64,000 bases of DNA from Xanthostigma xanthostigma. Its lineage: Eukaryota; Arthropoda; Insecta; Raphidioptera; Raphidiidae. The translations under genes were made by a program, and so were the position numbers. The notes beneath the pieces were generated by a model. That model was given only the letters and a program-made list of their open reading frames with translations. It was not told the origin of the DNA and did not search any database. The stretch spans positions 18,268,001 through 18,332,000 of the forward strand of contig OY754466.1 of NCBI GenBank assembly GCA_963575645.1, given 5' to 3'. This document shows, piece by piece, positions 1 to 64,000 of the stretch; within the stretch, counting starts at the first letter, position 1, and the number at the start of each line of letters is the position of its first letter.

Positions 1-141
1 TAGGTCATTGTACGTTTAGTGTTGACAAATTCAATTATGTTTATCTGAAAATAATGCAAGAAATTGATATTGTTTTCCTAGTTTTAATTGGTTCAGATCT
101 TAGATCTTTATAAATATTTTTATTGGATTTATACAAACACT

Positions 142-499
142 AGCGGTACGCCCTGTTTCACCCGGGTGTAAAATAACCAATGGGGGAGAGGGAGGAACAT
201 GAGTACCTACTTACAATCTTAGTTACCGAGATGAATGTTGTGTCCAAATTTCATATGATGATCGAAGTTACCGTTCAAAAGTTTTTATCGAACGGACAAA
301 TTTTGAGTTACATTTTGCAACATTTTTCATTGATGCTCCGCTCCTATTGATTGTAGCGTGATATTGTATAGCTTATAGCCGTCCTCGATAAATGGACTAT
401 ATCCAACAAAAAAAATTTCAATTCGAACCAGTAGCTCCTAAGATTAGCGCGTTCAGCCAAACCAAACAAACTCTTCAGCTTTATATATTAGTATAGATT
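142..499 (+). repeat. LINE-type terminal fragment
   Basis: The block opens with a CTAGCGGTACGCCC...CACCCGGGTG head. It closes with a tail reading AGTAGCTCCTAAGATTAGCG, then CAAACAAACTCTTCAGC and a TATTAGTATAGATT end. This head and tail arrangement is typical of dispersed insect retroposon fragments, probably RTE-like LINE 3' ends; that assignment is from memory. No reading frame survives. Related pieces in the window, with opposite or mixed orientation, are near 9.8-10.0, 15.3-15.7 and 22.6-22.9 kb. Confidence 0.55.
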
Positions 500-972
500 A
501 ATTGGAAATCAATATTAGGGTTAAAAATCAATCAGCAGCCTATAGAACATTGTAAAAGTTACCGTAAACCGGAATTGCTTTGACTCTGCAGATAACTTTT
601 TGGGGTTACAATGATCGTATGATGATAAATATGTGAATCGAGCTTTCTATACAGACTACCTCACACTTGTTGCACGATTACAACAAAAACACGTGACTTG
701 TTGACTTCCTGATGCACTTTACTGCAACTGTATGCATATAATCACGTAACAAAACACTAACCTATTATGCAGTCGTCTGTTTTAACGCCATCCTTTTGTT
801 GTTTTTTTGTTTTAATGAACTTTCATTTTTTAATCTTCAGATAAAAATGAACACTCACAGAGATTTGAATTAGTCAACTTAAAGCAAATAAATTAAAAAC
901 TTGAAGTTATACTTCTTTTTCTACAACCAAAACGCTAAAATAATGTTCTCTGACAAATAACATAAACCATTT

Positions 973-1029
973 AAAATGTCTGACACCTCGAATATGTCGA
1001 ACATAGGTATTCGAGGTGTCAGACATTTT
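973..1029. repeat. perfect 22-bp hairpin
   Basis: Positions 973-994 are an exact reverse complement of 1008-1029, with a 13-nt loop. The stem reads TGTCTGACACCTCGAATA within its A/T ends. It could be a pre-miRNA-like or siRNA-producing hairpin, or the remains of a tiny foldback element. The loop-proximal sequence AATATGTCGAACATAGG resembles AATATGTCGGACATAGG at the left end of the short element at 42542, which favours a mobile-element origin. No target duplication is evident. Confidence 0.8.
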
Positions 1030-2339
1030 TGGTTGAAGTTTTTAAGCTATCCAATTAAAAAAACAAATAAATTTTTACATATTCATGTCCAACCGACATC
1101 TTTCGGAAAATTTAGAGGGAAAACGCCCCAAAATCAAGAAAAGTCATAGAGGAAATAGGTGTCAGACTAGGCAAATGAAGCCATATACAAAGTTTGGGGA
1201 GAGTATGTGTCAGTAAAATTTTTACGCAACATACCAAATTTCGAGTCTTAGAATCGTTGTGTAAACAACGATGTGTCTACGATCTCGGCAATTTTCAAGT
1301 CCACTTTGGCAATCGATCTATGCAATTATTGTTGATTTAATTCCGTTCTTCTTCGATGTTTTTTTTATGGAAATACTGGTAAATAAACCTTGACTCATAA
1401 ACCTAGATTGACGTTTTTTTTCGTTTATGCAGTTGTCATTATTTTTCGTTAGAAGTCTCGGAATATCTAACCGCGAATATACTCTTGTTGTCAATCAAAC
1501 TATGTAGAAATTTGTGAATGCTCTTTGTTTTATTGCCTTCTTAATCGAATTTATACAGGGTGTTCAAACGATCTCAAACCATGGAATTTTCTTTCGTTCA
1601 CGATAACTTTTGCAAAAATCCACCAATTAGGGCTACTCGATGGGTTGGCGTTATGAACAAATGTGACGTTTTTGCATGGCCTACTGAGTCCGTTTATGCA
1701 GTTAGCGCATCAATACATGACATAACAAAACACTGGATGTTTTTTTTTAAACTTTCGAAGTTTTTCTTTAAAAAATAACGGGTTGATTAAAAAATAAGTT
1801 CGAACGAAAGTTGTTGGGTTCCGAGGGGGAAATCGTTTACAATACCCACCTCCACCACAATACAGTGTAAAGGATACCCGTTTTGCATTGTCTCATTGCT
1901 TTGCCGCTCGATCGAGCGAATCGCACTATAATGACAAACTAATATACTATTTTAGTACCTTTCTATTATGTAATGCAACTGTTTTTTTTTTTGTTTCAGG
2001 TATGAATTCCAGTCCGTTACCTAATAAATATGGAAATGTAAGTCCTGAAAAAAATTGTTATCTTTCAATGATTTCTTCTCTAATTAATTAATTAATAAAT
2101 AATGATTATTAGGTATGCAATTATAAAAAGATAAAAGCAGCAAGAATAATTCCGGTTTGGTTATTAGGAGGCAATAGTTGTGTCGATCGTTGAAGTGTTG
2201 TAGACATTTTTAAAATTTAATTTTGAAGATATAATTTATAACTTTACTGGTTTTCGTTTGTTGCTGTTACGTTCAACAGATGGACTGTTTTACAGGCCTT
2301 TTAAATTTCTACACTTTTTCTATAGAAAGCATTCATATA
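1030..2339. other. AT-rich DNA, no gene seen
   Basis: Only short chance frames occur here. They contain homopolymer runs and no recognisable domain. No repeat ends were found. Confidence 0.6.
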
Positions 2340-2347
2340 TCTTATAC

Positions 2348-2642
2348 CAGGGGTGGCGAACCTATGGTACGCGTGCCACCGGTGTTACGCGACAGATCAT
2401 TATTGACACGGCATTGATTGAGGTGCAAAATCGAAATAATTAAAAATATGCTAGATGCCGGAAAAAAAATTGACTTTCACCAATACGAAAAAATTTCATG
2501 GCGCTCAGTGAAATTATTCTTTTCAGCTATGTTTGATTCATTTCTTTGACAACTAATTTTTTTTGGTTGCACGTCATGGCTACATTAAAAAATTTTGAAA
2601 AAAAAAGTTGGTACGTTGCTGTAGAAAGGTTTGTCACCCCTG
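2348..2642. mobile_element. hAT-type MITE, 8-bp target duplication
   Basis: The element begins CAGGGGTGGCGAACCT. It ends with the reverse complement of CAGGGGTGACAAACCT, the usual form of hAT terminal inverted repeats. It is flanked on both sides by the perfect 8-bp duplication TCTTATAC (2340-2347 and 2643-2650), which fixes its borders. At 295 bp, with no transposase frame, it is a non-autonomous element moved by a hAT transposase supplied elsewhere. The perfect duplication suggests a fairly recent insertion. Confidence 0.9.
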
Positions 2643-2650
2643 TCTTATAC

Positions 2651-3396
2651 CGTTGAGGCAGCGTTCGGCCGTTTTTTCGTCGACTTACGTTGCAAATTTG
2701 GTCTCCACGAAAAGCGCTTTTATTTTAACGCGAGAAGATATAGCCCATGCCCATTTTAAAGGTGCATTCTAAATATTGGTAAAAAAATTGACTAGTTTCG
2801 GGGATTACTCCCTACATCTTAACTTACAAACATTACCTCTTTATTGGTATAGATAAAGAATTCTCTTCTTCTATTTTTTATGATACCTTAGCTTAGAATA
2901 GAAGAGTGTTAAATGACACATGCGTGCAATTTTATTGAACCGATAATCGCACTTTACATATTGTTGATTTGACCAGCGATTTCTAGATGGCAATGGTAGT
3001 TTCGATCGCTGCAAGGGCACTTGAGAATAGAACAGTCTGTATAGGTAGTGTATACAGTAATACAATATCTAATTATAATTTATCTCGGTGTTATTAACGA
3101 TCCACTCAACTATAAATATTTGTATTTTCAAGAACAGTAAACAGGAAATTCTATCCGTGATTAAATAGTAATAAATCGTTAACACATTTGAAAATTATTG
3201 TTTCATTGATAAAAGGGCGTCGCGCAGACAAAAATCTTTCACTGACGATATGCAATCCACAATTGTGTCCTTCCAGGGGGAGGCGTATAAATAAAATAAT
3301 TTTTAGACGTAGTAGGTAAAAAATCGCAAAAAGTATTTGAAGAAGTATATTTTTCAACGAGAAAAAATAGAATCAGATCATAGTTTGTAATGCATT
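2651..3396. other. spacer without identifiable content
   Basis: This AT-rich stretch lies between the hAT MITE and the Sola-like transposon. Its minus-strand frames near 2871-3357 are short and unrecognised. No repeat or RNA signal is evident. Confidence 0.55.
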
Positions 3397-3420
3397 AGTT
3401 GAGGACTGGACATCAATAAC

Positions 3421-3600
3421 GGGCTAAGTGCAAAAAAAAAAAAAAAAAGTTAGTTTCGAAAAACCAAGCTAAGTGCCATCGCCAATACCCTATAAAGCGG
3501 GCTAAGTGTTACGACCATTATAGTAGTATCTACAGGGCTGATAAGATGGCGTGAGAGGTATGTGCCGGGCTGCTGATGAACCTATAACGGGCTAAGTGCC
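3421..3600 (+). repeat. left subterminal motif array
   Basis: Four copies of a GGGCTAAGTGCC-type motif face the same way: GGGCTAAGTG at 3421-3430 (inside the terminal repeat), GCTAAGTGCC at 3468-3477, GGGCTAAGTG at 3499-3508 and GGGCTAAGTGCC at 3589-3600. With three inverted copies at the right end they probably form transposase binding sites. Confidence 0.8.
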
Positions 3601-3727
3601 ACCGAGTTTTAAATGCTTGATTTTGACGTTTGCAACTAGAACACTGAATTCTAACCTACATTATACTTTTGATTACAACTTGTGATTGTGCCTTCAGTTT
3701 GTTATTAGTTTAACTTTTGTAAGAACG

Positions 3728-5542
3728 ATGGAATTAAACAGTGACACGGGCAAAAAAAGAAAAAAAGGTGAATCAGTTCGGGATGAACGGAAAAATCGAA
3801 GAAATGAAGGGAAACCTTATTTGAATCATAAAAACGTGATGGTGGATGGAAAAACTGAGCCTAAAGAAGAGGTATGTACAAATTATTTACTTCTAATATT
3901 ATTAATGATTATTATAATGAACATTATAAATGAAATTAATGGAGGCTGTCTTGTTTTGTTTCAGTTCAGCTGCAAATGTAAGTTTCAGTGTGTTGGCGTC
4001 CCGCATAAACAAAGACTAATTCTGTTTCGCGACTTCTATGCCCTCAAAGACAATGTGAAGCAAAACTCGTATTTGATGGGTCTGATGATAATTACGCCTG
4101 TAAAAAGAAGGCGTCATGGTCAGTATAGTGATGCAAAGAATAGCAGACGACAAGCTACGGTATATTTTTCGTTGCCTAAAGGAAATGGTGACGTAGTACA
4201 GGTCTGTAGGAACACTTTTATGCATGTTTTCGCAATAACCAAACGCAGAATCGAAACTCTCGTGTCAGCCAAAAAAAAAGGAGAAGTAGTGTTTACAGAA
4301 AAACGCGGAAATAAGACCCTAAAAGGGAAGTTCACAGCAGCAGATGTGAACCTTATTATTGAACACGTTAACTCTTTTCCAAGAGACGAAAGTCATTACG
4401 GAAGAAAAAAAAGTAGCAAGGAATATTTAAGCCAAGACTTAAATATCAGCAGGCTGTACCGTGCCTTTAAAGAAAGTAATCCAGACTCCAACATTACTTA
4501 TAAGTTTTATTATCGAACCTTTACAAAAAAATTTCCGCAAATTTCATTCCATCGACCACGCACTGATACTTGCTCTAAATGTGACTTATTATCAGCAGAG
4601 ATGTTAGCAAAACCTTGTAATAGAACAGCAAAAATTGCTTTAAAAATACACCACAAAAAAGCGGATAAAGCTAGAGAAGCTATGAAACAAGATACTATAT
4701 CATCTCAGCTTCCTACTAGTGACGTATCTATGTGTTCGATGGATCTTGAGCAAGTTTTATCTCTACCCTCTTTAACCCACGGTCAAATGTTTTATTCACG
4801 ACAACTTTCATGCTACAATCTGTGTGTCCATGTCGGTGACAACAACAAGGGGCTCATGTTTTTGTGGCACGAGGGTATGAGTGGTCGAGGCGGTAATGAA
4901 ATCGCTTCATGCCTCTTTAAGGCACTCAGTAGTCCTTTTATGAATAAACGAAAACTGACCGTCTGGTCAGATAACTGCATAGGCTAAAATAAAAATAAAA
5001 TGATGGTCGTTCTTTGGATTTATTTCACCAGTACGGGCAAATACGATGAGATAAACCATAAATGTTTGGTCTCTGGCCATTCATTTTTGTCGTGTGATAG
5101 GGATTTTGCCCAAATCGAGAAACGCAAAAGGGTTGAAAAATGTCAAGTTCCTGATGATCTGGTTAAACTTATGATGAATGCAACACCGAACAATCCCTTT
5201 GCGGTTACTCAGCTCCAACCTGAAGACTTTTTTAATTTTAAACAAGCAGCCGATTCTTATATAAAAACAACACAACTCAATATTTCCAAATGCTGTTGGA
5301 TAAAAGTAGAAAAAGCTGCACCTGGAGTCGTCAAGACAAGAACCATGTTTAATGAACTTGAAGCATGGAGCACCTGCAAGGTTCTCAAAAAAGGAGTTAC
5401 CACTAATATAATTAAGGACTTAGTTTTGCCATCACAACCGTGTGTAAGCAACTTGTCAGCTGAGAAGAGGAGAGATTTGCAACAGATGCTGCCGTATTTG
5501 AAAGAAGAAAATCGAGCATTCTTCGAAAAATTAATCAATTAA
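3728..5542 (+). pseudogene. Sola-like transposase gene, one internal stop
   Basis: The gene has two exons, 3728-3871 and 3965-5542, about 573 codons with one premature TAA at 4985-4987 (codon 389). The start is ATG 3728 in an acGATGg context. The N-terminus is Lys/Arg-rich, with a basic KKRKKGE stretch, likely for nuclear import and DNA contact. A C-x-C-x3-C cluster follows at about residues 51-57 and a C-x2-C pair (DTCSKCD) in the middle. Candidate catalytic residues are D308 (MDLEQ), D384 (WSDN) and D426 or D428 (SCDRDFAQIE). The codons after the stop continue in frame (NKNKMMVV), so a CAA Gln codon probably became TAA. This falls directly after the conserved SDNC block. The last 180 or so residues are open to the natural stop. 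I infer a DDD-type nuclease that cuts and joins the element ends in the nucleus. The superfamily name is an inference. Confidence 0.8.
3872..3964 (+). other. candidate 93-nt intron in the transposase gene
   Basis: The segment starts GTATGT after a GAG codon and ends TTTTGTTTCAG. It is AT-rich with a pyrimidine-rich 3' end. Its in-frame translation is a low-complexity Ile/Leu/Asn stretch unlike the flanking basic protein, and removing it places EPKEE next to FSCKCKFQC. It is a multiple of three with no in-frame stop, so retention would not break the frame. Confidence 0.7.
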
Positions 5543-5693
5543 AATTAATTTATATTCTTTAAAAATAAAAAAAAGGTTCAAAATCATAAAATACATGACA
5601 ATGTACATAGTTGTACTATGTTTATAATAATTATTGTAAAAATATAGTAATAAACAGTTAAAATTACTATAAAAGCTTGACACTTCTTTCATT

Positions 5694-5934
5694 GGCACTT
5701 GTCCCGTTTTTGCCGATAAAGATATTATGGCACTTAGCATGTTCGTAGTTTTTTTGATTAAAATATTATTTTTCAGACATAATAAGAAGGGAATTCAAAA
5801 AAATTTTGCAATAGTAAAATGAATCTTACCCTAGACTATAAACAAAAAAATTGGTTCAGGTTTTTTTATCAAACATTTTTTGACAAAACAAAAACAATTG
5901 AATACCTCAAAATCAACTTTTTGGCACTTAGGCC
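5694..5934 (-). repeat. right subterminal motif array
   Basis: Three copies lie in the orientation opposite to the left array: GGCACTTG at 5694-5701, GGCACTTAGC at 5729-5738 and GGCACTTAGGCC at 5923-5934, the last inside the terminal repeat. The mirror-image layout suits synapsis of the two ends by one DNA-binding protein. Confidence 0.75.
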
Positions 5935-5964
5935 ATTATTGATGTCCAGTCCTCAGTTTATGTC

Positions 5965-6325
5965 GTAACATTGTGACACGAGCGATTAGCGAGTTATAAA
6001 GTAACACGAATCATTACAGCGTTACCGTCGAGATACATACTACATTTTTTGCACGTACCTCCTATAAAATAGCTGATTTTCACATCATAATAAGTATATT
6101 TATAAGATTATTGACAATACACGTTCGGCCACATTGCAGTATCTATCTAGAGTCTTGACTGTTTTGCTTCTCTGTCATTCATATGAATTTATATGACAAC
6201 TGATAGAGATTATTAGATTGGTAAAATGGCGTTATTTTTGTTTTACTTTACGCACAAGTGCAAAAAAGGTCATTTTACTACCGTCATACAGACATGAAGA
6301 AACAGCTATTTTATAGGGGGTCATG
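5965..6325. repeat. MITE family copy 1
   Basis: The core runs from CCTCCTATAAAATAGCTG (6058) to its inverse CAGCTATTTTATAGGGGG (ends 6320), with GATTTTCACATCATAATAAG and TTAGATTGGTAAAATGGCG inside. Before the core lies an ACGAGCGATTAGCGAGTT stretch that also accompanies other copies. The related copies are at 9.42-9.76, 14.69-14.91 and 60.5-61.0 kb. Confidence 0.8.
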
Positions 6326-6966
6326 TAAAAATAATGTAAAAACTCGACAGTGTAAAAAATTGCAAATGTTGAAATGATATTATTTATATAGATTGATAAA
6401 AAAACATTATGATTATAGAATAAAAAAATAACTGCGTAGAAAGAATGAAAAATTGAAAAATAAAGAATTTATTTAAATATTTATCGATCTTTCAGATCAT
6501 TGATACCAAAAACATTTGCGGTTGACTCATTCGGGATGTCCTTGATAGTTTTTTTTATCGCGAAATTCACGTTGGATAAAGAATTAGATTATTGTCGTAA
6601 CGATTTAACTATTGTTCCTAAAAATACTTAATTTAAACGTGTTAACTGGTTACTTAAATTCGGTTAACCGGCAGATGATTTTGTACAATAATTTGCCAAA
6701 TGCAATCAAAAATGTATTTCAAATGCCGACATTTAAAAAAGTTTTGAAGCAGTTTCTAATATCAAATTGTTTTTATTCGATAAGTGATTAGGTATACTAA
6801 TTTTAATATGTAAAACTTTTATTTTTTCTTCTCTCTTGACGACTGAATATGAATATGAATGGTTTTGGTGCCAAATATATCATTCGTTGTAACTCTACTT
6901 ATCGAGTTAAAGGAAGAACGCTGTATTATCGACTGGGTGAATGTCACTTTCTAGTGACCATTGTAA

Positions 6967-7665
6967 AGGCCCCCATACACCTCGTTCTTTTTTGGCAGTT
7001 TTCATCGTCACGATAAAACACGTCGGTCAAAACCGAAGTGTATGGGCAAAAACTGTCGATGAAACACGGCAGTTTTTATATCTGCCGAATCTTGATTTTA
7101 AACACGACGTGTTTGCTGGTTGTCGTTTTAAATCGTAATGTGTGGCGCTTTCCGATAAGAATCGACGTGTTTATTCAGTGGTGCGACGTACAGCAAATAA
7201 GTCATATTAATTAAATGATTGTAATTAGTTTGAGTATTGATTTATATTTTAACCGTTTTAGTGCTAAGCAATTTTGACAAAAATAAATGAAAATTGCTAT
7301 AAACATATTGATTAATTTAGAGGAAAAAATAATGGTGTCAAATAAAACACTCTAATTTAGACAAATATCAATCAATTTTATTAATTATTTTTGCATTATA
7401 TTGTTTATTAATGTTTATTAAACATAAAATAATATCAATATTATTGTATTTTCCATCAAAGCAGATCGTATTAATGATGCCACGACTTCAGAAAAACTGA
7501 ACGAAACTACGCCTCTGTGTTTAAATTAACCGTACAGTTTTACCAGTGCGGTTAAAACTGCCATAAAAGAACGAGGTGTATGGGGATGGCCGTTGTTCGT
7601 GTTTAACCGTACAGTTTTACCCGGCGGTTAAAACTGCCAAAAAAGAACGAGGTGTATGGGGGCCA
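6967..7665. mobile_element. PIF/Harbinger-type element, duplicated right end
   Basis: The ends carry inverted repeats starting GGCCCCCATACACCTCGTTC, one base inside each border. The 3-bp duplication TAA (6964-6966 and 7666-7668) flanks them. A TWA target and GGCCC-like ends fit PIF/Harbinger. The element is 699 bp with no recognisable transposase frame. The right terminal region occurs twice in tandem, at about 7528-7586 and 7605-7663, both running from AACCGTACAGTTTTACC to GAACGAGGTGTATGGGG. Only the outer copy reaches the border. Confidence 0.75.
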
Positions 7666-8399
7666 TAATGTCAAAAATCACGACCCGTAACGCCGCGTTT
7701 ATAAATGAGCGTCGTATTAAATATATAAGTAAAGAGGTTATTAACTCAGCCCGGAAAAGGTGTATTGGGTATAAAATTCCAAGGCTGACCGTGGCGCGTG
7801 TAGAGAATGGCCCGTCGAGAACAGGCGGAAATAGTTGAGTGTTTGTTGTATTTGTGTGTTCTACACGCTCGCAGCAGCCAACTCGACTGCTTTTTGAGGG
7901 AATACCTGGAATTTTCCCACGCAATGCGACTTTTCTAATGGGCACGAATATAACACTGTTGTTTCAAGTGAAACTTTTTGGACGATTAAATCGAAAAACA
8001 CTGACACAATTGAGTGACGACGAAGTTTATAGTAACGCCATTTTATTATCTATACTGTCCGAATAGTAGTTTATATCTCTAGTTCGTAATTCATTAGTTT
8101 ATGACGAGTTGTGATCATATAGAGTTATATTAAGTAAATAGAGTACGCTAGTGCAGAGGTCGGCAACCTTTTGAGACAGAAGAACCAAAAGTTACAATTT
8201 ACAACATTTCTCATTTTTTAAAGAGCCACAAAACATTTTCGTTTCAATATTATAGTATTTGCTTATACAGTATGTAAACACGTAAGGTGCACATAGGCCC
8301 ATAGGGAAATTAACATTGGGAAAAAATGACTGGATCAGAGTGAGCCTTGAAATCTTGTTTTTCAATTTGACAGATAATATTCTTTTGCAAAATGAATGT

Positions 8400-8549
8400 G
8401 TATATGTCGCCGGGATATTGTCAAACCCGTGATATTATAATTTCACTTAGTAAAATTATAATATCACGAATCTTTGTGAATCGTGATATTGTAATTTCAC
8501 TAGTGAAATTACAAAATCACGGATTTGACAATATCCCGGCGACATATAC
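8400..8549. repeat. 150-bp palindrome with inner palindromes
   Basis: The arms run from GTATATGTCGCCGGGATATT inward and are near-perfect inverse copies, centred at 8474/8475. Each arm is itself a smaller palindrome: CGTGATATTATAATTTCACT with its inverse on the left and CGTGATATTGTAATTTCACT with its inverse on the right. The basic block therefore appears four times in alternating orientation. It sits where an intact element would encode the middle of a transposase. It may be a foldback insertion or the scar of a rearrangement. Confidence 0.85.
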
Positions 8550-8580
8550 ATACTACCGAAGAAAATATTCAAATGATTAC

Positions 8581-8763
8581 AACATAATCGGACTTTTTTT
8601 TATTAATGGGACATTAAATTCCCAAAAATACTTAAATATGGTGCAAGATCAAATAACTCCGCCTATTCGTGTTGAACCTAAAGACATTGGGTCACTGATT
8701 TACCAACGCGCATACGTCATACCAGTCAGACAATTTTTGAATGAAATGTTTCCAAACAGATGG
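8581..8763 (+). pseudogene. Tc1/mariner-like transposase remnant
   Basis: The frame reads IIGLFFINGTLNSQKYL and MVQDQITPP, then PVRQFLNEMFPNRW. In DDE_3-type transposases the same order occurs: a GPFFxxGTLN-x-YL block, a loop ending in a D-x-A-P-x-H motif, and a VRxFLNExFPxRWIG block. Here the D-containing middle is missing; only IRVEPKDIGSLIYQRAYVI lies between the two blocks. The upstream half of the protein is also absent, replaced by the palindrome. The open frame reaches 8808 but is degenerate after the RW. This is a deleted, inactive fragment. Confidence 0.7.
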
Positions 8764-9424
8764 AGTTGTTTTTTTGTTTTATTTTTGTACAAAAAAAAAA
8801 TAAAATAATGGTTTATAAGAGCTTTTTATTATTAAAAAAGTCAAGTAAAATAAAAATAAATCAAAATAAAATAGAAATCTGCAAGATTACTACGATAATT
8901 CAATAGAAATAACAATTAATGCAGTCATGGCTAACTCTGATCCAAGTATTTTTTCCCAATGCTAATTTCCCTATGTGCACCTTACGCGTTTACATACTGT
9001 ATAGGTATAATATAATATATATCCGAGACGACACGTCACGACGGGGGCGCTGCGGGTGAGACGCGAGTGGAAATCACTGAGAGATAGACATGATGCTCAA
9101 TCATGGATCGATTGGTTTATATAATAAAATAATTTTTTGTTGCGTATGGAACTGGAGAGCCACAACTTTATCTCAAAAGAGCCGCGTGCGGCTCGCGAGC
9201 CGCAGGTTGCCGACCCCTGCGCTAGTGCGTATGCTTGCCATAAGTGAGTGTCCTCAGTTAAGAGAGAAAACGCTGCAGAAAACCAGAAATTTGTTTACTC
9301 AAATCAGCATTGTTTTGCATCATTAGTTACCATAGAGATAAGAAACTGTTCTCTCTCTTAATTGCAGACACTTTTACTGCTCTCTCGCGTAGGTACTCTT
9401 GTTATATCTCTATGGTTGTGACAT

Positions 9425-9755
9425 TAAACTAAACGAGTGTCAGCGAGTTTTTCGAGTCATAATAGCATTACGTACAAGATACATACTACATTTATTGCAC
9501 GTACCTCCTGTAAAACAGCTGATTTTCACTTCATAATAGTATTTATTTTGTAATATTTTTCACAGCTCAGTTCGGCCTAGGACTGTTTATGACGACAGTG
9601 CCTATTATGAGTGTCTCTGTTGATCGGATTTAAATGGCGACTGACGGAGATATAACTATTGGATTGGTAAAATCGCATTACTTTTGTTTTGCTTCACGCA
9701 CTAGTACGAAAAAGGGTCATTTTATGAAGAGAAGCTATTTTATAGGGAGTCGTAT
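9425..9755. repeat. MITE family copy 2
   Basis: This copy has the ACGAGTGTCAGCGAGTTT lead-in, the core from CCTCCTGTAAAACAGCTG (9504) to AGCTATTTTATAGGGA (ends 9748), and the shared internal segment ATTGGATTGGTAAAATCGC. It is roughly the same length as copy 1. Confidence 0.8.
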
Positions 9756-9794
9756 AAAAATAAATTTTGAACACCTCCATGTAGTAGTATTATA

Positions 9795-10032
9795 AATGCG
9801 AAAGTTTCGATAAAATTTTGCAAGAAGACAGATTGCATCCAGAGGAAGGACATAGGCTACCTTTTGTCTCGAAAAGCCTGAAGGGAGCGAAATACGGGAT
9901 GAAAGTTTGCATGGGGAACTCATCACTTCTTAAGTTCAGGATATAAAAAATTGATATTAATGGGCCTGCACTACCGTCATCGCTGCCGTGTTTCATCTCA
10001 ATCGCGAGCGGAGCCGCGGGTAGCCACTAATG
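9795..10032. repeat. LINE-type fragment
   Basis: The order GATAAAATTTTGCAAG, AGACAGATTGCATCC, GGACATAGGCTACC and AATCGCGAGCGGAGCCGCGG then TAGCCACTA matches the fragment at 15.33-15.74 kb and a retroposon type common in Lepidoptera. The antisense of a CTAGC..CCGCGGC head lies at its right end, so the fragment is on the minus strand relative to the copy at 142-499 if the two are related. It has no intact frame. Confidence 0.6.
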
Positions 10033-10610
10033 GAGTTTAGGAACAATTGGTGTTCGTTCAAAATATATTCAGTTAGTTTTTTATAACTGAAAATCATCCG
10101 ATTTTGTTATCAGAAACTCGCAGTATGCATAAAAAAATCGACACTCCTTAAATGGGACATCTTCAATAATTGACAGTACTTCAACACTTTATTAATTATC
10201 TTGTTTACAGTACAGACATATTTGTGGCGACCAGACAAAATGGCTTATGTCTCATCTAAATATTTAAAACAAATCGTTTTCTTTCGATAGTCCGTGACAG
10301 GTTCGTGTTTCACCGATTTACATTTTTAAAAAGCTTTTTTTCTACAAATGTGTCATCACTCAGTTTCTTATGTTATTATTATTTGTTATATTAGTATAAA
10401 GAAACAAAGCTAAATACTCTTTTTTAACATGCTTATGTATGAATCGGACTTCACTTGACGTAGATTAGAGAGATGTCATCATGCGCACAGACCAATTTAT
10501 GTTTAGACCAGTCGGTTCTACCTGTGAAGGGGTGGGTCGATGAGTAGTCAATATATTATTTTTAAGGTTACGAAAGTTCCAAATTAATAATTAATATTCT
10601 CTAAAATCAC

Positions 10611-11084
10611 TTTTACCAATCCAACATCGTAAGCGGAGAATGGTAGTAATTTAGGTCAAAATTCGCTTTCCATAATTTTACAATATTTTTTCGTTTTGAG
10701 GTCCCCTGAATCCAAAAAACACATTTTTGGAAAAAGTCTGTGCGTCTGTTTGTCTGCGTATATCCGATACAGGTCAAACGGGATTGAAACCAAATTTTGG
10801 AAGGTTGTTTGATAATCAAATATGAGGAGCCCTATTGTTTATGGGGAAAATTGGCACATGCGCAAAAGAGACACATGCTATAACGTTGTTTTTTTATATA
10901 ATAATGGTACTATTTCATAACGATTTATCATTCTATTTATTTTTTCAAGAAAGTTTTGTGAAAAAAAAATTCTATTCATTATAGTTTCGGAAATATTTCA
11001 AAAATTAAAAAAATAGCTGTTCTTTTGTTCTGTAGATCTGTCAGAAAGTAATTAGCTAAGCATGCTTTGATTAATTGTTACATG
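10611..11084. repeat. dispersed repeat family P, copy 1
   Basis: It matches 23896-24290 over most of its length. Shared blocks include TAATTTAGGTCAAAAT, TTCGTTTTGAGGTCCCC, GAGCCCTATTGTTT, CATGCGCAAAA, TGCTATAACGTTGTTTTTT, ATTTTTTCAAGAAAGT and TGTAGATCTGTCAG. The segment GTCTGTTTGTCTGCG followed by a diverged AAACGGG..GAAACCAAATTTTGG motif is typical of insect retroposon tails. A weaker relative lies at 62400-62555. Confidence 0.75.
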
Positions 11085-12405
11085 ACGTGAAACATTTTAT
11101 ATGCCACCGCACGCGAGAACAGAAATTTTCTTTTTTTGTTATGTTATAGCAAATATCAAAATTGTTGACATGGTCCCGTCACCCAATTGGCTAGAATTTT
11201 TTTATCAGTCGTGGATAATTTTCCAATTTCCCTACATTTGAACAAAAACGTTATTTCTGTTATTTTTCTCCATTTATTAAAATAAAGAAACTTTCGGATT
11301 TAATTAAACCTCCAGCACCCACACCTGTTTTATGTACACCTTTGTCGACCTCTCCCACCATTTTTTGCGCAGGTTTCCATTACTATTTGGTTTTCTCGAA
11401 TTGTATGAACTCCACTTCCTTCGGTAGCCTGGTAAAAATTCGACATAAAGCATTATGTCTTGTGACTCCGTATATATTTATTGTAATGTGCATAAATAAT
11501 CAACATTTTTATTAATGCATTTCAGTTGCAGATTTGCATTTAATTTTATTTTTATTAAAGTACATTGAACAATGGCCTATTAGTCGAACATAATATAAAC
11601 TCTTGCTTAAAATTAACGAATTCCTCGAGTTTTATGTTATATTTTTGGTGTTAAAGGAATAATCTGTTTTCTGATGAAACCATATTATCGTAAGTTGAAA
11701 CATTAGACGGTCGTGAACAAACATGTCTTAGTTACACGGTCTCGTAGAGGCGTTTGACAATTTTCCCGGTAATTTTTTAGGTCCCAGTCCAACCCTGTTT
11801 TTTGTGTATATATTATATATTTTTATATGCTAAGTAATCCGTACTTATTTTAAAATCAAATTGAAGTAACATATATTATTATATAAATAACTCTAAAGAA
11901 GTTGCACTTCCCCCGTGAGCTTATACTCAGCCATACTCAGCTTTCCCTGTATTTTCATCAGGAAACGTGTTTTCAGTCTAGTTTTTTCTTCAACACTAAA
12001 GATAGCAGCCTACCCGAAAGATGCGGTAATTTTGATGAGAAGTGTATAAATGCAGTTTTTTTTTATTTTGTTACACTACGTAATGCGTGGACTGATTTTT
12101 CAATAAACAGATTGATTGATTGATTTGATCTAAATTCATTTTTTATATATAGATTTATTTTTTATTATTCTTTTATTCACATTGTGTTGACATGTGATCA
12201 TTTTTATTTTGCATAATCGACCAGATTCTTTTGCATTTTGATGGAGTAATCAGCCAATAGCAAGATAAAATTTGTATATTAGGAAATTTTAATTTCCAGA
12301 TGGTTTGTTAGGTCCATATACATTTATTCTATACTGAGCATAGGAATAAAATCGCAATCGAACTATTAGGGTGCAAACATATACTTTTGTCATTTTTACG
12401 CCGTA
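11085..12405. other. AT-rich DNA, no gene seen
   Basis: There are no convincing coding frames, inverted ends or RNA signals. The 73-codon frame at 11902 is low-complexity chance sequence ending in a TTGATTGATTGATT run. Confidence 0.5.
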
Positions 12406-12408
12406 AGG

Positions 12409-12505
12409 ACTGGCGTATTCAAGAGGGCAAAACAGGCACGGGGGACCCGGGTTAAGAAATTTCTAATTTGCGCCCTCCTGGGCCAAAAGCTGGGTACGCC
12501 CATGT
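12409..12505. repeat. small foldback-like insertion
   Basis: A locally GC-rich block runs from GGACTGGCGTATTCAAGAGG to GGCCAAAAGCTGGGTACGCC. Read on the minus strand it begins CATGGGCGTACCCAGCTTTT, a terminal type seen in many animal DNA transposons. The two ends are imperfect inverses of each other. No target duplication was identified. Confidence 0.4.
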
Positions 12506-13804
12506 TAACGTCATAGAAAAAGACATTTTATTCAGATTGAATGCAAGTACATCAACCAATCCTAACATCGGAGAAATCAGATAATTACATCGAGGAAAGA
12601 GACGCAGATATATTTTCGATACGCTTTGTTGCATTCACTCACCGCACATTGAGTAGATAGGCAATGATTCATATAGTTAATTAATAGATATATGGTTAGG
12701 ACAGTCCGAAATATATATATTTTTTGAGATTTTAATAGATTCTCACCTTTTGGTACCCTATAGGAATCGTTTCGGCTCATTTTTATTGATGCCCGTGTGT
12801 GGTGTTGTCTATTTCGATATCGTAAAAAACAGAAAAAAAATCGTTCAGAATTTAACTTAATAAAATCGGTGCAGCGAGTGCTGGGATATTTCACGTTTTA
12901 AAAACATTACTCTCCTTCTGGAACAGTCGGGTAAAAACTAGTATCTATTTGCTTTTAAGACCACACGATATAACTGTAACTTCTTGACTGCTTTGTCTAC
13001 TTGACCATAGATGGTAGTGCCAACCAAACGCGTCGTGTAGCTCTTAAATAGTGCGTCAGTTGCTGATTGTTCTTTATATCTCTAATATGTCGCCTTTTCG
13101 TTTCACCTCACGAATTTTACTCTCACTATAGTGGTCTCACTACACAAAACAAAACAAATGTAAATATTGGACGATAAAATTCCGAGTGAAAAAAATTTTG
13201 TAAAGAATTTTTTTTTTAGAACAGAAATATTGAAATCGGTTGTTGAATTTTATTTAGCTTTATTAGATGAGAATTATTGACGCTGTTGATTTTTTTTTGT
13301 GTGACTGAACGAAAGTGTTTATTTACGTAATATAATTACAATTGGTAATTAAATAATCGAATTAATTCCACATGTAAGGCGGCTTTTCTCCTCAGAGGTG
13401 TTCAAAATGAATTGCAGATGAGCAAATTTTATAATCTTTGGCGTTTACACAAATCTTTTATTCATTTCCTGTCGCATCCAAACTTGACATCTAAGACATA
13501 GTCTTGTCTCCTTCTAACAAACAATTCAATTGTTTAAAATGAGATAGTTGTACATTCAATTTATGCATGGTATCGTTTTGATTGATATCGTGGGCTATTT
13601 GCATTAATATCTACAAAAATTAAGGGCAAAATAATTTTGTCCTTTTTAGAGAAATTAAATAAAAAAATAAATAAATTTATAATTGCTTTTTTGAGTTGGT
13701 TCATTTTTTTTAAAACTGTTTTAATTTTTTAATAGTGAAATCTGATAGTCCATTTTATTTTCGTGAAATTTTCTCCACCTGATAGGTCAATAGACAAAAC
13801 TAAA
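12506..13804. other. AT-rich DNA, no gene seen
   Basis: Only short frames lacking recognisable motifs. The minus-strand frames at 12452-12894 overlap one another and change composition as chance frames do. Confidence 0.5.
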
Positions 13805-14184
13805 TAATTTTATTCAACACGCTTGAGTAATATGTAATTTCGGGGCCCTGTTTAATTCGGGAGAAATAATAAATTACTTCATGTTGACGCGTAGAGTGCT
13901 AATAATGAGCCGTACAGTGTGATAATGAATTTTCTGGACCAATAGAAACGCAGTAGCCCAAGCGTGCAATAATGAAAAAAAACTGCACGCAGCTTCTGGA
14001 CCAATAGGAACGTGGTAGGCGGTATTGTATATATGAAAACAGCATCGCAATTCAGCGAAAGTCATGGCCATCTTGTGTGCATCGATGGCGCTGGGTACGT
14101 CAATCAATGAAGTGATTTATTATTTTTCCCTCTTTTATCAGGGCCCCGATTACATATTACTCGTGCTAGTTGAATAAAATATTA
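13805..14184. mobile_element. MITE with ~48-bp inverted ends
   Basis: The left end TAATTTTATTCAAC, then AGTAATATGTAATTTCGG and GGCCCTG, is mirrored at 14137-14184 (CAGGGCCCCGATTACATATT through GTTGAATAAAATATTA). Inside, the segment TTCTGGACCAATAG plus AACG..GTAG occurs twice (near 13932 and 13994). The element is about 380 bp with no transposase. The target duplication could not be fixed, so the superfamily is open. Confidence 0.7.
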
Positions 14185-14693
14185 GGTGCGACCATTAAAC
14201 GAAGGAGAATATTCCACTCGCGTGCGTTTTACACTCATGGAATCTTCTCCTTCTCTCACTAGTCGCACAATATACTATTTCTTGTTTTGTAGACTTTCTA
14301 CAACAACACAAGAAATCTTGTTTTATGCTCAAACATGTCGAAAAAATTCGAATTGGAAAATGACAACCAACCAGAAGGGTTGACGATTTTATAGCCTATT
14401 ATGACTTAAGACTTAAAACACTAGAAGGTTCGAACACTAAGATGTGCAGCAATTGAACTTTTACAATTGCTTTATGGTTCGGGCTGTAAACGAAGGTTCA
14501 ATCACACAAAAATATTTCAAGTTTCATTCTGATGACAGGAATTATCTTTTTTTGAACGCATGTGTGAGCTAAAAATAGCCTAGTGGAAAGGAAATTGAAA
14601 TATTTTTAGATTTGAGTTTTCAAGGGCAACAGACAAGCTCTAATTATGGACCAGAGCCAACTAGATATATATGTATATAATATTTTTTGCACT

Positions 14694-14910
14694 ACCCCCT
14701 ATATAAAATAGCTGCTTCTGCATGCATGTATACAGGCTTGTAAAGTAACCCATTGCACCACTAGTGTTGTAAAGTAAAATAAGATGAAAACCAGCTCTTT
14801 TATAGTAAGCACGTGTAAAATCATATATACCTCGTGTGTAATGGTATAGCAACTCGTGTGACTGTTAAAACTCGCTGACGCTCGTTTTAAACATTATGTC
14901 ACAGTTCAGT
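14694..14910. repeat. MITE family copy 3, shortened
   Basis: The core CCCCTATATAAAATAGCTG (from 14696) to CCAGCTCTTTTATAGT (near 14806) is only about 120 bp, half the length of the other copies. The ACTCGCTGACGCTCGTTTT accessory segment lies to its right in inverted orientation (14868-14890). This is a diverged or internally deleted copy. Confidence 0.6.
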
Positions 14911-14998
14911 GTAATATAGGTAACCCATTACAACACTACGATTGTAATCACTAATAATTTTGAAATTTCTGCTAATTATTATCGGAAATTATCTGGCT

Positions 14999-15002
<4 letters not shown>

Positions 15003-15048
<46 letters not shown>

Positions 15049-15051
15049 CTC
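15003..15051. repeat. (CT)n microsatellite
   Basis: About 49 bp of CT dinucleotide with a TTTCTTTCT end. It creates the Leu-Ser repeats of the chance frame starting at 14960. Confidence 0.95.
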
Positions 15052-15225
15052 TATATATGGCATACCTAATTCCATATGCTTCTGTGAAATTTTTGGACTG
15101 TGCTTTCGAGCGTGTAAATATAATTTACAATGTTCTGTATTATCTATATAAATTCACTCACCCAAAACCCAAAATTTATCTTGCAAAAATCAAAGAGAGG
15201 AAATTGATTCAGACTACTTTCAGCA

Positions 15226-15256
15226 AAAAAAAAAAAAAACAAACAAACAAACAAGC
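15226..15256. repeat. A-run and (AAAC)n tract
   Basis: A run of A is followed by three AAAC/CAAA units. It probably is the decayed tail of the neighbouring retroposon fragment. Confidence 0.7.
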
Positions 15257-15324
15257 CAAATTCGCAATATGTACCTACGACTTACATACCCAGAAAGACG
15301 AATCCTAATTATTATTAGAAATGT

Positions 15325-15737
15325 GAATGTGTGTTTGTTTGTTACTTTTTCACATGTAAGCCTCTGAACAGATTTTGATAAAATTTGGCAAGGAGATAGA
15401 TTGCACCCTGATAAAGGACATAGGCTACTGTTTGTCTCAAAAAACAACTCTGAAGGGGTGATATAGGGAATGAAAGTTTCTATGGAGAGCCGATCATTTC
15501 TTAAGTATATATGAAAATTCATATTTAGGCTTTTGGTAAGAAACAAAGAATTTTCAGCGTTTGTGCAGTCATTCCTCAAGACGGTAAAATTGGGGATGAT
15601 TTCAAAATTCACACGTAATATACTTGCAAGAATATAGAAGTGTATAAACATTGTTTTTTAAAGTAGTACTAAAATACGGTGGAGCCGCTGTCGCTGTTTC
15701 ATTTCAATCGCGTGCGGAGCCGCGGGTAGCAGCTAGT
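15325..15737. repeat. LINE-type fragment
   Basis: It begins GTGTGTTTGTTTGTTACTTT. It continues with CAGATTTTGATAAAATTTGG, GGACATAGGCTACTG and ends CGCGTGCGGAGCCGCGGG followed by TAGCAGCTAGT. The same order of blocks is seen at 9795-10032. These are old pieces of a dispersed insect retroposon, on the minus strand by comparison with the CTAGC head type. Confidence 0.65.
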
Positions 15738-16099
15738 GTACGATATATGCTAATCATAGTAATCAATGCGCAGGAAATCCAATTTGTGTTTAATAGAAGA
15801 GAAAGCAGAGAGATAAAATAGAAGTTATACAAAAATTATATAGCGTTCACATTTGTAAATCTAAATTGCAGTTCGTATTTCTGGAAAATCTAAATATTTG
15901 CAAATAATTCTCTTTGAAGGCAGTAAACAATCAGGTATATGTCAACAGAAATCAAGTTATATATAGTTATTGACTGTATGTTGACAACCAAAGTTTATAT
16001 CCAGCGAAAATTTCTTAACCTAACCTAACTCAATTTCTCGACGCCCGGCACCGGATTTTAGTAAAACGTGCAAAAGAGGAGAAATACCTATCCATGTAG

Positions 16100-16645
16100 A
16101 TACGCAAGTATTATAAAATCAAATAGGCGCAGACGACGGCGGCATCGACGCAATGGTTAGCGCGCGCGCAGAAACCGAAAGCTTACGAACGAAAGTGAGC
16201 CGAACATCGACGAATGTTAATAGTGTATGTGAGTCAGTGGGCCAGCGGCGTGGATTTCACAGCGCTAGTCTGCGATATTGGCTGCTGTTCGAAAGACGTG
16301 TTGCAGGGATAGATAAAAAAATTTTTTTTAAATGATTCTTGTGTGCATCTCTCTTGTAAAAGTGACAGTGCTATCAAATCTAATGACATTTAACTAACGT
16401 TTCGAAAGTGTTTATTATATTTAAATAAATTTGTTAGATTTTATTAATAGTGAATAATTATTAAATTTGTCAAATTGTGCCGAACAGTGACACGTTTAAA
16501 TCATAACTATTTACCATAGTGTTGTGTATTTAATAATTTTTTTGACTCAGAAATATTGTGTAAAATTTTATTGTGATGTTTACGCAAAACATAACAATTT
16601 GTTTAGTAAATTTAGACTAGTACAGTGACAAGTTTTTTCGTCAAA
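16100..16645 (+). promoter_or_regulatory. probable promoter and 5' leader of the PLDLS gene
   Basis: The stretch 16120-16300 is GC-rich against an AT-rich background (GACGACGGCGGCATCGACGC, GCGCGCGCAG), as at many insect promoters. A TCAGT initiator-like match lies at 16234-16238. The sequence 16300-16645 is AT-rich and would be a leader of about 400 nt. Two CCTAA units lie just upstream (about 16018). A 60-codon ATG frame begins at 16153, upstream of the proposed initiator. The exact start site is not proven. Confidence 0.45.
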
Positions 16646-17090
16646 ATGATGATTTTACAACATCAAATTCAACATCTAGAACGTAAGACAATGATTTCTC
16701 CAGGGTATAGTACGTCTCCTAGGAGCAGTTATTCACCTGATCACGATATTGATGAAGACATCAAACCGATTATTCATGTCGAAGATATAAAAATCGAGGA
16801 GACCAAAGATGTTGACGTTAAGCCGGTGATTTGTGGTAAGGACGAAGAAAATGAACAGACTGTTATACAGAGTAATAATTGTTGTGTTATCAAAAGACGC
16901 GTATCTATTGAGGAATGCAACGAGGACGATAATGAGTGTGTGCCTCTGGACTTGAGCGTTAACGGTGGCAGACTGAAGTTGAGTTTCGGAGTACGGGATT
17001 CCGGTACAGAGAGCGATGATTCCGGGGGACGAATGTCGCCGGAAGGTGGCGATTGTAAAGCGTACAAGAAGAGCTTGATGAAACGTTATC
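16646..17090 (+). CDS. first coding exon of a PLDLS-motif transcription factor (giant-like?)
   Basis: The start is ATG 16646 in a TCAAAATGATG context, close to the insect translation-start consensus. The open frame extends upstream only through non-ATG codons. The exon codes 148 residues plus one base and stops at a GTAAGT donor (17091). The protein starts MMILQHQIQHLERK, then an SPGYSTSPRSSYSP Ser/Pro stretch. Two acidic segments follow, including an IKIE sequence that fits a SUMO-site pattern. A VPLDLSV motif stands near residue 100; PxDLS binds the co-repressor CtBP in insect short-range repressors. Then come DSGTESDDSGG and a basic YKKSLMKRY end. I infer an N-terminal regulatory region of a sequence-specific repressor whose DNA-binding domain lies in a later exon. 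The order PLDLS, acidic-Ser, KKSLMKRY suggests a giant-like bZIP protein, but no bZIP is visible. A Kruppel/zinc-finger repressor is the main alternative. Confidence 0.7.
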
Positions 17091-18640
17091 GTAAGTTTTT
17101 TTTTATATTTATTTTATTTGTTTATGCAAATTACTAAGCTTCAATTGGACTGGAAAATTGCAGTCAAATATTTGATGAAATGTTTTTAAGTACCTGCGAA
17201 AAATCGGAAGAAAAAAATTTGAAAAATTCGTTGACACAAGGTTTGAACACATCTGACCTTAAAAGCTGGTGGTCAGTCAATTTTTATTCATTTTTTTAAC
17301 CCCGAAAATTACCTAGAAAAAAATTGAATTTTATTCTTGGCTATGCAAACCTGTGGTAAATAAAAAAAGTTTATAGAATTATACTTTCATGTATTCAAAT
17401 CTCAGTATTTAAAACAATTCAAATATTTGATGTCGAGCTTATTGTTAATATTTTGTTTACATTTAAACAAATCTGGTCTGAAAAGTGAATTTTATTTTTA
17501 TTTAGATATACGCAAAACAAGATTTTGCTGATGAACAGAGGTGACCTAAAAATTTCATTTAATTAATTGGTGACCTTATTTGTGTATATTACGTATACAT
17601 TGGTTTTTTCATTGTACAAGTCTAAATTGCATTACAGTTAAATAAATAGACAGTAAATTCGGGTTTAAAAATTATTCCCTACATTTATAAATAGTAACAT
17701 CAAAAATTTTCTATCGATACATTTTTTGAGAATTTTAAATTTTGAATAAATTACATAGCTATACATATTTTAGATGGCCTAAAAAAATTATATAATAATT
17801 GTAGAACCCCTAACTTCGTTAAAACTGATTCATTATACATTTTCCCATGCGAGGCATTTTTTCATTTTATCAATATATTCCACACAAAAAATTCTGCAAA
17901 AAATTATATTTAGATAATTTATTGTTAATCACTGAGTGTTTATATTTTTACTGAGGTATCCTTAATAATAATAATCTGTTGTTCTTTTTCCAAATAACAC
18001 AGAATTTGATAAAACGACATCCTGAGGAAAAAAATAACTCGAATTATCAGTCATCGATAAACTTTAATATCATGCGGAAAAGTGCATAGAAAACATGTTT
18101 TGTTTTATATTAATTTGTATAAAAAAACATACTTTTATAAAAAGAATCTATGTCTATAGAAAGTGCAATTAGATTTCTTAACATGCAAGAAATTGCGAAC
18201 TTGGTCTATTTAAATATTTTATTTATTTATTTATAATTGTTTCATAATGATAGATGTACGTACTTTATCTATCGCACATTTTTATGGCAATAACTGATAT
18301 ATAAAGTATAATAATAATAAATATTTGTCGAAATGCGTTAAATATGATCGTGGTCAAAATGCAAAACTGTGCATATATCGAATTTGTTTTAAAATAAAAC
18401 TAATGGCGATTTGATCGTTTCATTCAATATCCAATTATCATTTTTTGCAATAAAAGTATGCACTACCTCCCTTCCACGCGAGCATTGTGGACCACACGTC
18501 GAACAAAATTTACTCATTGACGTTTACATTTTACAGCAACTCACGTCTCATCATTTTTACGAGTTTATTTTGATTTAAAATGTTCGTAGAAAAACCCATT
18601 CGCGATGCTTGTGATCAGCAATGCTGTCCTTCTTAATCTA
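17091..18640 (+). other. start of the first intron of the PLDLS gene
   Basis: GTAAGT at 17091 opens the intron. The sequence is AT-rich and non-coding. No acceptor followed by a bZIP or zinc-finger frame was found here or later, so the intron may exceed 46.9 kb if the gene continues beyond the window. Confidence 0.5.
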
Positions 18641-18647
18641 GTTGTCG

Positions 18648-18952
18648 TACCGTGTTGTATGCGAGAGTTCTCATATTGTGCTGTATAAACGCACCGGTAG
18701 CGGACGCTAATTGTTTTGTATTAGAACTGTTACTGTGTACGTGCGTAGTTAAAAACATTTTTTTGTAATGTGACTACAAATTTACGGTTTTCAGATTTTT
18801 CCCTTTACTTGTGCTATAAGACATGGCTTCTTGACTTTTATGATTCTAGGTCAACGGGAAGTACCCTATAGGTTTTGATTCCCAAGAGTCTTGACAAAGT
18901 CATCCTATAAGGGTTCCTTTTTTCCCTTTGAGGTTACGGAACCCTAAAAACA
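18648..18952 (+). repeat. Lepidoptera-type retroposon 3' end, copy 1
   Basis: It matches 55183-55496 along its length (TACCGTGTTGTATGCGAGAG, TATTAGAACTGTTACTGTGT, TTTCCCTTTACTTGTGCTAT and TTCTAGGTCAACGGGAAG). It ends CCTATAAGGGTTCC...TACGGAACCCTAAAAA. This kind of end recurs in moth and butterfly genomes as LINE or SINE tails (recalled). No reading frame is kept. This copy lacks the GACAGACAGACA tract of copy 2. Confidence 0.75.
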
Positions 18953-20039
18953 GAGCATTAGATCATTCGATGAAGAGAATTTTCACATCGTAAAATTTGA
19001 TTTTATTTTGCAACTGCTTCGACATACGCGGTTTTGCATTTTGACCACCGATATTTAAATAATTCGATATTGTAGTTATGTAATATAGATGCGTCTTTTA
19101 AATCAAATCGCTGTATTTGCAGAAATGATTTTGCATTGCAAACATTTGATCTTTGTATAGTTGGTGTCAACAAAAAATGGTTTGCCCTTGCACTTGTAAA
19201 TATATCACAATTTGCATAATTTATTTATACTCAATAAAATGTGTATATGCTTGTAATTGAAGTTAGACGTACTTTTGATACTATTCTCAAGAATGTCGAG
19301 CTCGAGAATAGCCGAGCTTATAGGGAAGCCGTTCTTTATATAGCCCGCAGTTCGTCTCCTCTGTTTCCAGATTCCAATACTGGTGAAAAGAGTCATTTGT
19401 TTTTTCGGTTTAGTAATGAAACTAGATTAATACGTTAACCACTCGCTTCGCTCGCTTGCTCGAATTTATAATTAACTGCCCTCAACCAATTAATTATTAA
19501 TTATTATTATTAATGGGTATAATATTATATTTTACACAACTTTTGACATAAGCTTGATTTCAGTTTCAACTGGAAAGCAATTCGATTTCTGGATATTGCA
19601 GATTATAGACGCTCGAAAACACAGATAATGTTCTTATAGAAGTATAGACCTTCAATTAAAAATAATAGGTGTTTCTCCTTTTTTTATTGTTGAAGAGTTC
19701 AAAGACTATTTAAAATATTTTCTTTAAGCGTTTTAAGCAAAATATTTTTTTACGCAAAAATAGCAAATAAGTAGTTAGTATTGCAGGAAGTTCAAAAGAA
19801 AAGATTTCGCATTTACTTATTTTGCAAATTACCGTTTGTGACAATGTTTTTGGTTATTTTATAATAATTTTTTTAACCAAATTTTTACCCTCGACGAAAC
19901 GGAGAAGGTATATGATATTAGGGTGAGAGATTGTTTGTTTGTGTGTTTGTTTGTTCTTTTATTAAGTTGTCGACATACGTAATTTATGCAACTGACCGAA
20001 TTAATTAATCGAAGCTTTTTTAAGGTCACCTACAGCTAG

Positions 20040-20070
20040 AACTATTAGGATCTAGTACCGATATTCGTAT
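20040..20070 (+). repeat. CTAGTAC family fragment 1
   Basis: The sequence TATTAGGATCTAGTACCGAT matches the short dispersed block found at 20775, 32535 and 38890, and inverted at 25990, 41338, 46750 and 47100. Confidence 0.5.
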
Positions 20071-20147
20071 TTTAAATTTGTTATTTATTTTATTAATTGA
20101 AAAGCCAATAGATACTTGCACCAGTTCTCTGGGAACTGGGGGACTTG

Positions 20148-20345
20148 TAATAGAGAAACCATGCGGAGACGCTTTACAAGGACAGCTTGGTTATTTGTTT
20201 AGCGTTCTGATCTTTAAATAAAGCCATTGTGGGTTCGAATCTCATCTCCTCTCACGGATTTTTTGTGATGTCGTTTTGATGTTTAAGACGCCAATGATCT
20301 TAGTTGTCGGGCGTCTATAATCTACACTCAATAAATAAAAAAATA
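20148..20345 (+). repeat. tRNA-derived SINE-like element
   Basis: A B-box-like GGGTTCGAATCTC lies at 20231-20243. About 45 bp upstream, CAGCTTGGTTATTTGTTTAG resembles a tRNA A box. A non-tRNA body follows, then an A-rich AATAAATAAAAAAATAA end. This is the layout of a pol III SINE. Its 3' segment GGGCGTCTATAATCTAC has a reverse-strand relative at about 26206-26224. Confidence 0.6.
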
Positions 20346-20774
20346 AGCACGCTTAGCTTTAATCGAAGTTGATCGAGTTTCCTGAAGTCAAATTATTATT
20401 ATTGATTTGCGATCTTGAAACATCATATTAAAATATGAACTATGTAAATTACATAATTGACATAATATTATGACAACTTTATAATTTTATTGTTACGTAA
20501 ATAATTGAATTATTTATTATTACGGAAGAGATTTAATTGTCCATCGGTTTTGTTATTTTATAATAACTAATTAACTGCTTCATATTATTGTAATGTATGG
20601 AATATTTACCGATAAGAAATTCATAATTACATACAATGCTTATTTATGGCGGGATATATTTTTATAAATTATTTTTAAAAGCGCGAAGTAAACAAGTAAG
20701 TTCCCGGTTCGTGATTGTACGCTACTGGTCAAATGTAGCCATTTTTTTTTCAAATATTATGATGTTACCGATTG

Positions 20775-20815
20775 TCAGGATTATTTGGGTCTAGTACCGA
20801 TTCATATATTTTTAT
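20775..20815 (+). repeat. CTAGTAC family fragment 2
   Basis: GTCAGGATTATTTGGGTCTA then GTACCGATTCATAT, followed by A/T-rich sequence, matches the copies at 32.5 and 38.9 kb. Confidence 0.55.
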
Positions 20816-22369
20816 TAATAAATATCAGTATTTTCAAAAACCATTCACAGATACAATTGTTTACAGAATTAATTTATATTTTCAATTTATTAATTAATTA
20901 TTGATGTGAAACAACTATTCCAGCGTCTTGGCAGCAAAACGTCACGGTAATATATCCCTCTCCACCACCGTGTATACTATATGCCTCGTTCCTTCTCTGT
21001 GTGAGCTATGTGCTGCGTGTGCGACACTTTGTATTAGTTATAGGGTGACATTTTTTTTTATATGACAGGGCAAAATTTAGTTACAAGAATTACGCTTAAA
21101 TGTATTTTTCACATCTGATAGGCGTCCCACGACGGCAAATTTTTTTTGTCAATCGAGAATTAAACAAAATAACCTTTTTCTCAATCGGTGCTTCTTTTAC
21201 ATGTGTTATAGCATCCACCCAATCCAAAAAGCTTTCGAATTTACCTGTGAACTGTGCTGTGGTTGAACCTTTGTATTAGGTATATTTATAAAACATCACT
21301 GTATCATTTATTAGCCAAACGCGTGACGACATTTTTTAATATTATCGAGTTAATTTTTCTTGTGTGAATTTTTTTTGCAACAGTAGTGTACACAGGTATT
21401 TGACGAGCTACAAATAGCTTTCGCAGTTGTTTTTAGCCTGTTTCTTGTGAACTTTAAGAACATTAATTGCTGTGCACTGTTTTATTATTAATTCATAGAC
21501 GACAATGTTTACTATTTAGTCGTTATATTTACTTTCTTTCACCTTCATACTTTAAGAGCATTGCATACGTACAAAATACCCCAGTTACTCTTCATATCAA
21601 ATCTTTCCCCTCGTCTTAAAACGTTTATAGCTCTCCCGACGCTATTTTTAAAGGTAAAAAATTAAGGATTGATAACCACACTACAGATGCTTAAGGCGAG
21701 TAAAAATATTTTTTTACTGGAAATACAACTTAAAAATATATAAATTAAGTAATCGTTCTCCCGTAGGAAAAACTTGTTTTCAGAAAATTCGTCCGTAAAT
21801 CGTGTATTGCAATTCTTTGTCTCCCGTTTTCTGTCCGTTCGAACCTCAGAAATACGATCTGGACGTTCATATAATTTGTTGCTCTTGATTATTTCACCAA
21901 ACCAAAATCTTCTCGGATGAAGCTGGGTCGGAAAGTTATAATAATAAAGAGATTTCATAAAAATTGTTTTCTAAGATATTAATAATTATTTTGAGAAATG
22001 ATTTTGGAACATATACCTAGAAGTCTTCTGTGTTTCTTCTACACATTTTTAATGATGTGTTTTAAAAAATTTGTAGATTAAGAATATCAGGTTATTTTTT
22101 ATTGAAAAAAAAACCAATCTATACCTGCCTTTGAGAAGGAAAGAATTTTCTGTCTTCATTAAATTATTCAACATCTGCTTGAAATTGGAATATAATATGA
22201 AGATTGAAGAACAGTTTATAACAGTAAAAAAAACCCTATTAGTTAAAAATCACGTCTTCATCCCTTACTGACCTACATACAGAAGGGTAGGCCCGTTATT
22301 TTATTGGGCAAAGGTAAAAGAACTGTTTTTAAAGGCATTCCTCGTTTGAACAATTTTTGTGCCATAGAT
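20816..22369. other. AT-rich DNA, no gene seen
   Basis: No recognisable frame. The minus-strand 98-codon frame at 21662-21958 has no motif I know, and both termini are low-complexity. Confidence 0.5.
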
Positions 22370-23034
22370 CAGCGGTCTTCAATTAATTTGTCTTCGTTCC
22401 AAATTAATTTTTTAATCTAAAATCTGATGAACCATCAAATGGATTATATATCTATTTAATTTTTGAGGACCGCATTCAGGCCTTTGGACAGACTGTCGTC
22501 GCTTCGAATCCCTCCTCTGCTCATTTTGTGATATTGTTTAATCCAGCTTATAGATACGACTTCTTGATACTGACCAGATAACGTATATGGTGGAACCACC
22601 TCCCTGATGTGCATTGTGCATATTATCTACTCTACTATAGCTGTCCGTCCCGGCTTCATCCGGGTGCAAAACTATGATTTATAAATACATAACCTCTCTG
22701 CCTCACCCCCCTCTCTCTCTGGATATATTATGTCTACGCAGCCATCCACATAACATGTGATGTTAGATGAAAAATTCGTTTTGGCTAGGGTTAGCATAAA
22801 ATCCATTCTTAATGGGTGTCCACGTCGAGAAAGGAGTAACCATGTCAAATAATGGAACCCATCCGTGTTTCGTCTAAATCGCGTGCGATGCCGCGGGTAA
22901 CTGCTAGTAGATATAACGCGACTTCAGTTTCATTTTAAATTATGTATGCTACTTTTTAATGGAACCACAAGCTTATACCGTGGAACGGTAAGTTTTTTGG
23001 GTGGTTGCAAAAAAAAAGTTTGGAGAACACTGAG
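22370..23034. mobile_element. possible hAT relic with inserted retroposon pieces
   Basis: The left edge CAGCGGTCTTCAA and right edge TTTGGAGAACACTG are an imperfect inverted pair of the hAT type. Between them lie a B-box-like GCTTCGAATCCC near 22501 and LINE-type head and tail pieces (22635-22911). The 8-bp flanks (CCATAGAT and AGCTACTA) do not match, so the borders or the assignment may be wrong. Confidence 0.35.
22630..22912. repeat. LINE-type head and inverted tail
   Basis: A CTATAGCTGTCCGTCCCGGC head with CATCCGGGTG lies on the left. An ATCGCGTGCGATGCCGCGGG tail followed by TAACTGCTAGT lies on the right in inverse orientation. The two halves are related to the fragments at 142-499 and 15.3-15.7 kb. 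Confidence 0.5.
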
Positions 23035-23299
23035 CTACTAGTGTAACAGGTAGTTGGAAAGATCTATATGTAGACCATGTTCTTAAACGCCGCACTCCCT
23101 CTCTCTTGATATTAGACTGCAGGAGTCTGAAGCACACATAAATACAATATGGCGCGTATCCTGTCGAAATTAGGTTATGTATAAAAATACACCCACACTT
23201 ATTATTCACGATTCAGTCATTATTATAAGAAATTTAAAACTTTTTTATTTAACAAGAACCGAAAGGATGTGATCAGCTCTTCGGGTTTTACTGAATTTA

Positions 23300-23401
23300 A
23301 ATAAAAGGACAGGTAGTACGTAACTCGGCGACGCCGCGACGGTAACATAGTTTTATGATAACAGTACTGTCGCAAACTTACGTACTACCTGTCCTTTTAT
23401 T
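23300..23401. mobile_element. 102-bp hairpin MITE
   Basis: The arms of 24 bp are exact inverses: AATAAAAGGACAGGTAGTAC plus GTAA at 23300-23323 and its inverse at 23378-23401. The spacer is 54 bp. GCGACGGTAAC occurs inside and again just outside the right arm, so the element may extend further. No target duplication was identified. Confidence 0.7.
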
Positions 23402-23895
23402 GGCGACGGTAACGGGATACTGTCGCCAGTTCCGTACCTGTACCAGTTAAATCTGCTTTGAAAGTTTATATTAGTGTCTTACAATTTGGGCATTTAAAAT
23501 TAGGTAGTGTCTATCTATAAATTTTCTCGGAAAATAACTGTTTCGGGTGATAAAACGGAACTTACATTTTTCGGTAGGTAAATACGGTAGTGCAACGGTA
23601 ATTCGGTGTCAACGTAACTGTCCTAAGCTTAAAAGTAATAAAAAGGATCTTTATAAAAGTACAGTTTGCTAGAAAAAATACAACGTTAAAGAAACTAAAC
23701 TAACTGTACTGTTTGTAACATGTGATTTGCTGATGTACCGACAGCGATTTTTTTATTGTCTGCAGGTATTTTTATTTTCGCAAAAAGGTTACCGTTTTTT
23801 TGTGATTTTTTTGTCGAGGTTTGAAAATATAAGGACTGAGTGTCCTAAAACTATATCTGATACGTGTTGACCGTACTATGATTAGATTTTCAATT

Positions 23896-24290
23896 TTTTA
23901 CCATTCCAACTCATAAATGTGGAATGATACTAATTTAGGTCAAAATCTTACAATATATTTTCGTTTTGAGGTCCCCGAATCTAAATAATATATTTTAGAA
24001 AAAAAGTATGTGCTTCTGTTTGATATGCAAATATGAAGAGCCCTATTGTTTTTGGGGACAATCGGCGCATGCGCAAAAAATATATATTATATGCTATAAC
24101 GTTGTTTTTTTAATTTTTATATAATAATGGTATACTTTTCATAACGGTTTATTATTCTGTTTATTTTTTCAAGAAAGTGTTGCCGAAACAAATTTTTCTA
24201 AGCTTTATAGTTTCGGACATATTTTGAAAATAAAATAAATCTGTTGCTCTTTTGTTTTGTAGATCTGTCAGCATGCTTCTATTAATTTTA
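23896..24290. repeat. dispersed repeat family P, copy 2
   Basis: Counterpart of 10611-11084, lacking about 80 bp around the GTCTGTTTGTCTGCG segment. Many point differences show it is old. Confidence 0.75.
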
Positions 24291-26070
24291 CTTACGGGAT
24301 AATCTTGAAGCTACTTCGATTATTTTGTCCTCAGCTGCGCAGCCGTAAATGTTTGTGATTTGTTTTATGAATCTGTTTTCTTTTTGTATAAAATTATATC
24401 AAACATGTCTTGTCTGATTAGTCAATGATAAATGCGGCGTGTTTATTTATTTTGACAGCTGGTATGTGTGGTTATGTATACCATTTGATGTAAGACTCCG
24501 ATAATAATTTATTATCGGATAAGAAGTTACACAACGGAGCTCTCGGTTGTGTGGGTTATTTTCATCTATTAAATACATAACCCCGCTTGTTTTGTATACA
24601 TATTATGTACTTGCGTATGTAACTAATATTAAAACATTTAGTACCGTTAGCAGGTACCTATGATAGCACAGGGATGTGGAAAACGTATACGGAAATTACT
24701 GAGAAGCTTCGAAAGGATTCAACCATCCGGCCATCTTCTGATACCTGATGTGGTGCAACGTTAGCTTCAATGACTAGACCAGATCGGGAAACGGCGTTGG
24801 TGGAGATGTCGTTACACCTCTCGGAGTACACGTTGCCTCCTCTAGGTTTGTCGTGATTTACGTCTCATGGAATTGAGATTTTTGTCGTAAAGATACGAGC
24901 TGAACAAAAAATGGCGTCTAAATTTCACAGGAAACCATGGTGAACCAAATAGTCTTTCCCGCCACAAGTTACGTTCTTGTACAAGGATATGTATCAATGT
25001 TACGTAAGTAAATCACCTTGCCCAAGGATATAGCGATTACTATAGCTGTTGGTGGGAAAGACAACAGCGGTGGTAAAGTGTTCCTCGAAAACGCGAGAAC
25101 AGCCCAACAGAACAATTTTCCGACCCAGTTTTTGCAATCGTGCCTGTGACATAATAATATGTCCGCCATTTTTCTTCAGACTATCAAACGATAGACATAT
25201 TTTTCTTCCATTGATCCCAGTATTTTTTTTAAGTAAAAAAGGGCGTTTTTGAGAATGTTCCAATTACAAAAAATATGCATATTTTTTTGCGCAATAACCC
25301 CATTTGTGGAGCGCCTACAATGTTTAGTTTAAAAAGAAACATCGTTTGAATTCAATAATCATGCACGCAAAAAAAAAAACAAAATCATTTCTCGAAGTTT
25401 GTGCATATGGGTTTTCTTAACCCTGAATATGCATCGATAGGACAATGAATGCAAGCCAAACACTTGTTTATGAACACACACACATACAGTTTCTGTAAGA
25501 TAGGCGAGTCAGGTTGTCTAGGCTAGATGAATCTAGACTAGATGACGGAGATGAAGCGATTGTCGCGGTTTATTGGTGCGAGTGAGAAGGGCGCAACAGG
25601 CGTCTCTGTATAGACATTTCTCTTGTCCCTGACCTACTCACACAATACGGCGGGAAGCCTATATCTATATAGAATGAACGCTTACATGTGTTATAGGCAT
25701 TTGTAAAGGATGGATGGGTTGCTATAGGAAACGCGACCAAATGTCTTTTTTCTGTTTATCCGACGTTTAATTTATCCAAGGACGCCTCATTCATTGCGGT
25801 TTTATTTGGAAACGATGAAAATTATAAAAAAAAATTGTATGTTTACTGTTCTTCAAAATGTATACGAAGCATTTTTTACGTAATTGCAACTGTTTTCGAA
25901 TTTTGAATGAAAAACCATAAATCGAATCATCTTAACCAGTAGCTGTGTAAATTTAATGACGTTGAAATGAAACGGACTTTTTGAAACCTAAGTTTAGTGC
26001 TAGGCTCGTATATTGGGTCTACTGTAGATTTAGTATTAAAAATGATGTTGATAAAAAATGGTCTACTTCG
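24291..26070. other. no gene seen; one small palindrome
   Basis: TCCGATAATAA, one T, and its inverse form a palindrome at 24497-24519. The region 24650-25260 is somewhat GC-richer with overlapping frames on both strands (for example 24969-25263, minus). None has a recognisable domain or splice pattern. Confidence 0.45.
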
Positions 26071-26086
26071 ATCATCATCGTCATCG

Positions 26087-26117
<31 letters not shown>

Positions 26118-26118
26118 T
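26071..26118. repeat. (ATC)n microsatellite
   Basis: ATC/GTC triplets run for about 48 bp. They code poly-Asp on the minus strand and poly-Ile on the plus strand in two chance frames. Confidence 0.95.
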
Positions 26119-27496
26119 ATCCATACGTATCCAAGTCTGGTAAGAATTTCTACAAATGTAACCACTATAAATTTCAGTGTTACATTTATATTTGAAAGTA
26201 TATTGTGGATTCTAGACGCCCAACAGCTGAGCTCATCAGCTTATCTTTGAAAGTCGTACCAAAAAACATTATATGCATTCAAAGTATCATGAAATCGAGT
26301 AGATATATATTTTTTTTGCGTTGAATTATCATGGAAACCAAGATAAAAATATTTTTATCTTAGAAATACCAGAGAGGAGAGATGCGCCGCACGCAAGCTT
26401 CGGAACCGCAACGCCAGGTGGCGATAATTAATAATTTCAGCTTCACACCTTAATCATTGTATTTTTCATATTTTTTTATCAATTAAAGAAAAAATCGACA
26501 GAAATTCTTATATTTATTTTCTACGGTGTTTAGATAAACGCTCAAATTGAAATGGAAATATACGACCCCACCTCTGTACAACCATCATTCTGTCATCTAA
26601 CAGAAACAAGACAAACTAAATTTTCCGGCCACACTGTTCCATTAGAAATAAACTATACAGTATCTCTTCTCTGGAAATACTTTCCAAGTCGTACCAAAAA
26701 TCAGCAGCCACGGTAATTTGTCTGAAACTTAATTACGTTGAAAATAAAAAAAAAAAAACTGGGCGTTAGAAATTGAAACTCGACTGCGTTCAGTGCGCAT
26801 AAATATTTCGCACAAGCACTCTTGCTTATTAGCGAACGTAATATTTAAAATTATAATTAGATTGATTTAATTAGTGAAGACACTGTTTGAAACAAGTGAG
26901 AAACCGTGACGTGTGAATTAAACCACAGCCGATATAAAAGTGATATGATTTTGAAACCTACATATTAATATTATTAGGGCAGACACGCATGCAGTCAAAA
27001 TTAACTATTTAGATTGTTTAGAACCGTACGAAATGCAAGACTAAATCTCAGCGTTGGTTGCCATTTAATGCGGATTATTAGGGGACAAGTAATTGGAGTC
27101 ACAACCGCCGCCGTCTCAAAACATGAAGGTTTCAGTGTTTGGATCCGTGCGCACTGTATACCTACACGGAGCGACCCAATTAACACTGCAACTTGACGAC
27201 CTGGTTTCGCCCGAATAAATTATTGTTTGACAGCGAGAACAACGACGGAATCTATGCTCCTTAAGAATTATATATTAATGTTTAAAATTTACGTACCTGT
27301 AAACAAAAAACAAGAAAACTATTTTTATTAATAAATATTGATTTAGAATTTGTAAATAGAAACGGCTACCGATTGTCTTTGACTGACGACTTTAAAACAG
27401 ATATACAAAATGCAGTTCTAATTTTGAGAGCCATCTCCCAGATCTTCACAAGTAGAATAGACCGGTCTGAATGCATTGAGTATACCTATAATAGGT
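26119..27496. other. no gene seen
   Basis: Mostly AT-rich. The stretch 27000-27220 is GC-richer, with short frames on both strands (27001-27196), but it shows no domain, no splice pair and no inverted ends. Confidence 0.45.
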
Positions 27497-27500
27497 ACAT

Positions 27501-27649
27501 TCCCAGCAGCCAGATAACGGTAACGACCCGTCACGCGCATGCGCAGTAGCTAAAACAAAACTGTTTGTATCGGTTTTGAATACGTGCTAGCTACCTGCGC
27601 ATGACGGTGACGGTTTCTGTATTTCGTTACCGTTTGCTGGCTGCTTGGA
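27501..27649. mobile_element. 149-bp MITE, ACAT duplication
   Basis: The left TCCCAGCAGCCAG and the right inverse of TCCAAGCAGCCAG form the ends. The inverted similarity continues inward through AACGGTAACGA and CATGCGCAG.TAGCTA, so the element is nearly a full foldback. ACAT flanks both sides (27497-27500 and 27650-27653). No coding capacity. Confidence 0.75.
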
Positions 27650-27653
27650 ACAT

Positions 27654-28910
27654 ATGGCAACGAATAATATATAGTCGCTAGTTTTTTCCCAGTTGACTGC
27701 ATGTCTCGAGGTTTATGCTAGCTTCAAAAACTTTAACACTTTATGTATTAGATTTTGTAGTAATACACATTCGATAATATACATTTTGTGAACTGCTGTT
27801 GTAAATATGTTTGTATTTTGATACGCTTTTTATCAAACAGCGAAACAGTATACCTAATTAGTGTCAACAAATAGCTTTGACATTGACCGTGACAGCTGCT
27901 GATAATGTATGGGAAACAGGTAATAACCAATAAAACTGCATAAGAATAAATATACTTATGTAATTTCGAGTGCTAACAACAAAATGAAGTATTTACTGTT
28001 AATGTATTTTATTTATTTAAAATTTGTACGTTCTTCCAAAGTCTACCGCCACGGAAGATAATTTCTGTTATTTTACTTAGTAACTGTTGATAATTGGAAT
28101 GCGATTAATGCATTATTTTTTTAATATCAGTATATGAGTCATAAAGTTGCAATTATTTAACGAAACTATAAATAGAAATAAACAGCGTTTTTCGAGATCT
28201 TTAATTTTTATATCATCGTATTTTTCGATAGTTGTAACCGATTTCGAAATATTAACGTTAATTTTTTTAATATTGAAATTATGATCAATCGTAACTTATA
28301 AAGTTTGTAGTATTTGACAATTCTTTACATACCTTAATTTATCGTTTCTTCGCGATCTTTAAATTTAGTCTCAAGAAATTTAAGAAACATGAGTTGCCAG
28401 TCAAACAGATTTTTTTAAATCAATATTATTTGCATCGTTATTGTACGTTTTCTTGAATATATTTCACGTAAAATTGTTCTTGAGGGATGAACATTTGTAT
28501 TTTTACTGTTTACTCGTAGTTAGTTTGTTGTGCTAAGATTTCCGCATCCCTGCCTCGTGCCTTGTCAGTTAAGGGGTTGATTTTAACAAAAGACTGCGGA
28601 TGGTAAATTTTCGTTTGAAAGAGTCGACCCAAACATTCTATTGTGACTTGAGGGTGTCTGTTGTATTTAGAAAAGAAATTTTGTATACGGGGTGTTGCTT
28701 TTAACAACTTAAAAATTAAAATTTACTTCGATTTCTACGATTATATGTAGAGAAAACATTTAGGAAGGTTTTCGGCCATATCTATCAGAGTTGCAAATAA
28801 TGAATTATTTTTTAATAAAATTTGCAGTGCAGGTTATTTTTAAAATTAATAATCCTAGAGTTTCTAAAACGGATTATTAAAAAATTCCAAAACCTAAATT
28901 ACGTACTATT
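27654..28910. other. AT-rich DNA, no gene seen
   Basis: Only short chance frames on the minus strand (27748-27930 and 28510-28707) with no motif. Confidence 0.5.
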
Positions 28911-29158
28911 GAAGTGAAACTTTTTAGGCTGGATAAGACGAAAAGTGAAACGCTTGCCCTTCTCCGACTTTAACCGACAGTTGAGAGGAAAGAGTGGGAG
29001 AATCGTTTCTTCTCTATCTGCCAAAGCATCATGCGCACTCCTTACGCATGTGCAGTGCGTACTTTATCTAGCCATGGTAACAAATTCCACATAGCCAGTT
29101 CCTAATTGAGAAATAATAGAATTGTCAGCAAATATTAGAACCTAAGAAGTTTCACTTC
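28911..29158. mobile_element. 248-bp MITE with GAAGTGAAACTT ends
   Basis: The left end GAAGTGAAACTTTTTAGG (28911-28928) is mirrored by CCTAAGAAGTTTCACTTC (29141-29158). The interior is GC-richer. A solitary related end, GAAGTGAAACTTCTTA, occurs near 54770. No target duplication could be fixed. Confidence 0.7.
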
Positions 29159-30850
29159 TAACGTGCGAGAGTCTCACGCATACATTTTTTTAATGATTAA
29201 TCTCGTATATTCAACTACGAATTATTATTTTATATTAATAATTCCTTCTTTTGATAGTCGATTATTGTGTGAAAATAATTACCTATCCAAATTTAATTAT
29301 CTATAAAAAAATTTAATGCATTATTTTTGGATTGCTATTACGTTATTACGATGGGAGCTGTAATTTCTAGGTTAACACGGTTAGTAAATGATATTTTTTG
29401 GGGAAATATAACAGTTCATGTACAATTATTATAAACATACTGTATTTAAGAACAGTTATTCAAGCGTTAGGAATGCATATGCATTATGCATATAGAAGGA
29501 AAGTTTCGGGGTGTTTAGAAAGACGATTAAGGGTTAAATGTAGAGGTATACATATTTATTACGACCCCTTTCCCGTTTGTTTTTTTTTTCGTTTAAAGAA
29601 AGTTCTGTAGTCAGATTATATGATTACAGGGAAATAATTATAGTTCAAAACTTTCCTACATAAAGAAATCAAACGTGGGAAAACAATTGAATACGTTCCA
29701 TGACATAAGTTGTTTTTTGAATTCTATATCTATATGATTTTTGGTTATGTTACTCATTTATTTAAGACCCCCGACTGCAAGTTTCCATTCATATTTTAAA
29801 TTTTTTTAATAAAATTAGTTCACCACTTCTAATATTATTCTACAACTGCTAGAGATTCCATGAAGTCAAAAGTTTACAGATCATTTTACTGACCACCGAT
29901 GATTTCATTACACGATTTCTTATGACTCCCAAAGTAATTCCCGTGAAATTTCTGGCAAGATTTTACAAAATTTTATTTAATTTCATTAGGTAATCCGATT
30001 TTGATCAACTTCCTCATATCGGATCGACTTGCTCACATACGACTATACAATATTTTCATGTGTCCATCCTGCTGATTGAAACAAGAGAGGAACCTAGCGA
30101 CAGTGGACAAGTTCACTGTAATTGTCCTCGTTTTGCTTAGCTTGCCGAGAAGTTCCCCTTATCAGTACAATTTAATACGCAGTTTTTTTTAAGTGAACAG
30201 CCACTAGATTTTAATCTTTCTGATATTTGCAATGTTCATGGTGCAGATACCTATAAAATAATTATAAGATGTGTTACCAACGTGACACATATTAAATATC
30301 TAATGCAGAGATTCAGTTGAAGACGAACGTATTGTTCATGTGTGTTTGTGTGTGTGTGTTATTGCAGATATTATTTCTGACCGCATTTCTAACTTTTCAT
30401 TGTTATTTTACTTTACGCTACCATACGTTTCTATGTCATTTCTATTTTAAAACAATAATATAGTCTTTATTATAACTTTCATTTTTGCGTAAAATAAATA
30501 AATTTCATTTTATATGATAGCACAACAATATCCGCGCAATTTAGTGCCAAATATAATTATACATTTCCAGTTTGTTATTTGATTCTCGCTTTTTTTTAAA
30601 TGTACACATATGTAAACTTTTTCCTAACATCTCAACACTTACGTTTCTTAACTATACAATTTCATGCAGTATTCACTTCTGCTTTTCATTAATTGGTCAG
30701 CAGTTTTCGATTTTAATGAAAAAACTGTGCCAGTAACGTTGTGAGTATTGCATCAATTTGTTCATTCTCTATCCACTAGGAAATGGGGTCACAGAGTGAG
30801 TGCTACAAAATAGGAAGTATCAGGAAAATCACGTGTCTGATAAAGACACC
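29159..30850. other. AT-rich DNA with a short (GT)n tract
   Basis: No gene seen. A (GT)n tract lies at about 30341-30360. Confidence 0.5.
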
Positions 30851-30879
30851 AATACAACCACCCCCACATCGTGGACAGA

Positions 30880-30980
30880 CACCGAACATTACATCTGATA
30901 GATAGCGCGTTCGAACCCCGGCAGGGACTAGGGATTTTTCGAATTACCGAACATTTTGTTGTTTTCCATTGTTTCTATCA
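30880..30980 (+). repeat. SINE-like B-box fragment
   Basis: GCGCGTTCGAACCCCGGCAG (from 30905) is a strong B-box-like sequence. It is followed by AGGGATTTTTCGAATTACCG and a T-rich tail, a layout common in lepidopteran tRNA-derived SINEs as I recall them. The A box is not clear. Confidence 0.5.
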
Positions 30981-33509
30981 ATATTTCCATATGCATTTTT
31001 GTGTACATTTAAGAACTCTTTGAAATTCTCCGAAATCTTGGAAATTATACAAAATTCGTGTGTACACTTAGGCTAATCGAAAAATGGGTGGGTTTTTAAA
31101 GTGAAACATGTCCCAATTAAAAGAAAAATAATCTGCGTAGAACAATTCATCATTAAAAATGCAATAAAATTTATCTCCTCTTCTACCGATTTGTTTATCG
31201 GGAGAAAAATAAGGTTACATCAGGTTATCTTTGAACGGAGATAGATTTCGAAGACACTAGAGTTGGTGTCTTAATTTCTTCAGATAAACTACGAACCTTC
31301 GTCTCCCTAAATATTGTATCTATACCCTTTCCGCGTCTGTCTGATCGCGGTAAACTACGTTCAAAACTTACGATTGGGTTAATTATTTGTAAGTTGGCAG
31401 ATTTGCGTATTTGAAACAATGTAGTTTTTTATTGTTTTTTCCTCGTTCGACTCTAGCATTATTATGTGTTTAAGACTCTTGCCACTTTCATAATCTTGCA
31501 TGAGATGCATACAATATACTCATTTTAAAATTGTGTACTTGTATTCTGCAAGCGCGACCACTGTCCTAGCTGAATCCTAGCCGAGACGTATACCTATCTT
31601 GACTGTGAGTTGCGACCCGGGGAAAGTACGCCTGTCGAAAGAATGTGCATAGTCTATGATTTCGCTGAATTCCCGTTGTTACATGCGACTCTTCTTTTTG
31701 TTTTTGGTTGATCGTAATGTTTACAATTAATTGCGTTGAGTGCGATACAGAAAACAACATCATTATAAATTTACATTGAACGCGCGAATTCGCTTTGTCG
31801 CGTCGCACGCGAACTAATTAATGTAACTGTTAATCGTTCGTGAACGTGTTTTTTTTAGAATTAACTAGTTGACGAGTCAACTACTTCGTCTAGCATTAAC
31901 AAAACGCAAAGAACTCCTTCAACCAACAAATCTATTCTCCATGCCTTCAAAACGAAATTAGACCGACATCGTACACGAACCACAGCAACAGTTGTTAATC
32001 CAATTTGATCTGGTTCAGTCCGGACACGGAGAAAAAAATGAAACAACCTGAAGTATTCGTTATTTAAACAGTTTTTCACAACGGTTCCGCCCAGCGTTCT
32101 CTGTATAATTAACGGTTTGTTGACGCTATAATCGTCAACGACCCACCACTATTCGTCGACGCTTACACGTGATGCCAGTCAGTCAATGTAGTCAGTTTTA
32201 TATGGTGTATATTACATGCACAACATACAATATACAAATATATTTATATACACGGCGTATATATTATAGAATTAAATAGTTGTAACTGAGTCAAGGATGA
32301 ATTTACTATTAGAAGACAAGAATTAACATTTTTAATTTGAATGTACCTGTGTATTACGAAATACGCGAGAACTGCAGCCATGTTTATTTTTATTATAATG
32401 GGTGAACGGTGGAATTGCGTAACCATGGTGACGTAGGACGATGCTAAATACTTTTCCGAATTTTTCTTGAAACTGTTTAAACATCAACTAACATGTATCA
32501 GTATAATTCAATTTATAATTTAACTGAACATCGACGGTAAGGGTTATTTGGGCCTAGTACGCCGATTCGATGTTTCGGTTAGGTATATTATTTTTTTAAT
32601 AATAATGAATTCCAAAAATCAAATTGATATTTTCACCAGTTTTCAAATTAGAGCTTTAGAACTGAGACTCGATTATTCTGAAGCCCAAAAGTATTTTTAG
32701 CACTGATTCGAAATCGAGAATATTAAATTATTTTCTGCTTGCCGTTGAAACAAGGTTTATATACGATGACAGGTATACATAACCTCAAACATTTTTGATA
32801 ACCGACGAAGAAGGGTTCAACGTAACTGAGAGTGAAGTTTTGCGTCACTTTTATTATATTTTTACCGTGACATATTTTAGTAAATGGCTGCACAAATCAA
32901 AATATCTTATGAAGCATTGCAGCTCCCGCAATATACATAAAACGTTTAAAAAATTATTTAAAAATTTAAAAATCATATAAAATACAGGACAGCCCCATTG
33001 ATTCTTTTTTTCTTTCCAAATATCGGTAACATATTTGTAAAAAATTAAAATTAGTTCAGCGAATCACTAGAAATTGTTAATAGTTAGCAACCCCTAAGAA
33101 ATAAATTTTGGCTCAGCGAGGATTTTCCTGGTATCTCGGTGGCCCCATCCGTCCCTGGCCACGTGTAGGTATGACTATTTATCAAGAAAAATTGTTTGAA
33201 TGTATATAAATATTTTAACAAGTAAAATGTTATCCCTAGTATTGCGTTTAAACAATGAAGATTGAAGCGAGTGGATAATTATGTTTATACAGACACAATG
33301 TCGTGCTGTTAAAAACAGGAAGTTCAGATTTTTGACAATACATAATTGTATTTACAAATAATTAAAATAATGGTCGCCATTACAAACTTCGTGTACATAA
33401 TAAAATTATCGTTTATACGTGCTGTAACATAAAAACTGGTCTTTACCAAATCATCGGTTAATCATAACACGATCGCGCGCGGTAATACTAACTTCGAGTT
33501 TGCGTTGAC
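30981..33509. other. no gene seen; CTAGTAC family fragment inside
   Basis: The block TTATTTGGGCCTAGTACGCC at about 32542 belongs to the dispersed CTAGTAC family. Short frames at 31225-32079 (minus) and 32795 (plus) show no domain. Confidence 0.45.
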
Positions 33510-33725
33510 CGGTAATTGCTCGTATTCCTCTCGGGAGAAGAAACGATGGCTAATTTGGATGATTTAATCACTCGAGGGTCGGAAATGCTTCGTTTTTTAT
33601 GATAATGAGATGACACTTCTGTGAAGAATTTTTATTTTATTTTTATTTATTGTAAGTTTTAACACACAACAGTAAATTTCGTGGTTTTTAGCTTTTAGAA
33701 GATTGGTCAATTAGTAAGGGATAGT
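33510..33725 (+). repeat. solo left end of the TTGCTCG element
   Basis: It matches the left half of the element at 49950-50362, from GGTAATTGCTCGTATTCCTC through ACACACAACAGTAAA and GTGGTTTTTAGCTTT. The right half is absent, so this is a truncated copy. Confidence 0.75.
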
Positions 33726-36700
33726 GTGTATTTTTCCGAATTGAATCAGTGTTGTACTACGCTAGTAGAACTGCGACTTGGATATGTAGGCTGGCAGTGG
33801 AAAAGTTATAGTGTATTTTTGAGTTTAAAAATAGTCGGGATCGTTGAGTTGCCGTTAAATTTAGAGTAAGAGAACTAATCGGGTTTTGAGTTATTTTCAG
33901 AAATGTTATCTTCTATGGCTTCGTCGGCCCCAATTTGTGTCGGTGATTTATTCATTTTAAAAAAAGCGAGGTGCTGCATAAGACGTTATCACGTCAAAAA
34001 AAAACTAAAATAGGTATTTATTGCAGTGCTTTTTTAGAAGGAAATCAAAAGTGACGCATGATGTAATATTGTGTTGGTAAAATTCCTTTAGTAGATATCA
34101 AAAAGTTGTACACTATTCAGCAAAAACAATTTCCGCTAGAGAGATGTAGGTATCAGTTAAGTAGTTGGCCAATGTTAAATTCTTGAAAGACGGACGGGAG
34201 AAGAGAGTCATCATTGAGATAAAAATGCTCGGGCGAAGTTACATTAACAAGAAAAAAACACTAAACAGAGATTGTTTTCCTTTCTCCTTAACCACACAAC
34301 TACTTGCTTTTTCCATATCCGATCGCAATCACTTTTACCTATTCTTCCTGAAGAAGCTTCATTTAAAACAATATTTCTAATATACTCTTTGATCTATTTA
34401 TATTTTAGACTGGCCTCGTGTTATTTAAATCCTGGAAGTCTCATCCTCGGGAGATGAAACAGTTGCGGGGATTCCCTGACAACTGCATTTCGCGTCTTGA
34501 AATTATCGTTCTTCACATTTATTTTACTCTCGCTTCGTGTTTTCTCGTATTGTGTTCGTGACCTACAAAACAATCATCGTAAACAATTGACAGTTAGCTA
34601 AATGAGTCTTAAGAACGCACGGAAAGTGCATTGCTTCTAATTAACGAACGGTGCAAAATCAAATTACTAATGAAAACGCGTCTTTTATTTGTGTTCTTAA
34701 TATTAAATTTAACTGTGCTGCTAATAGACCTTCAATATTTTTTGTGGAAAGGGGAATCCGAGCTATTCATCACTCACTTTTCTGTAATTTGTCTATTGGA
34801 TTTTTATCGAAGTAACCACTTATAATGTAAAACCATGTAAAATAATTTTAATGAAATAAATAATATCTAATCTAATCTAGGCGTCTTAATTATTTATCTT
34901 AAAATTATTCTTTTTGGAATAATGTACCTATCATCACGTTTATCATGTCAAGTATAGAGAGTCCGCCATTTGTAATCGGGAAACAACGAGGGAAGGGTTG
35001 AATACACAACATTCTTGATAATTTTGTTCCATAAGCACTTAATAATTAATTGATCCACGAACCATCTCCGCTTTTCTCACCAAATCGCTCGTGCGTCGTC
35101 TCAATTCTTACTTGAGGAGCTCTAGATCGCCGACATTCAAAAATGATTTTCTGGATACTGTCTTCGCGCATCTACACATTTTTGTCTCATTGGTTTTGAC
35201 AGAGAGCCGCTGATAAAAACAAGAGACAGAGATAAACAAAACACAGTAAACGTTCGTAGCGCATTCACATCGGCGGCCATTGTGTGCGTTAATTGAAGGC
35301 CACCGAAGACATTGTACAGCGCCAGCGGTTTAATTCAATTATCAGCATCGCGTCACAAGTAATTCATGTCACTGTGTTATTATGGTCGATTGTACAAGGA
35401 TAGACATTTCCGGATATTATTTATATGAAGATGTAAGTTAAGTTAGACGATGATGGCGCGGTAAGAGTGCTATGGAAACGAAACGTGATCGACGTTCAAC
35501 TGTTGAATTGTGGGTTTCAATTATTATTCAATTGTTTTTTTTTTATGAACGTCTGAAATATCGACGGGGCTACCACTCTACCAGATAATAGTGACTAAAT
35601 AATATTTCTATAATCTTGTTTGTCCGCATATCACTCATGAACCGGTAAACCGATTTTCGTTAATTTTCTTTCCCATGTAGGTACCTACATTATTTGTACC
35701 CGTATTAAGACTGTTTGGTAAAAATTGATTCCGTAGTTCTCAAGCAGTAACAAAATGTGCTATAAAAACCAAAATTTTCGACATGTTTTACACATTTTTT
35801 TAAATTTTCATCATATTTTCCTTGTTACAAAGTTTATACACAATTTTAACACTGATTGGAACAAAACGTTTAATTTTAATTTGGTGCAGCAGTTCCATTT
35901 TATTGCATGACACATTAAGACTTTAGTAGTTCAGAAAAAGCAGGAACGAAGTTTAGAAACAAACAAAATTAGTTGTCCGTTTTTGCTGTCGTTTGGGTTT
36001 TGAAATCCGATAAAAATCGACTCCAGTAAGTAAAAATAAACAGTTTGTCGGTTGCGGTTGTACCAACCAGTTCAAGGAAATCAGTTAACGCGCCAGACCG
36101 GAAGTGGAGAATGTAACGATCTTTACATATATATACACTGCTTACGTTACGATACAGTAGTCGGGTACACAGAATAAGGTTTGATTTATAAATTAAATGT
36201 GGGCATACAGGTGGGCTGGTACCTCGCATGGCGCGTACGCTACCGTTCAGAAGTTCTTCACGCTGATTGTATAATTTTTTCCCCCGACATATGTGTTTTA
36301 TATAATTATTTTATATTCGGTATTTTGTTTTTATTGTTAATCGAAAGGGCGTAATTGGCTATTGATCATCCGCGACAGAGCCACTCTCTTGATGCTTTTA
36401 CAGTTGTAATACAATTTTTGAACGGTAGTGTAATAATTATTGTACGATAGTGTAACAGGTGACACGGTTGAGAAGACAGTGTGTGAAACACTCTTTGCTT
36501 GAAGACAGCGTTTTATTGTGCTATCCATTTATTGTAACCGACCAGTAATTACACTAATTATTACTTTATATTATATGTTTGTTGTATAAATGTATTGTTT
36601 CTAAGTTGTATGTTTGTTTAGTTAAGGAAATTATCAAATGATTTAAGAATTAGGGTGTAGAATACTTGCGTTTTCATTATTTAAAAATATTAGAATTGTA

Positions 36701-36837
36701 TTGCTTTTGATGTTGTTTTGCGAAAAACGTATAACTTTTGACGATGAAGTGATATTTGCAAGCCCTTGAAATAGAGACACAGACTTCCTGTAAATAATTA
36801 AACTGAATACCTTGTCTTAATCCGAGCGTAGATGAAT
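33726..36837. other. no gene seen
   Basis: AT-rich, with a TAAGACGTTATCACGTCAAA block at about 33980 that recurs at about 47873. A weak LINE-like ACCGGTAAACCGATTTTCGT lies near 35641. The frames at 34165-34825 are low-complexity. Confidence 0.45.
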
Positions 36838-36950
36838 AAAAAAATACTTTGTAGGCTCTTGAAATACCAAGTTTCATCAAAATTAGTTCTACCGCCCTCG
36901 AGAGATGCTAGTACAAACAGACAGAAATTGTGGAGACACTTTTTCTCGAC
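36838..36950 (+). repeat. LINE-like tail fragment
   Basis: CCAAGTTTCATCAAAATTAG, then ACCGCCCTCGAGAGATGCTA and CAAACAGACAGAAATTGTGG, is a familiar order in insect retroposon tails. Confidence 0.5.
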
Positions 36951-38885
36951 TAACTGATGAAAACACATATAAGTAAGAAAACTAAATTAACAAAATGATA
37001 TTTTTCTGCTGCACTTTGTTCCTTGCATGAATAAAGTAGTAACAGAATATCAGAAGTGAGCGAAGTAAATTTTAATACCAGGATGCCATATAGGGTTGTT
37101 CGGGGTTCATTACACCTGACAATGACGAAGACGTTAAATTTCAAAATAAGGGTTGTGGATTTCAAAAATTGGTCAAATTTTTGAATCCGCAAATTTTCAG
37201 CCAGACTAACTTTCCTCCACTTGAGATGTGCCAGACTGTTATTTCCATTAATAAAATGATTCACTTTAATTAAAGTCAAATATTTATGACTGGTAAAATA
37301 AATGGACTTGTTTTTTTTTATCTAGTGAGCCCATCCGAAAATTATAGCCAGACTCACAAATTGTCATTTTGTGTCACCATCCGAACAAACTATTTCATAT
37401 TCACCGACTGGGAAAACAAGTACAAAAAAAACTCACTGCCTCCTGGACTAAAACGACTTATTTATTTACATAATTCATAGTTGGTAGTCGTGTCTTTACG
37501 CTTTAATGGCGTAAATTAAAACCGCGGAAAATCGCTTCATATTCCAAGATTTTTATTAATGTCAAATTAATTAAACTAAACCATAAATAGAATCTATTTC
37601 GCGTAAGTACGCGCATGAGGAATTCATGTTTTGCATACTAGAATGTCGTTATTGCAAAATCAAACCACGAAATGTCGACCAATTTGCGGTGGGCTTCAAT
37701 ACGTGTACCTATTGTTTCACATGGACGCAATATTTGAGCTCAGTATGACGCGAAAAAAGAAAAGAAAATTTTCTCGATGTGCCAGGCCTCACCGAGTTAC
37801 CACAACAGCTCAAATGGTTGAGCTGCCATGTTTTCTCTAGGTTGCCGAGATTGTGGCAGCCAGACCGACTGAAGCCTGATGATGCACGCTTCGTATTAAA
37901 CCAAATGCATTTTGCTGGCATCTCAACAAATTGCGTTGCCACTGGTAGCTTACGTCCCTTCTAAAACCCCATGCAGTCTCTTCTCTAGACTCGTGAATAT
38001 CTGGTAGGTATGCTACGAATATTAGCTAAATTGCGAAAAAAGCTGATGTTTATCTCGATTTTTAATTGAAAATTAAACGTTAAATCAAGATCTTTTTTTC
38101 AAAATATTAAAAGAAGATTCTGAAGAAATATTAAGAAATGAGATTTAAAAAAATCGTATGTAAAAATCCAATAGCTGTAAATTTTGTTTTAAATGCCCTA
38201 AGACCTAAGTGGTAGAAATATTATACACAAAGTAGGTATAGTTTATATTTATAGTTTATATTATGCATACCTAGTGTCCTTACATTTTTATATTATTTTT
38301 ATTGTCACAATAAAAGGGCAGAGTTGAGTGCACTCTGTTTTACGATGCACCTAAAAAATGCACACAGTTTTATATCGTTTTTGATAGGGGTGATTCAGTT
38401 ATTGAAAAACTACTGTAACATCCCAAATGTTACAGTTTTATTTTTCAAGTGACCTTATGAAGGTCACGACTCTGAAAGTCAAAATATATTTTTTTTTGTT
38501 CGAGAGTAAGAATTAATTGATTGCTCTGCCGTGGTGAACTACGAATTATAATTGTTAAATACATTTTTTTTTATTGTGATTAAGTTGACTTGTAAAAGGT
38601 ATTATTTTTGCATTTTTTTTTTGTTGTAACTTTTTTTTGTAAACGGTATTTTTGTGTTTAATTTAAATTTCAATATAATTTTTATTTTTCATTAAGCAAA
38701 CCACATTTTTATTTATTTAGTTTTTAAGATCAGTAGCGCTAAAAGAGCCGAGCGTTACACTACGTACGCGTATTTTTCAATCCTCGGAATATTTACTTTT
38801 TTTTTGAAAATTTTTCGAAAAAATAAAATAAAATAATTCGGTTCAGAATTGAAAAAATCCAGGTATATACTTTTTTTTAAGACTA
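36951..38885. other. no gene seen
   Basis: Frames on both strands near 37631-37964 overlap and have no motif. A small hairpin (ACTGTAACAT...ATGTTACAGT) lies at 38410-38435. Confidence 0.45.
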
Positions 38886-38887
38886 CG

Positions 38888-38935
38888 ACCAGCCAGGCTT
38901 GATTAGGCCTAGTACTGATTCATATTTTCAATGTA
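38888..38935 (+). repeat. CTAGTAC family fragment
   Basis: CAGGCTTGATTAGGCCTAGT then ACTGATTCATATTTTCAAT matches the copies at 20.8 and 32.5 kb. The downstream ACCAGTTTTCAAATTA block is also shared with 32.64 kb. Confidence 0.55.
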
Positions 38936-39732
38936 ATATTTTTTTAATAAGAAATTGAAAATCCAATTACCAGTTTTCAAATTACAACCTAGTAACTGTA
39001 AGTTTGTAATTGGGACGCGCCGGAGACGCTATATAAACAACGCTGTCGCTCTTCTAATCTGAACCTCCCTTGGTTTTTCGACTAGGCCCAGATAGTCTTT
39101 GCAGTCAGTGGCCATTTGTGATAGTCACAAAAACTTTATTTAAAACGAGGATCGAGTTTTAAAGTAAGAGAACATCGAAGCCAGCTGTTAATTTATGGCA
39201 TCTCTTACAAGAATCATCCCCTATATACTTACAGTAACAAAGGAAGCATTATTATAGTCCAAAAGATATAAAAGTCACTTCACTAAAAAAATGCACAGAT
39301 TTCACTCAAGATTTCTTTTTTATTGCTTTTTGAACGAATCGCTGCGATATTTGTTTAAAAAACTTGTGATAAAGATTTACTGTTCGGTACCCCATAAAAT
39401 GTATAACGGTGTTTTTTTTTTTACATACTAAAACGGCCTTTTCTTCTGATTTTTAATGTATTTATTTCCGGTCAAATTGAACATGTTTTTAGGAATTATT
39501 TAAACCATTTTGATTGGCATTTTTAAAATGCATTGTTATTTTTCACTACAAAAAACTCTTGTTTCAAATCTGGCAACTTTTTTAATCTAGGTTGACTTGA
39601 TCTTTAAACCCGCATATGTTAATTAATTATCTGTGTAATAAATTTTTTGTAAGGTTAGAATTTGCCGAAACGATGTACCTAAACAATATGCGTGCGTGGT
39701 ACATAGAGGAGTTGCAAGTACAGTGCAGTAAA

Positions 39733-39902
39733 TGACGTCACCGCGTCGGTCGCAGCGCACGGCATCGATCTGTCTGTGAGGCGGGCCGGTCGATGACGTC
39801 ATTGGCGAGACTCAGTGATAGTGAGAGTGGTCGCAAATAACGTTGCATTACATCTCTTCAACGTAAATAAATACACAGACCGTAGGTATAGTGCGGTCAG
39901 TT
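39733..39902 (+). promoter_or_regulatory. candidate promoter with two CRE sites
   Basis: Full palindromic TGACGTCA sites lie at 39733-39740 and 39794-39801, in a GC-rich stretch. An inverted CCAAT (ATTGG) abuts the second. TAAATAAATA at 39864-39873 precedes a TCAGTT initiator match (39897-39902, A at 39899) by the usual 25-35 bp. Known CREB/ATF factors bind TGACGTCA. No coding exon was recognised just downstream. It could drive an alternative first exon or a non-coding RNA. Confidence 0.45.
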
Positions 39903-39928
39903 GAAAAAATTCAGATTCACTTTCTGGA

Positions 39929-40279
39929 ATCCTGTTATCAAAAATATCCTAGTCATTTCTAAGGGATTTGTTATTTTTCTTACTTCTGGAATCCTGTTAA
40001 GTTTCTTATTCACTTCTGAACGAGATAAAATGGTTTATAACAAGATCCTAGGAAACAGCTTTGCGTTCTTATATATTCCTAGTTTTTCTACCAATCTCCA
40101 TCGCAACAAAAAATAGACAACTCGTGACCCACGCGCGTACTGAAATTAATTCCTGAGATCCTGTTATCATTTTTTGTAGACATTTACATACATAATAAAT
40201 TTATTTCTTCTAATTGCTGATATCCTGTTATTTGCAGACATCTGCATATACTAAATTTATTCTTGCTGCTATCCTGTTA
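39929..40279 (+). repeat. five ATCCTGTTA motifs
   Basis: Exact ATCCTGTTA occurs at 39929, 39991, 40158, 40222 and 40271. The first two share a longer TTCTGGAATCCTGTTA. The intervening sequence is not clearly repeated, so this is a motif cluster rather than a plain tandem repeat. Confidence 0.8.
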
Positions 40280-42539
40280 CTTGTAACAACTTCAATGCTA
40301 TTTGAACATAAAATGCCAATTATTTGCGAACTCTTTTTGCAATGTTGCAATGATGGCAGCTCGTAAGGACCTTTTCAAAACCCAACTAAATAATTTTCAA
40401 GGCCTGTCAAACACAACAGCACATCTGGTTTTAAACAATGCCCAACTGAAATTAGTTCTCAGAACGCGATAATGTTCTTGTTTTGTATACCAACTCAATG
40501 CACACTTTCTCTGAATCATACTTTAGAGGTGAAGGTCGGTTACAACAATGCATTTCAACTACTCTCTGTTCTCCTGATGCACATGTTTCACTAACCTCGT
40601 ATATATTACATAAAAATAAACGCCGCGCAATTGTTTTATCTATGATTTGTATAACTGGAAATCAGGACGGAGTCTGTAGCCAAGTATTTAAATGTATAAT
40701 TGGAACAGTAAATGTAATTTACATTTTAAAATATTTAGTTTATGTCGACATGAATATGTGGTCAAAAAACGCGTAAAATATAGTGAAATTTCGAATATTT
40801 TTATTATAGTTTGTTCGCTAAAGTCGACAGACTAAACGAAATTGTAATCGATTCAGCAGTTACGTGAAAAAGTAGACGTTGTGTAATCGATTTTTAAGGT
40901 CTTTAAAAATTTCTATGTGAGGATATCCGCACGTTTTTACGTAACTGTCAGTCGGCGGCGGCAGCGCTGTTGTTTTGTTTCGTTGACAAGTGAAGTGTCG
41001 AGAATTCTCCATAACTGATGTCATCAACTGTTTACGCTTGACATCACTTTGACAATGTTTAGCCGTTTGACATCCATCCATATTGTTTGTGTCGCGATTC
41101 ATTTTACAGGGTCAATACAGCATTGTTTATGGGTTTCCGATAGTTTTTCCTGTTATTATTTGCATAAATACTGGCCAATTAAAAGTTTGTGAATATGCAC
41201 AGTCGCCATCTTGCTTTAGTTACCAGGGTATAATAATAATCCAGTGATAGTGAATTTTACAAATCTTACAACTCACTAAGAATCCTTAGCTCCTTCAGTT
41301 GTATTTATTATTAATACCAAAAGAACAAATTGTAAATGTGAATTAGTACTAGGCTCGTATAATCCTGATGGTTGGTGGACTTAAAAAACAAACAAAATAT
41401 AACGAGACTAATTAATTATTTATTAAATAAGAAAAGATGACAGCATTTTTATATGTTTTATATGTTCACGTGACACGTAAATATAATTCCATCGAACGGT
41501 TATTAATATTATTTTTTTTTTGTTCGTGACATAAAACTGTTAATCTGTTTTGATGAATCAACATTATACCGAGAATAAACACACAACATTAAAGTATACG
41601 TTCTTGCATTTGCGCTGTTCAAGTATTGATCTTTCCAGAAATTGTTTCATATATTCGTTGAATATTGATAATATTTCGTTTGAACGAGCCGAAATTAAAA
41701 TGTTAGTCAGAAAAAAGACTGTCAACGCCAACTCACAATAGTATGTAATTGTATATTCAAAATTATAAACGCTTGATAAGAGAAATTAAAGCGTCTTAAC
41801 ATAATTAATATCGGTTGATGTATTATGTGTATCATGATCGAAAGGATGGTGAATTCATTATGTGTAAATGCGTAAATATAGGGATTTTACATGTAAATAT
41901 GCAATTTCCTGCTCTCCTGATTAGCAAAATTACATTGATTTGAAAATGATCATTAACTAACATTTTTGTATGATATGTCACAATTAAAATAATTTGTGAT
42001 AATTTTTTTATTAAGAGTACATTTACTGACGAGTTCATAATAAATTGAAAAGATTAAACATATAATTTTTTCGTAACTATGTACCTAGATGATGATGTAG
42101 ATAATTTAACCCTAAATATTTTTAAACCAATGCATATTTACTCTAAAAAAATCAGGGAAAACAACAATTATATGTTTAATTTCTTTGATTTATAAAGATT
42201 TAGGTAGTTGGAAATGATTCAACTTGCTAGTTTTATGGAACTCCCCTGACAGTAGGTATAAATAATGTCACACGTTTAAAAAATTCATAGACATATTGTG
42301 CTAAAAATAGAACATATTTTAGTGTATTGAATAGTTAAATTAGTTTCATAAAAATAAATGAAATTCGATGCCAGTTTTCAATTAACAAATTCTAAATGAT
42401 ATCGATGGATTAATTTAGTGTGTTTATTCTTATAAATTAGGTGGCAGCATTCCAGATTTTGAGTAATGACGTAGTGAAAACAGGAAATTTATAACCTAGT
42501 TATAAAAACGACGCGTTTAAAAATATAAAAATATACATT
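40280..42539. other. no gene seen; inverted CTAGTAC fragment
   Basis: AATTAGTACTAGGCTCGTAT at 41341 is an inverted copy of the CTAGTAC family. The frames at 40483 and 40860 (minus) have no recognisable domain. Confidence 0.45.
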
Positions 42540-42541
42540 TA

Positions 42542-42736
42542 TACGCGGTGTTACTCAATATGTCGGACATAGGGAATTACACCTTGGCAAATATGATTTC
42601 TTCTGTGTATTTTAAAGCAAAACAATTCAAAAATAATTTTTCAGACTTTTAAAATGTGCTCAATACTAATTTACTAAGTTTTTTTTTAATTAAAAAACTA
42701 AGAAATCATGTCCCAAATATTGAGCGACACGGTGTA
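42542..42736. mobile_element. 195-bp Tc1/mariner-type MITE
   Basis: The left TACGCGGTGTTACTCAATAT and the right inverse of TACACCGTGTCGCTCAATAT start at TA on both sides (42540-42541 and 42737-42738). The inverted similarity reaches GGACAT. No coding capacity. Confidence 0.75.
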
Positions 42737-43832
42737 TATTTCATTTAATACGATCAACTGATTCAACTAGATGAGCTTTCCGGGTCGAAGTTTGATGACA
42801 CATCCTGTTACGAAATTGTCACTTTCGCAAACAAACAAGCTACCGTGTTTTGTTTCAGTTTCTCAATCAATCCGTCATCTATTTTTGGCTACGCCAATTT
42901 TGCTATAGGAATCTCTGTCTTTCGAAGATAATAATTTATGAATAGTAATAATAGAAGTGATTTTTTGTATCTGCTTAAATGTAATTAATATTTTTCGTCT
43001 CTTATTTAAGACTAGCTTTTAACAGCGGCTTCGCTCGTTTGTTTTTTCTTTTTTTTTGACTACTCAAACACTATAACGATCTGGAGCAAACAATCTAGCT
43101 GACAAAAAAAAAACAGACAATTCGATTTAGTTCTTCCGCTCAATGAACAAAATTACTTTAGATATGAATGTTCATGGCCTGAATATTTTTGTCTAGAATT
43201 AATTGCACTTATAACCATGATGGAAATATTACATAATGTGCTCATTAGACAGATTTCTGTCTCAAAAAATCATTTCTTCTTGCCGTACAATGCTCAGATG
43301 TATCAACTGTCAATTTGTAATTTGAAAAAGGTAGAGTCCGAATAGAGTGATGTGAAATCACTCATGAAACGATTTTTTGTTTTGAAGTTGTCAGTCCTGG
43401 ATATTATTTGCACTTTGAACGATTTTTAGAGAGAGAAACCTGCCTAATGAGCAAACCATGCAATATTTGAATATTTCCACCATGCGTGTAACCGTGACAT
43501 CACAAATTGAGGTTATATTGTCATAGCTGCGTTCTTTTTTTCATTTTCTTTTATCAAAAGGGAAGCAGTCAAATAACAATATGTGAGCCGGCGGCTTATA
43601 AGAAATGACGTTATCGAAATAATACTTTGTGCTTCCGTTACTTACTGCGTGAATATAATAAATACAATGGAATACCAATTATATGACCTTCGTATTATTG
43701 TTGAGAGATTTATGTAAAAAAACTTTATAATATTATAATATGGCCATATTGCGATATTATTTTGTAATTGATTGGCTGCCCGACTTCGCCTAGGCCTGTA
43801 AAAATAACAGACGTTGCCCATTTATATGAAAG

Positions 43833-44280
43833 CAGAGCTGGGCACTGTTGAAAACTTGGTGCTTGAAATAATGCTTAAAGCACTTTGCTTAAAGTACTTT
43901 GTAAAACAGATGCTTGATGCTTAAAGTACTTGCATAAAGACTTGCGACTAAATAACTATTACATTACTATTATACATTAAGTATTAGGAATGCTTAATAA
44001 ACATTTTAAATGTTAAGCAAGCACTTCAAATGTTTAGTAAAATATATTTAGTTAATCTTTGATCATTCTTATTTCGTTTGATGATATCAATTTCTTGTTT
44101 GTTTAATCATAAACTTTCCCATCATTTATAAATATGGTTCATATTCATATAATAACTGAATTCTTAATTCGTGATGCTTAATTTTTGCACTTTAGGCAGT
44201 GCTCGATACTTTTAAGCATTTTTGAAAATGAAAGTGGTTGATGCTTCAAGCACTTAGGTTCGGTGCTTTGTCCAGCACTG
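43833..44280. mobile_element. 448-bp hAT MITE rich in AAAGCACTT
   Basis: The ends are CAGAGCTGGGCAC and the inverse of CAGTGCTGGACAA, with the perfect 8-bp duplication TATGAAAG (43825-43832 and 44281-44288). The interior carries many variants of TGCTTAAAGTACTT / AAGCACTT in both orientations near the two ends, perhaps transposase sites. Confidence 0.9.
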
Positions 44281-44288
44281 TATGAAAG

Positions 44289-46651
44289 ATACGGTTTTAC
44301 TGTACACACATCTTTGATCAGTTTTTTTTCCGTTGAATTAAAATATTAACTAGGTCAACAAACATATTTATTGAAATAAAAAATTCTGAGTAAATAGAAT
44401 GTGGAGCAGAAATGTGACTTACAGGAAATTACGTTCTGTTTATAAATGAAATATTTATTTCTAAATAAATATAATAATTAATAATCAACAATTAAATTAA
44501 TAGTAGTTTTAATGATGACATATTATTATGATGATAGTGGTTTATTTTTAGTTTTTTTTACAACTAATTCACTAGAAAACTATAGTTTTGCGTGATTTTT
44601 TTATTGGAATTTTAAGTCACTGTTCGACAAGTGAAAAAATGTTTTGATTTTTTGAAATGATAAAAAAAACAAGAAATTAATTAGTCCTAGGCCTATAAGC
44701 ATTTAATTTTTATTTGTTGATAAATAATTTACAGGATAAAATAAAACAAAAAATAAGTTTATTCTGAAATTTCTTTTATTATTTTTAATGAATAAAAATG
44801 TTAACATTGTTAACAATTTATCTTTACGATATTTATTGCTTATTTTTTTTGCTTGGATAACAGAAGTATTTCTAGATGCATGCTGGAATTTTGCATTGAT
44901 AAAACAAAACATGTATAAAACCACACGCAAGAAACCGCAAAACCTCCTCTTTTTTTTTGTTTTGTTTATTAACGTTGGATTTGAGACTTGTTACAATATT
45001 TTCATTAATATTAGTAATATCGTAAAAGAAACAATTACATCACCAAAAAACTAAAATGACGTACTTTAAAAAATCCACTAGATATTGACGAACAAAATGA
45101 GCTCAAATTGAACTATTAGTAATAGAACCGGAAATATCTCTTTTAAACACATAACTCCTAAGCCAAAAGAGATCAGCGCACTTTTTGTGTAAACGCTTTC
45201 ATGAAAGGATTGAATTTTTACTAATTTATGTCTCGGTATTTTATACTATCCCCCACTCCTGCACGGCGTATAGCTTACAAAGTAACTAAAGCAATTATTA
45301 ATTTTGATTAATTTACGTTTTTCTTTATCGTACTTGTATGTTATCAATTTTTTATATTTTAATGTCAATTTACATTGTAAGGTATTTACTACTGTCACCT
45401 TATCGGTTATCATTTATGTTTAATTTAAGAAACTGCACATCTCTGAGATTTTTCTATGTATTTCCAAGAACTCCACATACAGATATTTTTTATCTTTTGT
45501 TTAGTAATATTTTGTTACGTTCGTAACATTGTATGAATAACATCTAGTAAAGACGTTGTTTTGTTTATATCTACCTTTATAATTTTGCCAAAAACTGTAG
45601 CACTTCTTTTCTCACACTTCTTCAATATCCGATTGGAATCACTTTTATATATCGTGTCTAAAGAAGTTTCCCTTCAGAAATATAATTTTGCAAAAAATAA
45701 TCGAGGTTTTGTAATTTTAATGGCTATATTACATGTCTGTCAAGAGAATATCACAGTGTGATTATTAAAGTAGCAGAGCGTATTTCTCAATATCCTAATC
45801 ACAACGATGCCTCGACTTCGTTACATGTGAATATGTGCAAGTATCGTCACGTCGCGGTGTGCTTTGAATTATCTTCAGTGTTTTGTTTTGTGCGGCTGTT
45901 GCAAAACGTAGCAGCGCAGCGCTCACGAAATTCTAGAATGTTGCTTCATCAAGCGATTGTGTAAAAAGTTGATCGTAGGTTTCTACTACGCTCTTTTGTT
46001 TAACAGTGTCGAGACTCGAGACTAGCCGATCGGGCAAGTGGAAATTGAAAATTGAAGTCGATTTTTCTGTACGAAAAATGTATATATTTTAAATCATAGC
46101 CGCCCGACAACAGATCCCATATAAAATAAAACAATGCAAATGTTACATTGAGAGGAAAAACAATAGAAGTATAATTAAAACGGGAAATTCCTAATTATAT
46201 TAAAATAGTGCTACTGCGTAACCGGTTCAAATAAAAAATTACATCTTACTAAGAAATGTAATAATATTAAGATAGAAAATTTATTATCATCTCTTCGTTG
46301 ATAATTAATTCATTGATTGAACAAATAAATTTAAATATAGATATTCAAATGTTTCAATAAAAAAAGTGTGCACGTCACTGTATGAGATAATAAAGTGTGT
46401 ATTCAATGAATTAAAATTACAAACGATTCCGTGATATAGAAATTACGTTTCTAATACTTTTTTTCAATGAAGCGTAAATAAATTTCGAAAATATTGTTTA
46501 TTATATAAACACGATATTTATCTGTTTACCGTTAATTGAAAACTATTTATTTGCCTGTCATCTTTATAGAAACTGACCATACATTTCAGCTAATACCACT
46601 TTGCTTTACTGCTTCTATACTAGTTCTTTGAGTAGACCTTGTGAATAATGA
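44289..46651. other. AT-rich DNA, no gene seen
   Basis: Several 60-90-codon frames (44788, 45338, 45561, 45758) are rich in Phe, Ile, Asn and Lys, as chance frames in AT-rich DNA are. No domain is visible. Confidence 0.5.
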
Positions 46652-47349
46652 TTCGAGCGTGTAGCGATGTTTTTTTTACAAGATCCCAGTTGAAATCAGA
46701 TAACTGGTAAAGGTATCAATTTGCTGTTAAATTCACTTTTAAAGAGTAATCAGTCGCAAATATGAATTAGTACTAGGCCTAAATGTTCGTGACTGTTGGT
46801 GTCCGTAAAAAAAGATAATCCATGCTTGCGGCCACCTCAGATTATCATCATTCGGCTATTAAAAACCCCCCAGTTCCAAGAGTCTAATCGGAAAAACTGA
46901 CAATAATTAGCCGCAGATAATTGACATTTGATTTAAAAATAGATTAATACAACAATTCATATTAACGCACGCTAGAAATGTGAGGTTTGAAAATGACGTC
47001 TTCGAGTGTGTAGCGATGTTTTTGTTACAAGATCCCAGTTGAAATCAGATAACTGGTAAAGGTATCAATTTGCTGTTAAATTCACTTTTAAAGAGTAATA
47101 AGTCGCAAATATGAATTAGTACCAGGCCTAAATGTTCGTGACCGTTGGTGTTCGTAAAAAAAGATAATCCATGCTTGCGGCCACCTCAGATTATCATCAT
47201 TCGGCTATTAAAAACCCCCCAGTTCCAAGAGTCTAATCGGAAAAACTGATAATAATTAGCCGCAGATAATTGACATTTGATTTAAAAATAGATTAATACA
47301 ACAATTCATATTAACGCACGCTAGAAATGTGAGGTTTGAAAATGACGTC
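46652..47349 (+). repeat. 349-bp tandem duplication
   Basis: The units 46652-47000 and 47001-47349 abut exactly. I count seven substitutions and no indels, about 98% identity. Each unit has an inverted CTAGTAC family fragment and ends in TGACGTC. The second is followed by an extra AATAACGTCAG. The duplication looks recent. Confidence 0.95.
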
Positions 47350-47869
47350 AATAACGTCAGTTTTTGCTTGCAATTTTGCGAATTAGTGTTGTCGATGTAC
47401 GGTTTTTAAACCGCAAAAGCCGCTACTGCACACACGAATGCATTTTACTATTGACCTAGATAACTAATGTTCCTCTAATGCATCTCACTGAGACATCTCA
47501 CGATAAAATATGCAACTTCCTTTCTTGTTTGTTGATTTATGGTTACGTGTGAGCAGAAGTATATATAGGTATGTGATGATGATGATGCTTTGTTGATTTT
47601 ACTCTCATTTCTATATTTAAAATATCTGTCCGCATTTGAACTGTTTTCTTTTCAAGTTCCTCAGAGAAATGAAAGTATGATCCGAAATATGGCCCGATCA
47701 CAGAACAGTATTTACTGTTCTGTGGACACGATTCTGATCAAGACGATCGGTAAAAAAATTGGTTGTCTGTAAAGTCGGTTTACGGACGATAGTTTTACGC
47801 TCAGGCGGAACGTGACACTTTTCGGAACGTTACACTTTTTCGTGCATGCAGCCGGTGTTTTATCAATTT

Positions 47870-48040
47870 ATAAGACGTTATCACGTCAAAAGCCTTATTT
47901 ACAGGAATACAAAGTACATTTTGGCTTTTCATTTTTGTGCTAACCTCAAACGTAAAGATCTACTAAAAAGGATCATTTACAGGAATACGGAATACATTTT
48001 CACTTTTCGATTTTTGTACTAACCTCAAAACGTAAAGAAA
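47870..48040 (+). repeat. short decayed tandem duplication
   Basis: The segment from ATTTACAGGAATAC through CTAACCTCAAACGTAAAG (about 47895-47959) recurs at about 47976-48037 with several differences. It is preceded by the TAAGACGTTATCACGTCAAA block also found at 33.98 kb. Confidence 0.65.
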
Positions 48041-48599
48041 AGGAATTTTCCGAAATATCATGTGCGTGTCTGGCACTATTTTGAATGATTTTTGTAAAAT
48101 ATTTGACTCAAAAATGTGCATTTTTTTGGATATTTTGTACCTGTAACAATATCGTTTAAGTATTGTATAAGACTATATCTATAAACGTAGTGAAAATAAT
48201 TTTAGACCAAGGATCAGGTGTGATTTTCCATACCGCTAGTTTCGTTTGTTTTGCGATCAAAGCTTTTTCAATAGCAAAGTCGACAGCGCAGCGCATAGAA
48301 AAATCTCGTCTTTCGAATTATTGGAGAAGCAAAAACAAGTTCTTTTTTGAAACCCTAAATTATCTTTTTTGTAGGATAATATTTTTTTATGTCATCTTAC
48401 GAGAGTTTCCAAAGCATATCAGCTCATACTTAAAATGCAAATATTGTGAACTTTCCAGTCTTTCCATGGTAAGCGGTACTAAAAAGTTTTAGTGAATATA
48501 GAGATAAGTTGAATTATGATTGGGTACTTTTTTAAATGGTTGTGTCTTTATCGTGCCGTAGCAGTTATTTTGATAAAAAAAGATGCAAGGATGTACTAA

Positions 48600-49160
48600 A
48601 AAGTTCAAAGAAAACTCTATCAGCCAGTCTTCTCCATTACCAGTTTTTTGTTTCCCTTCTCTTTGTCAAAAGTGCGCAATTTTGTTATGAAAACTCATAC
48701 AGAGAAATGAGATCATTTTCTCACTTTTTCGTTTTACTAACATTCTTTGCTTGATGAAAAGTCTGGTTCATATAGAAAATACCAAATGTTTTCCATTACA
48801 GTTTTGTTTCAACCATTTTGACGTTTCAATTTCATATATTTGCGCAATTCTTGTCACGAAAAACAAAGATAAAATATAACCTCTTCCTTGTCAGTTGGAT
48901 GTTTTTGTTACACATTTGAACATTTCTTTTTTGGTTGTATAAAATTGTCTCTATTACCGCTTTTGTTTTTCCATTACTGCTTTTGTTTTACTATTTTGAC
49001 GCTTCTTTTCAACAGCTATGAAGAAGTCTGGTTCAAAGTTCTGATTTTTTTGTACTTTTTTGTAACTATGTTGACGACGTTTGTCTGCGATATATCCGTG
49101 CAATTTTGTTGTATAAAACAGTTTACTCTTAACGAAATACTTTCAGTTTTGTAGGTACAA
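48600..49160 (+). repeat. decayed repeat array
   Basis: Words recur in similar order: CCATTAC-AG/CTTTTGTTT near 48634, 48794, 48951 and 48971; GCGCAATT near 48672 and 48843; AAGTCTGGTTCA near 48758 and 49023. This looks like an old tandem array. The short frames across it (48163-49154) are probably by-products. Confidence 0.4.
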
Positions 49161-49523
49161 TAAAAGAACTACCTACTACTGCAGCCAGAGCTAACGTACG
49201 ATATTTTTTCGAAATTCAAAATGTAATTAAACAATTTAGCTTTATTTTTTACCACAGAACCTTTGCGTCAGATTAACTTGCGACCTAACGCTGTGCTTCG
49301 TTTGTTTTTAAAAACGAGCACACGCGTGCTGTGGTTCGTGTGTCGGTTTCGTTTCGTCAGTTGCGTTTTGTTACCGATAGATGGATCGTCAATAAGTTCA
49401 TTCTAAAAAAAAAAAAAAACAGTTGATTCGTAGACGAACGATTAATAGTTTTTAACTGGTTCGTTGAATCAACGCACAGCACAAGAAGACAATAAATTAC
49501 AGTGTATCTACTAAAGTAAACAT

Positions 49524-49856
49524 TAGAGCTGTAACAAACCGTATGTATTCGTTACTGAGTAACGGGTACATCGTCTGACTCGAAGTAACGAATCGTTACT
49601 TACAAATTCATTTCGTTACTCGCATTTGTCGTATCCATGTCAGTTCGACTCGTTTGATGCGGTTATACGTTATACGAACGAAGCCATAGTATGCGACGCG
49701 CCTCGATGCGATGGTACATGCTTGATACTGTTAGTACACGATTGTATGTCGTATGAAAAGTAACGAGTGACGTAACGATACGAAAGTAACGGGTACTGGT
49801 TCTTTAAGTAGCGAATATATACGGGTACACAATTTCTCGTTACTTTTACAGCTCTA
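49524..49856. mobile_element. 333-bp hAT-type MITE rich in GTTACG
   Basis: The ends TAGAGCTGTAAC...TTACAGCTCTA are flanked by the perfect 8-bp duplication GTAAACAT (49516-49523 and 49857-49864). The interior is full of CGTTACT / AGTAACG words in both orientations. Confidence 0.88.
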
Positions 49857-49949
49857 GTAAACATACTAAACACGTATCATCATTTTCTGGACGCACGTTA
49901 CGTTAAGAATATAATACCGGGAGATGTTTAAAACTTTTATAGAGGGTGA

Positions 49950-50362
49950 CCGTTAATTGCTCGTAATCCTCTCGGGTGAAGAAACTATGACTAATTTGGA
50001 ATTATTTAGTCTTATCACTTGAGGATCGGAAATGCGTCATTTTTTATGATAATGACACTTCTGTAAAGAATTTCTATTTTATTATTTTTTTTAATTTATT
50101 GTGAGTTTTAACACACAACAGTAAACTTCGTGGTTTTTAGCTTTAGGAAGGTTGGCCAATTAATAAGCTATCAGATCATGGAAAAATTCCGGCCAAAATG
50201 TGAGAATATTTTTTTTATTTTTAACTCCCAAAATTTGAATTTTTGTAAAAAGAAAACCCAAGTCGATTTTCTCGAAAATGACACATTTCCGACCCTCAAG
50301 TGGTTAAATCAATTCCAAATTAGTCATAGTTTCTTCTCCCAAGAGGAATACGAGCAATTACC
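49950..50362. mobile_element. MITE with ~80-bp inverted ends
   Basis: The left CCGTTAATTGCTCGTAATCC, running on to CTTGAGGATCGGAAATG, is mirrored at 50282-50362 (CATTTCCGACCCTCAAG to CGAGCAATTACC). A truncated copy is at 33.5 kb. The 103-codon frame at 50130 spans the interior and the right repeat and has no known domain. Confidence 0.75.
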
Positions 50363-51252
50363 CTGTAATCCCGATTGTGCTGATTGTCCAAATTTGCCTC
50401 AAGAAAAGTGGTGGTGCTTTGTGATTTATCATATTCTGTGAGGAAAAGTAGAAAATGCAATTCTTTTCCATCGAGTCTCGTACGTTGGCTCTGCCGGTAA
50501 CATGCAGACTATACGGGCTAAAACTATAAAAGCCAGACGGGACGACATATATAGTACAGCAGTGATTTTCACGCGATAGTGTTTAACATTTTTTTGCATT
50601 CGTTCATGTCATATTATTATGTCTGGTATGATTACGTGTTCGTGCCGCGGGGGCGAATGCACCGAGCGAGACAGACGCATACAGTCGGAAAAGAGTAAAA
50701 CGCGAACAGAGAGAAACAGTCACGGTGACGGTGTGTTTTATATCTGCGCCCACAATCCAAAGTAGCGCAATTCGATTTTTTTTCTTTGGTAATTTTTAAA
50801 ATTTATTTTCTTTAAACCTATTAATTATTGACTCCAATGACTCCCGATGACAGTGTCTGTAATCTGCGATCTCTCAATTTAAATCTCTTTTATTATTTTG
50901 TAATAAATCATATTTTCAGTTAATATTTTTAATGATAAACAATACCTGATTGACAGCGTCGATTTGGCCTCAGGGAATACCGAGACTTCTCCTGGTGGGC
51001 CGCCGATCCTCATCTCAGTGGGCTGGTCCGGTCCGGTTAACGTATAGCGGCGTGATTAGTTCATTTACTTAATTTCGAACAATTGTTTGACAATTTTCCC
51101 GGTAACTTTGCCGATTGATACTGAATAATGTCCCATGTTTTCAAGTTCGTTTGGTTTTGAATCGCTTGGATCAATTAACCTAAAAGATATATTGAAGTAC
51201 TATTCTTAAAATAATTCATTAAAATATATCGTCGTTGATTCTGTAATAGCTC
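50363..51252. other. no gene seen
   Basis: GC-richer stretches occur at 50630-50720 and 50955-51050. The second reads like a piece of an old retroposon but cannot be placed. A TATAAAAG box at about 50525 has no supporting exon. Confidence 0.4.
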
Positions 51253-51255
51253 TTA

Positions 51256-52044
51256 TAGGCCCCACTCACGATCAAACTTCATGCCACAGTTCAGTGTTCA
51301 GTGAAGTTGGACAGATTAATCGAAAGACTGACTGGCACCACACACAGTTCATGCAAACTGCTCAGTTTTTTAAATTTTTTGTGTTCAGTTTGGTTCAGTT
51401 GTTGGCATACACTCGTCGAGTATAGATACATAAGATATATTATATTATATACACACTATAATATTATACTATAGAGTATAGTTCATTAATAAGAACTAAA
51501 TGAGTAATTTAAATGGTGAGGATTGGCTGTCCAGAGCTATGGGATTGTATTTAAAACAGAGAAATAAGAAAAAAAAAAGAAGAATATGGGAGAAAAATTG
51601 GTTAGAAATGCGTGATTCAAGAAGTCATGTTTATTTGATTAATGAATTACATCTTGAGCCGCTTGATTGCAATAATTATTTACGAATGAATGAATTAACT
51701 TACAATTATTTACTGGAATTAGTTACCCTATTTATTAAGAACCAGGACACAAATATGTGAAAATCTATTTCTGCACAAGAAAGGCAGCAACATTGAGATT
51801 TTTGGCTTCTGGTTGTACAAAACACAGAACTCCAAAAACTGAACTGAAAAACACCCACACACACAACAGTTTACTTGAACACTGAACACTGAAGTCGTTC
51901 AAAAATCAAGATGCATTTGATGAGTTCATGCTTGACTTCAGTGTTGGTTTCAGTGTTTATTTGTCCCACACACTATCATGCTTCACTGAACTATAAGTTT
52001 GAACACTGAACTGTTGCATGAAGTGTGATCGTGAGTGGGGCCTA
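51256..52044 (+). mobile_element. PIF/Harbinger element, internally deleted
   Basis: The ends read TAGGCCCCACTCACGATCAA and its inverse, with inverted similarity continuing through CTTCATG and ACAGTTCAGTGTTCA. TTA (51253-51255 and 52045-52047) flanks both sides, the Harbinger-type target. The element is 789 bp against several kb for complete elements. It retains only the start of a transposase gene. Short tracts of TTCAGTGTT flank the gene remnant on both sides. Confidence 0.88.
51500..51760 (+). pseudogene. HARBI1-like transposase, N-terminal fragment
   Basis: The 86-codon frame reads KKRRIWEKNWLEMRDSRSHV, then LINELHLEPLDCNNYLRMNE and LLELVTLFIKNQDTNM before TGA. HARBI1-like transposases have the same order near the N-terminus: a RRxWVRPW block, an L-x-EL block, FxNYLRM, LLELV and a DTxMR end. 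The TGA probably replaces the CGA codon of the usual Arg. After it, ISAQER continues in frame. GCAACATTGAGATTTTTGGC (from 51787) then codes ATLRFLASG only in another frame, so a one-base shift lies at about 51785. The DDE catalytic core is missing. It cannot make an active nuclease. Confidence 0.8.
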
Positions 52045-52047
52045 TTA

Positions 52048-52650
52048 CGTGCATAATTGGCAGATTTTACGATTTTTAAATGAAAAGATTCAGGAAACAG
52101 AGCTCTATACACTAGTAATACCTCCAAATTAATTTTACAGTAACCAACAAGGGGAAGTAACTCTTATGTGAAAAGTTGTATCAAATAATTCCTCCCATGT
52201 GGCAATAAATCCGAAATTAACGTTAAATATTTTTTAAGAAAATACTTCGTCTTAATTAAACATGTATAGTGAAGATAAGTATGAATTAGTAATATACCTT
52301 TGAAATTGCTAGTTCTTACCATCCATTGCTGAAATAACCACTTTTTGGCCTTTCCTGCAAATTTTACTTTTTGCACATAAGAGGTATTACAGAACCAACG
52401 ACGATATATTAAATTTAAATGACTTCACGAGGAGTCCCGAACGATCTTGAGTTAATTTAGACACATTTTCCCAGCTCACCGTTCTTAGCGCTCGCGGTAA
52501 TAATATATTCATCGCTGCGATTCTTTTGAAGAAATCACCTCCTCAGCTTTTATGGGTTGCTATTCAAATAAAAAAATCCACAAGGTTAAGGATCCAAGCA
52601 CCCAGCCTGGATGATGATTACAACGAACCAGTCATAAGCGACTTTGTGCA
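52048..52650. other. AT-rich DNA, no gene seen
   Basis: Only a minus-strand 70-codon frame at 52164 with no motif, and mixed sequence after it. Confidence 0.5.
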
Positions 52651-52659
52651 GTGTCCGTG

Positions 52660-52850
52660 GATGTATAGTACGGGGTCATGTCTCTCTTGCATGAGAGGCG
52701 ATGCACTCTACCGGGGCTCGAACCCGGGCCCGCCGCCGGGTCGATACGGCGAGACGGTTTGCCCTTCCGCAGTCCGCGCGCATTAGGTACAACCGCACAC
52801 GGGTTCAATTCCCTCTCTCTATTATGTACTTCTGCATCACACTTTGTGTA
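52660..52850. other. GC-rich island with tRNA-like B-box
   Basis: The segment 52700-52790 is far GC-richer than its surroundings and carries GGGGCTCGAACCCGGG, a B-box/T-arm-like stem-loop. CTCTCTTGCATGAGAG just upstream could fold like an anticodon arm. A second weaker B-box-like CGGGTTCAATTCCC lies at 52799-52812. The spacing does not fit a complete tRNA. A SINE, an old tRNA pseudogene or foreign sequence are all possible. Confidence 0.35.
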
Positions 52851-52979
52851 TATGGCGCAGCTTACCGTCATTGAGCGGGTGGGTGGAGGAGGAGAGGTGA
52901 TTTTTTGCTGCTACTGCTGCATTGTCATCTCATACAACGTCCTCGAAGTGTTGTTGTTGTTGAGGTGGATCTAACACGA

Positions 52980-55182
52980 CGAGACATATCCTCTTTTCCG
53001 ACGTAGAAACACTCTTCTATATTCATATCAGTTTTTGAAAACTCGATGTTAACGTTTTATTAGACTACGAACGACAACTATTCGGTATATCCACTATTCG
53101 ATCGAATATCGAATACGTTTGATAAATATTATTTTGTTAATCAAAATAGTGGTCACGGAAATTCTCTGCTTTTAACTAGTTGTTCACTCTCTATAGATGA
53201 ACTACAAATTTATTCGGTTTTGAAGAAAACAAACATGATTTGGGATTTTCTGATTTATTATGAACCAGAATTTGTCCTTACTCACTACACGCACACAGGG
53301 ATATGTTTTCTTTGGCTCAGTTGATTGCTCCATGAGCTTTAAAACGAATAATTGATTTTTCATCATGTGACCTTGCCGAATATTTAATATTCGATTTGGT
53401 GTCTTATATATCTAGTATTCGTTGCAACACTACATACCTTTTACTGGTAGGATCACAAGTGCAGTTTTTTTTTATTTATGTTTTTTTTTTTCAATTTCCC
53501 GACGTCTCTCTTGACACATTTCTGCTCCCCAGGGAATAACGGCGACGATTTTAAGAACCGTGAAATGATCGACCGAATCTCACTTCTGAAATGCAAGTGC
53601 TTTCTTCATGGTCTAAGTTTTGTGTGTGGGTAGCGCAACTGAAACTATACATTCCTTGCCCGACCAGACACACTATCCATCCTTCTTCTCCCTCTCCCTC
53701 CCTCCCTCTCTCATTTTGTACATTGTACGTGTGCATATCTGCACGTTTATTGTAACAAATGGGATGATTTGCCAGCTCATTCGTCTTCCTTAAACATTCC
53801 AGTGGAGCTATCTTATCCGTTTACCTATATGAAACGAGTTTATTGGGGTTAGTGTACTCACTAACTTGCTACTCATTCCTGACTGTCTTTATTACTTACA
53901 GGAAGATCTATTTACCTGCTGGAAGAGAGATTATTATATAGACACTGTACATCTGAGATAATTAGCGTCTTTGTCTGAGAGGCGCAATTACACATTTTCA
54001 GAGGGAATCCCACTTCATGAATAATTTATTTTTCGTCAAATTTCGCTTGCAAAAAAAATACTAACAGTACCTACGTGTTTTTGTAGCCTCTTCAAGGGCT
54101 GAGAATAATCTTCTGCTTCAACATGGTCGAAAGTTTTAGTTACTTTGACTGAAGTAGCTTTACAATTTTCAATTTCTATCATTCCATATTTTACACATCA
54201 TTTGTAGCCATTTATCCTAAATTGATGCTCGTGTTCATCTTGGTGTGTTCGGGATGGTGATTAAAAATTTAAAGAGACTGAGTGGTATTACGCCTTGAAC
54301 TTCCAATCTCTCGGTAAATTGAAATTAAAAAAAAAATGGTTTTCATCTTCAAATATTCGGGATTTTTCTAAATACAGATATTGAAAAAAAGAAATTGAAT
54401 CATCCTGAACGCGCAGTCTTTCAGGAAACTTTTATTACATTGGGACTTAATTGTCTTTGAAATCAAACACCTTAGTGCGGTCATCTATCTGTCAAAATAA
54501 AACTAAGTACATTTTTTTACCGCCAGTGATTCCTTATTAATGCTTGGTTATCTGTCTTAACTCATCCCAGGTATCTTTTATTAATAAATATTTATACGCG
54601 GCCGTCCCAGGTAAAAACGTAACTTGTCTGGGCTTTAGTTTGTATGCAGACTCGTAAAATGTCACAGGGGTGGTCAACACATAAATATAGCGAGAGCAAA
54701 TAAAGGGAGGAAGGTGAAATGAAGTTCTAAACCAGTATTCTTTTGTAGGTACTACTAATAGAATTTTTGAAGTGAAACTTCTTATACAGCATAGCGCTGA
54801 CATGGGGTGTAAAATGAATTAGTGACGATGAAGTCATAGAAATTCAATATAAACAACGGCATTTTAATGCACTGTTTAAAATTAACAAATTTTGATAGGC
54901 GGAACAGCCCATTCGGCTATCAGCCCCAGACCTAATATAAGCAATAGTCGGACTCACGCACCGGGGGTTCCGTACACACTTTTAGGTATGTAAATAGTTC
55001 GTCGATCACAGGAATCGAGTCTTGAATATTTTTCCGGCTTTTCCGTTAGAAAACTGTTGTCCCCATACATATCGACAAAGGTTGCGGTCAGTTTGCCAAC
55101 TAAGCGTGTAATTGCACTGAGTTCAGATGGACTACTGAACTGTAAGTGTACTGTACCTTGCCTCTATATCTGAAGGCCGAAG
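52980..55182. other. no gene seen
   Basis: Mixed AT-rich sequence with a CCCTCTCCCTCCCTCC tract at about 53690-53712 and a lone GAAGTGAAACTTCTTA end near 54770. The minus-strand 88-codon frame at 54537 has no known domain. Confidence 0.45.
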
Positions 55183-55496
55183 TACCGTGTTGTATGCGAG
55201 AGTTCCCATATTATGTTGTATAAACGGACGCTTGTTTTGTATTAGAACTGTTACTGTGTACGTGCGTAGCATGTTGTTGCGGTTTAAAAACATTAATTGT
55301 TTGGGATGTAACTACAAATTTATGATTTTCGAATTTTTCCCTTTACTTGTGCTATAAGACATTGCTTCTTATGCCTTTCATTATTCTAGGTCAACGGGAA
55401 GGTTTTGATTCCCAAGAGTCTTGACAGACAGACAGACAAAGTGATCCTATAAGGGTTCCTTTTTTCCTTTTTGAGGTACGGAACTCTAAAAATAAA
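55183..55496 (+). repeat. Lepidoptera-type retroposon 3' end, copy 2
   Basis: Full-length counterpart of 18648-18952, with a GACAGACAGACAGAC tract and a TACGGAACTCTAAAAATAAA end. The start of similarity is the same in both copies (TACCGTGTTGTATGCGAGAG), so this may be a complete SINE-like unit rather than randomly truncated LINEs. Confidence 0.75.
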
Positions 55497-56374
55497 ACTT
55501 CTCAGAAGTGGGATTAAAACTTTGCTGATCACTCATTCAACTATCAATGTAAGTTTAACATTTTTATACAGAAAGTTGAACAGGTCTGATGCAAGTTGCA
55601 TACAAAATAATAATATAAAAAAAATAGCAAGGAACGGGTTTAATGACACCCGAGTTGCAATACAGAATAAACATTGCCACAGGCAGTCCGTGTGTTGTCG
55701 AACATGCATTTGGATGTATGAGGTTCTTTGTGGAGTCTGCTTCGCCACTCTCGCTTTCGATCGAAGACTGGACCACGCCGACGATGTGTCCGTGATGCAG
55801 TCTGCGAATTCCACGCACACACACACATAGAGAGTGAGAGAGACGTAGGTGTCCGGTCATACGCTGGCACTGACCATACATAGAAAAAACTCTTTCTCTT
55901 CTGATATTGAAACAAAAGCTTGTGTGGCCAAGAAACAAAACTGATCTTGTCACATTTGTGATAAAACATTTGAAATCATTAAACTTATCAATAGCCAAAC
56001 CCTTTCATGGTTGATGACAATGCCTTAACTTCCGCCATATTTTTTGACCACTTTTCATTTTGACAGGTGAAAAGTGATTAAATTTTGAAAAAAAAAAAGT
56101 AAATAGTAATTAAATGAGAAATATTATTTAAAGACGTGGTGCAACACTGTAGAAAAAAATTTCACTGCTTTGGAAGATAAATTTATGATACGTCAAACAG
56201 TAACTTTCCAACTAGTTCACATTTACTACCATCAGTTTTTCCCTGATAGTGGCACTTCAATCAGTCTCAATTGAGCACAAGTGTGTTTCTTCTATTGTTT
56301 TGTGTACTAATTTAGCATCGTTAATAAGATTGACTCTATTCAATAAATAGAGTAACTGTGATCCATTGAAGTTA
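55497..56374. other. overlapping chance frames, no gene
   Basis: Four frames of 97-144 codons overlap on both strands at 55471-55998. None shows a domain, and an (AC)n tract near 55814 contributes to two of them. Confidence 0.45.
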
Positions 56375-56567
56375 ATGATGAGTATTTGGAAAGAATTCCG
56401 TGGCATAAGAATCGAAAATATACTGATAACATGTGACAGCATTTGAACACTCTGAAGATGATACAAAACGTATCGAAACGTTAGTATTAAATGCAAGTTT
56501 AAAAAAGTCTCAGTATTGCTTCATTTTCGATCCTTATGCCACGGAATTCTTTCCAAATACTCATCAT
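56375..56567. mobile_element. 193-bp foldback with hammerhead-like core
   Basis: The 45-bp arms (ATGATGAGTATTTGGAAAGA onward) are near-perfect inverses. The loop holds CTGAAGA (56452-56458), a GATAC/GTATC stem around AAAAC (60-64 with 70-74), and GAAAC (56475). This order is that of a hammerhead ribozyme core. Penelope-like elements are known to carry hammerhead motifs. One extra T breaks the junction, and no stem III or cleavage site is clear. Confidence 0.6.
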
Positions 56568-59500
56568 CATCGTCAATAATATTTTGATTTAAATTAACAT
56601 AACCCTGGCAGTTGGTGATCCAAAAGCTCATTAACAGCCCTTTATTTTTCGTTGCAATGGTAAGAGACAGCACATATGACGAGGTTTTTTCCTATGACAC
56701 GAACACCCATATCACTGATATAGGTATATATAGTGTCAATTTTTACATATTCAAACTTGGTCTGTATAATTAGATGATCAATCAAGACTAGTTTTTCGAA
56801 TTTTTGTTTATTTAACACCCTAAAAACATTTTCCAGTACATTCAAAGATCACAAAAAAAATTTTTTTTTTCGTTAATATGGTCACTTTGAGAGAAAAAAA
56901 GTTTAGGAATTATTTTAACAAACAACCATTAACTAGATGCGAGTATATGGAAAAAAATGCTTTATTAAATTTTGTCATGAAAGTGTTAATATAAGATATT
57001 CATTGTAATTAATGTTTTGCTTTGCAAGCTTATAGCATAATATTGCCTGTATAATGGAAATTGCATTATGCACTATACGATAATGCATTTAATCAAGAAT
57101 ACTGATCAATGGCGATATCCATTTTATAGTGTCTAGACAGGGACAATACATATAGATACTTGCTGAATATTGTCATTAACCTAGCTCATTGTAATGTATT
57201 CGAATAGCTAGTGTAAATCTACTATTACCAACTGATTTTGATGTCGTAAAACTTTCAGTTTCTCTATTTTTCAACTTTCATTGTATGGGTTTCTGAGATT
57301 TTACTTTACTATGCGCCATCTACTCAGTGAACTATCCTATGCGAAGCGTCTCATATAGTAAAGCTACGTATGTTTGTAAATATTTATTGTTTTCTCTATG
57401 GAAGCTACACACGTCATTGAAAAATCTAAGAAGAAGCATGTTATGTGTTGTGCAGTACCTCAGCAGATCAAGTCTAAATTGCTGTTCCTCGGAAATATAC
57501 ATTTAAAATAAAACAACGAAACCTCGTACATTATCTATGCAAACGTGTCGCAAAGGGCGGCCATATTGAATATTTTGAAACGGACATCGCCTCCAGGTAA
57601 AACCCCAATAATAATAATAATAATAGTATTAGCGTTAAACTGTGTATCTTGTGTTCAATTCAATTTCTAAATTAAATTCTACTCTTCAAGTGTGATAGAT
57701 TGCATAATATAGACGTCCATGTGTGAGATTCTATCAGTCGGCATACACAAACCGACTGGGAGCGGCAAAATCCCAAAAAAAACTCTATTCCAATGTTTCT
57801 CTTGATGGAATTCAAATTTGCCGCCAACATTTTACAGTTTCCTCTTATTAATTGGCATGCGTTCAACCTACCTTGTAAACATTCCAAATGCATAACAGAT
57901 ATTCTTTAAAAGTATGACATAATATCATCAATAATATGATTTTGTTATCGAACCGTGTTATATACAAATTTAGTGAGAGTGAGTGAGATGTGTGCGTGGC
58001 CGTTCGCGCGTGTAGAAGCGAGACGGAACGATATTATTGTGCGAGTGTGTGTGTGCATACATAATAATTAGTAAAGAGGGAAATTAAGTGTGTTAGTAGG
58101 CCATTGCGCACACACTGAATCGACTGTATATTATGTCGTATGCACACACGGTTACTAATATAGTCTTCCGAAAGTAAAGTCTAGTCAAATCCGCGACTGA
58201 AGTCAATCGATATTATAAGAGGCGATGTATTTTATTCGTTGCGATGTCAACAGGAGTAATCTGAAATTGAACGTTATATTTTGGTTGCTTCAAGTTCAGC
58301 AAACAACGTTTTTCAGTCGCGTGAATTTAATCAAAATGAAAATAATCATCAGTTTACTGTTTTGGTACACGTAACTTTGCGATGATAGTGCTGTTACCAT
58401 AGTTTTGTGAATGGTAACTATGGTAACGGCATTTGTTAAGTCGCGTAGTTTCCTGTCCTGGAAATTAGGCGGCTGCGTAAGCAGGCGACATCTTTAATAA
58501 GATCCTTTGTTTGTTTTCTTGATGACCAAGAAATCTCTGAAAAATGTAAGTACAAAAAACCGAAAATAATTCTCTCCTGCGAAACTCGCGTCGAGAAAAA
58601 GTGTTGAGTTTCGGTGTTTTATGGTTAGTTTCAGTGTCTTCCCACCAAAGACTCAACTCCTTTTCAAGAGATTTATTAAATCTCTGTTCATGTTGGTTTC
58701 TTTGCCATTGGTGAAAACAATTGCAATTTGTTTTTCAACGTTCTTCTATTGTTATTTAGCTTCACGTTTTATTTTTGGACGAATATGTACTTGAAATGAT
58801 TGCAAATGATTTGACAATCCATAGACATAAAAGAAAATTGTTTTATGTTTCCATTCGACTGATTGCGTGCGTGGTTTGTGGCTATGATGACCCAACACAA
58901 CAACTGCTGCCGGTCGAATTATTAATAAGCGATTTCCAAACGCTGCTGCGGAAATCCGTCAAATATTTTTTAATTCACGTTTATAGATATTGTTCTGATG
59001 ATTCGTGACATTGATTTATATCCGGATTTGTGGCCACGTTCCCTAAAAAAAAGGGTGTTTTATAAATGCCTGTCTGTGCCATCATAACTCTTCAGTGGGT
59101 GGATCGATTTTGATGCTGTTTTCTTTGTACTACAGAACCGTTTACAGTTCTTCAATCGTAGATGTATATTCTGTAATTTTATTATCAAACAACGAAGGTC
59201 TTCGTATTTGAGACAAACATTGATACAACTTTTTACAGTTATTATAATATGGGTTAGGATAGGGTGTCAAAAATTCTTTATTTTAACACATACGATCGAG
59301 GATCAATAATTTTGCCTCGTGGTAGCGGATATTGCTTATATTAATTTGCATTGTAAAATGGCGGACTAGACTTTTTAATAACCATGACACTTCGGCACAT
59401 TAAGCATGATTTAATCTTTCCTGTAGCATTATTAATTGATTGTTTCTATTTGAATAACAATGTATTAATAAAGCGATTGCCCAATTTTGTAAGTGGAAAT

Positions 59501-60500
59501 GACCGAGTGGATTTTTTATAAGTGAACATGTCCTATTTAACTAAAAAATAAGTACGAAGATAAGCAATATTAATTTAATAATAACAATATTGAAATGCAT
59601 GTTTGTAAATATAAATAATTGTTTGCTTTGTGATTTTGATTATTTTTTACAATGCGTTCAATAAAGAAGTACATTTAACTGATATCTAAGACCTAGCATC
59701 GAATAATCTTTTTGCTACTATTTTCAACTTCAAATCTACATTTAAGAATGACTTTGTTTTCCTGTTAAATGCAGATTTCAATTTAGTTGAAAACAAATGA
59801 CATTCTTTAATCGGAAAAAGCTGAATGTCGTATCAGAAACAGAATTTTATCTCGTCGAAAGTCGACGTTGTGAGAAAACGTCGACCAATACAAATCTATT
59901 TTATTCAACTGAGTTTCATCTGAAAACCTGTAAATCTGGTCGTTGAAAACTTGTGAAACTATAAAATGTCAGACCGCAATAACTTCGAAGCATTCTTAAA
60001 TATCTGGGTTAATATTTTTATATTTAAAGAATGATTTATGACACTTTTTTATTGCGAAGGTGGTATAACGTAAAAATAGCTACCTTTAGTGGTTTTATGT
60101 TGGTACATAAAAGTAATTTTATTTACATATTAACAAACAATTTTTTTTATTGTTTTATGTTATTAATTAAAATTACAATCTTACTTTTTCTTGGAATGTT
60201 TGTTAATTGTTTCCATTTTTTTGAACTATACGCATTCAAGTGTTTGTGTTTTGTTTAATCGTATTATTAACAAACTATTTATTAATGAATATTATTCTAT
60301 TTATGTGGTATAGCCAGTCAGTGTAAAGTGGAACCCCCGCCCCCTATTCTGGTATTCAACATTTGAATTTGCCACTTACCGCTGGCCAAATTGAAAGAAA
60401 TACAGTATAAGTCAAGATTTGTTGCTCCTGATGACAGAGGTGGAAAGCTATCTAATAGTAGTTTATGTATCTCGTTTGTATTGAAAGATCATAAAAAGTG
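56568..60500. other. AT-rich DNA, no gene seen
   Basis: Contains an (AAT)n tract (57606-57624). An inverted pair GTGTGTGTGCATAC / GTATGCACACAC lies at about 58047 and 58139. A retroposon-like GTGGATCGATTTTGATGCTG lies near 59099. The frame 58775-59008 (77 codons) has no recognisable domain. Confidence 0.45.
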
Positions 60501-60504
60501 ACAT

Positions 60505-61020
60505 AGTATTAACACGAGCGATTTAGCGACTGTTATGTCACTCGAATGATAATATCATTGTTAGTAGTAGTTTTGTTCCAAAATTATGTATTGAAGGAGA
60601 TTTAATTTGGTTGAGGAACAATTGAAAAATAAGCTTGACCAGAGTATCGCTTGTGGCCAACGTTTCTAAAATTATATTTTCATCCTCAGGGCAAGTTGGT
60701 AAATTATTTTAATATACATGAATTTTTACTCTGGTAAAACTTATTTTTCAATTGTTCCTCAACCAAATTCCTTCGATAATGTCATTACAAATAAGATACA
60801 TATTTTTGCATAAAATAGCTGATTTTCACTTCATAATAAGTATATATTTATATATCTGACAGCTCGGCCATATTAAAAATTTGGATTGTTGACGTTCATA
60901 TACATATAATATACCTACCTATTGGATTGGTAAAGTCGCATTACTTTTGTTTTGTTTTATGCACTAGTGCCGAAACGAATCATTTAATACGGACATGAAA
61001 AGCAGCTATTTTATAGGATA
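60505..61020. repeat. MITE family copy 4
   Basis: AACACGAGCGATTTAGCGAC lies at 60513. The core runs from TAAAATAGCTGATTTTCACT (60811) to AGCAGCTATTTTATAGGAT (ends about 61019), with the internal ATTGGATTGGTAAAGTCGC. A separate inverted pair (GGTTGAGGAACAATTGAAAA near 60609 and its inverse near 60748) lies between them. Confidence 0.7.
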
Positions 61021-62399
61021 TCGTTCAAGAAAAGCATTTCCGTGCCATTAACGAAAAGTGGTGTTGCGTAATTATTTTTCGAAAATGCATCGTTGAGAAA
61101 TATCGGCCTGAAAATTGTGAAAGATTTACGACACAGCGGTGTTGCATGTGGGACATCGTTATTTTTATAATATTTTTCAACTTTTTGTTATATTTTTCTG
61201 AATTGACCTCAATAGTTTTTAAGTCAGAACTAATTTGCATTTTGCAACAAACCTGTTTTGTTTAAATTTCAAAAATATGACTTTTCTTCTGTTACGAAAA
61301 TTATTTTTTTTTTATCTTGAGTGTCAAAAGTGACGACAACTTAATCCGTTTATTTCTTGTTTGTAATTGCGGATGTTATAAATAAAGAAGTCATTCTTGC
61401 AAAATTAATTAATCACGTTCATTTCTAACTCAGGTCTGCGACTACCAAGTAATTTTTTGCTATCTACTATTATTTTTTATAATTGATACTTTCCCCACCG
61501 TTTTTCCGAAAACCGTGTTAATATTTATATTTCATTCGCGTGAGCGTCAAGTACTATATGCCAAATTTCATCGAAATCGGTCTACTCGTTCAATCAAAAT
61601 TGAAAAAAATTCAAATAAAATATTCTAGAAATCAGTTCATTTGAATGTAATAGTAAAATAGTGTTAAAAAACACTTGATTATCGATGATAAGTGGAAAAA
61701 AGTAGTCATTTTATAACTACAATTTATAATTCTAGAGCAACGCTCCCACCGTTAGCAAAAATTTAACTGAATTATTGACAAAGTGTCAGTTTCGTGAATA
61801 TTTCCGTAAACTAAATTTTCAGTTCTCCTTTAAGAACTTGTTCTAATTTTTTATTTGATGAAGACAAAAATCACTTAGTATTTGTCATTATTCGCATAAA
61901 AAATGTTTGTTTTGTTATTTTTACAACGCAAAGTTAAATTATTAGTATCAGTTTAAGAGTAACTAGCCTAATTTCTCAAAAGATAAAAGTCACCGCTCTT
62001 ATAAATATGTTACTCAACAAAATTTATAGTTTCCTAGATTAATTAATTGGACATCTGTAAAAGAAAATTTATAAACACAGACTGTCTAAAAATCACCAAG
62101 TGTTAAAAATGTCTTCCTAGTTTTCAAGTTGTTTATTGGGGTCACGTTCTATACTTAATGTAAATCATTTCATAGCAGCTTTAAGCCACGCTTTCATTAA
62201 CCATGCACCGGTGGCGGCCATTTTTTTACTGTCTCAAAAATATATCAATATTTTGAAACATTTCAATTGATTTTTGAAGGTCACCAACAGACATAGTTAT
62301 TCGATCAAAACATCGATTTTCAATTTATTATTTTTTAATAATAAATTGATACGTTTCTTGAATTTGACCATTTCAACTCCACAAGTAGGTACTGATTTA
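61021..62399. other. AT-rich DNA, no gene seen
   Basis: A retroposon-like GCCAAATTTCATCGAAATCG lies at 61560. No supported gene. Confidence 0.5.
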
Positions 62400-62555
62400 A
62401 TCCAAAAATAACTTTTTACAATTCTACAATATTTTGTCTTCTTGATGTTTTCGGAGTGCAAAAAGCGTGTTCTTCTTTTTGTCTGTCAGCAGCATTCCCG
62501 TCAAACGGCTAAACAAATCGAATCAAAATTTTGGTAGGATGTTTGGTATATAAAT
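62400..62555. repeat. dispersed repeat family P, distant copy
   Basis: TTTTACAATTCTACAATATT, a TTTTTGTCTGTCAGC segment, CCGTCAAACGG and AAAATTTTGGTAGGATGTTT stand in the same order as in 10.6-10.8 kb, with low identity. Confidence 0.45.
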
Positions 62556-63029
62556 AGAAAAATCCTGCGCCGGTATGTGCTTTTTCCTATTTCTCTTTAC
62601 TTGTAAGTTAGAGGGAAGTTTTTAATAATTCGCGAAATATGGATTTATTGCCAACGACGTCTTAGAAATATTGTTTATGTTAGGATCCATCGGACTCCAA
62701 TGTGGTATTCTGGGGTTAAGTTGTCAACGCCAACAGCTGTCACAACTCATCCCGACGCGCACAAACAACATAATATATCAAACAGTTCGATTGTGTATTA
62801 TAATAGTTTGATGCGGGAGAAGAAGAAATCAAAAATAGATCGCCAGTCACTAGCAATCATCATTCATTTATAGATAATTCATAAAAATGTAGGTTACGAA
62901 TTGGCTTTTTTCCGTTCGTTCGTTCGTCTTCAAAAATATCATAAGGCAGACAGGTCTTCAATTAACAGTAAGGTGCTGGGCAACCAAACCATATGTGAGA
63001 TTCGATGCTTCCGCCAACCAGTACCTTTT

Positions 63030-63445
63030 ACTCAAAATGAAAGATCCACCGATAGGGTGTCATTTGGATTTAAATAAAATAAGACCTGGCGTTTCTTAGA
63101 TTGGCATGGAAATAAGTTGAAGTCATAACGTAATTGTTTTTTCTCTTTCCAAAAATGAAAGTGTGTCTTTGTAAATAGGCAAGGAATATTAAAAAGGCAA
63201 GAGGTACTGAAAGATGTTAAAAATGAGAAATCCAAGGATGCGTCAAAGGCTAACATGAAACGATATTAAAAGCACAACACAATTTTTTCGTCTTTCCCAA
63301 AATGAAAAAATCAACCAATTACGTCATTTAAATTGGCGAGATGCATTCAAAATAGGCGAAGAAAGAGAACAAAGTGGTACGCTGATGTGTCTAAGATTGC
63401 AGTATAGAAAGATGTTAAAGCCATAATGCAAATTTTTCATTTGAC
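63030..63445 (+). repeat. decayed tandem array, ~120-150 bp units
   Basis: Three junctions have the same order: GAAGTCATAACGTAATTG then CTTTCCAAAAATGAAAG (63119-63161), AAAAGCACAACACAATTT then CTTTCCCAAAATGAAAA (63269-63308), and AAAGCCATAATGCAAATTTT (63418-63437). A further CTTCCAAAATGAAGGAAC stands at 63899. The units have diverged greatly. Confidence 0.55.
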
Positions 63446-64000
63446 CCTAAAGGAGTCAATAAAAGGAATGAAAGGTATGCGGACTAGAACCATTGACGTA
63501 CACTCCTGGACATGCCTTAATGAATATCGTTGTTTTTCCGGGTCACTGAATGAAGAGGATAGAGTTACGTTGTAGCCATCTCTATCCGTTTCTCTACATG
63601 CACGATTGAGGTTACGGTAATATTTTGAGGAAGAACTACCATCTACCTTTTTCTTTCGAGGGAGGACACATTTTTCTTTGCTAGAGCATGTCCCGAAGTG
63701 TACCGAGGTTTCGTGCAAAAACTGAAACAAGATAACTTTCACTTAACTTTTCTTAGTGGCCATGAAAAAAACACTCGATTTGTGATAAAAATACTTTCAG
63801 CATTGAATTTCACCATGATTTTCGTGATAATTTAGTGATAAGAATATATTTAGCGTTGAAATTCGTTTCAGAAACCAAACGTAAAGTTCTTTTCTCGCTT
63901 CCAAAATGAAGGAACTGATGATAGATCATCCGATTAATATTGCACGGTAGCAGAAAGAAAATATGTGTCTTTTATTTGACCTTGAGTTTCGTGGATGCAC

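Follow-up and report, generated by a model that had tools for sequence, protein, structure and literature searches.

Can a DNA transposon that has lost its transposase to a stop codon still move, and by whose means? The question is raised by an element in a 64-kb stretch of the Xanthostigma xanthostigma genome (hereafter the window, meaning the whole stretch of DNA that was analysed), which the first-pass annotation had described as a near-intact, Sola-like transposon with a single disabling stop. We examined the architecture of the element, its copies in the genome, its transposase and its more distant relatives.

The element is a complete DNA transposon of 2554 bp located at window positions 3401-5954. 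Its inverted ends are near-perfect, about 31 bp each, and the outermost 19 bp are identical. Searching the window for these 19 bp with up to 3 mismatches returned 2 matches, both of them the ends of the element (mean of 0.01 in shuffled sequences). The subterminal motif GGCTAAGTGCC, allowing up to 2 mismatches, yielded 7 matches in the 64 kb, all 7 inside the element, with four on the forward strand at its left and three on the reverse strand at its right, so that all are facing inward. Shuffles of the whole window contained a mean of 4.36 matches and 14 out of 100 reached 7; the signal therefore lies in the placing and orientation of the motifs, not in their number. Such an inward-facing subterminal layout is usual for transposase binding sites, and we propose that the left motifs are probable candidates for this role. 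The terminal repeats, AGTT duplication, subterminal sites and natural stop of the first-pass annotation are all present. The features are, in window coordinates:

3397-3400, no strand: left target-site duplication AGTT, the same tetramer as at 5955-5958 (exact 4-bp duplications in 6/6 full-length copies)
3401-3431, + strand: left terminal inverted repeat, tip GAGGACTGG
3422-3600, + strand: four left subterminal GGCTAAGTGCC-like motifs, at 3422, 3467, 3500 and 3590 (motif scan; similar in the sister family)
3728-3871, + strand: exon 1 of the transposase gene, ATG at 3728, predicted from frame and alignment
3872-3964, + strand: putative intron, 93 bp, GT-AG, frame-preserving (insert absent in the 10 other aligned proteins)
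3965-5542, + strand: exon 2, with the DDD catalytic core (Pfam DUF7869) and the natural stop TAA at 5540-5542
4742-4744, + strand: first candidate catalytic Asp, D308 (D260 of exon 2), invariant in 19 rows, on model strand 254-271
4970-4972, + strand: second candidate catalytic Asp, D384 (D336 of exon 2), in SDNC.GQNKN, invariant in 19 rows and placed by the model
4985-4987, + strand: in-frame TAA that ends the frame early, in place of the conserved Gln of GQNKN; of the six copies, only L001 has it too
5096-5098, + strand: third candidate catalytic Asp, D426 (D378 of exon 2), in GHS....D, invariant in 19 rows and placed by the model
5694-5933, - strand: three right subterminal motifs, at 5694, 5729 and 5923, inverted relative to the left ones
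5924-5954, - strand: right terminal inverted repeat
5955-5958, no strand: right target-site duplication AGTT, pairing with 3397-3400

A search of the 623-Mb assembly yielded 24 matches, with all counts being lower bounds: 6 full-length copies, 5 matches to a sister family, 12 cross-matches to inverted ends and one stretch of about 50 bases on C7. The pairwise divergence of the six full-length copies is 0 to 0.67%. All six are flanked by exact 4-bp duplications (ACTT, AGTT, AATT, ACTT, AAGT and ATTT), and their flanks are all different, with no mutual match at E 1e-8. The copies L003 (on C9) and L004 (on C1) are identical to each other and each contains one open frame of 618 codons, while the genes of L005 and L006 are broken by frame changes. 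L001 (on C10, at 9.06 Mb) and the window copy are 100% identical throughout their 2554 bp, including the stop, and L001 has a duplication of its own, ACTT. The expectation that the copy is young and has relatives in the genome, among them copies without the stop, was thereby borne out: two of the copies have a fully open gene, the stop recurs in one, and same-end copies with duplications of the same length do exist.

Short, decayed or partial derivatives were found neither in this search, with its lower-bound counts, nor among end-like sites. Five further end-like sites have 1-2 mismatches (a reversed control pattern gives 4), and blastn over 1500 bases per side detected no element sequence beside them (for L024, among the matches listed). 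Two sites on C10, at 33703863 and 33739193, are about 35 kb apart and both read GGAGGACTGGATATCAATAATTACT, one mismatch from the tip of the element, with similar flanks; no element sequence was found within 1500 bases on each side of either, and they probably represent an unrelated repeat. Taken together, six near-identical copies and the lack of any detected decayed derivative fit a young family that spread very recently.

Unoccupied insertion sites could be identified for some of the copies. The right flank of the window copy is part of a dispersed repeat, and related copies of this repeat cross the window insertion point with a single tetramer at two of three loci examined, while the third falls short. 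The single tetramer in the two uninterrupted repeat copies is ATTT, compared to AGTT in the window. L006 interrupts a 124-bp tandem repeat, neighbouring units of which are unbroken at the same point; this repeat extends over L006:1074-1490 and 4057-4380, and the repeat finder also gives a looser period of 62 bp. For L005, repeats internal to the flanks also extend across the model junction, and L003 shows this less well. By the same test no such repeats were found for L001, L002 and L004.

Three of the six copies fall into a block of C10 (8.69-16.35 Mb) that makes up about 7.6 Mb or about 1.2% of the assembly. It accounts for 92 of the 150 DUF7869 matches that were scored and for 71 of the 119 such piggyBac matches, figures that cover the scored best candidates only and are not full counts. 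We rejected a clustering special to the DUF7869 family, since the piggyBac control clusters in the same block. The agreement of two unrelated superfamilies indicates that the block is generally transposon-rich, and it may be heterochromatin, sex-linked or a piRNA cluster. A search for five exact TTAGG telomere units gave no match. The window itself has only one other stop-to-stop frame of at least 150 residues (16616-17137), without a Pfam match up to E 1; it contains VPLDLS, which resembles a co-repressor-binding motif.

The transposase gene of the window copy has an open frame that begins at 3686, is interrupted by the TAA at 4985-4987 and continues to the TAA at 5540-5542. We read the 93-bp stretch at 3872-3964 as an intron because of its GT-AG ends and because the 31 residues that it would encode are carried only by the row of the element itself when 11 proteins of this genome are aligned, with the open copy L003 standing for the family of the element. 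The spliced gene of the first-pass annotation is supported to this extent. Counted from the ATG at 3728 without the intron, the premature stop is codon 389, in agreement with the earlier count, and it replaces a Gln that is invariant across the 11 own-genome proteins. A truncated product of 388 residues would be without the GQNKN block and the third Asp. The TAA had been called the only visible lesion; it is the only one that breaks the frame, but the stop-bearing pair of copies, the window copy and L001, also shares 12 private substitutions relative to the other four copies.

DUF7869 (PF25273) is the only Pfam family above the cut-off in the pieces of the window. It was matched by 11/11 own-genome proteins (best E 8.2e-19) and by 12/12 rows of an alignment of the window protein with bacterial proteins (best E 4.2e-25). 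The next-best Pfam matches were weak in both sets (E 0.026 and E 0.011, respectively), and the transposase family PF07592 gave a weak match in 3 of the 12 window-plus-bacteria proteins (best E 0.018). In NCBIfam the 12 members reached E 0.035 at best, with families that are not transposases. The comparison with transposase families proposed by the first-pass annotation thus left DUF7869 as the only good match, with no strong match to a family of another duplication length.

To describe conserved residues, we used an alignment of 19 rows, 10 from proteins of the window's genome and 9 bacterial, which left out L048 (a near-duplicate of L042) as well as L058 and L065 (contig-edge or truncated rows). 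D260, D336 and D378 of exon 2 are invariant in 19/19 rows. The three Asp named earlier (D308, D384 and D426) therefore hold, but the alternative third residue, D428, does not, being Asp in only 7/19 rows. For the window row, Gln was entered at the stop, which makes the Gln column of GQNKN partly the analyst's choice. An AlphaFold model built from 12 sequences was modest (pLDDT 71.8, pTM 0.54) and arranges its strands and helices in RNase H order. In it, D260 falls on the first strand and D336 shortly past the fourth, and D378 occupies a low-confidence loop preceding a helix. Foldseek against solved structures gave nothing at E ≤ 0.001; the best, weak matches were TnsB, UvrC and RNase HI, which have an RNase H fold, together with NurA; large enzymes of no relation, among them an acetyl-CoA carboxylase, ranked lower. 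Viral structure models gave no match with E ≤ 0.001, and a sequence search of solved structures gave none. In Pfam, DUF7869 has no assigned function. In the present proteins it spans the second and third Asp of the proposed core, and the alignment and the model make a section of a DDD transposase core its most plausible reading. No mention of DUF7869 was found in the literature searched, and a literature search on GQNKN returned only identifiers that are unrelated, judged by title.

The transposase has relatives both within the genome and in bacteria. The proteins of one sister family are 45-46% identical to the window family, and in L034, its one copy examined, GGCTAAGTGCC has 3 forward and 3 reverse matches. 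Of two sister families whose target sites were compared, famB has AATT duplications in 5/5 copies and famD has 4-bp duplications in 2/2 copies (GTTT and AATT). A profile-guided scan of bacterial and archaeal genomes found 11 loci, all bacterial by title. Inverted repeats surround the gene at 7 of the 11 (L059:2203-4318 and elements in L056, L057 and L060-L063), which we describe as bacterial insertion sequences with a DUF7869 transposase. At the other four (L058, L064, L065 and L066) inverted ends were not found; the gene of L058 starts at a contig edge. Exact 4-bp duplications in the same register flank 3 of the 7 elements with inverted ends (AAAT, ATTT and AATT); an exact duplication is absent in the other four, but the flanking tetramers are A..T in all 7. 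These insertion sequences, from Desulfocicer, Thiomargarita, Desulfobacterales and others, have the same invariant D, GQNKN and GH....D motifs as the window protein, whereas protein identity is 17-24% and their tips are GGGG-like. The Desulfocicer vacuolatum element lies directly behind a cut-short frame that, by eye, resembles another transposase. Bacterial relatives are rare: they occur in 11/291 genomes of one class, in several cases through matches that are short or weak, and in 2/369 and 1/269 genomes of two other classes, counts that include the source genomes of the queries. In a viral collection, none of 12 pattern matches was confirmed as a relative, and plasmids searched with the Desulfocicer protein gave no match.

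Which superfamily does the element belong to? A review describes Sola transposons as having DDD transposases, 4-bp duplications, a size of mostly 2-9 kb and inverted repeats of 11-1124 bp, with hosts that include bacteria and metazoans (PMC10741241). The element agrees in its 4-bp duplications (6/6 full-length copies), its three candidate catalytic Asp (19/19 rows, in RNase H strand order in the modest model), its inverted repeats of about 31 bp, its length of 2554 bp and its 11 bacterial loci, 7 with inverted ends. We conclude that membership in the Sola superfamily, as inferred in the first-pass annotation, is well supported by published descriptions. Within Sola, the Sola2 group shares with the element the DDD transposase, inverted ends, 4-bp AT-rich duplications, the 2-9 kb range and presence in bacteria (PMC3627910, PMC10741241). 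The first of these reports AT-rich AWWT duplications for amoebozoan Sola2 elements, such as ATAT, AAAT and ATTT (PMC3627910). Strict AWWT duplications are found in 2 of the 6 copies (AATT and ATTT), in 5/5 famB copies, in 1 of 2 famD copies and in the three bacterial elements with exact duplications. In contrast to Sola2, the element family also uses ACTT, AGTT and AAGT, which fit ANNT but not AWWT; the famD duplication GTTT fits neither. Further, the published amoebozoan Sola2 elements include an 888-aa transposase and carry Fanzor1, unlike the window element. The targets, which fit AWWT in part, suggest the Sola2 group, and we refer to the element as Sola2-like, a likeness by description. 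Passages from five further papers (PMC10294476, PMC4455052, PMC11071193, PMC12477816 and PMC6875170) gave no further diagnostic Sola feature.

The element could also belong to a distinct superfamily, as yet unnamed, that has only the 4-bp duplications and the three Asp in common with Sola. This would be in line with a domain that Pfam calls unknown, with NCBIfam matches no better than E 0.035, none of them transposases, and with a comparison with Sola made by description. We consider this quite unlikely, since size, DDD motif, inverted ends, bacterial relatives and the 4-bp, mostly AT-rich A..T targets all agree with the Sola and Sola2 descriptions. Some groups among the piggyBac, Ginger, Academ and other transposons also give short duplications, and the weak PF07592 match in 3 of 12 proteins (E 0.018) might hint at one of these or at another transposon. 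However, DUF7869 matches far better in every protein scanned, and piggyBac and integrase profiles are absent from the Pfam match lists, which makes such an assignment hardly conceivable. PiggyBac is characterised by a TTAA duplication (PMC7351741) and a DDE_Tnp_1_7 domain, and Ginger by a Gypsy-like integrase (PMC10741241); the duplications here are ANNT, not TTAA, DDE_Tnp_1_7 is not among the Pfam matches, and neither is any integrase family.

How the stop came to be present at two loci is the second matter to be decided. The window copy and L001 share the same stop and all other letters, while their sites, duplications and contigs differ. On this comparison of sequences, the broken copy most likely moved after it broke. 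Gene conversion could instead have spread the stop between two identical copies, with no transposition of the broken copy, and identity over all 2554 bp is what it would produce. Yet this identity reaches both tips while 4-bp duplications and contigs differ, converting the whole element is less direct than one jump, and L003 and L004 are likewise identical copies at different sites; we therefore regard conversion as unlikely. Exon 2 contains six of the 12 substitutions private to the pair. One is the stop; ahead of it are two silent changes, and behind it are three that alter an amino acid, as expected without constraint after the stop, with numbers too small for a test. A clustering of 4 of the 12 within 80 bp was borderline (simulated P = 0.04) and was set aside. 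The stop-bearing sequence being present as two insertions might also mean that the stop is read through, or that the 388-residue product still functions and the element is not dead. This is highly improbable: the GQNKN block and the third Asp, invariant in 19/19 rows, would be missing, and the three amino-acid changes in exon 2 all lie downstream of the stop, tiny as these numbers are. Transposition of the broken copy remains our preferred explanation. With ends and binding sites intact, the stop-bearing form could still be moved in trans, and intact sister copies probably supplied the transposase, judging from one pair of copies.

Direct observation covers the ends and duplications of the element, its six copies, the unoccupied sites, the two open copies that are identical and the presence of the stop in two separate insertions. 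We conclude that the element is probably a young Sola2-like DNA transposon, whose window copy kept its ends intact, would have been inactivated by the TAA and would have been moved in trans by intact sisters. We propose that the transposase of intact copies would bind the repeated subterminal motifs and would cut at the GAGG tips by means of a DDD, RNase H-type active site, and insertion would presumably use a 4-bp stagger at ANNT sites. In the window copy, the TAA at the conserved GQNKN motif would have removed the catalytic C-terminus, while its intact ends and binding sites would allow intact sisters to mobilise the stop-bearing form in trans.

Beyond the first-pass annotation, the analysis adds the stop in two insertions, the identical open sisters, the Sola2-like grouping and a proposed transposase role for DUF7869. 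The last connects this domain with a DDD transposase core found both in a eukaryotic genome and in bacterial insertion sequences, which are rare, and it could give a name to many proteins at present listed as unknown. The element itself offers a clean case: a single stop cost a full-length copy its transposase, yet the copy evidently moved all the same, beside two identical open copies. The stop-bearing pair is a natural snapshot of autonomous elements turning into passengers. More tentatively, the family may still be jumping in Xanthostigma xanthostigma, where intact and inactive full-length copies coexist and broken ones could be parasitising intact ones during an ongoing invasion.
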